Virus record (IMG/VR): IMGVR_UViG_3300037117_000228
Coordinates: 1-37,736 of that record
Direction: 5' to 3' (one strand)
Length of the DNA: 37,736 bases
Source: a virus
The notes beneath the pieces were generated by a model. It was not told the DNA's origin and did not search any database. It saw nothing but the letters and a program-made list of their open reading frames with translations. Position numbers and translations under genes: made by a program. The stretch's first letter is position 1. Each line of letters begins with the position of its first letter. Positions 1-37,736 of this stretch are shown here, in pieces.

Positions 1-127
1 ACCGCATAGAACGCAATCACGACATCATCGAAGTTTGTTTTGGATAGACCGGCAGCCTCCATGTACGCGTAAAGAACGGACCAGTTCGCCTGACAGGCGT
101 AGAACACCGCGCCGCGAGTGACGCCTT
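1..127. repeat. Terminal direct repeat, copy 1 (circular overlap)
   Basis: These 127 bases are identical to 37610..37736. The 200-aa gene crossing the junction stays in frame (275 to 1, then 37609 to 37282), so the repeat is best read as the overlap left when a circular molecule is assembled, with a unit length of 37,609 bp. A length of exactly 127 is also a common assembler k-mer size. A true 127-bp terminal redundancy of a linear phage genome is less likely because it would cut a gene. Confidence 0.93.
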
Positions 128-275
128 CGGTGCCGGTGAAAGCTTGCAAGAAATTGAACTGGATTTTTGCTTCCATCGCTCCCCTTTGAGCGACGATTAA
201 AGCGGCCTTCGCTGCTTTTGTTTCCGCCGCGTCCGCTGCTATTACGTCCTTGACCTGATCGGGTGTGAGTGCCAT
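1..275 (-). CDS. Unknown late-region protein, N-terminal part (gene crosses the circle junction)
   Basis: The ATG at 275..273 follows a good AAGGAG site and the protein begins MALTPDQVKDVIAADAAET. It runs off the left edge and continues at 37609..37282, giving 200 aa in the circle. The N-terminal 60 residues are Ala-rich and probably helical. The C-terminal end carries a charged helical segment. I do not recognise the family. It lies between the two-OB protein (305..799) and the 196-aa gene (36645..37235), in the block that ends with ejection-protein-like genes, so a structural or assembly role is inferred from position only. A short CGGC/GCCG hairpin (291..302) sits just upstream of the ribosome binding site. 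Confidence 0.85.
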   Translation of the reverse strand, partial: MALTPDQVKDVIAADAAETKAAKAALIVAQRGAMEAKIQFNFLQAFTGTEGVTRGAVFYACQANWSVLYAYMEAAGLSKTNFDDVVIAFYA

Positions 276-290
276 TGGTAAATCTCCTTA

Positions 291-302
291 CGGCCTTCGC
301 CG
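291..302 (-). other. Short hairpin directly upstream of a ribosome binding site
   Basis: CGGC-loop-GCCG with a 4-nt loop sits in the 29-bp gap between the two-OB gene and the 200-aa gene, immediately before the AAGGAG of the latter. Similar hairpins precede several other late genes. Confidence 0.5.
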
Positions 303-304
303 TT

Positions 305-799
305 TTACTGTGCTTCTGCTTCTGGTACGGGTGCTGATTCTGTTTCGGGCTTCAAGATTTCAATTAGTCGTCCGGCTAACGTGTATCTTCCGGTTCGGGG
401 TTGAATAGAAACTAGAACGTCGCTTACAATCCGCGCGCCGGTATGCATTTCCGTGTCTATATACTCCGAGGCCGTTTTGATGTGCGGGCGGGATAGAAAC
501 AACGGGCAACCGCAATCCAACCTTGAATTCCCATACGATCCGTTCCACCTTTCTACAAAACTTTCTATCTGTGAAACGGGAAACTGGGGGACGGAAAATA
601 TTATGTTCATGGCGTGTGTTCGTCCGTCTATTCTTTTCGAACTGTCTTCCGTAAATTCGACTTCGACACCCGCGTAAACCAAGCACGTGTGTCCTTTGGG
701 AGTCAGGATGCCCTCAAAGAGGGCCGTATAAGTTCCCGCTTGCGAGCGGATCACGAATCGTCGCCCTTGTTTGTCGTAATGCGTGATGTAGCCGAGCAA
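305..799 (-). CDS. Two-domain OB-fold (cold-shock-like) protein
   Basis: 164 aa. The start is TTG at 799, chosen because AGGAG lies 7 nt upstream and no ATG fits. Residues 1-70 follow a cold-shock-like beta pattern (GYITHY, FVIRSQAGTY, VEVEF, GRTHAMNI). Residues 75-150 look like a second small beta domain with a CGC motif and GARIVSDV. It is clearly a paralogue of 25899..26453, which shares IRSQ-G-Y, H-CL, V-F, GR-A-N, CGC, GA-LV-DI and IDIL/IEIL at matching places. The C-terminal tail is Pro/Glu-rich. The likely role is single-stranded nucleic acid binding, but that is inferred from fold resemblance. It is the first gene of the late block that crosses the circle junction. Confidence 0.75.
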   Translation of the reverse strand: MLGYITHYDKQGRRFVIRSQAGTYTALFEGILTPKGHTCLVYAGVEVEFTEDSSKRIDGRTHAMNIIFSVPQFPVSQIESFVERWNGSYGNSRLDCGCPLFLSRPHIKTASEYIDTEMHTGARIVSDVLVSIQPRTGRYTLAGRLIEILKPETESAPVPEAEAQ

Positions 800-1640
800 G
801 AAAATCTCCTAAAAAGTTTTTGGGTACGTGAGTGCGAATGGGCGTGTGGCTTGGAGGCTCTCCCCCGGGCCCTCTCAATTTTCAAAATATGCAAAACGGT
901 AGGGTCTTGTGATGTGCAAAAGATTGTGCGTGCGCCTTCGGCTACCGCTACCGGCTGGCTACCCCGTGGGTGCGCCCCTCCTGCCGCCCTGCCCGCGCCG
1001 GAAAAAGCAATCTGCGCCGGATCAGAGCCACGACCGACGACCAGACCACGACATAAGCAGGCCACAGCTGACCGGCCCGCGCGATCCGCGCCAACCAACC
1101 AATCCGTCGCGCCGCGACGAGTCAATCTGTTGCTTCGTTGCCCGTTATCGGAGGGTATTGCCGTTGAAAGCCCGTTGGACTAGTACAAAGTGTAGTACAA
1201 CGGCGGCTAACTCCCATGTTCTCAATGCGTGGCTGAGAGTGCAAGATTCGCACCCAATTAACACCTTGTTGATTATGGCGTTTCGAGCGGATGCTAATGC
1301 CTGCCCGGCCCGACACCGGCGAAACGCCGGAACGAGGCCGTTAGGCATTCGGCGCCGGTCCTGCAAACGCCCTCTAGATAGCCCTGCCAGCTCCACAGGA
1401 AGCCAATTCCCGCGTTGCGCGGTCGAAAACGCCTAAGTGCTTGCCTTTCAATGCTATTGATCCAAGATTTGATCGCGTCCGAACCGATCTCTATGCTGTA
1501 ACTCATTGAAAATACATGTGTTCACCAGCATCGGTAACATAATTACCCAATATTTCGGAAAATTTCGCTGAATTCGAGAACGCTTATCGTGCGCGAGCGT
1601 CAACCAATCGAACGATCAGCCTAGCAATCGTGTAATTTAT
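800..1640. other. Long stretch without a convincing gene
   Basis: About 840 bp with no frame that has both a ribosome binding site and protein-like composition; the open frames are Arg/Pro/Cys-rich shadows. It is GC-rich between about 850 and 1400. I see a strong hairpin (CCGGCG-AAA-CGCCGG, 1316..1330) and a direct repeat of TAGTACA 12 bp apart (about 1189..1207). It lies between the late block and the iteron region, so it may hold a promoter, leader RNA or part of the origin. Confidence 0.5.
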
Positions 1641-1651
1641 GCTCGAATCAA

Positions 1652-2080
1652 TGACATTGCGAGCAAGTCCTTTATTTTCAGCGTGGTACTCTGGCAATGT
1701 CACTGGCAATGTCAAACGTGACATCAGATAACAGCCTTATATATCAGTGTGTTACAGCCAAAATCTCTGAGAAGTGGCACCCTTGTAGGAGAAAGAGGGC
1801 TTAACTTAACGTGTTGTCGGGCTTGTTTGTTCCTTATAACTCTTAATTAAGCCTTCCCAAATCATAGTGAATTCATTCTCCTACAGGGGTGGCACTTTTG
1901 AAGACTTTTGACTGCGGAGCATTGAAAACACAGGCTGTTAGCTGATGTCACTCTTGACATTGCGAGAATCGCACGACATTGCCATATGGTATTTACGAAA
2001 TGTCTGCATCCGATAGTAACATATAGCACTTATGCAATGTCACTCGCAATGTCATCCGGCAATGTCATGCCGCAATGTCA
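1652..2080. repeat. Iterons GCAATGTCA, probable replication origin
   Basis: Eight perfect copies of the 9-mer GCAATGTCA or its complement lie at 1652 (-), 1694, 1706, 1955 (-), 2034, 2046, 2059 and 2072, with a near copy at 1974 (-). Copies in the clusters are 12-13 bp apart, close to one helical turn. The set flanks a large palindrome with an AT-rich centre and lies beside the PrimPol-helicase gene. Iterons plus a dyad plus AT-rich DNA are typical of plasmid and phage origins. No separate Rep protein is recognised, so the binding protein is unknown. Confidence 0.75.
1706..1963. repeat. Large imperfect palindrome centred at 1834/1835
   Basis: Three pairs of segments mirror about the same centre: 1706..1714 with 1955..1963 (iteron, 9/9), 1718..1737 with 1932..1951 (19/20) and 1772..1793 with 1876..1897 (20/22). 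The arms between them are partly similar. The central 80 bp are rich in TTAA. It could be an origin hairpin structure or the remains of an inverted-repeat mobile element. Confidence 0.75.
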
Positions 2081-2207
2081 CTTTTGATGAAAGCATCGCT
2101 GAATCCTCGTTCCCGCTTAACGGCGTCTACTGAAACCTTAACGCCGGTGCGAGCGAAAATCCTCTAGTAAGCTTTCGAAGGCTTAACCGCTCGACAGCGC
2201 CGCGCCC

Positions 2208-4334
2208 TTAGTCGGCTCGCTTGAGCAATCCAACCATCTTGACAGCGCGCCCCATAACCCAATCGGTGTAGAAAACGATATGCCCGGCTTGGGCTTTGCC
2301 CTTCCATGCGCGAGCCCATATCTCTGTATCGTACCGCTTGTAGTTCAAGGACTCCCGCCACAGTCGTTCCGGCATGACGCCACCGTTTGATCTTAGGACG
2401 TGCTCCATGCGGGCCTGTAAGCGGCCAAGTGTGGACTCAGCCTCAATCGGGCGGATGTAGCGGATTACGTCACAGCGGTACCTCGCCAGCGCAATGGCCC
2501 GCTCCAAGCAGTCGTCAGTAATGCAATCCAAACCTAAATCAACGGCGAAGAACAGGGCTAGCCTTTGAACCAATCCCACGATTCGAGACATGGACAAGCT
2601 TTGGTTATCATCGTCTTCGTCCACGACTGAAAGGCCCGTCAATCCCTGCGCGATCATGGCTTGAGCGTGCTCGTAATTTTCATAGTCGAATATGCCTTGC
2701 TTCAGGGCCTTATCAATCAAAATCCTTGTCTCGCCTGCACCCGGCATACAGTCGGGATCGGTAAAGAAGGAAACGGCTTCGTCCTTGTCGGCTTTCTCCG
2801 GCCCCAGCACGATAAACAATCGGTCAATCAGATCCGAGTTGCTACCCATGATCTTGGGCCAATTTTCGTGGAAGCTTTTGACTGTCGAGCACCATATCCA
2901 AGATGCGCAGTACTGTCCGGGCTCAAATGCAAACGAATCCTTTGTGCTCTTGATGATGTTGGCGAACCTTCCGCCTTCGTAGATGCTGAGAAGGTGAGGA
3001 GCGAAGCTGCTATTTTCGATGTTGACCTTAGAAATGCAGCTTCGTAGTTCATCGTAATAGAGAATCGCGTTGGCGCATCGGGTTCGGGCCATGTTAATAC
3101 CCAACCCTTCCATACTGCCTGCCCCGAATATCAACTGCTTGCCGTTCGCGTTCGAAGTGCCTGTTCGATGCATTTCAGACAGTGCGGCCAGCTCCATATA
3201 CTTGAAGCCCAACTCCACGCTTGACGACTTGAACCAACCCTTGACGGCCAGAGATCCGAGAAACAAAGACAGGGGCGTATTGTTCAATCCTTTGATCCGC
3301 ACCTTAGTGCCAACACTGTTGAGGATCGTCGCTACCAACGGCATGAAAATTAGTTCGGGCCGTTTGGTTGAAGTCCGCATCGCGGGCTCAATTAGGCCGC
3401 GATAGATGGACGTTTCAAGCATTACCCATGAAGGGAATTTTGGCTTGGTGATTGTCTCGCTGCGGTCAATGCGACTCGTATCAAACTTGGGTTTTTCGGC
3501 ATCAGGCGCCGTAGAACCGGTAGCCGATCCGAACAATACCGTACTTGCGCCGGGATCGCCTGCGGGATACTTATAAACAGAATGTATGGTCTCGCGGACT
3601 TTATCCTCGTCAATCGGTGGTGCACAGTTTTCGTGAACCCACGCCATAGCCGCAATTTCAGCGGCCTCAAGCGGGACATTCTTTGAACGAAGCGTGCCGA
3701 CGAAGGAAACGAGCGCGCCGTGAATCGAGCCATGCTGAATCAGCGTGCCCGCCTCAACAACGGCGATCTTCTTGCGAGTTACTTTCTGTGCCCCCAGCCA
3801 TGTAAGTTCCGCAGGGCCGCACGACACAGGAGCCATGTCTTGAATTACACGATATTGCTTGCCGGAAATCACATGCACAGAGCCCGGCGACACGCATTGT
3901 TCCGCATCCACGCGGACCGAAAAATTTTCGTGCTGCACGAAAGACTGCATAACATTCCCCAAAGATATACTTTCCGGGGATTGTAGAAACCATCTGTGCG
4001 CGCCCTGCCGAGAGCGGATCGTCAGCGTAGTTGTAAAATCAGACTTGGTATCGGCTTTGTATCTGGCACGGACATCCATAGAGTCAACTTCAAGGACGAA
4101 GAACTGTCCCAACGTGGCCTTCGCAACGCTGCCGAAGTTGCATTTGTGTTCTGCGTACCACGCGTCAATCTGCCCGAAGTCAGTTGTAGCCTTGGTGGGC
4201 CATTCGAAAAACCACGGAGCCTTACCACGCAAGGGAATCTGCGGGATACCAAATCCAGCCATGTACTTTGCGCCTTCAGCGGGAGTGGCAAATTCGCCGT
4301 TCGCATCAGGCTGCGGAATCGTTATAAGAGGCAT
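2208..4334 (-). CDS. PrimPol-helicase replication protein
   Basis: 708 aa. Residues 1-190 resemble a bifunctional primase-polymerase (archaeo-eukaryotic primase fold), with an acidic motif LEVDSMD (82-87), GAHRWF (His113) and VRVD followed by a Pro-Ser-x-H-like stretch (from 141). Residues 205-256 look like a PriCT helical domain (AMAWVHENC to TIHSVYKY). Residues 300-600 resemble a DUF3987/SF3-like ATPase, with Walker B ILYYDEL (424-430), but the Walker A region (about 357-372, GSLAVKGWFKSSS) is not canonical. It would prime and unwind the element's DNA. Its ATG overlaps the stop of the cold-shock-like gene by one base (TAATG), so the two are translationally coupled. The iteron region lies just downstream. 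Confidence 0.82.
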   Translation of the reverse strand: MPLITIPQPDANGEFATPAEGAKYMAGFGIPQIPLRGKAPWFFEWPTKATTDFGQIDAWYAEHKCNFGSVAKATLGQFFVLEVDSMDVRARYKADTKSDFTTTLTIRSRQGAHRWFLQSPESISLGNVMQSFVQHENFSVRVDAEQCVSPGSVHVISGKQYRVIQDMAPVSCGPAELTWLGAQKVTRKKIAVVEAGTLIQHGSIHGALVSFVGTLRSKNVPLEAAEIAAMAWVHENCAPPIDEDKVRETIHSVYKYPAGDPGASTVLFGSATGSTAPDAEKPKFDTSRIDRSETITKPKFPSWVMLETSIYRGLIEPAMRTSTKRPELIFMPLVATILNSVGTKVRIKGLNNTPLSLFLGSLAVKGWFKSSSVELGFKYMELAALSEMHRTGTSNANGKQLIFGAGSMEGLGINMARTRCANAILYYDELRSCISKVNIENSSFAPHLLSIYEGGRFANIIKSTKDSFAFEPGQYCASWIWCSTVKSFHENWPKIMGSNSDLIDRLFIVLGPEKADKDEAVSFFTDPDCMPGAGETRILIDKALKQGIFDYENYEHAQAMIAQGLTGLSVVDEDDDNQSLSMSRIVGLVQRLALFFAVDLGLDCITDDCLERAIALARYRCDVIRYIRPIEAESTLGRLQARMEHVLRSNGGVMPERLWRESLNYKRYDTEIWARAWKGKAQAGHIVFYTDWVMGRAVKMVGLLKRAD

Positions 4335-4603
4335 TAGCGCGCGCCTCCAAGGGTTTGAGAGCCCGGAGCCACAGGCGCGATGATCCGCGCATTGATCGCG
4401 CGGGAAAGCTTGCCGTTATTCAGGGCGGGTGCAACATCGAAGTAAACAGTGCAACCCGTAGGATCATTCATACCCTTGGGTGCTTCGACTACAGCCCGTG
4501 AATGAAGGAAAAATTGCTCAGTGATGCTAACGGAAATGATTCCGTATCCGCGCGTAACGTTCCATGTTCGAACCACGCCGGTAATTTGTTTGTTGCTCTC
4601 CAT
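4334..4603 (-). CDS. Cold-shock-domain-like protein
   Basis: 89 aa. The start at 4603 (MESNKQ) is preferred because a GAGG site lies just upstream; an 8-codon extension to 4627 lacks one. The sequence follows the cold-shock OB pattern: GVVRTWNVTRGYGIISV, then FFLHSRAVV, then VYFDV and a closing A-NARII. The RNP1-like aromatic motif is only partly kept (GYGII). Such proteins bind single-stranded nucleic acid. It is coupled to the replication gene by TAATG, suggesting a role as ssDNA/RNA chaperone in replication, which is an inference. The tail is Pro/Gly-rich. Confidence 0.75.
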   Translation of the reverse strand: MESNKQITGVVRTWNVTRGYGIISVSITEQFFLHSRAVVEAPKGMNDPTGCTVYFDVAPALNNGKLSRAINARIIAPVAPGSQTLGGAR

Positions 4604-4726
4604 TGGTTTCCTCAATGTAACAATCAAAAGAAATGTAATTCGATCCGAGGATCAGTCCTGCTAGCGGCGAGGAAACCGGGGATAAATTCCTGCGGTTATT
4701 AGTGCCGAACTCTTGCTTCATGTTTC

Positions 4727-4879
4727 TTAGAGCGGCTCATCAATCGTAATGTCGTGAGCCATCTTGAACTGCCTAATTTCATTCTTTAGCCGTGCAACTT
4801 CTTCTTTCAATTTCTCAATTTCATTAAGCCGTGCGTCCAAATAAATCTTGGCGACTTCTACCATTACGTGTGCTTCCAT
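4727..4879 (-). CDS. Small coiled-coil protein
   Basis: 50 aa. The ATG at 4879 has a GAGGG site upstream. Residues 8-38 form an amphipathic heptad helix (LDARLNEIEKLKEEVARL, NEIRQF), so it should form a coiled coil, probably a dimer. The end is acidic. It lies in the minus-strand replication block between the 115-aa gene and the cold-shock-like gene. The function is unknown; a protein-protein adaptor is possible. Confidence 0.7.
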   Translation of the reverse strand: MEAHVMVEVAKIYLDARLNEIEKLKEEVARLKNEIRQFKMAHDITIDEPL

Positions 4880-4973
4880 TGCCGAAACCCTCTTGCTGTT
4901 TAATTTCTCCCTGAACCGAAAATATTAATTACTGATCGTCTGAGAAGATGCCCGCCGAACTGCTATTGTCGTG

Positions 4974-5321
4974 CTACTGAATGTAGGAATTCACTCCGTC
5001 TATCGCCGTGAACATCGGAATGGCCGCCTCAATTGCGTTGCCTCGCGCGAGAGCGTCCGGGCTGCAAAGTTGTTCAAGGTAGGTATCCGTCTGAATTCCT
5101 AACGCAACCAAAAGCTTTTCAAGTAAAGCGAGGTCTGGCCGGTCGTGTATAAACCACTCGCGCTTTTTGAAGTCCGCAACACGTGGCGCAAGCTTTATAA
5201 TCGTTTCTTCGATTTGTGACGCGCTGTACGTCGGCGCAGCCAACCATAGACGGGCAAGATGCCCCTTCGCTTCCAGTAAATCGTTTTCGAAATTCGGATA
5301 AAGCATTTCTGTTTCACTCAT
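4974..5321 (-). CDS. Unknown acidic helical protein
   Basis: 115 aa, start ATG at 5321 (MSETEMLYPN). The composition is helical, with EAKGHLARLWLAA, IEETIIKLAPRV and LLEKLLVALGI. No motif, signal peptide or membrane segment is seen. It starts 9 bp downstream of the stop of the basic protein 5331..5648 and ends about 95 bp before the coiled-coil gene. Expression with the replication block is likely. I do not recognise it. Confidence 0.7.
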   Translation of the reverse strand: MSETEMLYPNFENDLLEAKGHLARLWLAAPTYSASQIEETIIKLAPRVADFKKREWFIHDRPDLALLEKLLVALGIQTDTYLEQLCSPDALARGNAIEAAIPMFTAIDGVNSYIQ

Positions 5322-5330
5322 TTCGTTTCC

Positions 5331-5648
5331 TTATAGCCACAAGGGCCGAACGATTTTGACACTTCCTGATTCAGACCGGATCACGCCGAACTCGATATTG
5401 GAAATACTGACGTATGCGGATTCGTGTTCTCGCCCGCCGCACGCTGCGGCTGTCGGAGAGTCCAAGAATTCGGAGAGCAAAACCCAATCGGTGCGGCGCA
5501 GTGATCGTTGCTTGTAAAATATCCCTAGGCAGTTGCGGAAGATCGTGTCTCGTGATTGGAGTTTTTTTTGAAGTCTCCGAGCACGGAGCGCCCGCATGCG
5601 TTTAGCGATTGCCTCGCGCGGTTCTCGTTTTCGTTTCCTACTCGACAT
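5331..5648 (-). CDS. Unknown small basic protein
   Basis: 105 aa. The start at 5648 (MSSRKRKREPREA) is chosen because GGAG lies 7 nt upstream; an upstream in-frame start has no site. The first 45 residues are extremely Arg/Lys-rich (RMRALRARRLQKKLQ), suggesting nucleic-acid binding. The C-terminal half is beta-like. It is the first gene after the terminator at 5711..5744. Just upstream of its ribosome binding site is a perfect 7-bp hairpin (GCGGAAA/TTTCCGC, 5660..5677). A further dyad (CGTCAC/GTGACG, 5682..5700) could be an operator. Confidence 0.68.
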   Translation of the reverse strand: MSSRKRKREPREAIAKRMRALRARRLQKKLQSRDTIFRNCLGIFYKQRSLRRTDWVLLSEFLDSPTAAACGGREHESAYVSISNIEFGVIRSESGSVKIVRPLWL

Positions 5649-5710
5649 GCTCCACTCCTGCGGAAATCCGTTTCCGCTATGCGTCACTCAACGTGTGACG
5701 GTATTGAGAA

Positions 5711-5744
5711 CCAAAAAAGAAAGCCGCCTCGAAAGTCAGGCGGT
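5711..5744 (-). terminator. Intrinsic terminator after the sigma-like gene
   Basis: On the minus strand a CCGCCT/AGGCGG stem with an 8-nt loop is followed by TTTCTTTTTT. It lies just after the stop at 5759 and separates the upper early genes from the replication genes. Confidence 0.82.
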
Positions 5745-5758
5745 ATCTGAAGGGTGCT

Positions 5759-6688
5759 CTATGCCCTCTTCTCATCACTACTTAGACGAGAACTTTTACT
5801 CTTTGCTAATTTGAGCCGAGCACGGCGGTTGTATATCCGCTTCTGCGGGTTTGGGGCTGTTGCGGCTAAGAGCCCCATTTTCTTGAATTTAGCAGTGCGG
5901 TTGTAGACTTTTTTAAGAGGCCAATTGAGAAGCGAAGCAATTGTTTTCGCAGTCAGCTCGGTCTTCTTTCGGGGTAGAAATCTCCCATCAGACAAGCAAA
6001 TGCCTTTATACGACAGGAATTCTTGATCCTCTTTCGACTGCGCCGCAAGCAGTTCGTCGGCCCGGTCGTACGCCGCAGTAACTTGATCCGGGGTCTTGTC
6101 CTTCAACACCGGCGATTGCTCTATAAGGTTATCGAGCTGATCTATGAGCCGATTTTCTTCCACGTTGCCGGTTTGCTTTCCGCCGGGAGTGTAGTCCTTC
6201 CATTCGAACAGCTCCTGCCATCCATGCTTGCGGTCCACCATTCGTTTGCGAACTATATCTGTGAGCGCGCTCAAGAGAACTTTGTACGCCCACGAATGAA
6301 ACGTACACACTTCGCCGGTTTTCTCATTTACTCCTTTGAACGTGCTCAGTTCGTAGAAAACTTTTCCGGCTGCTATCTCTCTGAAATCGCCGCCGTACAG
6401 TTGGTCTAGCCGAACCGAAACTTCGCTGCCGTCCGGCAAGCCACTGCCGGGTAAGTTTGATCCTCTCCGATTGGCTTCCTTACGTGCGGGCACGCCGCTG
6501 TAGTCGAGGACTTCCGCGAAGAGTGCATCTTTGGCTTCGCTTATGATTTTTGAATCCCCTTGAGCGTGAGCCAACACTAGCGCGTTATACAAGAAGTCCA
6601 GCGTTTCGCCGCTCTCTCGGAGAATTTCGCGCGGTCCTTCGGGTGTATCAATGATGATCGGCGGACGTGCTTTTCTGTAATCACTCAT
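5759..6688 (-). CDS. Sigma-factor-like protein
   Basis: 309 aa. The start at 6688 (MSDYRKARPP) overlaps the previous stop by 8 nt. Residues 85-150 resemble sigma-70 region 2: RLDQLYGGDFREIAAG, then FHSWAYKVLLSALTDIVRKR, with the F-SW and D-VRKR signature of ECF-like factors. Residues 240-290 look like a region 4-type helix-turn-helix (ELTAKTIASLLNWPLKKVYN, then RTAKFKKMGLL). The C-terminus is very basic. It may redirect host RNA polymerase to element promoters, or be a winged helix regulator. The family match is by eye and uncertain. It is the last gene before the terminator. Confidence 0.6.
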   Translation of the reverse strand: MSDYRKARPPIIIDTPEGPREILRESGETLDFLYNALVLAHAQGDSKIISEAKDALFAEVLDYSGVPARKEANRRGSNLPGSGLPDGSEVSVRLDQLYGGDFREIAAGKVFYELSTFKGVNEKTGEVCTFHSWAYKVLLSALTDIVRKRMVDRKHGWQELFEWKDYTPGGKQTGNVEENRLIDQLDNLIEQSPVLKDKTPDQVTAAYDRADELLAAQSKEDQEFLSYKGICLSDGRFLPRKKTELTAKTIASLLNWPLKKVYNRTAKFKKMGLLAATAPNPQKRIYNRRARLKLAKSKSSRLSSDEKRA

Positions 6689-7283
6689 GGGATTGGCTCT
6701 TCGCTCGCAATCTTTCAATCAATCGGTCTGCGGCGGGTTTGAATGCAACACTACAGATTGTTCCTTCTCTCCTAGCGTGCTCGCACGGCCATTTTTGGAT
6801 GTCTTTCCATTTAACGTCTTCAGGCAGCGACGTTTCTTCGCCGCGCCGATCACTTTGATCTAACAGAAATGAGGTTATGTCCTTGTATCCCCGGTCAATT
6901 CCTTTCTCAAGTAGGACAGCGGCTAATTGCTCGTGTGAGTATTCTTTTTCTGTCTCGTATTCCGGGATTTCACACGGGGCATCAGAAAGCATAAGCATAA
7001 GTTCAAGAGTAAGGTCTATACGGTATCTCTCCACAACAGCCCATGCATGTGGTAGGGGTTTATAATCCGGCGATACTAAAAATCTAGGATCGGCGTAAAC
7101 GCCCTCAATGTATTTGACATCCCGTGCCCGCGCGGCCAACACGAAACTTTGAGCGTTTTCGAAGCAATGATTTCTACGAACGCCACGCAGCCACGGTGTA
7201 ATACACTCAACGATGCGTGCTCGATCATCGGAAGGAACTCCCGGCAATCGCAGTTTGTCGGCTTCAAGTCGTGTGGTTTGCAT
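6681..7283 (-). CDS. Putative papain/transglutaminase-fold protein
   Basis: 200 aa, start ATG at 7283, directly after the stop of the HELAH gene. It has a cysteine at the head of a helix (NHCFENAQSFV, Cys40), then PHAWAVV (His79), then RIDLT (Asp90). This Cys-His-Asp order and spacing is typical of small papain-like or transglutaminase-like folds that handle a host protein or peptide bond. The rest is helical and charged. The three residues are seen directly; enzymatic activity is an inference. It is part of the coupled early operon and overlaps the sigma-like gene. Confidence 0.6.
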   Translation of the reverse strand: MQTTRLEADKLRLPGVPSDDRARIVECITPWLRGVRRNHCFENAQSFVLAARARDVKYIEGVYADPRFLVSPDYKPLPHAWAVVERYRIDLTLELMLMLSDAPCEIPEYETEKEYSHEQLAAVLLEKGIDRGYKDITSFLLDQSDRRGEETSLPEDVKWKDIQKWPCEHARREGTICSVAFKPAADRLIERLRAKSQSHE

Positions 7284-7736
7284 TTACTTAGCGCCCGCTC
7301 CTTCAGGTGGAGAAAATCCTTCAGATGCCCGCAGCTCTTCGTAACCGCTCAGCGTTCCTTTTCGATGCTTAGGTACTCTGAATCCCCAACTTGCTACTAA
7401 TGCGTCCGCTAGTCGCTCGCGCTCCGTCAAATCGCCTGATACGGGCGCGCTATCCCCTCGAAACACATGCGCAAGTTCGTGCATCACAACGTAATTCACA
7501 TAGCTTTGGCTCTCTTCCTCCAAGCACGCATCCAAGTAAATCAGTACGCCCCTATTAGCAGGAGCCGGTAGCACAAGCCCGTGCGATCCGGCAGTCGGCG
7601 CGTGAACCGTAATATTCCGCTCATTGAGGATTGCCAACACGTCTTGCGGCAGTTCTAAAGCTTTTGCAAATGCTTTGTGAGTCTTCGAGCGGAATCGCGA
7701 GTCAATGTAAGGCCATCGCAGCCAAGGCTCTTTCAC
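7284..7736 (-). CDS. HExxH zinc-peptidase-like protein
   Basis: 150 aa. The start is GTG at 7736, overlapping the previous stop as GTGA. The motif VVMHELAHVFRGD (His86, Glu87, His90) followed by ERLADALVASWGF (from about 107) is the zinc-site pattern of ImmA/IrrE- and SprT-type metallopeptidases, whose third ligand is in the E-x-x-A-D helix. In phages and mobile elements such proteins often cleave a repressor, so a role against the XRE regulator (21466..21819) is possible but unproven. It lacks a DNA-binding domain of its own. Confidence 0.75.
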   Translation of the reverse strand: MKEPWLRWPYIDSRFRSKTHKAFAKALELPQDVLAILNERNITVHAPTAGSHGLVLPAPANRGVLIYLDACLEEESQSYVNYVVMHELAHVFRGDSAPVSGDLTERERLADALVASWGFRVPKHRKGTLSGYEELRASEGFSPPEGAGAK

Positions 7737-7954
7737 GACTTCTTTTTCTCCAGTAAATCCGTTGCGGCGTGTGAATTCGCGGAGGGACTTCCGGCTGCGC
7801 CGTCTTGCTGCCGAAGTCGTTCGGCACGCTCAATCTGTTCGGTCGTGGGGCGATCTGAAGGCTGAACTCGCTTCGCAGAATCTGGCTCCCACGCACGAGT
7901 AAGTCCTGCGAAGATGCCCCCTAATTTCTTCCGAAATGATTCGAGCGCATCCAT
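7733..7954 (-). CDS. Unknown small charged protein
   Basis: 73 aa, ATG at 7954 with a strong AGGAGGT site. The N-terminus is amphipathic (MDALESFRKKLGGIFAGL), and the rest is polar with a Glu/Arg/Gln helix (EQIERAERLRQQ) and a Lys tail. There is no known motif. It is coupled by GTGA to the HELAH gene and follows a 50-bp gap after the small CxxC protein. Confidence 0.7.
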   Translation of the reverse strand: MDALESFRKKLGGIFAGLTRAWEPDSAKRVQPSDRPTTEQIERAERLRQQDGAAGSPSANSHAATDLLEKKKS

Positions 7955-8004
7955 GTGACACCTCCTGCCTTTCGGCTATTCCTGCGCACGGTCGGGATTG
8001 TGCG

Positions 8005-8226
8005 TCAGGACTTTCCTCCGGACCGCTTGCGCAGTCGGAGATCATAGAAACGAATCGTATCTTGTTTCTTCCTCACGATAACTTTCAAACAAACCAAACA
8101 AGTAAGGCACCTTACCTCTTCTTGTTGCTTCGTTCCTTGCGTGCTGCCTTTCTCATTACGGATATAAACCCCGCACGGGGCGACAGTGGCCGTCTCTCCA
8201 TAATGTTTTGGGTAAGGCGGCTTCAT
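8005..8226 (-). CDS. Small putative zinc protein
   Basis: 73 aa. The start at 8226 (MKPPYPKHYG) follows GGAGGGG and overlaps the previous stop by 4 nt (ATGA). It has one isolated Cys (Cys17) and a CLTCLVC cluster (about 42-48), which could bind a metal ion, and a basic C-terminus (RKKQDTIRFYDLRLRKRSG). The function is unknown. It is a member of the coupled early operon. Confidence 0.68.
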   Translation of the reverse strand: MKPPYPKHYGETATVAPCGVYIRNEKGSTQGTKQQEEVRCLTCLVCLKVIVRKKQDTIRFYDLRLRKRSGGKS

Positions 8227-8747
8227 TGCCCCTCCTTCGTCTTTAATGACTCCGCGACTGCGCAACCCTTCTCCGTCACAGTGAATAACCATCTATTGGA
8301 AATGAGACCTTTAGCAGCGAGCCGCTTTTTAGCAGCCGAAATAGCGAGTACCGCACAGCGGTATTTCTTTCGCCAACGAAGCCATCGCTGCTCGGAGTCA
8401 CATATTCTCCCCCAGCGATCTCGGGTTTTCTCAAATCGCTCAATGCCATAAAACTCCCGAAGGATTGTCCGCAGATGGGGTAAAACGAAACTTGTGTACC
8501 GCACATATTCTGAAGGCGTGATTAATCCGTGACGAACGGCCATCGCTAACTCAGGTGCGCCGACTCGTTGCTTTTCGTAGAAGTGAACAAGTAAGTAGGA
8601 TTGCAGCAATGTGAGTCTGATTGAACAAAGTGCTGAATCGTGCCCTACGGATACTACAACCCGCCTGCCTCGCGGTCTGATTGAACAAAGTGCTGAATCA
8701 GCCGCCGTGCTAAGAGTTCTCTTTACATGGTTGAACGGTTCCGTCAT
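8223..8747 (-). CDS. Unknown protein with an internal repeat
   Basis: 174 aa, coupled to the AlkB-like gene by ATGA at 8747..8744. The C-terminal 60 residues are basic and may form a winged-helix-like unit (AAKKRLAAKGLISNRWLFTVTEKG), suggesting DNA binding. The N-terminus contains DSALCSIR twice. At the DNA level this is an exact 25-bp direct repeat (8615..8639 and 8675..8699) exactly 60 bp apart, so in frame. That is unusual for an otherwise unique gene and may reflect a recent duplication. Confidence 0.68.
   Translation of the reverse strand: MTEPFNHVKRTLSTAADSALCSIRPRGRRVVVSVGHDSALCSIRLTLLQSYLLVHFYEKQRVGAPELAMAVRHGLITPSEYVRYTSFVLPHLRTILREFYGIERFEKTRDRWGRICDSEQRWLRWRKKYRCAVLAISAAKKRLAAKGLISNRWLFTVTEKGCAVAESLKTKEGQ
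8615..8699. repeat. 25-bp direct repeat, 60 bp apart
   Basis: The same 25 bases (starting GTCTGATTGAACAAAG) occur at 8615..8639 and 8675..8699. The distance is a multiple of three and keeps the reading frame. The 35 bp between them are not repeated. Confidence 0.85.
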
Positions 8748-9541
8748 ATAACCTCCTGCATTTCTAAACGTTTTGCACGCCCTGCAATCTGCGCCGCTTC
8801 GTATTCCGCTTCCCGCTCTTTAAGAATCTCCCGCGCTTCGGATGTCGTCTTTGCATTCTTGATAAATGTCTTCGTTAAAATAAGTGGGATGTAGCGGAAG
8901 ATTACAGAGAACTTCATACCGCACGGAACGGGGCTGCGCTTCATAGAGTGGTACATCTTGTACTGTTCTTGGGGAAAGAATGTTAGCAGTGATCCCGACG
9001 TGAGTGGGACGCGAGCAAACTTATGAAAGATCGGCATCGCATAAGTCAACGTGAACTCGCGCGTAGCACCGACAGAGATTTGAAAGATGTGTCCGGGGTT
9101 ACTATCCTTATGGGAAAACACGTGGCTGTTACCGTCGGGATGCAAATTGATCTGGATAGAGTTAAGCGTGCAGTCATACTTCTCCTCAAGACGAGTTTGC
9201 AAGATGGCTAAAAACGGCGGAGCATCGCCCGACGATGCGACGCGATACATCTGGGGCACGCAATCGTTATAGGCTTGCCGAGGACCGTACTGTGTTGTCA
9301 GATGGCAGGCTTCATCCGTGCACGAGCCCGTCTCGAACTTGAAGTGAGGCAGCCGTTTTAGATTGTCGAATAAAACTTGCGCTTCCTTCACGCCGAGAAA
9401 ATGGGGGATGAGTTCGAACTTAGGAGCCGGAGGCAATCCCTTTTTCATCTCATAGTCGAGTTTCACAAACTCGTCCTTTGACAAAAACTTTTTGAGATGA
9501 GCGTAACTATGGGGCGGCTGGATTGGTCTTCGTTTTTTCAT
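8744..9541 (-). CDS. AlkB-like 2-oxoglutarate/Fe(II) dioxygenase
   Basis: 265 aa. The double-stranded beta-helix core lies at about 125-220. NSIQINLHPDGN leads to the metal motif HKD (His144, Asp146), and the distal ligand is YHSM (His198). Then come Lys210 and Arg216 in MKFSVIFRY, at the place of the AlkB R-x5-R 2-oxoglutarate motif, with the first Arg replaced by Lys. AlkB enzymes remove alkyl groups from DNA or RNA bases; phage versions may repair the genome or oxidise bases for protection. The N-terminal 70 residues and the basic helical tail are extra. It is coupled by ATGA to both neighbours in the early operon. Confidence 0.8.
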   Translation of the reverse strand: MKKRRPIQPPHSYAHLKKFLSKDEFVKLDYEMKKGLPPAPKFELIPHFLGVKEAQVLFDNLKRLPHFKFETGSCTDEACHLTTQYGPRQAYNDCVPQMYRVASSGDAPPFLAILQTRLEEKYDCTLNSIQINLHPDGNSHVFSHKDSNPGHIFQISVGATREFTLTYAMPIFHKFARVPLTSGSLLTFFPQEQYKMYHSMKRSPVPCGMKFSVIFRYIPLILTKTFIKNAKTTSEAREILKEREAEYEAAQIAGRAKRLEMQEVI

Positions 9542-10227
9542 GATTCATGCCTTGCGGAGATAGGCGGATTAAACAGACGAGCAAGAGCGGCAATCGTTTC
9601 AGCGTGTAAAACCCATCCAGAAAAATCTAACTTATACCCGTCCTCAACTTTTTCTATTCTAGGAACAATGTCGTCGGGATCGCCACCGTCAAAAAGAGCC
9701 TGCAAGTCTTCCGCCTTCGTAGGAATAACAAATCCCTCAAGAAGACGATCATAGAAATGACAAAGTTCCAAGCAACTACTTTCGCTGCCTTCAGTCACCT
9801 TAGTTTTCTTCTCGTTTGCGGCTTTCTTCTTGGCGTCGTTATTCTTTTTCGCTTTAGCCTTGCGTGCGTGACTGCCGTTGTGCTTCTCATCAATACCGAG
9901 ACCATCTAACAGCCGGTACGCTGCCCTTACCGCGGCATCTAGGTTTTGATGGTGTTTACGAATATAGGTGTCAACGTATCCCCCTTCTCCTAAGAACGTG
10001 AGGCAGCCGCCTATCTTCTCGCCGCCCTGCATTCTTATTTTTGCGGACACGATGAGATTCTTGGCAGCGGTGTAGCAAACAATCGTACCGACTAGGGACG
10101 CTTCTAGGTTTCTGTGCAGCACGGCTGCGGACATGGAGTTGCATTCGTCAACAGACGGAATGTGCTGCGCACTTACCGGAGATGACAAAATGTCATCTTC
10201 TCTTTTGACGAGAGTAGAAGTTGTCAT
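9538..10227 (-). CDS. Unknown early protein with basic linker
   Basis: 229 aa, start overlapping the previous stop (ATGA at 10227). Residues 45-110 form a helical unit (VGTIVCYTAAKNLIVSAKIRMQ, then GCLTFLGEGGYVDTY) that faintly recalls phage DUF3102-type proteins. Residues 115-145 are a Lys/Ala linker (KAKAKKNNDAKKKAANEKK). The C-terminal 80 residues are acidic. The function is not recognised; the linker suggests nucleic-acid contact. Confidence 0.68.
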   Translation of the reverse strand: MTTSTLVKREDDILSSPVSAQHIPSVDECNSMSAAVLHRNLEASLVGTIVCYTAAKNLIVSAKIRMQGGEKIGGCLTFLGEGGYVDTYIRKHHQNLDAAVRAAYRLLDGLGIDEKHNGSHARKAKAKKNNDAKKKAANEKKTKVTEGSESSCLELCHFYDRLLEGFVIPTKAEDLQALFDGGDPDDIVPRIEKVEDGYKLDFSGWVLHAETIAALARLFNPPISARHES

Positions 10228-10718
10228 AGCACTTCACCTCTTCGCAGATGTTCAACGATGTGATTTGCGATTTGAGCCTGTTCTGTTTCGTTGAAGTTTT
10301 CAAATCGCTTGTCCAGATATTTCGTGATGCGTTCGCAGACTGCGGAAACGTCTTTCCCTGTGGTAATGTTTCTTTTCTTGTTACCACCTGCCAGCATATA
10401 CCTCACAGTGCGAGCGGTTTTGCCTAGAACGGCAGGACACCACTTTGCAAAACTCGTTTCGCCACCGATACTGGGGCGAGTGCCGTCTACGTTTTTCTTG
10501 CGAGGCAGATGCTTGAAGCGGCGAAGGACTTCACGGACGAAGGGTTCAAGGATTTTCAAAGAGTTGATGTTGCCGTGGAAGTTGGAGCGAATATGGGCAC
10601 AGAGTTCTTCATTACTGGCGTCGTGACGCACGTCCAATAAAGCAACGACTTGGGGGATGGTGGAAACAGAATGTGGAAGGGACTGCGATGGGGCGGTAAT
10701 CGTGGACTGGGACGACAT
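10224..10718 (-). CDS. First gene of the leftward early operon, unknown
   Basis: 164 aa, ATG at 10718 with a strong AGGAGG site. It follows the promoter at 10817..10846, so it should be the first and most strongly read gene of the leftward operon. The N-terminus is Ser/Thr/Pro-rich. The middle is basic (VLRRFKHLPRKKNVDG, TARTVRYMLAGGNKKRN), as expected of a DNA-binding protein. No domain is recognised. By position it could be an early regulator. Confidence 0.7.
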   Translation of the reverse strand: MSSQSTITAPSQSLPHSVSTIPQVVALLDVRHDASNEELCAHIRSNFHGNINSLKILEPFVREVLRRFKHLPRKKNVDGTRPSIGGETSFAKWCPAVLGKTARTVRYMLAGGNKKRNITTGKDVSAVCERITKYLDKRFENFNETEQAQIANHIVEHLRRGEVL

Positions 10719-10816
10719 TGGATACCTCCTGCTATTCCGATTTGTTATGCCGTGCTAGACAACTCCCGTCCTACGGGGTGGTTCGTCGGTCATGCCTGCG
10801 ACTTGCCGACTCTCAA

Positions 10817-10846
10817 ACTCTATCATAGGTATAGTACCCCTGTCAA
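10817..10846 (-). promoter_or_regulatory. Leftward early promoter with internal dyad
   Basis: Minus strand: -35 TTGACA (10846..10841), 18-bp spacer, -10 TAGAGT (10822..10817). A GGTA-TAG-TACC dyad (10828..10838) sits in the spacer, where a bound repressor would block polymerase. The first gene starts about 100 bp downstream. Confidence 0.65.
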
Positions 10847-10991
10847 GCCTTTTCTCGACTTTCTTCTTGACATGACGACCGAGGCGTGAGTGGGAACGGA
10901 AAGGTGTTTGGGCGGCCTAGCGCGATAGGATGGGCGTCGGTAGACATAAAAGGAAGAGAATTTCAGCCCGCACAGACGCCTCGATTATCGC
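10847..10991. other. Divergent control region between the two main operons
   Basis: No gene is seen between the leftward and rightward promoters. An 8-bp inverted repeat CGAGGCGT/ACGCCTCG (10880..10887 and 10976..10983) spans it. It is the main switch region for early versus accessory transcription. Confidence 0.5.
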
Positions 10992-11034
10992 TTGACATGC
11001 GTATAACACTCGTGATACGCTTGTCGCATGTCAA
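10992..11034 (+). promoter_or_regulatory. Rightward promoter and RHH operator
   Basis: TTGACA at 10992 with a weak -10 (ATACGC, 11015..11020) places the transcript start at about the ATG at 11028. A perfect 10-bp inverted repeat TTGACATGCG/CGCATGTCAA (10992..11001, 11025..11034) covers both the -35 box and the start codon. A second inverted pair, GCGTAT/ATACGC, lies inside it. This looks like an autoregulatory operator. Confidence 0.68.
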
Positions 11035-11177
11035 CACCCAAGAAATTGACAGCGGTTCGGATTAAACAGCGTGATTGGGACGCGCTAGCCCGTCTCGCTA
11101 AGAAGGAAGATGAAACGATTAGCAGTCTGATCCAACGATCCATTCGGGAGCTCTTGGAGAGAAACGAAAAGAAGTAA
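11028..11177 (+). CDS. Ribbon-helix-helix regulator, leaderless
   Basis: 49 aa. The short form KLTAVRIKQRDWDALARLAK, then ETISSLIQRSIRELLER, is a textbook ribbon-helix-helix (Arc/CopG) fold: a beta strand with alternating polar residues, then two helices. These proteins bind DNA as dimers on short repeats. Its gene has no 5' leader and no Shine-Dalgarno site, and its start codon lies in the right half of a 10-bp dyad, so it probably represses itself. It shares LTAVR with the second RHH protein (31362..31544). It heads the rightward accessory block. Confidence 0.85.
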   Translation: MSTPKKLTAVRIKQRDWDALARLAKKEDETISSLIQRSIRELLERNEKK

Positions 11178-11239
11178 CGGGACACCCGGACGCTGAAACG
11201 TCCGAATGCCCCTAACCCGGTCGCCTTATAGGAGGCAAC

Positions 11240-11479
11240 ATGGCTGTCACAAATTCTACCCCGCAATTAAGCTCTCGCGCTGAACGGGTTTTCCAATCCG
11301 CCCACAAACTAGCTGTCAATAAGTCGTGGCAAAAAGAGCAAAGAGCGTGTGAGATATTTCGGCTTGAATCAATCCAGCGCGATCCTTCAGCCACGGGGGA
11401 AGAGAAGTCCATAGCCGCCGACATGCTCGCGCACTGGCAGACGCCGGAGCCGGTCGTAGTTCGCGCGGCGGCACGTTAA
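11240..11479 (+). CDS. Unknown small soluble protein
   Basis: 79 aa with a strong AGGAGG site. It is helical and charged (SSRAERVFQSAHKLAVNKSWQ, then EEKSIAADMLAHW), with no membrane segment. It is the second gene after the RHH regulator, but it shows no RelE, PIN or other toxin signature, so I do not call it a toxin. The function is unknown. Confidence 0.68.
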   Translation: MAVTNSTPQLSSRAERVFQSAHKLAVNKSWQKEQRACEIFRLESIQRDPSATGEEKSIAADMLAHWQTPEPVVVRAAAR

Positions 11480-11505
11480 CAGTTCGTTTACTCCTAGGGC
11501 AGTGT

Positions 11506-11529
11506 TATCCGGCTCTGGCGGGCCGGATA
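11506..11529. other. Hairpin between two accessory genes
   Basis: Perfect 8-bp stem TATCCGGC/GCCGGATA with an 8-nt loop in the 83-bp gap before the membrane gene. No T-run follows, so it is more likely an RNA processing or stability element than a terminator. Confidence 0.5.
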
Positions 11530-11562
11530 GCGAAGTCCTAAGAGATAGTAAAGGAGGAACAA

Positions 11563-11907
11563 ATGGGCGTGTTTCTAATTTATGTAGCTCTTTGGTTTGT
11601 GTTTTGCCAAGGGTTTCTCGGAAAAGACGACAAGTTTTTGTCCCTGTCTACATACATCATTACTCCGACAGCGATAGTGATGTGGACGTTAGAGGCTTTC
11701 GTTTCAAGTACTGAACCTGCGGTTTCAGGTGAAAAGATAGCGGCACGCGCGGCAATCGGAGCAGTCTTTGGGCTCGTCTATTGCGTTTTGTATGCTAACG
11801 AGTTACGCACTGAAAAACGATTCCCACTAATGGCCGGGATAGTAGCTGTAATTTGCAGCGTCGGCTATACGTTGATATGTTTCGGTCTTCTGAACCACTT
11901 AGGCTAA
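11563..11907 (+). CDS. Integral membrane protein
   Basis: 114 aa with an AAAGGAGG site. Four hydrophobic segments (about 2-20, 28-47, 60-78 and 88-110) fill most of the protein, connected by short charged loops (GKDDKF, NELRTEKRF). It is an inner-membrane protein of unknown function; a holin is conceivable but nothing specific supports it. It lies in the accessory block among other membrane and secreted proteins. Confidence 0.72.
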   Translation: MGVFLIYVALWFVFCQGFLGKDDKFLSLSTYIITPTAIVMWTLEAFVSSTEPAVSGEKIAARAAIGAVFGLVYCVLYANELRTEKRFPLMAGIVAVICSVGYTLICFGLLNHLG

Positions 11908-11925
11908 AGCAATAAGGAGGCGACT

Positions 11926-12318
11926 ATGCTACCCGATAAACCGTGGGGCGAAATGACGGAATCCGAAAAAGCAGAAGAGCGCAAGGCGCTTTATGCAAAA
12001 CATCCGTGCGGCGAAGACCTAGAATCCCCGTGGAGGAAGTGCGGCGAACCATCGGCGGACAGTCGAAGCGAACGCGGAAGTGACGGCACATATTACCTCT
12101 GTGCCGAGCATCTTACTAAATGGGATGCGCGAGTTATTGAAGATCGGAAGAATCAACAGCGTTGGAATCGCACTGACCGAAATTCGAACCGTTTTCAATG
12201 GGTTTGCGCCGTCGCCTCAATCGCTCTTTGTACCTATTTTGCAGGTCCTATGATCGCGTTGCTTGCCTTGATAGCCGGATCAGTTCTATATCTAGCTTTA
12301 AAAGCGAGCGCACGATGA
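11926..12318 (+). CDS. Membrane-anchored protein with Cys/His pair
   Basis: 130 aa with an AAGGAGG site. The soluble N-terminal 85 residues are charged and contain spaced cysteines (HPCGED, WRKCGEP, YYLCAEHLTKWD) that could form a small metal-binding knuckle. The C-terminus has two hydrophobic helices (about 92-106 and 108-125). A cytoplasmic domain anchored to the inner membrane is the simplest reading. It is coupled by ATGA to the next frame. Confidence 0.7.
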   Translation: MLPDKPWGEMTESEKAEERKALYAKHPCGEDLESPWRKCGEPSADSRSERGSDGTYYLCAEHLTKWDARVIEDRKNQQRWNRTDRNSNRFQWVCAVASIALCTYFAGPMIALLALIAGSVLYLALKASAR

Positions 12319-12580
12319 AAACCCTCGTTATCGCTCTCTTGCTAGCCGCAACCCTGATGAGCCTCTTTATTTGGCAAGGGCACCGTTCGGCAGAACGGTT
12401 GGCGTGGGCGTCGTCCGACACAGGCGAGTGTCCGGCATTCACTTCGCGGTTGAAGGGACATGGAATACACAGCTTGTCGTTTCATCTGATGATCCTTACG
12501 TATCGGACGGTACGTTGGCTTGGCTCGCGGTCCTGTTCGGATTTTTAGTTGCGTTGGTAGCCGTTTTCGGACGGAATTAG
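12315..12580 (+). pseudogene. Small membrane-protein locus with two competing frames
   Basis: An ATG at 12315, coupled to the previous gene by ATGA, opens a clear signal/membrane helix (MKTLVIALLLAATLMSLFIW). This frame runs to 12548 but turns into unconvincing sequence. A second frame, open from 12371 to 12580, ends in an equally clear membrane helix (LAWLAVLFGFLVALVAVFG). A protein with both helices would need a frameshift around 12375-12420. So this is either a broken gene, two overlapping genes or a sequencing indel. The next gene's ribosome site overlaps the second frame's stop, which favours that frame as the real 3' end. Confidence 0.45.
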
Positions 12581-12588
12581 GAGGCTTC

Positions 12589-12927
12589 ATGAAATTCACT
12601 ATTGCGGTTTTCGCAATGCTCGTGGCGCTGCCGACATTCGCGCAGTCTACAATTCGTATCGCGCTGACACCACGCTCTAACGTTCCTTCCAATGTTGTCG
12701 CCAAGGATATGGACAAGCGGTGCCCCGGCATGGTCCTGACGCTCGACGGCGAGCACGCGGACTATTTGCTTGAGGGCGAGGCGGTATATGCGATCAACGG
12801 AATCAATATCATTCGCGTCCAGTACACGCTCTTCGCACCCAACGGCGATACGCTCATGCATACGAATCCGCGCAATCACGGGAGCGGAATGAAAGACGTG
12901 TGCGCGTATATTGAGTCACGAAAGTAA
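12589..12927 (+). CDS. Small secreted protein
   Basis: 112 aa. ATG at 12589 after AGGAGG. The first 19 residues are a Sec signal peptide (MKFTIAVFAMLVALPTFAQ). The mature part contains ADYLLEGEAVYAINGINIIRVQYTLFAPNG, a beta-rich pattern like small periplasmic proteins whose family I cannot name, and two cysteines (about positions 43 and 106) that could form a disulfide. It is probably periplasmic. It sits in the accessory block between membrane proteins. Confidence 0.7.
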   Translation: MKFTIAVFAMLVALPTFAQSTIRIALTPRSNVPSNVVAKDMDKRCPGMVLTLDGEHADYLLEGEAVYAINGINIIRVQYTLFAPNGDTLMHTNPRNHGSGMKDVCAYIESRK

Positions 12928-13010
12928 AGTTCTAGCAGTAAGTAGCGCAGCGGAGCCCCTGCTTCAACAGGGACCCCGCCACTTGTTAACACAACGGAGG
13001 TAATTCCGTC

Positions 13011-13442
13011 ATGCGAACCGCCAGCAATTTATCACGCTTCTTTATTTTCGCCGCGCTGTTAATCCTTTTCGTTCCTGTCGTACGTGCACAGGACGATTCC
13101 GCTGTACTCCACCACAGTTTTATCAAGAGCAAGGGCTTTTGGTTTCGTATGGGCCTTGTTGGCACTGCGGCTTTAGGTGATACGTGGTCAACCGAACAAG
13201 GTCCCCATGGTGAATGGACCGAGAGAAATCCCCTATTTGACGGTGGCGAACCCGGTTGGGGCCGAATGATTGGCGAAGGCGCGCCGTTTGAATTCGGCAT
13301 CGCGTACGGGTCATGGCGCATGTCACATGCCCGAAGTCCCATAGTTCGAAAACTCTCTTGGGCACCTATCGTCGTAGACCTTGCCGCGCATGTTTGGGCG
13401 ATAGACCAGAACGAGCGTTTCCGTTCGAAATATAAAAACTAG
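13011..13442 (+). CDS. Secreted or membrane-associated unknown protein
   Basis: 143 aa. ATG at 13011 after GGAGGT. A signal peptide ends near VVRAQ (about residue 27). The mature protein has weakly hydrophobic segments (FRMGLVGTAALGDTWSTEQG and KLSWAPIVVDLAAHVWAID) and an E-RNPLF motif. I have the impression of similar small exported proteins in Acidobacteria, but cannot confirm it. The function is unknown. Confidence 0.68.
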   Translation: MRTASNLSRFFIFAALLILFVPVVRAQDDSAVLHHSFIKSKGFWFRMGLVGTAALGDTWSTEQGPHGEWTERNPLFDGGEPGWGRMIGEGAPFEFGIAYGSWRMSHARSPIVRKLSWAPIVVDLAAHVWAIDQNERFRSKYKN

Positions 13443-13462
13443 CCTACGGATGGGTGGCGGCG

Positions 13463-13594
13463 ATGAATTCTGAATCGGTAGCCGACGCGCTGGCACTCAT
13501 TGTTGGCGCGGCATTAATCGCATGCCTTTTTTCTTTGATGATTTGGCCGCGGCTAAAGGACGAACTGAAGAAATTCTTTCGGAGGAAAAAATGA
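13463..13594 (+). CDS. Single-span membrane microprotein
   Basis: 43 aa, ATG at 13463. One membrane helix (ALALIVGAALIACLFSLMIW, about 8-27) is followed by a strongly basic tail (PRLKDELKKFFRRKK), giving an N-out/C-in topology. It overlaps the next microprotein by ATGA, and its last codons carry that gene's GGAGG site. Function unknown; such peptides can be holin-like, toxic or subunits of envelope complexes. Confidence 0.6.
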   Translation: MNSESVADALALIVGAALIACLFSLMIWPRLKDELKKFFRRKK

Positions 13595-13728
13595 CTTTGT
13601 GCGACCGAACGAAAGTGATTGTCGGGATTGTCACCATCTTTTTGATGGTCGGGCTGTTCTTATTCGTTGACCGACACCACGTCACCCTGGCTGGCGCGTG
13701 GGCAGCCGTCGCCACGTCGCGCAGATAG
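13591..13728 (+). CDS. Single-span membrane microprotein
   Basis: 45 aa. The ATG overlaps the preceding stop (ATGA) and has GGAGG 6 nt upstream. One membrane helix (KVIVGIVTIFLMVGLFLFV, about 8-26) is followed by a short His/Ala-rich tail. The tight coupling suggests the two microproteins act as a pair. I do not recognise either. Confidence 0.6.
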   Translation: MTLCDRTKVIVGIVTIFLMVGLFLFVDRHHVTLAGAWAAVATSRR

Positions 13729-13779
13729 TTTCGGGAAAGAAACCCTGACCCAGTAAGTTCGTCCCGCTGGCAGGATGCA

Positions 13780-15234
13780 ATGGGAGCACCGCGTCACATG
13801 AGAAAAGCACTCAACAGATGTCTTCTTGTAGCAGCCGCAATCTTATTCAGCGGTATCGTGCCTGCGTATGGTTGGCAATGTTCCTCGCCAAATGCCGTGA
13901 GAGTCCAAGTTCCGAATGGTACAACGGGTTCGGGCACTGGAGACGGTTTGGGTCAAGTTGTTACGGATGGCGGGCTTACTTTTGAATGCGAAGTCTTGCC
14001 GACTTCAGACCCTAGCACCACCAGCAACGTTAACAAAAATCAGAACACTAATACATCCACGGCGACAGGGGGAAGCGCGACAGGTCAGGCAGTTAATGTG
14101 AGCGGCATTGAGAATTCCGTGCCGATCAATTCGCCAACGTCGTCTAGCTCTTCCACGACTGGCGCGTCTACATCGAACGTCAGCGGTTCGGGTAACTCAA
14201 AGGCGAATGCAACCGGGGGCGCAGGTGGTTCCAGTTCGTCCACGGGTGTCGCAGGTCCTACAGTCAGCGGAATTTCGGAGGGTGACAATCTTTCCACGCT
14301 GAGTCCGACAAGCACCAGCACGTCAGCGGGAGGAAATGCAACAGGCGGGGCCGTAAAGAACTCCGGCAATAGCACGGCCACTGGCGGCTCGGCATCCAGC
14401 GGTTCGGGTAGCGCGACTGCCAGCGGTATTGGCAACAGTGTGAACACCGGAACGCAGAACAGCAACACGGCGACTGGTGGAGCGGGTGGCGCAGGTGGTA
14501 AAGGCGGTACAGGAGTCGGCATCGGCGGGAATCAGTCACAAGCGCAGAAGATTTCAAACTCGGGTAATTCTTCGAACAAAGTTACCACGTCCACGACGGT
14601 TTCCCCAACCAATACGAACACTGTTTCACCGACACAAACCAATTCGCAGAGCACGACTACTTCCGCGAATGGCAATGGCGATGGATCAAACAACGCGAGC
14701 TATTCCAGCGTTGTGAATACCCCCCGTCAAGTTGCGACCGCGATTGCACCCGCACAGTTTCCGAGTGCATCGTGCTTCAAGACGTTTGGAGCGGCGGGAC
14801 AGGCTGGCACCTTCGGATTCTCGATGGGCGGCGGCAAGATAGACCGCGATTGCAGCGCGAGAGAATTGGCTCGCTCTTTCGTGGGTATCAACAACATGAC
14901 GGCAGCGGCAAAAGTTCTGTGCTCTACTGCGGACGCGAAGCGCGCCAAGTTGACGATGGAAGATTGTCTCGCCATCTCCGCGCCCGTAGCTCCAGTTGCC
15001 CAGGAAGAAGAACCACGGGAACGTGAGCGCATGGAGCCGACTATCGTGGTTCCTACGCCTAGCGTTGTTGTGAACCTTCCCCCGACGACAGTAGCGGCGG
15101 CAGTCATACCGCAGGCAGCACCCGCCGATCCTATCGTGGTAGCCGCAGCCAAAGTGCCACATCGGCACCACGTTGCGCCATGCCCTGTTGTGACCAACGA
15201 TAATATTTCCAAGGTCGCACCAGCACAGCAGTAG
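13780..15234 (+). CDS. Long Ser/Thr/Gly/Asn-rich secreted protein
   Basis: 484 aa from the ATG at 13780; an ATG at 13798 (MRKALNRCLL) is also possible. A signal peptide ends near PAYG (about residue 31). Residues 75-305 are low-complexity Ser/Thr/Gly/Asn with repeated TATGGSA- and SGSGNS-like units, as in surface stalks and adhesins. Residues 320-390 form a compact domain with three cysteines (SASCFKTFGAAGQ, IDRDCSARELAR, AAAKVLCSTADAK). It also ends in a Pro/Val-rich tail with a His cluster. It is probably an exported surface fibre or linker protein. The exact role is unknown. Confidence 0.72.
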   Translation: MGAPRHMRKALNRCLLVAAAILFSGIVPAYGWQCSSPNAVRVQVPNGTTGSGTGDGLGQVVTDGGLTFECEVLPTSDPSTTSNVNKNQNTNTSTATGGSATGQAVNVSGIENSVPINSPTSSSSSTTGASTSNVSGSGNSKANATGGAGGSSSSTGVAGPTVSGISEGDNLSTLSPTSTSTSAGGNATGGAVKNSGNSTATGGSASSGSGSATASGIGNSVNTGTQNSNTATGGAGGAGGKGGTGVGIGGNQSQAQKISNSGNSSNKVTTSTTVSPTNTNTVSPTQTNSQSTTTSANGNGDGSNNASYSSVVNTPRQVATAIAPAQFPSASCFKTFGAAGQAGTFGFSMGGGKIDRDCSARELARSFVGINNMTAAAKVLCSTADAKRAKLTMEDCLAISAPVAPVAQEEEPRERERMEPTIVVPTPSVVVNLPPTTVAAAVIPQAAPADPIVVAAAKVPHRHHVAPCPVVTNDNISKVAPAQQ

Positions 15235-15248
15235 TCACCAACCCGAGA

Positions 15249-15269
15249 GCGGGTGTTCGCAGCACCCGC
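15249..15269 (+). terminator. Possible weak terminator
   Basis: Perfect 7-bp stem GCGGGTG/CACCCGC with a 7-nt loop, followed by ATCGGATTTT. The T-run is short and displaced, so termination may be partial. Confidence 0.4.
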
Positions 15270-15295
15270 ATCGGATTTTCGGTAGGGGCAAAGCA

Positions 15296-15511
15296 ATGGA
15301 CGACACGTTAAAACCGCTCTGCAAAAACTGCCACATAGAAATGTCTAACTGGCGCGTTCTTTGTGGCGAGTCTCTTTGCGACGTGTGTTTTGAAATGCTC
15401 GCTGCGGTTTCCTCTCGGGCGTTCTTCCGAGCCGTGCAGACTGATTACGAAATCGCTATCTTCCAACAGACAGTGCAAAAGAAGGCACTTTTGGACGGGA
15501 GCGCCCAATGA
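15296..15511 (+). CDS. Small zinc-ribbon-like protein
   Basis: 71 aa, ATG at 15296 with only a weak GGGG site. CKNCHIEM and CGESLCDVC give four to five cysteines in 24 residues (about 9-31), a plausible treble-clef or ribbon zinc site. The remainder is a helix. It is likely soluble and cytoplasmic, unlike its neighbours. The function is unknown. Confidence 0.6.
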   Translation: MDDTLKPLCKNCHIEMSNWRVLCGESLCDVCFEMLAAVSSRAFFRAVQTDYEIAIFQQTVQKKALLDGSAQ

Positions 15512-15591
15512 TAGAATTTTGTCCATGCCCAGTGGCGAGCCGAAATTGAAAATGAATATCTATGTTTTTGCCAGACAAGCAAAGAAAGACC

Positions 15592-15620
15592 TTGACACCA
15601 AGAGGAAGATAATCTAAAGT
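15592..15620 (+). promoter_or_regulatory. Sigma-70-type promoter
   Basis: TTGACA (15592..15597), 17-bp spacer, TAAAGT (15615..15620). It would start a transcript at about 15627 for the block from 15697 on. The 70-nt leader carries an AGGGTG/CACCCT hairpin (15675..15693) with the GAGG ribosome site in its loop. Confidence 0.68.
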
Positions 15621-15696
15621 GGCAGTAGAAAGCGGGAGCCAAGCGTTAACTTGACCCCCGCCAAAAGCACCAAAAGGGTGTTAGAGGCACCCTCCG

Positions 15697-16122
15697 ATGC
15701 CGAGCAAGACGCTAACAGCCAACCCCCCTTCAGTTCAACCGTCTTCACTCCCCTGTGAAGCCGGATGCGCGGCCTCTCCCATACCCAACCGCGTATCCGG
15801 TACCTTTTCTTCGAAGTCCAAACGCCCATCTCCGCAACCAGAAGACTCTGACTACATCCTTGCGGGCATCATCATCCGCCTAGCGGGTTCGTGCCCCGTT
15901 GGAGCGTGGGAAGAAATCGTCCGTGATGGCATTGAGTTATTTCCCAGAAGCATTTTATTCAATGCGCCCAGCCGCAGCACTCTAATGCTCAGTATCCGCG
16001 AAATCACAACAGGTGGTGCAAGTCTCGTTCGGCGACACGTAGCCCAACACATGGCGGAATGGGAAGCAGGCGAACTCCGCGCCGAACAAGAAAATTTGCT
16101 CCGAAGTATTGCGTGGGGCTAA
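15697..16122 (+). CDS. Unknown soluble protein
   Basis: 141 aa, ATG at 15697, with a GAGG site presented in a hairpin loop. The first 50 residues are Ser/Pro-rich and probably unstructured. Residues 52-140 are helical (YILAGIIIRLAGSCPVGAW, then a long Glu/Arg/Ala helix at the end). Its stop overlaps the next ATG (TAATG). It is the first gene behind the promoter at 15592. No family is recognised. Confidence 0.62.
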   Translation: MPSKTLTANPPSVQPSSLPCEAGCAASPIPNRVSGTFSSKSKRPSPQPEDSDYILAGIIIRLAGSCPVGAWEEIVRDGIELFPRSILFNAPSRSTLMLSIREITTGGASLVRRHVAQHMAEWEAGELRAEQENLLRSIAWG

Positions 16123-16223
16123 TGATTCGTCACATCACACTGGTCTGCCTGTGGTGGTGTTACTTCTCCGTCGTCGCCGCCGCTGTGCTTGGTCGCCTTA
16201 TCCAGCGGAGTAAAACCCAATGA
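16122..16223 (+). CDS. Membrane microprotein
   Basis: 33 aa, coupled to the previous gene by TAATG and to the next by ATGA. It is almost entirely one hydrophobic helix (ITLVCLWWCYFSVVAAAVLG) with a basic end. Its reality rests on the coupling on both sides. The function is unknown. Confidence 0.5.
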   Translation: MIRHITLVCLWWCYFSVVAAAVLGRLIQRSKTQ

Positions 16224-16462
16224 CCAGTGCGCAACGAGGCATCGGTTTCGCTGCGACTTATCGTTTCCCCGATGGGTTCGAATTCATGATTCGCATTGGC
16301 GAATTGTTCGGCCCAGACATACCGCGAGTTCTGGACTATCTCCGGTCCAAACACGGCGAACCCACGATTGTTGAGCCTGCACCACCGCTGACCAGCATTA
16401 AGGACAGGTTGGCGCTAGTTAAAGCAGCCAAAAAATTGCAAGCGAGGAGCGCACATGCCTAG
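16220..16462 (+). CDS. Unknown small soluble protein
   Basis: 80 aa, start overlapping the microprotein stop. A beta-like N-terminus (GFAATYRFPDGFEFMIRIGELFG) is followed by two helices, the last strongly basic (SIKDRLALVKAAKKLQARS). No motif is recognised. It overlaps the next gene by 8 nt. Confidence 0.62.
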   Translation: MTSAQRGIGFAATYRFPDGFEFMIRIGELFGPDIPRVLDYLRSKHGEPTIVEPAPPLTSIKDRLALVKAAKKLQARSAHA

Positions 16463-16706
16463 CAGGAATTCACTGTTTGAGATGGCTTCGGAACCCCCTC
16501 ATGTCAAAGGTGACGATCATATCCAACTTGCTGATGCCCGTCTCTGCACAGAAATGTCCTGCAGCGCGATATCCACCAGTGAAGTTTGCCCGTCTTGCAC
16601 ATCCAGCACGGTGTCACTGGCACGATTGCTCGACCGTAAGCCACTGGCCGATCCGCGCAAGGCGAATCCACTGCGCATGTTCCGTCTCGTCGCACAGGAA
16701 TCATGA
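16455..16706 (+). CDS. Small Cys-containing protein
   Basis: 83 aa, ATG at 16455 with GAGGAG upstream. It contains CTEMSC and CPSC pairs (about 31-48) that could bind a metal. The rest is polar. It overlaps its neighbours by 8 and 4 nt, as expected within a compact operon. The function is unknown. Confidence 0.52.
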   Translation: MPSRNSLFEMASEPPHVKGDDHIQLADARLCTEMSCSAISTSEVCPSCTSSTVSLARLLDRKPLADPRKANPLRMFRLVAQES

Positions 16707-16780
16707 GATACCGCATTCCAATTTATGTATTGGCGATTCTCGCCGGGTGGTTACTGGGTTTCGCGTGGGTGTGGAAGTAG
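16703..16780 (+). CDS. Very small membrane peptide
   Basis: 25 aa starting in ATGA overlap with the previous stop. A basic start (MRYR) leads to one hydrophobic helix (IPIYVLAILAGWLLGFAWVW). It is called because of the coupling and the perfect transmembrane composition; it is the fourth such peptide in this block. It lies 28 bp before the pilin gene. Confidence 0.42.
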   Translation: MRYRIPIYVLAILAGWLLGFAWVWK

Positions 16781-16808
16781 AAGCACAAATCAAACGGAGG
16801 AAAACAGC

Positions 16809-17596
16809 ATGACAAAGAACCGAAGAAACGATGGAGGATTCTCCCTTTAACTCGATGGGGGAGACTTGAAGATAAGAACAGTAACGCATCGAGTTACTGA
16901 TCGTGGTTATAAACGAATCGTGACCACGGGAATGATAAGAGACGCGGGCGATAATTCTTATCATCACAGCCATTAACAAAATGGTGGCTGTTAAACCTGC
17001 TCTGATTGACTCGGAAACCCGGAAAGGGCAACGAGGCGCAAGCCGCAAGGCAGCGTGAACGACTGAGCGAGCGGGCACCGAAAGGTGATGCACCAGTCTG
17101 CTCTTTCGGGTCGAACCGAAAGAGGCCAGCGGAACCGAAACGACTGGCCCGTTGCCACAAGGCGACGTAACAAAGAGGCGCAGTACCGAGGTTGTTGGCG
17201 GCAAGGAAGGCGAGTCAGGAATCTGCGGCGGCGGCGACGGCGCGGTCTTTTGCTACGGCACAGGCCACGTATCAGGGTCGGTTCTCGAATGACTTTGCGT
17301 CTACTCCGGCCCAACTGATGGCACCCGGAGCAACGTGTGACGCGAGCCAGACCTTTCCCGCACCAGCCGGAGGGCCAGCCGCAACGTGGTCAGTGAATGG
17401 CTACACGTATCTGTTCACACCCGGCACGCCTGATGCCGCGCCCGTAGGGGCATGCACAAGTCCGGGCACGGGTACTTTCACGTTCACGGCAACGCCAACG
17501 GACGCAACGCTGGATGGCTACTTAGTTGATGACAGTTTCACTGTCCGACATGGGACGGGAGCGGCTACCGTCACTTCCAATCCTATCGGCCAATAG
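16809..17596 (+). pseudogene. Type IV pilin-like gene, split by an intron and damaged
   Basis: The ATG at 16809 after GGAGG starts MTKNRRNDGGFSL, a class III (prepilin) leader with the Gly|Phe processing site, then meets TAA. From about 17182 another frame reads VPRLLAARKASQESAAAAT, then RSFATAQATYQ, and on to 17596, the classic body of a pilin or pseudopilin. Joining 16846 to 17184, as the intron model predicts, gives GFSLTEVV, the exact prepilin consensus including Glu5. However, the hydrophobic stretch of about 16 residues that should follow is absent, and the body is then in another frame. So the pilin is either decayed by a small deletion or expressed in a way I cannot see. Confidence 0.65.
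16847..17183 (+). ncRNA. Group I self-splicing intron (337 nt)
   Basis: P1 pairs CTCCCTT (16841..16847) with the guide GGGGGAG (16857..16863), with U.G at the splice site. P3 is CCTGCTC/GAGCGGG (16996..17002, 17069..17075). P4 is CTCG/CGAG (17010, 17032), with GGAAACC and GGGCAA junctions around P5. P6a is GCC-GCAA-GGC (17042..17051). P7 is GACTG/CAGTC (17061, 17094) and P8 is CACC-GAAA-GGTG (17076..17087). P9 is a perfect 9-bp hairpin (17101..17124), and P9.1 and P9.2 follow. The predicted final G is 17183. P10 pairs exon 2 (17184..17190) with 16851..16857 at 6 of 7 positions. There is no endonuclease gene inside. The secondary structure was read by hand. Confidence 0.82.
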
Positions 17597-17609
17597 TGAT
17601 GACTCAGGG

Positions 17610-17636
17610 AGGGGCTGGAAACGGCCCCTTCGTTTT
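17610..17636 (+). terminator. Intrinsic terminator after the split pilin gene
   Basis: AGGGGC/GCCCCT stem with an 8-nt loop (17610..17629), followed by TCGTTTT. Confidence 0.7.
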
Positions 17637-17651
17637 CGCGGAGCGCATGGG

Positions 17652-17837
17652 ATGAAACGAACTTTCAGCGACCAAACCGTGATGGATTTCGTTACCGCAT
17701 GGGTTGTAGTACTGGCACTGGTTGTACTGGGCGCGATGGCTTACTTGACAGGAACGTGGCACCCAGTGTGGAAAGAATCAGTTCAGGAATTTCGGGCGGC
17801 AGCACAAGGCCATGGAGGACCGCATGAAGAGAAATAA
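17652..17837 (+). CDS. Single-span membrane protein
   Basis: 61 aa, ATG at 17652. A short N-terminus (MKRTFSDQTVMDFVT) leads to one membrane helix (AWVVVLALVVLGAMAYLTG, about 16-34), then a polar periplasmic or cytoplasmic tail. It overlaps the second pilin gene by 14 nt. It could be a minor pilus-assembly component by context. No family is recognised. Confidence 0.6.
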   Translation: MKRTFSDQTVMDFVTAWVVVLALVVLGAMAYLTGTWHPVWKESVQEFRAAAQGHGGPHEEK

Positions 17838-18252
17838 AGAAGCGGGATTTATCGTCCTTTTAGAAATGCTTGTAGCTGTGGGGGTGCTTCTGGTCTTACT
17901 GGCGATTGCTACACCGAGCGCACTTCAAATCCAAAATTCGCAAAATGCCCAGACTGCCAAGACCCAAGTCTTCATTGTGCGAAATGCTGAAGCTGCACAA
18001 GCCGTCTGCATCGCAAACGCACAAACAACATGCACGGCATTGACATATCTGATTCCGCAGCCGGGTCCCGTCACGACCGCGCAGTTTAATTTTGTGATGG
18101 TGGTGTCTGGGAGCACTTGGTCTTATTCGGCGGCACCGATTTCAAACATCAAAGCGCCTCAAAGTTTCTATGCGAGTTCTGCAGACCCTTACGTTCACTG
18201 TTCGTTTGTCTGGGGCGTTCCAGCTACGGCTGCATCTGCGGTGTGCCCATGA
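17824..18252 (+). CDS. Type IV pilin-like protein
   Basis: 142 aa from the ATG at 17824, which has GGAGG 6 nt upstream; an in-frame ATG at 17812 lacks one. MKRNKEAG|FIVLLEMLVAVGVLLVLLAIA is a prepilin leader with the Gly-Phe cleavage site, Glu5 and an intact hydrophobic helix, followed by a polar helix (QIQNSQNAQTAKTQ). The C-terminal domain carries several cysteines (CIANAQTTC, HCSFVWG and a final Cys-Pro), suggesting a disulfide loop. Host prepilin peptidase would process it. It could be a minor pilin that modifies or blocks the host pilus. It is coupled to the next gene by ATGA. Confidence 0.8.
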   Translation: MKRNKEAGFIVLLEMLVAVGVLLVLLAIATPSALQIQNSQNAQTAKTQVFIVRNAEAAQAVCIANAQTTCTALTYLIPQPGPVTTAQFNFVMVVSGSTWSYSAAPISNIKAPQSFYASSADPYVHCSFVWGVPATAASAVCP

Positions 18253-18701
18253 CGCCGATGATCGAACGCGAACACCGGGTCGAAGATTACGTTTTTCTCG
18301 CCCGGACAATCGAAGTTAGCGACCGGGTTGAATTTCTTGTGGGCACCGTAGGGCTTCGCATGAAGACAGGTCCACGAGTGATTTGGACCCGCCAGCACGA
18401 AAGCGCGCGATCAATGACTCCGTTTCTCGCGGAGTTAATGAAGGACCATCTCAGAATTGTCCACCACGTTCTGTCGTCTCTGATGCTCATTCCGGCGACG
18501 CACATTCCCCACATGGACGCGCACCGAGGCGTTCTGCTTTATCGCCCGAAGATGCAGCCCGATCCACGTGTGTCTTTGGAAAATCTGTTTGCTGAAGCAT
18601 GTAGTGCCGATCAATTGCGTGGGGTTGATCGCCCCCGGACTTCAGCGCCGATCCAACCAACCAACAGTTCGCCGCCGAAGAAATGGCGGCTTCGTCGTTG
18701 A
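18249..18701 (+). CDS. Unknown soluble protein after the pilin gene
   Basis: 150 aa, ATG at 18249 overlapping the pilin stop. A mixed beta/alpha N-terminus (VEDYVFLARTIEVSDRVEFLVGT) is followed by a His-rich helix (KDHLRIVHHVLSSLMLIPATHIPHMDAHRG) and a Pro-rich basic tail. There is no signal peptide, so it is cytoplasmic. The function is unknown; tight coupling suggests a helper of the pilin. Confidence 0.65.
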   Translation: MTPMIEREHRVEDYVFLARTIEVSDRVEFLVGTVGLRMKTGPRVIWTRQHESARSMTPFLAELMKDHLRIVHHVLSSLMLIPATHIPHMDAHRGVLLYRPKMQPDPRVSLENLFAEACSADQLRGVDRPRTSAPIQPTNSSPPKKWRLRR

Positions 18702-18918
18702 CGATCTTCTCCAAAAAGTTCCCCGTGCTGCTCGCATGGGTGAAGTAGCAAAACAGAAGTAGCCCAATAGGGCGAAGGTCGCGGCATCGTGATTTTCGGC
18801 GCAGAGCGAACCGTCACGATTGAAAAAGTTAAATGGTGGCGTAAGGAGATATTGTGAATTTGTAGCAGTGCCCGATCCGTCAGCACGAACGACGGACGGG
18901 ATTTTACGGGAGAACGAA
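18702..18918. other. Intergenic leader before the fimbria-like trio
   Basis: About 215 bp with no convincing gene. A bulged 10-bp stem-loop (18871..18900; CCCG/CGGG plus TCCGTC/GACGGA), followed by ATTTT, lies 19 bp before the next ATG. It could be a terminator for the upstream genes or a 5' structure of the trio's mRNA. Confidence 0.45.
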
Positions 18919-19500
18919 ATGAAACTGAAAAACATGCTAACCCGCGGCGCAGTAATCGCACTCGCGTTGGTGCTCATGGGTGCGCCGTTAGCGGTGGCGG
19001 GTCCGCCTACTGTTCAAAGTTCTGTAGGGCAAACGACTTTGAACTTGACGGTTACAGAGTCGCTGACTATCACTCCGTCTCTAGCGAGTGTGAACTTCGC
19101 AAGCTACTCCCCTTCGTTGGGAACAGCTACCGCGCCGCCAATCACTGTTGTTACGACGGGGTTCCTTGCCGGTGGTCACACATCAGTGCAAAGTTTTGCA
19201 TGGTTGGGCTCGTCTACCGCGGCTCTTTCAGGACCTTCGGCAATCCCCTCATCCGATGTGTTTGTTATCGTTGATGGTAGTACGTCTGCCGCATGCACAA
19301 TGACTCCGGTTGCTATTGTGCCGGGATCGGTTTCGGGCGCGTTTTGCGGACAAACTGGCGGATCGTTGAGCTACATGCTCAACCCTCCGGCAGGTTCGTA
19401 CACCGCAACAGACACCGTTACTCTGAGCCTTGCCGGAGCAACTAATCTCACTCCGGGTTCCTACACGGGTACCCTCTTTTTCGAGGCTGACGCGTACTAG
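18919..19500 (+). CDS. Secreted fimbrial-subunit-like beta protein
   Basis: 193 aa. ATG at 18919; the ribosome site is weak (GGGAG-like). A signal peptide ends at about residue 27 (AVAG). The mature part alternates beta strands (LNLTVTESLTITPS, SLSYMLNPPAGSYTATDTVT, TPGSYTGTLFFEA), like a beta-sandwich pilus or spore-coat-U-type subunit, and has two cysteines (in AACTM and AFCGQ) about 34 residues apart, likely a disulfide. It precedes a PapD-like protein and an outer-membrane barrel, so it is the likely exported subunit of this set. Confidence 0.65.
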   Translation: MKLKNMLTRGAVIALALVLMGAPLAVAGPPTVQSSVGQTTLNLTVTESLTITPSLASVNFASYSPSLGTATAPPITVVTTGFLAGGHTSVQSFAWLGSSTAALSGPSAIPSSDVFVIVDGSTSAACTMTPVAIVPGSVSGAFCGQTGGSLSYMLNPPAGSYTATDTVTLSLAGATNLTPGSYTGTLFFEADAY

Positions 19501-19520
19501 CTTGATTCGACACAAACAGG

Positions 19521-19548
19521 GGCCGCTCGAAAGGGCGGCCTCTACTTT
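19521..19548 (+). terminator. Partial terminator within the fimbria-like operon
   Basis: GGCCGC/GCGGCC perfect stem with an 8-nt loop, followed by TCTACTTT, between the subunit and chaperone-like genes. It could lower chaperone and usher expression relative to the subunit. It also sits directly ahead of the next gene's GGGAG site. Confidence 0.5.
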
Positions 19549-19559
19549 GGGAGATCAAC

Positions 19560-20036
19560 ATGAAACGCATCCTCTGGATTCCGACGCTAATTCTGATCGC
19601 GGCGAGCGCAGTGAGCGCGCAAACAATTTCACCGATTACATTTGAAACATCCAAAAAAATCGATGGAAGCTACACTGTTCACAACAACACGTTGGCTCCC
19701 GTCTCCGTAACTATCGAGATCGTTGGATGCACATATGACAAGACGGGTCGGCACTTCGCGCCACTGCCTTCTACAACCCACGTAACATTGTCCGAAACAA
19801 GTTTCAGGTTGGGACCACAGGCCACTGAAGAAATCGACTACAAAGGCCGCACCGATAGCGTGCCTTCATCATTCGCATTCGTAACAACGATGACGTTGGG
19901 ACATACGGTAGTTGGGAAGGACAATCAGGCTTTCCAAGTCAAGTTAGTGCTGCCGGAAACGGTATTCGTATGCAACAAGGCGTCGAAATGCCGCGAACAA
20001 ACTTTGCGCGATGCAGGACTTTGGGCCGGGAAGTGA
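19560..20036 (+). CDS. PapD-like periplasmic chaperone, single domain
   Basis: 158 aa. ATG at 19560 after GGGAG. A signal peptide ends near VSAQ (about residue 21). The mature sequence follows an immunoglobulin-like strand pattern with SYTVHNNTLAPVSVTIEI and FRLGPQATEEIDYK, the latter like the PapD-family segment where strands end in a hydrophobic-x-x-P-x-x pattern. Classical chaperones have two domains (about 220 aa), so this is half-length. The two C-terminal Cys (FVCNKASKC) may form a disulfide. It is coupled to the barrel gene by GTGA, as expected of a chaperone-usher pair. Confidence 0.6.
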   Translation: MKRILWIPTLILIAASAVSAQTISPITFETSKKIDGSYTVHNNTLAPVSVTIEIVGCTYDKTGRHFAPLPSTTHVTLSETSFRLGPQATEEIDYKGRTDSVPSSFAFVTTMTLGHTVVGKDNQAFQVKLVLPETVFVCNKASKCREQTLRDAGLWAGK

Positions 20037-21445
20037 AGTATTTCTTCATTCTCGCCGTTCTGCTCTGTGTACCCGCGGTTGAGGCACAGGTTTTGGTGCC
20101 GACAATCGGGGCCTCGAATGAGTACGGAGGGCAGGCCAGTGGTGGTGCAGCTACGCTGTATCTACCGTCCGGCGACGTTGTGTATGGCTCCTTGGGTTGG
20201 GGCGCAGATCACTTTCAAGGCGGCGCATTGTGGGGCTTTAAATGGGCCAGCGAAACGGTGTACATCGGCAGTCGAGAATTTAGCGTGGGATTTGATGGCG
20301 TAGGCGAGGGAATCTCCCTTACCGGATTTTCGATTGAGAGGAAGACAGGGAACAGCGACGTGATCGTGTTCGGAGGCGCACTGTCCAACAATTTGACGAC
20401 TCCGTTCATGGGCGGCTCCACTCCTACAGCAAGAATGGGCGGCGGCATCTACGCCACGCACAAATACCGAGGATTCAAAGTTAGTGGGTTGATAGCTGAT
20501 GGAAAAACACCGACCTATGCTGTGGGCGCGGATTACGTCTACCATCGAACTCTGAATTTGACGGCGTCTGCGGGAGTTGTTAATGGAATGGAATTGTTGC
20601 AAGGCACTGTGAACTACAACCCCACGCCTCAAATCAGTTTCTTCGGAGCCCACTCGACTTTTATCTCTCCCTACTCAGCCACGAGTGATACGGGGGGCGT
20701 TAATCTTTGCGCGGGGCGGTGGACTGCATCCGGAGCTGTGAATGAGAGCCTGTCGCGCGGAACTTCCACGAGGGGTGAAAACGTAGGCGGGGGCGTCCGC
20801 GTGGGCATCGTGCAGGAGAATGTAGGATGGTACAAGAGCGGCAAAAAAGTACTGTTGAATTCCTCCACCACTGAAGATGTCACACATCATTTAGAAACCA
20901 CTGAAGTCCTGTCTCGGTCCAACGGGCAACTCTCTGTGTCCGCGGGAGGTGCTTATCACAACAACCGTTTGGCCCTCTCCGTGAATCGAAATGTGGTTTT
21001 CCTCATTGATCGAGGATACGAGAACACAACGAGCGTCAACCTCACTCTTAACAAAGGGCCGCACGACAGCACCCTGAATTTTTCTATGATCACAACGGCG
21101 TTCGGCCAAACGCTCTACTCCACTTCTGCTACAGGTTTTGTGCCTGTAGGGTTGGGTACAACATCCCTCTCCGTTGTGCACCATAGCTCGGGTGGAAAAT
21201 ACGTGGTCGCAGGCACGTGTAGGGACCAACGAGGGCCGGTTGCTGGCTGCGCAATCGAAGCTGAGGGCGGTACTATCGCCTTCTCAAATGAGGATGGGCA
21301 ATGGTCGCTCCGCGTTAAGAAGGCGGACGTTCGAATTCAAGTATTGCCAGATATCTTTGCAACGATGGGCGACTTTAAAATCATTTCTACACCCAATACC
21401 GTGCACGCAGGGTCGCCTGCTGATATCGTAGTAAAACGTCAGTGA
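20033..21445 (+). CDS. Outer-membrane beta-barrel, usher-like
   Basis: 470 aa. The start is GTG at 20033 overlapping the chaperone stop (GTGA); the upstream extension in this frame is not credible. A signal peptide (VKYFFILAVLLCVPAVEA) is followed by about 350 residues of alternating strands rich in Gly, Ser, Thr and aromatics (VVYGSLGWGADHF, YVYHRTLNLTASAGVV), typical of an outer-membrane barrel. Residues about 395-450 form a carboxypeptidase-regulatory-like domain (GTCRDQRGPVAGCAIEAEGG, then DGQWSLRV), like the C-terminal domains of alternate-type ushers. It is much smaller than known ushers (about 800 aa), so it may be a mini-usher or an unrelated porin. Confidence 0.62.
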   Translation: MKYFFILAVLLCVPAVEAQVLVPTIGASNEYGGQASGGAATLYLPSGDVVYGSLGWGADHFQGGALWGFKWASETVYIGSREFSVGFDGVGEGISLTGFSIERKTGNSDVIVFGGALSNNLTTPFMGGSTPTARMGGGIYATHKYRGFKVSGLIADGKTPTYAVGADYVYHRTLNLTASAGVVNGMELLQGTVNYNPTPQISFFGAHSTFISPYSATSDTGGVNLCAGRWTASGAVNESLSRGTSTRGENVGGGVRVGIVQENVGWYKSGKKVLLNSSTTEDVTHHLETTEVLSRSNGQLSVSAGGAYHNNRLALSVNRNVVFLIDRGYENTTSVNLTLNKGPHDSTLNFSMITTAFGQTLYSTSATGFVPVGLGTTSLSVVHHSSGGKYVVAGTCRDQRGPVAGCAIEAEGGTIAFSNEDGQWSLRVKKADVRIQVLPDIFATMGDFKIISTPNTVHAGSPADIVVKRQ

Positions 21446-21465
21446 AGAACCTGAAAGGACATGGC

Positions 21466-21819
21466 ATGTTAATAGGAGAAAGAATTAGAGCCTTACGAAT
21501 ATCAAAGAAGCTCAGCCAAGGACACATCGAAGAGCGCAGCGGGCTCCTGCGCTGCTACATTTCTCGCGTGGAGAATGGACACACGGTGCCTAGCATCGAC
21601 ACGCTTGAGAAGATTTCCCGCGCCGTGGAAGTTCCCCTCTACCAATTTTTCTATGAAGGAACGAACGCTGTTGCGCCCGATCTGCCGAAGGCACCTAAGT
21701 TCAAAGAAAGCCCCGAATTCGCCAGGCTCCGTAATCTATTTCCTCGTGTCAACAGAAGGGATCAGCAACTGCTCGTGAACATAGCTTCGCGAATGGCTGG
21801 GCGACGCCGATCCTTGTAA
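21466..21819 (+). CDS. XRE-family repressor
   Basis: 117 aa. The start at 21466 has AAGGA 6 nt upstream; an in-frame GTG at 21442 overlaps the previous stop but has no site. Residues 1-65 are a classic helix-turn-helix of the XRE/Cro type (IRALRISKKLSQGHIEERSG, then ISRVENGHTVPSIDTLEKI). The C-terminal 50 residues are helical and basic. It is a candidate lysogeny repressor, close to the integrase. It lacks a LexA/CI-type autocleavage domain, which fits induction by a peptidase such as 7284..7736; that link is inference. Confidence 0.82.
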   Translation: MLIGERIRALRISKKLSQGHIEERSGLLRCYISRVENGHTVPSIDTLEKISRAVEVPLYQFFYEGTNAVAPDLPKAPKFKESPEFARLRNLFPRVNRRDQQLLVNIASRMAGRRRSL

Positions 21820-22052
21820 AGGGTGTCGCGATGCAAAAGCAGTTTGTGAAAATTTTATCTCTCACGCTTTCAACACAAATCCTCGTCGCCTCATCAAAAT
21901 CGAGAGGCGAAGATGCACGCCCACTTGACGGGGAAGCGTGTCAAGTTCGCACTTTTTGGCTCGCAACTCTTTTTCTTCTCTCACGTTTCGCCCCTCGTTT
22001 TCAAAATGGTGGAAATGCGTTTGGTAAAATGGTCGTGTTGTTAGGAGCGATT
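21820..22052. other. Intergenic control region after the repressor
   Basis: There is no credible gene. It contains TCGCCTC/GAGGCGA (about 21888..21912, 7-bp arms) and ACTTGAC/GTCAAGT (about 21930..21953). The second is a good operator-like dyad, given that its left arm contains TTGAC. It probably controls the excisionase-like genes downstream. Confidence 0.5.
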
Positions 22053-22313
22053 ATGAAAACTTTCAAAGTGAGTTGCCGACGATACGATAGGCGCGAGGGA
22101 AATTCAGATTGGATGGACACCAAGCTAAACGCGACGAGTCCAGCTACAGCCGTTGCGCGCGGCGTTCGGGAATACATGAAAGGCTTGACAAAGAAAGAAC
22201 GGAGAGACGCGGCGAAGCTGCTTGAAGTCCGCGTGACGACGCTAGCAGAACTACAAGAGGCCCCGCAAGAAGTGTATGCGGCGGTGGACAAGCTGATAGG
22301 AAGTGGACTGTGA
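22053..22313 (+). CDS. Small DNA-binding-like protein before attP
   Basis: 86 aa from the ATG at 22053, with GGAGCG upstream. The N-terminal part is a beta strand with basic residues (KTFKVSCRRYDRREG), followed by helices (ATAVARGVREYMKGLTKKERRDAAKLLEVRV). Position between the repressor and the attachment site suggests an excisionase or directionality factor, but no excisionase motif is obvious. Coupled to the next ORF by GTGA. Confidence 0.6.
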   Translation: MKTFKVSCRRYDRREGNSDWMDTKLNATSPATAVARGVREYMKGLTKKERRDAAKLLEVRVTTLAELQEAPQEVYAAVDKLIGSGL

Positions 22314-22465
22314 CACGCGAGGATGCGGCCTCATATCTGAAGATGCTATCTCGCGAGTTCGGGATACGCTGTCCGAAACTTCATTGGAGCGCGCGAAGCC
22401 GCAGGGGCTATTTCGTCTGTGGGTTCGAATCCCACCCTCTCCGCCATACTTCCAAACATCAATGA
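22310..22465 (+). CDS. Small gene running through attP
   Basis: 51 aa from a GTG at 22310 that overlaps the previous stop (GTGA). It begins MTREDAASYLKMLSREFGI, an amphipathic helix, then a basic segment. Its last 16 or so codons are the tRNA-Ser fragment read in frame (GFESHPLRH and beyond), so integration at the tRNA would change its C-terminus. It could be an excisionase-like protein whose form depends on integration, or a chance ORF. No family is recognised. Confidence 0.45.
   Translation: MTREDAASYLKMLSREFGIRCPKLHWSARSRRGYFVCGFESHPLRHTSKHQ
22396..22446 (+). other. attP core: 3' end of a tRNA-Ser gene
   Basis: GTGGG-TTCGAAT-CCCAC (22419..22435) is a perfect T arm. It is followed by the 3' acceptor strand CCTCTCC, discriminator G and CCA (22436..22446). 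CGCAG/CTGTG before it fits the long variable arm of tRNA-Ser. The 5' half of a tRNA is absent. A 3' tRNA fragment beside an integrase gene is the hallmark of a phage attachment site. The left limit of identity with the host gene cannot be set from this sequence. Confidence 0.85.
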
Positions 22466-22474
22466 ATTTGGCAC

Positions 22475-22504
22475 TTGACAGAGCGTTGTACTGCATTGTA
22501 CTAT
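22475..22504 (+). promoter_or_regulatory. Integrase promoter with direct repeats
   Basis: TTGACA (22475..22480), 18-bp spacer, TACTAT (22499..22504). TTGTACT occurs twice, 10 bp apart (22486 and 22496), overlapping the -10 region. It is a likely operator for a regulator binding on one face of the DNA. Confidence 0.62.
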
Positions 22505-22528
22505 AGGGAAGTCGATTTGGGAGGTACA

Positions 22529-23725
22529 ATGCTAACCATTTACAGCCGAACCAAGGACGCGGCTACCGGCAAGTGGAATGCCGAGAAGGTCAAGGAAGGG
22601 CGTGGAATTCGCACCGCAGGCGTTACAGGCACGTTCTTTGTACGACCGTGGATTAATGGCGTTCAGAAGCGTACGCCCCTCCATTCGACAACGCTCAGTG
22701 AGGCGCGGGCAGAAGCCAATGAATTGGAAGGAGGGCTAGAGGCGCAAGCCCGCGGAATGAGCCCGGAAGAGCCGGCAGCCACGCAAAACGGCAATCGAAT
22801 CCTAATCAAGACTGCGATAACTACGTACCTCGCGCAGAAGGCGAGCAAGGCCAAGAAGACGGTGCAGCAATACACGCTCGCGCTGAACGAATTTCAAGAG
22901 GCGCTAGGCAAGATCAAGTTCATGGATGAAATCAATGAGGGCATCCTTCGCAAGTACAAGGACGCTCTTGCACAGAAGGGTTTCGCAGGCAAGACAATCG
23001 ATACAAGGGTGAACATCGTGTATTTTATGCTGAAGAAAAACGGTGTGTTGGCGCGGCTCCCTAACGATGAAATGCCCACGGTAGAGACGGAAGCGGCGGT
23101 GCCCTATAGCCAAGGGGAGTTGGATACGTTGTTCGGCGGGATGAATGCAGAGGAAGATATTCGATACAAATTCTTTCTAGGCAGCGCGTGCCGTGACAGA
23201 GAAGTTACGTTTGCCGCGTGGTCGGATCTTAACTTTGACAAGGGCACGTACACGATTCGGAGCAAGCCTGATGTTGGCTTCTACGTTAAGAACCACGAAT
23301 CACGCACTGTACCTCTGCCGGACAGCCTGATTAAATCCCTGAAGGAGCGCCGGAAAACTGTAAAAGGTAGGTGGGTGTTTCCGAATTCGGAGGGTGAGCC
23401 GGGAAACCACTTTCTGCGGAAACTCAAGAAGATTGCATTACGGGCGGGTTTGAACTGCGGCCAGTGCAAAACCACCGTCACGAAGGGTGAGTACGATTCG
23501 AAGAAGGCCGTTAAAGTTAGCTGCGCCACTGATCCGGTCTGCGACCATTTCTATCTACATCGTTTCCGCAAGACGTGTGCCACCCGTTGGTCGGAAGCTG
23601 GAATCCCAATCCGCACCGTGCAGCACTATTTGGGTCACAAGTCGTTAGAAGTAACCGCTCGGTATCTTGGTGTGTCGGATTCAGATAAGGTGCGAGGCAA
23701 GATTAACGCGGCGTTCGGAGACTAG
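22529..23725 (+). CDS. int: Tyrosine recombinase (integrase)
   Basis: 398 aa from the ATG at 22529, after GGGAGG. The N-terminal arm-binding region is followed by a core-binding helical domain (about 92-175, KKTVQQYTLALNEFQ). The catalytic domain has Arg222 (CRDREVTFAAW), a basic strand around 254-262, LHRFRKT (His344, Arg347), LGHKS (His370) and the nucleophile Tyr379 (TARYLG). Between the strands is a four-Cys insert (CGQC at 310-313, Cys332, CDH near 338-340), a likely zinc knuckle just before the HxxR motif. It inserts the element at tRNA-Ser. Its stop overlaps the convergent gene's stop in CTAG. Confidence 0.93.
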   Translation: MLTIYSRTKDAATGKWNAEKVKEGRGIRTAGVTGTFFVRPWINGVQKRTPLHSTTLSEARAEANELEGGLEAQARGMSPEEPAATQNGNRILIKTAITTYLAQKASKAKKTVQQYTLALNEFQEALGKIKFMDEINEGILRKYKDALAQKGFAGKTIDTRVNIVYFMLKKNGVLARLPNDEMPTVETEAAVPYSQGELDTLFGGMNAEEDIRYKFFLGSACRDREVTFAAWSDLNFDKGTYTIRSKPDVGFYVKNHESRTVPLPDSLIKSLKERRKTVKGRWVFPNSEGEPGNHFLRKLKKIALRAGLNCGQCKTTVTKGEYDSKKAVKVSCATDPVCDHFYLHRFRKTCATRWSEAGIPIRTVQHYLGHKSLEVTARYLGVSDSDKVRGKINAAFGD

Positions 23726-24285
23726 GCCGCTTGCTCTCTAGGGCAGTGCTTTTCAACGATTCCACGAATCACAGCTCCACTGACACGTGTTCTTGATACG
23801 AGCATATCCGCAAGTTCGATAAGCGCCGCGCCGTTCTCTTCAATGATTCTGAGGGCAACACGCTCAGCGTTTCGGACGATCCGTGCCATGTCTTCCGGGC
23901 AAACATCGGGGAATAGTTCCTTCAGTTGCGCCTTATCGCGATCTAAGGATGGGCGAACCTCACTAAACACCAATCGTTCGCCTAATCCGCCAGCAACAAT
24001 TGCGGTAGCTAAACTTCGTTTATCTGCACTAACCGGTACCGAGAATAGAGTGCACCCGTTCTGTACGCCGTCTTCACGGATTACGCGCTCAAGGCTGACG
24101 TAATCAACGCTGAGGCCAACTACCGCGCCTACGATTGCATGTGCTGCTTCGTGCGCAGCATCGGCGCGGCGGTCGTAGGGTGGAATCAAATTTTCTATTT
24201 CCCATTCATCTAGCCATTTCTGTTGTTCCTGTACGCTAAGTTGTGAACACCAATACAACAACCCACCTGCGATAAGAAGGCTCAT
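23722..24285 (-). CDS. M41 (FtsH)-peptidase-like protein, membrane-anchored
   Basis: 187 aa. The start at 24285 overlaps the GIY-YIG stop (ATGA). Residues 1-12 are a short hydrophobic anchor (MSLLIAGGLLYW). ADAAHEAAHAIVGAVVGLSVDYVSLE (His45, Glu46, His49) and AIVAGGLGERLVF, then DRDKAQLK, match the zinc peptidase domain of FtsH, with a possible third ligand at Asp115/117. The AAA domain is missing, so it cannot unfold substrates by itself. It may act on small or already unfolded proteins. Confidence 0.75.
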   Translation of the reverse strand: MSLLIAGGLLYWCSQLSVQEQQKWLDEWEIENLIPPYDRRADAAHEAAHAIVGAVVGLSVDYVSLERVIREDGVQNGCTLFSVPVSADKRSLATAIVAGGLGERLVFSEVRPSLDRDKAQLKELFPDVCPEDMARIVRNAERVALRIIEENGAALIELADMLVSRTRVSGAVIRGIVEKHCPREQAA

Positions 24286-25115
24286 GCAGCCGCCTGAAGT
24301 TCTATACAAAACTTACATACGGGGTTAGGATGTGCTTTGCGAATACTGCCGTCTTTGAGAATCCTGTCAGAAACGTGGCACCTGATATGCGAACCTTTAC
24401 GACCGTTTGCCGCTCTCTGTTCGTGCGATAGCGCAAAAAGTCCGGTCTTGTTCTTAGCATCCTTAAGTCTTTGGATACGACCCAATTCTTGAAGGCGACC
24501 GCTCTCTGCGTTTTTACGACCTTGGTTGCGACCGGCATCTCTCTGCGCCGCTTTAGTTTTCGGGAGATTTCGTATACGGGCGAGCTGCCCGCTTTCTACG
24601 TTTTTGCGACCTTGAATGGGGCCGCGAAGGCGACCACCTTTTGCACGGCTTTCTGCCGTAGTGATACGGGCGAGTTGTCCGCTCTCAACAGCAACACGAC
24701 CGCTGACGCGGCCATTGATACGACCATTGATACGGCCATTGATGCGCTGTGCCGCCTTCGTCTGCGGCAAGTTTCGTATACGGGCGAGCTGCCCACTCTG
24801 AACACAGATGCGACCTAATTTTACATAATCCGCCGAGCCTGGAAACGTCAGATTGTAGCCCTCTTCGTAACCGCACCACGTATGAAACCGAAACATCCAA
24901 ATGGTTTCGAGTTCGTTCAGCTCAAGCCGACTTTGAAGCTCGACAACTTCACGGATGGGTTGCGGCAACTCGACGCCCGGAAAGTCTCGGCGGAAGCGTC
25001 GCCCAAATGAAGATCGGCCCGACCTATGTTCTGCGTCACGCTTTGCGCCCTGCCCTACGTAAATAAAGCGCAGCGGCTTCGTCGGGTGCGGATAACGGTA
25101 AAGAACGTCTGTCAT
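24282..25115 (-). CDS. GIY-YIG homing-type endonuclease
   Basis: 277 aa. Residues 1-95 carry a GIY-YIG nuclease: YRYPHPTKPLRFIYVGQGA, catalytic Arg in KRDAEHRSG/RRFRR and Glu in LELNELETIWMFRF. Residues 105-220 are tandem units (SGQLARIRN, GRINGR, ESGQLARI, GRKN), a repeat-type DNA-binding region seen in phage homing nucleases. The C-terminus ends GRKGSHIRCHV, then NPVCKFCIE, the H-x-x-R-x-H-V/C-x-x-C signature shared with 25193..25570 and 36438..36617. It is probably a selfish endonuclease. The intron in the pilin gene lacks its own endonuclease, so a link is conceivable but speculative. Confidence 0.82.
   Translation of the reverse strand: MTDVLYRYPHPTKPLRFIYVGQGAKRDAEHRSGRSSFGRRFRRDFPGVELPQPIREVVELQSRLELNELETIWMFRFHTWCGYEEGYNLTFPGSADYVKLGRICVQSGQLARIRNLPQTKAAQRINGRINGRINGRVSGRVAVESGQLARITTAESRAKGGRLRGPIQGRKNVESGQLARIRNLPKTKAAQRDAGRNQGRKNAESGRLQELGRIQRLKDAKNKTGLFALSHEQRAANGRKGSHIRCHVSDRILKDGSIRKAHPNPVCKFCIELQAAA
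24480..24830 (-). repeat. Tandem SGQLARI coding repeats in the GIY-YIG gene
   Basis: Four units beginning with (V/A)(E/Q)SG(Q/R)L and about 28-38 codons long lie in tandem; the third resembles the first most closely. Inside the first, GRINGR is itself repeated three times. They probably arose by duplication and define DNA-contacting modules. Confidence 0.7.
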
Positions 25116-25192
25116 TGTTTTTCGCTTTCAGACACACCAATACGGGTAGAGGTGCGTTCTTTGTTTTATTTACGAATTAATTCTGAAGCGGA

Positions 25193-25570
25193 CTATCTAC
25201 CGAGTTTTTCGCGGATACAGAACAAACAAGAAGGACTCGGGCGGGGTTTGCGAATACTTCCATCTAACAATTTGAATTTCCGAACGTGAAAGCGACTGTG
25301 ATTGACGCGACGGGCAACTAAGCCATGCCCACCTACAACCGGCTTACGGTAAGCATGATTGTAAATCGAGGTGCATTTCTTACAGCGTCCGCTAGCGATA
25401 TCGAGCGTTGAAGCCGCCGCTGTTTGTTTGTTGAGCGGGCATCCGCAAGAAAAGCAAGTGCACGTCCATCCATGGAGCCCGTGATGGTGACTTGGGCGTT
25501 TACATAACCCCCGATTTGCACCGTTGGACGCGCGGGGTACAAAGTGTTTGCAGAGTACGCGCCTTGTCAC
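25193..25570 (-). CDS. Zinc-finger, HNH-like small protein
   Basis: 125 aa from a GTG at 25570 that overlaps the previous stop (GTGA). It contains WTCTCFSCGCPLN and GRCKKC (four-plus cysteines, about 37-66), then HSRFHVRK and SPSCLFCIREK. The latter pair matches the ends of the GIY-YIG protein and the 59-aa protein at 36438. Such a Cys/His layout is typical of phage HNH-type nucleases and zinc fingers. There is no full HNH motif, so I call it only putative. Confidence 0.6.
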   Translation of the reverse strand: MTRRVLCKHFVPRASNGANRGLCKRPSHHHGLHGWTCTCFSCGCPLNKQTAAASTLDIASGRCKKCTSIYNHAYRKPVVGGHGLVARRVNHSRFHVRKFKLLDGSIRKPRPSPSCLFCIREKLGR

Positions 25571-25812
25571 GATTGGCCTGTGCCTAAGGCTGATACACCT
25601 GCTGTGTGGGATTCGCCGGGTTCGGGCGGGGATGAAAGCACTTGGGGCTTCTTTACGGCGGTCCGCGAACTGAGGCGGCAAGACGCGCACGAATGAGGAA
25701 GGGGGAGTTTCCTTGCGGCGTACCAGCCTTGTTCAGCCGCACCGATTTCGAAAGAGAGACCGCAGCGTGCGCAGTCACTGAACACAAGTCCCTTCTGTAC
25801 CTGTTCTCTCAT
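25567..25812 (-). CDS. Zinc-ribbon domain protein
   Basis: 81 aa; the start at 25812 (MREQVQKG) is chosen for its GGAGG site. CARCGLSFEIGAAEQGWYAARKLPLPHSC is followed by ASCR. This CxxCG, F, EQ, Y, P, CxxCR order is the known probable zinc-ribbon domain (zf-trcl type) found in many bacterial and phage proteins of unknown role. The C-terminal half is Pro/Ser-rich and disordered. It is coupled to the next gene. Confidence 0.72.
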   Translation of the reverse strand: MREQVQKGLVFSDCARCGLSFEIGAAEQGWYAARKLPLPHSCASCRLSSRTAVKKPQVLSSPPEPGESHTAGVSALGTGQS

Positions 25813-25898
25813 AATGCCTCCGAAATTTGGGACGCGCTTTTCAGCAGCGATCCCACTTGCCACGCGGACATGGGAAGGAACCGCGTACAAGACGATAC

Positions 25899-26453
25899 TT
25901 AGGATTTAGACTTTGCTGCGTGTTCGTCCGCGATAATTTGTTTCAATGTGCGTTGTGTTTTCTGTTGCGGTGTTTGAGGTGGGGGCTCTACAGAATCTTT
26001 AAACTGATCGAAACCCAGAATATCAATATTCATACCTTTCAGCTTTGGCAGGCCGTTGATGGTGTACGGCCTAATATCCGCAACCAATTTCGCGCCCATC
26101 TTCACGACGTTGGGATCATCTACATACTTGAAATCCGCGAGGAACTGGTCGCGGCAAAGTTTCACGTGGCAACCGCATGCCATACTTGCTGTGCCGAAAT
26201 CGTTGCTATAGTTGATGACTGTCAGCTCCACTTGGTGGGGCGACGGATAGAGCCAGTCCACAATGCGGACATTTTCTGCTCTAACTCGGCCCTTGGAACT
26301 CTGTCCGACATCGAAGACTACAGGCATGCCGGAAATCAAGCAAACGTGGGCGTTTTCGCTGAAGATGAAATGCTCCCGGGTACTGATGTAATCCCCTTCT
26401 TGCGAACGTATGTACACACGATTGCCGTTCGCCTCAAGAATGTCGCCTACCAT
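25899..26453 (-). CDS. Two-domain OB-fold protein, paralogue of 305..799
   Basis: 184 aa, ATG at 26453 after GGAGG. The first domain (1-70: GDILEANGNRVYIRSQEGDYI, VVFDVG, GRVRAENVRIV) and the second (75-150: MACGCHVKLCRDQF, MGAKLVADIRP, MNIDIL) line up with the 164-aa protein, indicating one family with two members in the element. The tail is Gln/Pro then Lys-rich. The role is probably single-stranded nucleic acid binding, but both copies lie in late-type blocks, so a virion role is also possible. Confidence 0.72.
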   Translation of the reverse strand: MVGDILEANGNRVYIRSQEGDYISTREHFIFSENAHVCLISGMPVVFDVGQSSKGRVRAENVRIVDWLYPSPHQVELTVINYSNDFGTASMACGCHVKLCRDQFLADFKYVDDPNVVKMGAKLVADIRPYTINGLPKLKGMNIDILGFDQFKDSVEPPPQTPQQKTQRTLKQIIADEHAAKSKS

Positions 26454-26754
26454 TTCCTTTCCTCCGAAAATCGCAGTCCTATAAAATGTCCTGTTAGCCT
26501 AATTTCTGCCTACTGTTCTGCGGGATATTCGGAAACACGCGGCAGTCTACCGGCTTATTTTTCCGGCAGTCTTGAGGGATATGTACGCGCGAATCTTTCG
26601 GAACCACGGTGTATTAGAGAGTTCCCTGCACGTCTACCGCAGTGTTAGGGTGAATCCGGCAATCTTGAAAACTCACGGGATCAGGAAACAAGTCGAGACT
26701 TTTTCCAACGCTGCCACCAAATGCGAACTGTCGTAACGATGTGTTGCCACATAA
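26454..26754. other. Intergenic stretch
   Basis: About 300 bp. On the minus strand a 23-codon frame opens 2 bp after the previous stop (MWQHIVTTVRIWWQRWKKSR, about 26742..26671), a cationic amphipathic peptide without a ribosome site. A CCGG/CCGG hairpin (about 26558..26575) also occurs. No promoter is obvious. Confidence 0.4.
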
Positions 26755-27054
26755 TTACGGAGTTCCGATGACCGTTTTCTCGAATTCGTGTTCCTCGCCG
26801 TCCTTAAGTGAACTTCCTGAAGGTGGGCTAGAGGGTAAGAGTTTCGATTTATTTTGTCCCTCTTGAATGTCCGCACAACGCTTTGCCGTGCCGGGAACAT
26901 CTTTCGCGTCCTTAACTGGCGTGTTGGTAGAGAATGCGTACGGCGTTGCCTGTCCTGTTTCCGATTGGGCCTTCCGGGGAACAGATTTAGTTCCTGCGTC
27001 CGGCTCACCCTTATGCGAATCCAATTCGTTCTTCTTCTGTGAATCAACTGACAT
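26755..27054 (-). CDS. Unknown disordered small protein
   Basis: 99 aa, ATG at 27054 after GAGGAG. It is highly polar (Lys, Ser, Asp, Pro, Gly) without hydrophobic segments, so it is likely disordered, and has one Cys. It lies in the terminase block between the coiled-coil protein and the OB protein. A scaffold-like or decorating role is possible by position only. A GCCGC/GCGGC hairpin (27068..27084) precedes its ribosome site. Confidence 0.62.
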   Translation of the reverse strand: MSVDSQKKNELDSHKGEPDAGTKSVPRKAQSETGQATPYAFSTNTPVKDAKDVPGTAKRCADIQEGQNKSKLLPSSPPSGSSLKDGEEHEFEKTVIGTP

Positions 27055-27067
27055 GTTGTTTCTCCTC

Positions 27068-27084
27068 GCCGCGCAAATGGCGGC
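27068..27084 (-). other. Hairpin directly upstream of a ribosome binding site
   Basis: GCCGC/GCGGC with a 7-nt loop, followed at once by GAGGAG. It is the same arrangement as at 291, 28873 and 37250. Confidence 0.55.
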
Positions 27085-27088
27085 AATT

Positions 27089-27532
27089 TTAGTTGATTGG
27101 TATTACTTGACCGTCGTGGTTAGAGACAACGCCGTACTCATTGCAAATTTTTACGACGTGACCCGCAACCTCGTGCTCAAGGTTCTCTCTGTACGAGTCA
27201 AAGTACCCCTTCTGCTCTTTAACCTCTTTCAACACTGATGCCGTCTCTTGCCGCGCGGCCTCGATCTTTGCGTCGCATTCGTTACGGATTTCGGTAAACC
27301 GAGAGTTGATACGCTCTTCGAGATCACGGCGGGCATCAGCTACGACAACGCGAGCCTGTCTCTCGGCATTGGCGACCGCTGCTGTAATATCCCCGGCGGG
27401 ACCGCGAGCACCGACAGCTAATTTCTTATCCGCAATCTTTTGGTCTACGGCTGCAAATTGCTCTTCCATCTTTTGATCCATGGCTGCAAATCGCTGTCCT
27501 ATCTCTATCTCTACATTCTCAATACTCTTCAT
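27089..27532 (-). CDS. Coiled-coil protein with collagen-like turn
   Basis: 147 aa, ATG at 27532 after AAGGAG. It has an N-terminal helix with repeated MDQK/VDQKI units (10-35), a short GARGPAGD segment (about 42-49), then a long Ala/Glu/Arg coiled coil (ANAERQARVVVADARRDLEE) and a small beta end (HDGQVIPIN). This mix of coiled coil and Gly-x-y turns is common in trimeric phage fibres and connectors. It lies just after the ice-binding-like gene. The function is otherwise unknown. Confidence 0.68.
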   Translation of the reverse strand: MKSIENVEIEIGQRFAAMDQKMEEQFAAVDQKIADKKLAVGARGPAGDITAAVANAERQARVVVADARRDLEERINSRFTEIRNECDAKIEAARQETASVLKEVKEQKGYFDSYRENLEHEVAGHVVKICNEYGVVSNHDGQVIPIN

Positions 27533-27544
27533 TTGAATCTCCTT

Positions 27545-27579
27545 CCGCGCGATGGCGGCAAGAGCGGGCGCGAGCCCGC
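27545..27579 (-). terminator. GC-rich hairpins between two late genes
   Basis: GCGGGC/GCCCGC with a 4-nt loop (27564..27579) is followed on the minus strand by TCTTG, then by a second CCGC/GCGG hairpin (27545..27558) that abuts the next ribosome site. The T-run is poor, so partial termination or RNA processing is likelier. Confidence 0.42.
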
Positions 27580-27592
27580 CCCTTTGAACTGA

Positions 27593-28855
27593 TTACGCTG
27601 AAATGCTGAAGTTGGATAGCCGAGCAACAGATCCTGCACCCGGCGACCAGATGAGTCCGCAGACAAGTCCAAAAGGACTCGCCCCGCCCTGCGGGTTGAA
27701 CGAAATTCCATTCAGGGCGTTCAAGATGGTCGTCTGTGGAACTTCCAGTTCGGCCACCGAGGCAGTAAACGATCCTTGCACGACGCCTGACTGAGAATCG
27801 CCATTCAGAATCACATCCAGTTCAAATGGCTGAAACGAACCACCGGGAACCGTGGCCGATGCCTGAGCCAGAACGGTGTAGATCGGCGTGTAAAGTACGG
27901 GCGCGGTTTGTGCCGCAACAATTATGGATGCGGACACGTAACCGGAGGCACTGCCGCCCACGTTGGTTGCTGTTGTGGCTCCCGCGATTGTGATTGCGCC
28001 TGAGGTGGTAACAATTCCCGCCAGTGCTCGACCATTGAGAACGCCACCACCCAAAGTGATAGATGTGTTGGCGAGGATATTTCCGTTCATCACCGAAGGA
28101 GCAACTGACGTAAACGAACTGCCCGGAAGCCAAACTACGTTCTGGGCTTGCGCGCCGTTAACAAGAAGGATAGACGCGTTGCTTTCCAAAGTGATTGTAG
28201 ATCCGGCTTTGAAAATGAATAGTGCACCCGAGTTTCCCTGAGCATCCAAAGTGATGCTTGTCGGAATGTCCATGCTGGAACCCGCGGAATAGTTTCCCGC
28301 AACATAGGTGGATGCCGAAGAGCCGTTCCCCAAAACGCTGAGGTTCGCGGATGATCCACTCAAGGATGTGAAAGTCAGACCCGTGTAATAGTTGTACGCG
28401 AAGAGAGCCGCAGCCTGTGCTGCCTGCGCATCCGTATTATCGATGCTGTTGGGAGGCGTGACAACGCCGGGAGGAAAACCAGTAATCGCCGGAGTAGGAA
28501 ACGATCCCACGTTCCCGCCAGTGATCACGCTGCTGCCAGTGTTGGTGATGCCTGCTGCCGCAAGCAATTCATAGTTCGCGGCCACACCCAACTGGGCCGT
28601 AACCGGAGAACTGCTGGCGCCGCCCGCCGCCCCCGAGAAGTCGCCGGAAGCCAGTACGTGGAATTCCTGACCGTTCAGGCGATTCGAACCCGGAACACGC
28701 AACTGTCCCGCACTGCTTGTAGCACTGGGAGAGCTGTGGGCCTGAGTCAAACTTATGCCCGGAAGATCGGTGAACCACGTCGGGCCAGAAATTGCCGCCG
28801 GTCCTAAGATGGATTGTGTCGAACCATTGCAACGGTACTGCGCGATACTTTGCAT
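27593..28855 (-). CDS. Ice-binding-like (DUF3494) domain protein
   Basis: 420 aa, ATG at 28855 after AGGAG. Residues 88-296 match the DUF3494 beta-solenoid fold: LGVAANYELLAAAGITNTG, then ITGGNVGSFP, a helix (AQAAALFAYNYYTGL), ITLDAQGNSGALFIFKAGST, then LVNGAQAQNVVW, and a repeat-like end (ILANTSITLGGGVLNGRALA). Residues 1-85 and 300-420 are extra beta domains; there is no signal peptide. In bacteria this fold binds ice or serves as an adhesin module. Sitting directly after the terminase, it is more likely a virion surface or fibre protein here. Ice binding itself is not shown. Confidence 0.78.
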   Translation of the reverse strand: MQSIAQYRCNGSTQSILGPAAISGPTWFTDLPGISLTQAHSSPSATSSAGQLRVPGSNRLNGQEFHVLASGDFSGAAGGASSSPVTAQLGVAANYELLAAAGITNTGSSVITGGNVGSFPTPAITGFPPGVVTPPNSIDNTDAQAAQAAALFAYNYYTGLTFTSLSGSSANLSVLGNGSSASTYVAGNYSAGSSMDIPTSITLDAQGNSGALFIFKAGSTITLESNASILLVNGAQAQNVVWLPGSSFTSVAPSVMNGNILANTSITLGGGVLNGRALAGIVTTSGAITIAGATTATNVGGSASGYVSASIIVAAQTAPVLYTPIYTVLAQASATVPGGSFQPFELDVILNGDSQSGVVQGSFTASVAELEVPQTTILNALNGISFNPQGGASPFGLVCGLIWSPGAGSVARLSNFSISA

Positions 28856-28872
28856 GACTAATTACTCCTGTT

Positions 28873-28886
28873 GCCGCTTGTGCGGC
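28873..28886 (-). other. Hairpin directly upstream of a ribosome binding site
   Basis: GCCGC/GCGGC with a 4-nt loop in the 54-bp gap between the terminase and ice-binding-like genes, a few bases before AGGAG. Confidence 0.55.
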
Positions 28887-28909
28887 GTAAATACTGATTT
28901 GAAATTTGA

Positions 28910-31228
28910 TTACGAGCGTTTCCTCGTATGCAATTGGCCCCAACCGCCGACATTGCCTGAGGGTGCTACAGAGCTGCCCCAACCGCCCGTTCCTGAAGAT
29001 AAGCCCGGAATATTGAATGCCCCCCGCCGTGTGGGTTCGTCAGCAACTGGCGCGTGATAAACAGGATCACTGCCGAAAATGCGGCGTTTCATCGCTGCCA
29101 CGTTCGCAGCATTCTGCGCCGCGTCTTCCGCTTTCTTTAAATCTTCGGATTGTTCGCTACCGGCAGCCGGAAAGAACGTTTCAATCCCTAAAGCTAGCGA
29201 ATCCGGGAAGTCGTTGTGTTTTTTGCTCGACTTCGATATGCCATCAAAATTCACCATCTGCAAAAGACCTTGCTCCAAACACGGGATGCCTTCGCAGAAC
29301 CACAGGGAAAAATCAGAAATACGGGGTTCAAGGGCCTTGATCCTAGCGACCTTGGTTTTCATTGTGGTTCCACCCAAATTGGTTGCACGCCAATAGAAAT
29401 GCGGGAGAGTGTAACTACGCAACAGTGCTACCTTCTGAATCTCCAACCACAGGGATTGCCAAGCACCGGACTTTTCCGCTACGACCTTTGTAGGGTTGTG
29501 CGTGCGAAGGGCCTCTACTACGGCGATAGCCAGTTCTGGTATCTTGAGCCTGTCCAGAAAAGCCGCCGTGACAAGCGCGATGGTTTTATCGTTGTGGATA
29601 CAGATTTCGGTAATAATGCCGCAGCTGTAATCGCAAAATTTCGAGACTGACCAAGCCGTATCCAGCGAGAAAACGGTCTCGATAACCCGCCGAGGTTCAA
29701 AATACGACCGGGGTTTGGTACGCACCTTTAGTTCCGCTTCTGTGAAAGTAACTCGCAATTCGGCGTCTTGCGGTGGCAACCACTGGCATAAGTTCTGTGA
29801 ACGAAAAAACCGGAAATCATTAGACCGGCTTTTCTTCATTTCTTCTCGAATCCACGCCCAAGTAAGGCGCGTGGGATACGTGAGCGTTACATCAGATTCC
29901 TCAAGGGAGAGAAGATCGTTAGCCGCAAACTTTTGGGCTGCTTGGGGTTTGATTTCGAAGCAAGGTTCGACGTGATACAAGAGAAATTTATCGTCATCTT
30001 CCTCATTCCTGCGAAGCAACTCCGCGCCTAGATCGGGCGGAGTCTGACTCCATGGCGTCATTACGACGAGCGTTCCCAAGGATTTGATTTCCGCAAGCTT
30101 GGAAATCGCATCGTATTTATCAATCGTGTTTTTGATTGCGTCGGGCGAAATGCTCTCTTCGGAGCTGGGATCGTCGGCCACTGCAAAATCAAAACGGGAG
30201 CCCGCAAAACCCGAACTGCGAAACGAACTCGCTTGAACTCCCTGCACCAGTCCCAATCGGGCGTTCGGCATTCGAAATTCCGTACTGTTGCCGTCACCGG
30301 GCTCTAGACACGCTTCAGGAAACAACCTCTGCAATCGAGAGGGCGAGCCTTTGACAACAAGATAATTTCTTAGGGATCGTAAAAAGAGAGTGCTAAGCGG
30401 GTGCGTTTCCGTGAGCAAGAGCAACCTTAAATCTGGCAGCACTAGGAGTGCTTGGAGACACCACAAAATCACAAACGAGGATTTGAGAGAATTGCGCGAC
30501 GAAATTAAGAGCCGTTGTTTGTAGCCGTCATTAGAACTTGCCAAGAAATCCTGCATATCGCGCTGTGTGTAATCCCGCTTCAGATTCTTGCAATCCAATT
30601 TCGGCATCAAATCAACAAACTTGCGGTGAGGCTGTTCGCAGAAATCCTTGTCTTCTATCCGGCTAAGGGTGAAAAAATCACCTTTGACGGCGTATCGGAG
30701 TTCCTTGAATTGCTCGAATGTTGCGGACTCCGCTTGACCGGCTTCGGAATAATCCCAGAGTGCGTAGAGCGTGAGGGGGTCTACCAGTTCGCCGGGAACA
30801 TCGGTGGGGTCAATGGGCTCCAAGAGCACCGCTGAACCCGACGCACTTGACTTCAGCGTGGCTGTAAGGCCGTTAGTCCAAAAGAAAGCATTGGTGGGGA
30901 GACGATGCGCAGTTGCGGCCCTCAAGCCCAACTCACAAACACGGTCTAAGTCTGCGGGGGCGATGCCGCGCGCCTCTAGCAATCGCTTTGCGGCGGGGCG
31001 GGTTTCCTCTACGGGGTTGTCGTAATGCTCAAGGGCGCTGCGGATGCCTTCCCGAACTTCCTTCTGACGCTCTTCAAGATGTCTTCGGGCTTTTGCGTCC
31101 TGATAATACTGAGCCTCCATTACTTTTTCAGCGGCAGTCCTTTTTCTACTCTTTTTGGGCTTCGATTCCGCAGAAGGGATTGCTTCGACAACCTCGGACA
31201 CACCAATACGCTCTTCTTGTTCAGACAT
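28910..31228 (-). CDS. terL: Terminase large subunit
   Basis: 772 aa, ATG at 31228 with AAGGA upstream. The ATPase has Walker A SSRNSLKSSF (243-252) and Walker B FDFAVADD (346-353), with a coupling-motif-like VVMTPWSQ (388-395). The RNase H-like nuclease shows FSLDTAWS (Asp523), VVAEKSG (Glu585) and HNDFPDSLAL (Asp673/676). It would cut DNA and pump it into a prohead. It is longer than most (450-600 aa) because of about 200 N-terminal residues, which start with a Lys/Arg-rich coiled coil. No small subunit is recognised nearby. Confidence 0.9.
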   Translation of the reverse strand: MSEQEERIGVSEVVEAIPSAESKPKKSRKRTAAEKVMEAQYYQDAKARRHLEERQKEVREGIRSALEHYDNPVEETRPAAKRLLEARGIAPADLDRVCELGLRAATAHRLPTNAFFWTNGLTATLKSSASGSAVLLEPIDPTDVPGELVDPLTLYALWDYSEAGQAESATFEQFKELRYAVKGDFFTLSRIEDKDFCEQPHRKFVDLMPKLDCKNLKRDYTQRDMQDFLASSNDGYKQRLLISSRNSLKSSFVILWCLQALLVLPDLRLLLLTETHPLSTLFLRSLRNYLVVKGSPSRLQRLFPEACLEPGDGNSTEFRMPNARLGLVQGVQASSFRSSGFAGSRFDFAVADDPSSEESISPDAIKNTIDKYDAISKLAEIKSLGTLVVMTPWSQTPPDLGAELLRRNEEDDDKFLLYHVEPCFEIKPQAAQKFAANDLLSLEESDVTLTYPTRLTWAWIREEMKKSRSNDFRFFRSQNLCQWLPPQDAELRVTFTEAELKVRTKPRSYFEPRRVIETVFSLDTAWSVSKFCDYSCGIITEICIHNDKTIALVTAAFLDRLKIPELAIAVVEALRTHNPTKVVAEKSGAWQSLWLEIQKVALLRSYTLPHFYWRATNLGGTTMKTKVARIKALEPRISDFSLWFCEGIPCLEQGLLQMVNFDGISKSSKKHNDFPDSLALGIETFFPAAGSEQSEDLKKAEDAAQNAANVAAMKRRIFGSDPVYHAPVADEPTRRGAFNIPGLSSGTGGWGSSVAPSGNVGGWGQLHTRKRS

Positions 31229-31247
31229 TGAAATTGTTCCTTAAATG

Positions 31248-31273
31248 AAAGAAGGCCGTTCGAAAGAGCGGCC
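31248..31273 (-). terminator. Hairpin terminator or attenuator before the terminase
   Basis: On the minus strand GGCCG/CGGCC with a 10-nt loop is followed by TTCTTTCATTT. It lies about 90 bp after the RHH stop and 20 bp before the terminase start, so it may end the short RHH transcript. Confidence 0.55.
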
Positions 31274-31361
31274 TGCGATGCAACTACACTACGGAGACAC
31301 CCGCACGGATATTCGCGTGATTCTCACTTGATATAATGTCAAGCAGAAGAGACTGCGGCGA

Positions 31362-31544
31362 TTACTTCTCTGCGGATTTGTAGCCCATGACGAACTGATT
31401 GATTGCATGTCGGATCAGCCATGAAGGGCTACGGTCCATTTCAACGCCTATTTCCTTCAGGCGTTCAACAACTTCTATATCGAGCCGGACGGCGGTAAGC
31501 TTGCCGAGGGCTTTGCTCTTGGTCTTAACGCGGGGCTTAACCAT
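31362..31544 (-). CDS. Ribbon-helix-helix regulator, leaderless
   Basis: 60 aa. A basic N-terminal tail (MVKPRVKTKSKALG) precedes LTAVRLDIEVVERLKEIGVE, then RSPSWLIRHAINQFV, a ribbon-helix-helix fold. The ATG at 31544 lies only 5 bp after the -10 box, so the mRNA has no leader. It probably controls its own promoter and the divergent plus-strand genes through the 44-bp dyad at 31581..31624. It is similar to the RHH at 11028. Confidence 0.83.
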   Translation of the reverse strand: MVKPRVKTKSKALGKLTAVRLDIEVVERLKEIGVEMDRSPSWLIRHAINQFVMGYKSAEK

Positions 31545-31549
31545 AGCCC

Positions 31550-31578
31550 ACGATACCGCTAAATGCGCCTATTGTCAA
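31550..31578 (-). promoter_or_regulatory. Promoter of the second RHH gene
   Basis: Minus strand: TTGACA (31578..31573), exactly 17 bp, TATCGT (31555..31550). The predicted transcript start coincides with the ATG. Confidence 0.8.
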
Positions 31579-31580
31579 GT

Positions 31581-31624
31581 CCTGTAGAACAACGTGGTAC
31601 AAAGGTACCATTGCGTTCTACAGG
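31581..31624. promoter_or_regulatory. 44-bp nested palindromic operator
   Basis: CCTGTAGAAC / GTTCTACAGG (31581..31590, 31615..31624) encloses TGGTAC / GTACCA (31595..31600, 31605..31610); all arms are perfect, with 4-bp spacers, and share one centre. It abuts the -35 box of the RHH promoter and lies between divergent genes. Confidence 0.8.
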
Positions 31625-31663
31625 CCAAATGCCTAACCTTGGGGTGTTAACGAGGGTAGGCAA

Positions 31664-31984
31664 ATGACTCTATTCTTTGAGGTGTTCTTAGCGGTGCTGA
31701 TGGCTCTGTTGGCCTACCGCTTTATCCGTCAGCACCGAGCCAACCGAGATCGGCGTCAATATCAAGATTGGCGTCAACTCCATGATCGGGTTACACCCGC
31801 TCTGTCCCAGCTGCGGACGGAAGATGTGCAACAAATCGGCTCGTTAGTCATGGGCGTTCTGGCGAATAGGGAAAAGAAATCCGATCTGAAATCTGAAAAG
31901 CGCACAACAATACTCGCGTGGGGAGTCGTCGGTGTCCTTACGGTAGGTCTCGTCATTTTCGCTGTCAGCATTATGTGGGGATAG
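31664..31984 (+). CDS. Two-span membrane protein
   Basis: 106 aa, ATG at 31664 with GAGGG upstream. N-terminal helix (LFFEVFLAVLMALLAYRFI, about 3-21), a polar basic middle of about 60 residues, and a C-terminal helix (ILAWGVVGVLTVGLVIFAVSI, about 83-103). It is divergent from the RHH gene and 4 bp upstream of the next gene. The function is unknown; it could be an envelope or exclusion protein expressed under RHH control. Confidence 0.7.
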   Translation: MTLFFEVFLAVLMALLAYRFIRQHRANRDRRQYQDWRQLHDRVTPALSQLRTEDVQQIGSLVMGVLANREKKSDLKSEKRTTILAWGVVGVLTVGLVIFAVSIMWG

Positions 31985-31988
31985 TCTG

Positions 31989-32606
31989 TTGACTGCCGAG
32001 CGATCCATCATGATCTATACGGGGCGTCCTATCGATGAATGTGGTGTTCCGCCCGAGAAACGAAGCCATTCTGAGTATCTGCGTCAGTTATCAGAACTTC
32101 AAAAGCTGTTAACCGCTCAGAATTCAATCGACCTTTATTGTACCCACGAGGCGGGGCATTTGATCTTTTTCAAACGAGCGGGACTCACTCGATTTGAATT
32201 TTACGGCCCGACGATGATATACAACGATTCACAATCTGTTGACGATGAAAGTAAACGCTACGGATATTTCCTCGCGGCAGTCAGAACACCCGAGACGCGC
32301 GATATTCAAGGATATGATGACGAATTGCTAAGCGCGTTGGCTAGGGGTGCTGTCGCTGGGGAAGTCTTTAACGAAGTGCGGCAACAACGCCCTATTCGGT
32401 CCATTGATGAGAGTTCAGACTTTGTAGGATTTAATGCACATTGCCTTAGAGCACTCAGGGAAGATTTAGACAGTGGGTACGATGCGAAAGGGCGTTGGCG
32501 AAAAGCCCAAGATGAAGTAAGGGCTCACTTACAAGACAACGCCAATGAATCTGAGATTCAGTCGGCAATAGCGAAGGTTAGGTTTGAGTGCTTCGGGCTT
32601 CGTTAG
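31989..32606 (+). CDS. HEAGH zinc-peptidase-like protein
   Basis: 205 aa from a TTG at 31989; an ATG at 32010 (MIYTGRP) is an alternative, and neither has a strong site. CTHEAGHLIFFKRAG (His53, Glu54, His57) is the zinc helix of M41-like peptidases. ARGAVAGEVFNEV, then a helical end, fits the following helices. It does not resemble the other two HExxH proteins outside the motif. It is coupled to the membrane protein before it, so it may act at the membrane. Activity is inferred. Confidence 0.68.
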   Translation: MTAERSIMIYTGRPIDECGVPPEKRSHSEYLRQLSELQKLLTAQNSIDLYCTHEAGHLIFFKRAGLTRFEFYGPTMIYNDSQSVDDESKRYGYFLAAVRTPETRDIQGYDDELLSALARGAVAGEVFNEVRQQRPIRSIDESSDFVGFNAHCLRALREDLDSGYDAKGRWRKAQDEVRAHLQDNANESEIQSAIAKVRFECFGLR

Positions 32607-32742
32607 CTTCTCGCTGAGCCACTTCCTCTACGCACATTCTTTTTAACCACTCCGAATCTGCTTTGAAAATGTCGTTGACCATCTTAGATACATCTATCGT
32701 GGTTGGTTCAACGCCGATTACTTCTTTCTCTTCGATTATCAT
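32578..32742 (-). CDS. Small acidic protein at the end of the late block
   Basis: 54 aa, ATG at 32742 with a strong AAAGGAG site. It is acidic and helical (MIIEEKEVIGVEPTTIDV, then MVNDIFKADSEWLKRM). Its end overlaps the convergent HEAGH gene by 29 bp. It follows the 525-aa ejection-like gene by 15 bp. The function is unknown. Confidence 0.68.
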   Translation of the reverse strand: MIIEEKEVIGVEPTTIDVSKMVNDIFKADSEWLKRMCVEEVAQREANEARSTQT

Positions 32743-32757
32743 TTCCTCTCCTTTAAA

Positions 32758-34335
32758 TTACTGGTCGTCACCTTCGTTTTCAGGGCTCTCGATTCCTTGA
32801 ACGATTTGAGAGCCCACGTTTGCGAGCGGACCCGCTACTTTGCCTGCGGTACGACGGATTACACCGGGGGTTTCCTCAAGCGCGGAGCCAATCAAGTGTT
32901 CCGGTGAATTTAAAACCTTTGTAGCCTTCGCTGCGACCATTGGCACCACGCCTGCTACTGCGCCCGGAACGTCACCTGCCATTAGATGCCCCACGGCATG
33001 CATGGCCCCGCCGATTGTTGCCAACTGTTGAGCAATATTCAGCGGTGCGGCTCTACCAGCTACAATTGCCCGCTTCTCTGCGGCCTGCTCCACGGTTTTC
33101 AGCGCGCCGTACGTTTTACGGAGTCCTGCCGGATCTTTCTCGCCAAGAAATTCCAACTTATTGGTAATCTGCTGTCGCAGTTCGTTCGCACCGTCTTCCA
33201 TTGCTTCGATGGTCGGACTGTTTGCCGTCGCTGCATAGCGGGAAGCCGGATCAAGTTTATAGAGTTTGGACAACTTGCGGTTCAGGGACTGCATACGGTC
33301 GGAAGCCTGCTGAACGGTCATATCACCGTCGAACTTCTTGGCAAAGTTTTCCGCAGCGTCTGCCGACTCGGGAAACAAATCCGCATCACCTGCGCTTACA
33401 CCTTTGCGTATAGCCGCCGCTACCGGATTACCGGAAATGGTTTGGTCAGCATGCTTTTCAATTTGCTTCATTACTTCATTTTTCCACAAATTTGAGGCCG
33501 CTTCGTGCGCCGCATCCGAAAGTTCGTCCAGATTCGTTATAGGCGTTTTTGCATGTTCTAGTGCCAATCGTGGAAGCGCGAGTTTGGCTTTATCCGCGAA
33601 ATCCTGCCCGAGTCTTCCGGTAGGACGAACCGCTTGTTCCAAAGCTTTGATGGGGTTCGTTTTGGCTGCCGCCCCTTCAACAACACCGCCGATGCCTCCG
33701 CCGATGCCTCCGCCTAATGCGCCAGCCTCCGCGCCTCCGGCTGTGTTATCTTCTTGTGCACCTTTGATTGCGCCTTGTGCACCACCGACTATCGCGCCTT
33801 TAATGGCACTTTTACTACCTTCGGCGATCATCTTGGCGAACCACGGATGATCCTTAGCAATAGACAAAGCCTTCGCAACGTCCTTGTATTTGTCGGCCAG
33901 TTGAACAAACTTCGTTGCCTTGGCGAGTCCTTCTAACGCTTCGTCACCTGTCGCAAACTCTGCGATACCCTCGCCGACTTTGCCGACCTTCTGCGCAGTA
34001 TTAGCTGCGGTATCCATTTGATCGAGAGCTGCTGTTCCCTGTGCAGGAGCAAGCGTTTCACCCACAACTGGGATTTTGTTAATCAAGTGAGAGACACCGC
34101 TAACTGTGTCGCCTGCACCCTTTACGAAGCCTTTGGCAACGTCTTCGCCTGCGCCAAGAGCCCTGCTTGCAAGGGATGGCGGTTGCTGTTGCGCTGTGTC
34201 CTGCTGTTGAGTTGACGCAGCTGTTGCCGGAACCCCAAGGGACGCCAAAGGGTCCGATGGAGTTGGGGCGACTGCGGGTGCTGATGTTGCTGGCGTTGCT
34301 GGTGTACCTAGGGACGCCAATGGATCGTTTGCCAT
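32758..34335 (-). CDS. Putative internal virion (ejection) protein
   Basis: 525 aa. Its ATG overlaps the 693-aa gene's stop by one base (TAATG). The N-terminus repeats DPLASLG twice in a Pro/Ala-rich stretch. A long Gly/Ala-rich amphipathic region (about 165-225, GAIVGGAQGAIKG, EAGALGGGIGGGIGG) could cross a membrane, and a helical C-terminus follows. Large Ala/Gly-rich proteins with such segments, paired in tandem, are typical of podovirus ejection proteins that form a channel through the host envelope. No enzyme motif is seen. The assignment is by composition and order. Confidence 0.6.
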   Translation of the reverse strand: MANDPLASLGTPATPATSAPAVAPTPSDPLASLGVPATAASTQQQDTAQQQPPSLASRALGAGEDVAKGFVKGAGDTVSGVSHLINKIPVVGETLAPAQGTAALDQMDTAANTAQKVGKVGEGIAEFATGDEALEGLAKATKFVQLADKYKDVAKALSIAKDHPWFAKMIAEGSKSAIKGAIVGGAQGAIKGAQEDNTAGGAEAGALGGGIGGGIGGVVEGAAAKTNPIKALEQAVRPTGRLGQDFADKAKLALPRLALEHAKTPITNLDELSDAAHEAASNLWKNEVMKQIEKHADQTISGNPVAAAIRKGVSAGDADLFPESADAAENFAKKFDGDMTVQQASDRMQSLNRKLSKLYKLDPASRYAATANSPTIEAMEDGANELRQQITNKLEFLGEKDPAGLRKTYGALKTVEQAAEKRAIVAGRAAPLNIAQQLATIGGAMHAVGHLMAGDVPGAVAGVVPMVAAKATKVLNSPEHLIGSALEETPGVIRRTAGKVAGPLANVGSQIVQGIESPENEGDDQ

Positions 34336-36416
34336 TACTGAGTTACCGCCTTTGCGTTTGCCGCTTGCGCCGCTTTCATATTCTGGGGTTCAATCCAGTG
34401 AGGCTGACCACCCGGAACAGCCATAAGAACTGCCTGCGATGAAACACCGGATGGGCGCGCCGAGTTCTGCTGAGCTGGGGTCTTCGGTTGCAGTGAAGCG
34501 ACGGTCTTAACGGCGTCACCCAAAGGAACATTGTTGGTTCCATCAGGAGACAATACCAATAACCCCGACGTGTCTTTCATTCCGCGATTACCCGCCATGT
34601 TAACGACGGAGCCCACGTAGCCTGCGTATTGCGTGGCCTGTAACCGGGTCTGTAGGCCCTTGAGTTCCGCGAGCGTAGCCGGAGACATCGTTCCCGAACC
34701 GGCCTTTGCAATCTTGTTCGCAATCTGACGCTTGATTGAGCCCGCCTCATCTTGCGATGCGTACTCGGTGGGTGGAATACGGGACAACTGCGCTACGTTG
34801 TTGACGTCTTGAATACCCTGAGTTCGGGCGAATGCCGCCGCGACTTGATCGCCGTTTTTCACAGCGTTAAGCGTCTCCGAAAACTCATTATTGAGTTCGG
34901 CGGAAACTTTATAGTTGCCTTTGCTCTTCCAAGCCAGATCGTCCAGACCATCCGAAACTTGCTTTGAGATGGCATCGTCGTGGGTAGTTTGCTTCAAAGC
35001 CTCAGTGTTGTTTTCGGACATTTTCTTCTGCAAAAACTCAGAGTTCTGACGCTCTGCACGAGCCGAGACCTTATCCAATTGATCCTTAGTGCCGCCTGCG
35101 CCGATGCGTTTCGCATCATCAACAAATGCCTGCTTGGATGTTGAGTCGAGATATGGCAGTGCGTTTAGATCATCAGTGAAAGTCTTCAAGTAGTTAGAGT
35201 TCACATTCTTTTGATTATTTTCAAGGATGGTATCGAAGGCTTTCTGGCCGCCTACCGATTCAATTACGTCGCTCATTAAATAGGGATACTTTTTCGCTAA
35301 CTCCACGTTTCCTTGAATTGCAGCGATAGCGCGGGCTTGATCTGGAATGCCATTTATCTTCGGTGCATTGTTAAGAGCATTCAGCCACACCCCGTCACCT
35401 GCGAAGTCCACGGCTTCCATTTTCTTTGCTTGGTCCGCAGTGGCGAGCTTGTTGTCTACAAGCGTTTTATTGCGTGCGGCTGTTGCCGCAGCGTTGTTCG
35501 ATGCCGTCTGATAAAGGGAGTTGAATTGACCGAACGTAAGTTCTTGTCCCGGCGTGATGTCCTTGTCCGTCGCATGATTGGCGTTCAAGAATTGTATTGT
35601 GTCCTTGTCCTTTTCTCCGTCGAGAGTAACCGGCCCGCCGCTTTGAACCACGGTATAGAGCGCGCGCGTAGTGCCATCAGGATTGGTTTTGGTGCCGGAT
35701 GCAAAAGGCGTGTACTCATGCGCGTTGTATTTTCCTGAGATAACACCGGCCTTGAGTTCGTCGCTATCAATGTCGCGCGCCACAACAGGCGCGGGATGCG
35801 GGGAATTTTCCAGCATCGAAAGGGCTTTGGAGCCCTGCGCAACCATCGGAGCAACCTCTTGCGTCGTGTGCCACAGGGCTTGCTCATGTTGGAACTGAAT
35901 ATTAGAGTGAGTCATATCCAAATCGGCCTTCTGCTTTTCCGTTAAATCTTTCTCAGTGGCCCGTTTGTTTTCGAACTGTTGCTGACGCTGCGCAGCCATG
36001 CGCTCGTTGCGGTTTTTGATCGTACCTGCGATGCCCGACATGATTCCGCCACCTACCGGAGCCTTGCCTGTTGGCACGTCGCCGAGTCCTTGGAGTGCGG
36101 AAACCGCACCGGACACCAAACTGCGGCTCCATCCGCCTTTTACAGGCTGGCCGTCCGCGTTGAGCGGGATCGGATTTTGGTCGAGCGCGGCGGCTAATTT
36201 TTGACCAAATGGTGTGGCCGGGGCAGGCTGTGTCACGCGCGCCTTGAGCGCATCATCTGCGGCTTGATCAGAATCAGTTGCGGCGGGAGCCGCAGCCGGT
36301 GCAAGCTGATTCGCCATCGTCGCCGCACCTTGCGCGGGTGTAAGCGTTTGGGGTTGCGGTGCAAGCGTGCCTTCAGCCTGTTGTAATTCCGGTGTTAAAA
36401 CGAGTTCGGGAGCCAT
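34335..36416 (-). CDS. Putative internal virion (ejection) protein
   Basis: 693 aa, ATG at 36416. The first 100 residues are Pro/Ala/Gln-rich. Most of the rest is polar helix rich in Gln, Asn, Lys and Ala (MAAQRQQQFENKRATEKD, NQKNVNSNYLKTFTDDL). There is no membrane helix and no recognised enzyme. A portal or capsid assignment is not supported: the sequence lacks the features I would expect and resembles the long helical ejection proteins of podoviruses. It is coupled to the 525-aa gene. Confidence 0.58.
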   Translation of the reverse strand: MAPELVLTPELQQAEGTLAPQPQTLTPAQGAATMANQLAPAAAPAATDSDQAADDALKARVTQPAPATPFGQKLAAALDQNPIPLNADGQPVKGGWSRSLVSGAVSALQGLGDVPTGKAPVGGGIMSGIAGTIKNRNERMAAQRQQQFENKRATEKDLTEKQKADLDMTHSNIQFQHEQALWHTTQEVAPMVAQGSKALSMLENSPHPAPVVARDIDSDELKAGVISGKYNAHEYTPFASGTKTNPDGTTRALYTVVQSGGPVTLDGEKDKDTIQFLNANHATDKDITPGQELTFGQFNSLYQTASNNAAATAARNKTLVDNKLATADQAKKMEAVDFAGDGVWLNALNNAPKINGIPDQARAIAAIQGNVELAKKYPYLMSDVIESVGGQKAFDTILENNQKNVNSNYLKTFTDDLNALPYLDSTSKQAFVDDAKRIGAGGTKDQLDKVSARAERQNSEFLQKKMSENNTEALKQTTHDDAISKQVSDGLDDLAWKSKGNYKVSAELNNEFSETLNAVKNGDQVAAAFARTQGIQDVNNVAQLSRIPPTEYASQDEAGSIKRQIANKIAKAGSGTMSPATLAELKGLQTRLQATQYAGYVGSVVNMAGNRGMKDTSGLLVLSPDGTNNVPLGDAVKTVASLQPKTPAQQNSARPSGVSSQAVLMAVPGGQPHWIEPQNMKAAQAANAKAVTQ

Positions 36417-36437
36417 GTTTCGTTTTCCTTAGCGACG

Positions 36438-36617
36438 TTAAGCCGCAAACTGCTTTTCTTGAATGCAGAGTTTGCATTCGGAATTCTGAATGTTTCTGTT
36501 GACGTGCCAACGGTTGTGATTCGCGATAGGCGCGCCTTTACGGCCGCCGATACGTCCGTCTGCTGTCATCTTTTCTTTTGAGCGAACTACTACGTCTGAT
36601 TTTGATCGCGTTTCCAT
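36438..36617 (-). CDS. Small HxxRxHV/CxxC zinc protein
   Basis: 59 aa, ATG at 36617 with AAAGGAAG. It reads GRIGGRKGAPIANHNRWHVN, then SECKLCIQEKQ. The same end (GRKG, H-x-x-R-x-H-V, C-x-x-C-I) closes the GIY-YIG protein and the 125-aa zinc protein. It is therefore a free-standing copy of that module, probably a zinc-bound DNA-binding or nuclease-remnant unit. It lies between two structural-type genes. Confidence 0.68.
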   Translation of the reverse strand: METRSKSDVVVRSKEKMTADGRIGGRKGAPIANHNRWHVNRNIQNSECKLCIQEKQFAA

Positions 36618-36644
36618 AACTTCCTTTCGAATTGGTCTTGCGAG

Positions 36645-37235
36645 TTACTTCTTTTTATATGCCGGGTGTGATCTACGTCGGCCTAAATCGCGGAGCTGGG
36701 ACGCAGTAATGTCGCGACGTCGGGATGTCAGTTCTTCGTCGGTGATGTCGATTGGTAGGCGGGCTTCAGACGCCGACGAATCCAGTTCAGTGGGCTTGAA
36801 CGTTCCCTTTTTGAAAATTGCGGATAGAACATCTTGAGCGGATGTCTGAAGGTCAGCCGCTTTCTGCGTATCACCCTTGCCGCGGTAATTACGTTCGTGA
36901 GGCGTAACACCGACGTCAAGCAACTTGTCACGGGAGCTGCGCCGGTCGCGAGGTGCAACCGGAACCTCTACCTTGACTTCAACAATCTGCGGAGGTACAG
37001 GGGCGGGCGCAGGAAGGGGGCGAAGCGTCAAAATCCCTCGCATTCGAGCCTCTATGTACGCGGCCCGAATACCGGCTTCGTTTTCAGGCAAATTGCCCAT
37101 TTCCTTGAACGTGTCTGTAACACGGTTCATATTTTCTTGCGTGTACTCCATCTCTCCGGGGTGATCAATACTGACTAGAAACTTCTCTATCTGCCGCCCC
37201 AATTCTGCTTTTTCTTCCGGTGTAGTTATTGCCAT
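36645..37235 (-). CDS. Unknown late-region protein
   Basis: 196 aa, ATG at 37235 after GGGAG. An acidic helical N-terminus (about 1-70) is followed by a Pro-rich linker (PLPAPAPVPPQ) and then a basic C-terminal half ending RRRSHPAYKKK. The layout of charged helical domain, Pro linker and basic tail could suit a scaffold or DNA-contact protein. No family is recognised. A perfect CGCCG/CGGCG hairpin (37250..37263) precedes its ribosome site. Confidence 0.7.
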   Translation of the reverse strand: MAITTPEEKAELGRQIEKFLVSIDHPGEMEYTQENMNRVTDTFKEMGNLPENEAGIRAAYIEARMRGILTLRPLPAPAPVPPQIVEVKVEVPVAPRDRRSSRDKLLDVGVTPHERNYRGKGDTQKAADLQTSAQDVLSAIFKKGTFKPTELDSSASEARLPIDITDEELTSRRRDITASQLRDLGRRRSHPAYKKK

Positions 37236-37249
37236 TGTGTTTCTCCCTG

Positions 37250-37263
37250 CGCCGCTTGCGGCG
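37250..37263 (-). other. Hairpin directly upstream of a ribosome binding site
   Basis: CGCCG/CGGCG with a 4-nt loop, a few bases before GGGAG of the 196-aa gene. Confidence 0.55.
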
Positions 37264-37281
37264 ATTGAATTCCTTTCCTTC

Positions 37282-37736
37282 TTACTTACCTGCCAAAATC
37301 CTATTAATTTCGTCCCGATAGGCCGGACCGTTCTTCTGCAAAGCTAATTTCAACGAGCCGTTTCGAGCCATCTCAATAACTTCCTTGCGGGTAAAATCAA
37401 GATGCATCGCGGGCTCAGGAAGCCGAGGCAATCGAACCTGTCCGCGAGGGGATACCGTGCTAGTCTTCCGCTCGTAATTCGGCGTTGAGCTGTTGGTAAG
37501 TTTGTCGCCTACCTGTCCGATATGATCGTGACGAAGATCAGCGGATGGCCTAACCATATTTCGCACTTGCACGTGCCCGGCAGTTGCATCCGTAGCCAAT
37601 GAGTCCTTAACCGCATAGAACGCAATCACGACATCATCGAAGTTTGTTTTGGATAGACCGGCAGCCTCCATGTACGCGTAAAGAACGGACCAGTTCGCCT
37701 GACAGGCGTAGAACACCGCGCCGCGAGTGACGCCTT
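37282..37736 (-). CDS. Unknown late-region protein, C-terminal part (same gene as 1..275)
   Basis: This is the remainder of the 200-aa gene whose start is at 275. Within the window it is open at its 5' end; bases 37610..37736 duplicate 1..127. The sequence includes a short hydrophobic/aromatic stretch (VFYACQANWSVLYAYMEAAG), then a polar linker, then a helical C-terminus ending ILAGK. No domain is recognised. The next gene downstream on the minus strand is 36645..37235. Confidence 0.85.
   Translation of the reverse strand, partial: GVTRGAVFYACQANWSVLYAYMEAAGLSKTNFDDVVIAFYAVKDSLATDATAGHVQVRNMVRPSADLRHDHIGQVGDKLTNSSTPNYERKTSTVSPRGQVRLPRLPEPAMHLDFTRKEVIEMARNGSLKLALQKNGPAYRDEINRILAGK
37610..37736. 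repeat. Terminal direct repeat, copy 2 (circular overlap)
   Basis: Exact second copy of bases 1..127. It should be removed when the element is treated as a circle. Confidence 0.93.

Follow-up and report, generated by a model that had tools for sequence, protein, structure and literature searches.

The type IV prepilin gene of a temperate phage, carried by the window (the whole analysed stretch of 37,736 nucleotides), is interrupted by three group I-type insertions of 40, 39 and 205 nt, of which only the longest has a complete ribozyme. Judged by its sequence, the 205-nt insertion is a group I intron. The other two, referred to as mini-introns, have guide pairings and a terminal G with no catalytic core, and are probably non-autonomous introns that the adjacent group I ribozyme cuts out. 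At least 20 similar mini-introns were found just upstream of full group I introns in other phages. The three insertions, their guide pairings, the restored protein and this recurrence beside full introns can all be read from the sequences themselves.

The pilin gene and its full group I intron

The window carries a 127-bp direct terminal repeat (positions 1-127 recur at 37610-37736), which indicates that the genome is probably complete, circular or terminally redundant, with about 37.6 kb. Given this repeat and the integrase, terminase and primase encoded on the same DNA, the host of the interrupted pilin gene is a temperate phage with a near-complete genome.

Removing the three introns joins four exons (Table 1) into GFSLIELLIVVAIILIITAIAVPRLL, an intact prepilin, and the predicted spliced product is MTKNRRNDGGFSLIELLIVVAIILIITAIAVPRLLAARKASQES..., with 167 aa. 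An open prepilin frame is obtained only by removing all three insertions, and the resulting product matches Pfam N_methyl at 3.4e-8. It presents a leader ending in G, the cleavage site GG followed by FSLIELLIVVAIILIITAIAVPRLL, the F-x-x-x-E pattern and a hydrophobic helix; PilA from the PDB (4.6e-9) and Geobacter pilins align with it from Phe11, i.e., from the mature N-terminus. Mini-intron 1 interrupts the prepilin cleavage motif, the 205-nt intron lies further down the hydrophobic helix, and mini-intron 2 is placed between them. The helix codons that are otherwise missing are located between the upstream hairpins, with IELLIVV at 16888-16908 and AIILIITA from 16948. An intron-free homologue of the pilin, which the earlier note had proposed as a check, was not found in viral contigs or phages, nor did the pilin body as query return any relatives among them.

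A second prepilin-like gene (AGFIVLLEMLVAVGVLLVLLAIATPSALQ), intron-free and unrecognised by Pfam, lies directly downstream at 17812-18249; a pair of pilin genes is unusual for a temperate phage. Two minus-strand genes were also noted in the window. The protein encoded at 24282-25115 contains repeated GRINGRINGR motifs, for which Pfam gives nothing, and by eye resembles a free-standing homing endonuclease with DNA-binding repeats. The one encoded at 8744-9541 has a weak, below cut-off match to the 2OG-Fe(II) oxygenases (AlkB-like; PF13532, 3.7e-6).

Table 1. Exons, introns and pairings of the pilin gene (window positions; U.G pairs of the mini-introns are given by the last digits of their positions).
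Feature	Position	Strand	Description
Exon 1	16809-16846	+	start codon, leader MTKNRRNDGG, F-S, CT of Leu
Mini-intron 1, 40 nt	16847-16886	+	P1, P10, final G; no catalytic core
P1 of mini-intron 1	16841-16846 x 16858-16863		six pairs, 5' exon ending CUCCCU, U46.G58
P10 of mini-intron 1	16848-16857 x 16887-16896		ten pairs, from first base of exon 2
Exon 2, 22 nt	16887-16908	+	finishes Leu, then I-E-L-L-I-V-V including Glu5
Mini-intron 2, 39 nt	16909-16947	+	P1, P10, final G; no catalytic core
P1 of mini-intron 2	16902-16908 x 16922-16928		six pairs, 5' exon ending CGUGGUU, U908.G922
P10 of mini-intron 2	16917-16921 x 16948-16952		five pairs (one G.U), from first base of exon 3
Exon 3, 26 nt	16948-16973	+	A-I-I-L-I-I-T-A plus AT of Ile
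Full group I intron, 205 nt	16974-17178	+	covariance model core, P1, family 3' end
P1 of full intron	16966-16973 x 16984-16991		ACAGCCAT before the splice site, TAACAAAATGGTGGCTGT after it
P3	16996-17002 x 17069-17075	+	
P4	17010-17013 x 17032-17035	+	
P5	17018-17020 x 17026-17028	+	
P6	17036-17039 x 17053-17056	+	
P7	17061-17065 x 17094-17098	+	
P8	17076-17079 x 17084-17087	+	
Exon 4	17179-17596	+	remaining pilin, AVPRLLAARKASQES... through stop

A covariance model (R1) was built from 47 aligned relatives, with the window excluded. It finds a single core in the window, at 16994-17104 (110 bits, E 1.4e-23), comprising P3-P4-P5-P6-P7-P8 with the P3/P7 pseudoknot. The earlier note was thus right that a real group I core is present, as it was about a U.G-ended P1 at 16841-16863. 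Among the 47 relatives, strong covariation is seen in all six core helices, pseudoknot included, and 97.3% of the alignment cells are paired, versus 38-49% when the alignment is slid; none of 500 shuffles was as good.

In the relatives, P1 lies directly 5' of the TAAA..CTCTGATTGACT core, and the 3' end consists of GTAACA plus about 5-6 nt, the last being G. The U.G P1, the terminal G and this family 3' end are obeyed by the 103 relatives with a protein-defined length. Given that the relatives' P1 immediately precedes the core, and that its counterpart in the window spans 16966-16991, the limits of the full intron are those listed in Table 1. These limits provide the U.G pair (U16973.G16984) and the terminal G17178, preceded by GTAACA (17167-17172) with 6 nt more to the final G. 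The P10 of this intron is weak, with two pairs. An alternative in-frame 3' site at G17175 would add one Gly; 17178 is preferred on account of the family ends and the pilin spacing.

The earlier note had also proposed an Rfam group I search. Neither RF00028 nor Rfam in general gave a match in the window even at E<=10, with both gathering and relaxed thresholds tried. Given that the Rfam model assigns the RT-PCR-proven Baka intron 28.6 bits, under its 50-bit cut-off, this silence is no evidence against the window intron.

With blastn, the core was also located in phage MW202674.1, where it splits a P22 coat protein gene precisely in two; an intron-free coat gene, about equally close to the query (97% identity), is present in MW202520.1. 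A further blastn match is in a Rhodanobacter plasmid, where the downstream CDS resembles ribonucleotide reductase by eye. A pattern for the P7/P8 region matches viral contigs in at least 120 places. Matches of a strict P4/P5 pattern in L004 and L005 were rejected as chance coding matches. In Roseobacter phage CRP-118 (L130, 2493-2894), an intron of the same family separates two segments that both carry a ribonucleotide reductase annotation, and this cultured marine phage is a possible laboratory system. Loci L023, L073, L089, L125, L029 and L008 each have two to four full family introns crowded in short virion-gene stretches, with some very short exons between them.

Mini-introns in the window and in other phages

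The mini-introns, with 32-55 nt in all, do not contain the P3-P8 core, and they do present a P1 with U.G, a P10 and a terminal G. Since the defining core is absent, they do not belong to the group I introns, yet they resemble group I substrates. In the window, the score of mini-intron 1 was matched by none of 20000 shuffles of the insert, and that of mini-intron 2 by 4 of 20000. The mini-introns were also inspected for a P9.0 partner and for a conserved motif in the tail, and neither was found.

Further mini-introns were delimited with homologous proteins as rulers, by applying tblastn across 406 loci and retaining insertions of 24-80 nt with at least two homologs each. The boundary rule (5' exon ending in U, U.G P1, P10, terminal G) holds at 14 of the 15 protein-defined insertion sites, and in none of the 14 rule-obeying insertions is the length a multiple of three. 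The exception is L094, where a 53-nt protein-defined insertion near 7542 has a strong hairpin (CGCCCTCTACA/TGTAGGGGGCG) and departs from the rule. The mini-intron lengths are 41 nt in L074, L053 and L052, 38 in L100, 35 in L017, 34 in L033, 47 and 32 in L400, 47 in L298, 55 in L042/L012, 40 in L303, 37 in L031 and 52 in L356, where the boundary was placed by eye and found again in a later scan. The P1 of L033 and that of L074 have an internal mismatch.

Intron-free counterparts exist for several of these sites: the L053 gap fits intron-free L108, the L017 gap fits L016, L031 is uninterrupted at the L052 site, and L052 is uninterrupted at the L031 site. Further cases, in which the frame is restored or an intron-free homolog is matched, are a second site in L031 and those in L011, L073, L096, L072, L026, L397 and L312. 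The loci covered were full-intron carriers and 160 intron-free homologs, a choice in which mini-introns far from group I introns are possibly under-sampled. When P22 coat and another capsid family were searched for by best hits, all homologs obtained were intron-free, and these served as controls. No cultured phage carrying mini-introns was found, and the open-access literature, to which the search was confined, yielded no account of group I introns that lack a core.

Proposed removal of the mini-introns and alternative explanations

We infer that the insertions are removed as RNA by group I chemistry, the neighbouring ribozyme being the catalyst for the mini-introns. Each mini-intron would consist of a bipartite internal guide sequence followed by a short tail whose last base is G. 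In P1, which has its U.G at the splice site, the 3' half of the guide would pair with the last bases of the 5' exon; in P10, its 5' half would pair with the first bases of the 3' exon. The core transcribed just downstream would dock the P1 of each mini-intron; guanosine would attack 3' of the U, and the 5' exon released in this step would then attack 3' of the terminal G, which P10 keeps in place. The 205-nt intron would remove itself and its core would remove the mini-introns, yielding a standard type IV prepilin mRNA. P10 averages 5.4 pairs in mini-introns versus 2.4 in the 103 full introns (p 4e-8) and 0.65 with shuffled exons, in a comparison where mini-intron boundaries were picked at fixed length by best pairing. 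A mini-intron has no P9 region, which normally places the 3' splice site, and a stronger P10 would be expected if it depends on that pairing instead.

The same chemistry might be provided in trans, by an excised full intron, by a ribozyme at another locus or by a protein-assisted factor. The guides are complete, any compatible core could serve, and engineered ribozymes do act in trans (PMC4094466). Such a catalyst is nevertheless unlikely, given where the mini-introns are found: every verified one is followed by 20-115 nt of exon and then a full group I intron, and no mini gap occurs in the 160 intron-free homolog loci. Some of the following full introns (L053, L400, L298) have an intronic reading frame resembling a LAGLIDADG endonuclease by eye, and the divergent full introns after L053, L400 (first site), L298, L303 and L312 were called by eye from P1 and sequence. 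A scan for P1/P10 pairing only gave 13 matches in the 24.8 kb upstream of cores versus 54 in 2.10 Mb elsewhere, i.e., 0.52 versus 0.026 per kb, a 20-fold enrichment. In an enlarged set, 12 matches fell 100-200 nt upstream and none at 200-1000 nt. Several scan matches were discarded: L065 is a false positive with an uninterrupted ORF, L127 and L368 are coding or unconvincing, and L084, L113 and L396 are the full introns' own P1.

Less probable still is that the mini-inserts stay in the mRNA and are bypassed by the ribosome as in T4 gene 60, aided by the exon-bridging hairpin. Their size (32-55 nt) and hairpins are like those of the 50-nt gene 60 gap, and several inserts have stop codons near the 5' edge. 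Yet the boundaries obey group I rules (U.G, terminal G, P1 and P10) that bypassing would not require, all mini-inserts adjoin a group I ribozyme, and take-off and landing codons are unmatched by eye (CTT versus CGC in mini-intron 1, CCT versus TTG before TGG in L052).

The earlier note had read 16847-17183 as one 337-nt group I intron joining 16846 to 17184, a reading that has a U.G P1 and a genuine core downstream in its favour and that is now very improbable. Like the cores of the relatives, the core in the window is immediately preceded by a P1 of its own; three separate insertions had been merged. A single intron also leaves IELLIVV and AIILIITA without explanation. The alternative that the 337 nt combine two collapsed introns, an exon between them having been lost, was abandoned once the missing transmembrane codons were recognised between the hairpins. 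Splicing at G17183 shifts the frame past GFSLTEVV, and the product (GFSLTEVVGGKEG...) ends after 48 codons, with a stop at codon 49 and no Pfam match; the TEVV of the motif thought to be restored is a wrong-frame coincidence, the pilin body being in another frame. The proposed P10 of six of seven pairs with ACCGAGG is surpassed by the same guide's ten of ten pairs with CATCGAGTTA at 16887, in exon 2. RNA pairing and protein restoration had been presented as independent lines agreeing on the splice sites, which is wrong for a junction that is out of frame and deletes the needed hydrophobic helix. Of the proposed group I-type splicing inside a phage prepilin motif, the interruption after GFSL stands, and the interrupter turns out to be the core-less 40-nt mini-intron. 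The two extra introns and the pilin's missing transmembrane segment were absent from that reading.

Decayed introns in a dead gene, with mini-introns as remnants no longer removed, would account for their resemblance to group I introns that have lost the core but are hardly credible, given that the exons are in perfect coding register, that P1 and P10 are kept with compensatory changes (in P10 at the same site, CTCCT/AGGAG in L033 versus CACCT/AGGTG in L074, and ACUGG in L053 versus ACCGG in L303), and that many affected genes are essential virion genes, e.g., coat protein.

Significance and comparison with known systems

Beyond the pilin gene, full introns probably act as spliceozymes for P1/P10-only introns of 32-55 nt, several per gene, and the mini-introns may spread by reverse splicing. 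If this is true, mini-introns would rank among the smallest known introns and be the first ribozyme-free introns of group I type from nature. The mini-intron would live off the neighbouring ribozyme, a case of intron parasitism. In addition, one catalyst would serve many introns, an arrangement like that suggested for how the spliceosome arose, in this case based on group I chemistry and open to experiment in a short transcript. The broken-looking capsid and pilin genes of environmental phages would then be explained. Full introns and mini-introns alike are missed by gene callers and Rfam, and the P1/P10 rule is a simple means to correct such gene annotations.

Group III introns of the Euglena chloroplast are very short, degenerate and presumed to depend on a catalyst elsewhere. 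The mini-introns share this shortness and presumed reliance on an outside catalyst, although group III introns are derived from group II, with a different chemistry and without a P1/P10 guide. Bypass elements (T4 gene 60 and the yeast mitochondrial byps) likewise interrupt genes with short inserts, 27-55 nt long and containing hairpins, yet they need matching take-off and landing codons, whereas mini-intron edges are set by U.G, P10 and terminal G.

Group I introns with RT-PCR-proven splicing are known in virion genes of mycobacteriophages, namely the tail gene of Baka and the capsid gene of LittleE (PMC3706429). They share with the window's full intron the U-ended 5' exon, the final G and the virion gene location, and the Baka 3' end, GTAACAAACCG, is similar as well. 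Unlike the arrangement described here, those introns are single and complete, and core-less neighbours are undescribed there (PMC3706429). Group I ribozymes have been engineered to cut segments out in trans by means of P1, P9.0 and P10 (PMC4094466). Such trans-excision ribozymes, or "spliceozymes", resemble the proposed mechanism in that a group I core takes out a short segment distinct from itself, identified through P1 and P10 (or P9.2) (PMC4094466). However, spliceozymes are man-made and carry the guide on the ribozyme, whereas here the guide is inside a natural mini-intron and the putative helper is in the next intron.
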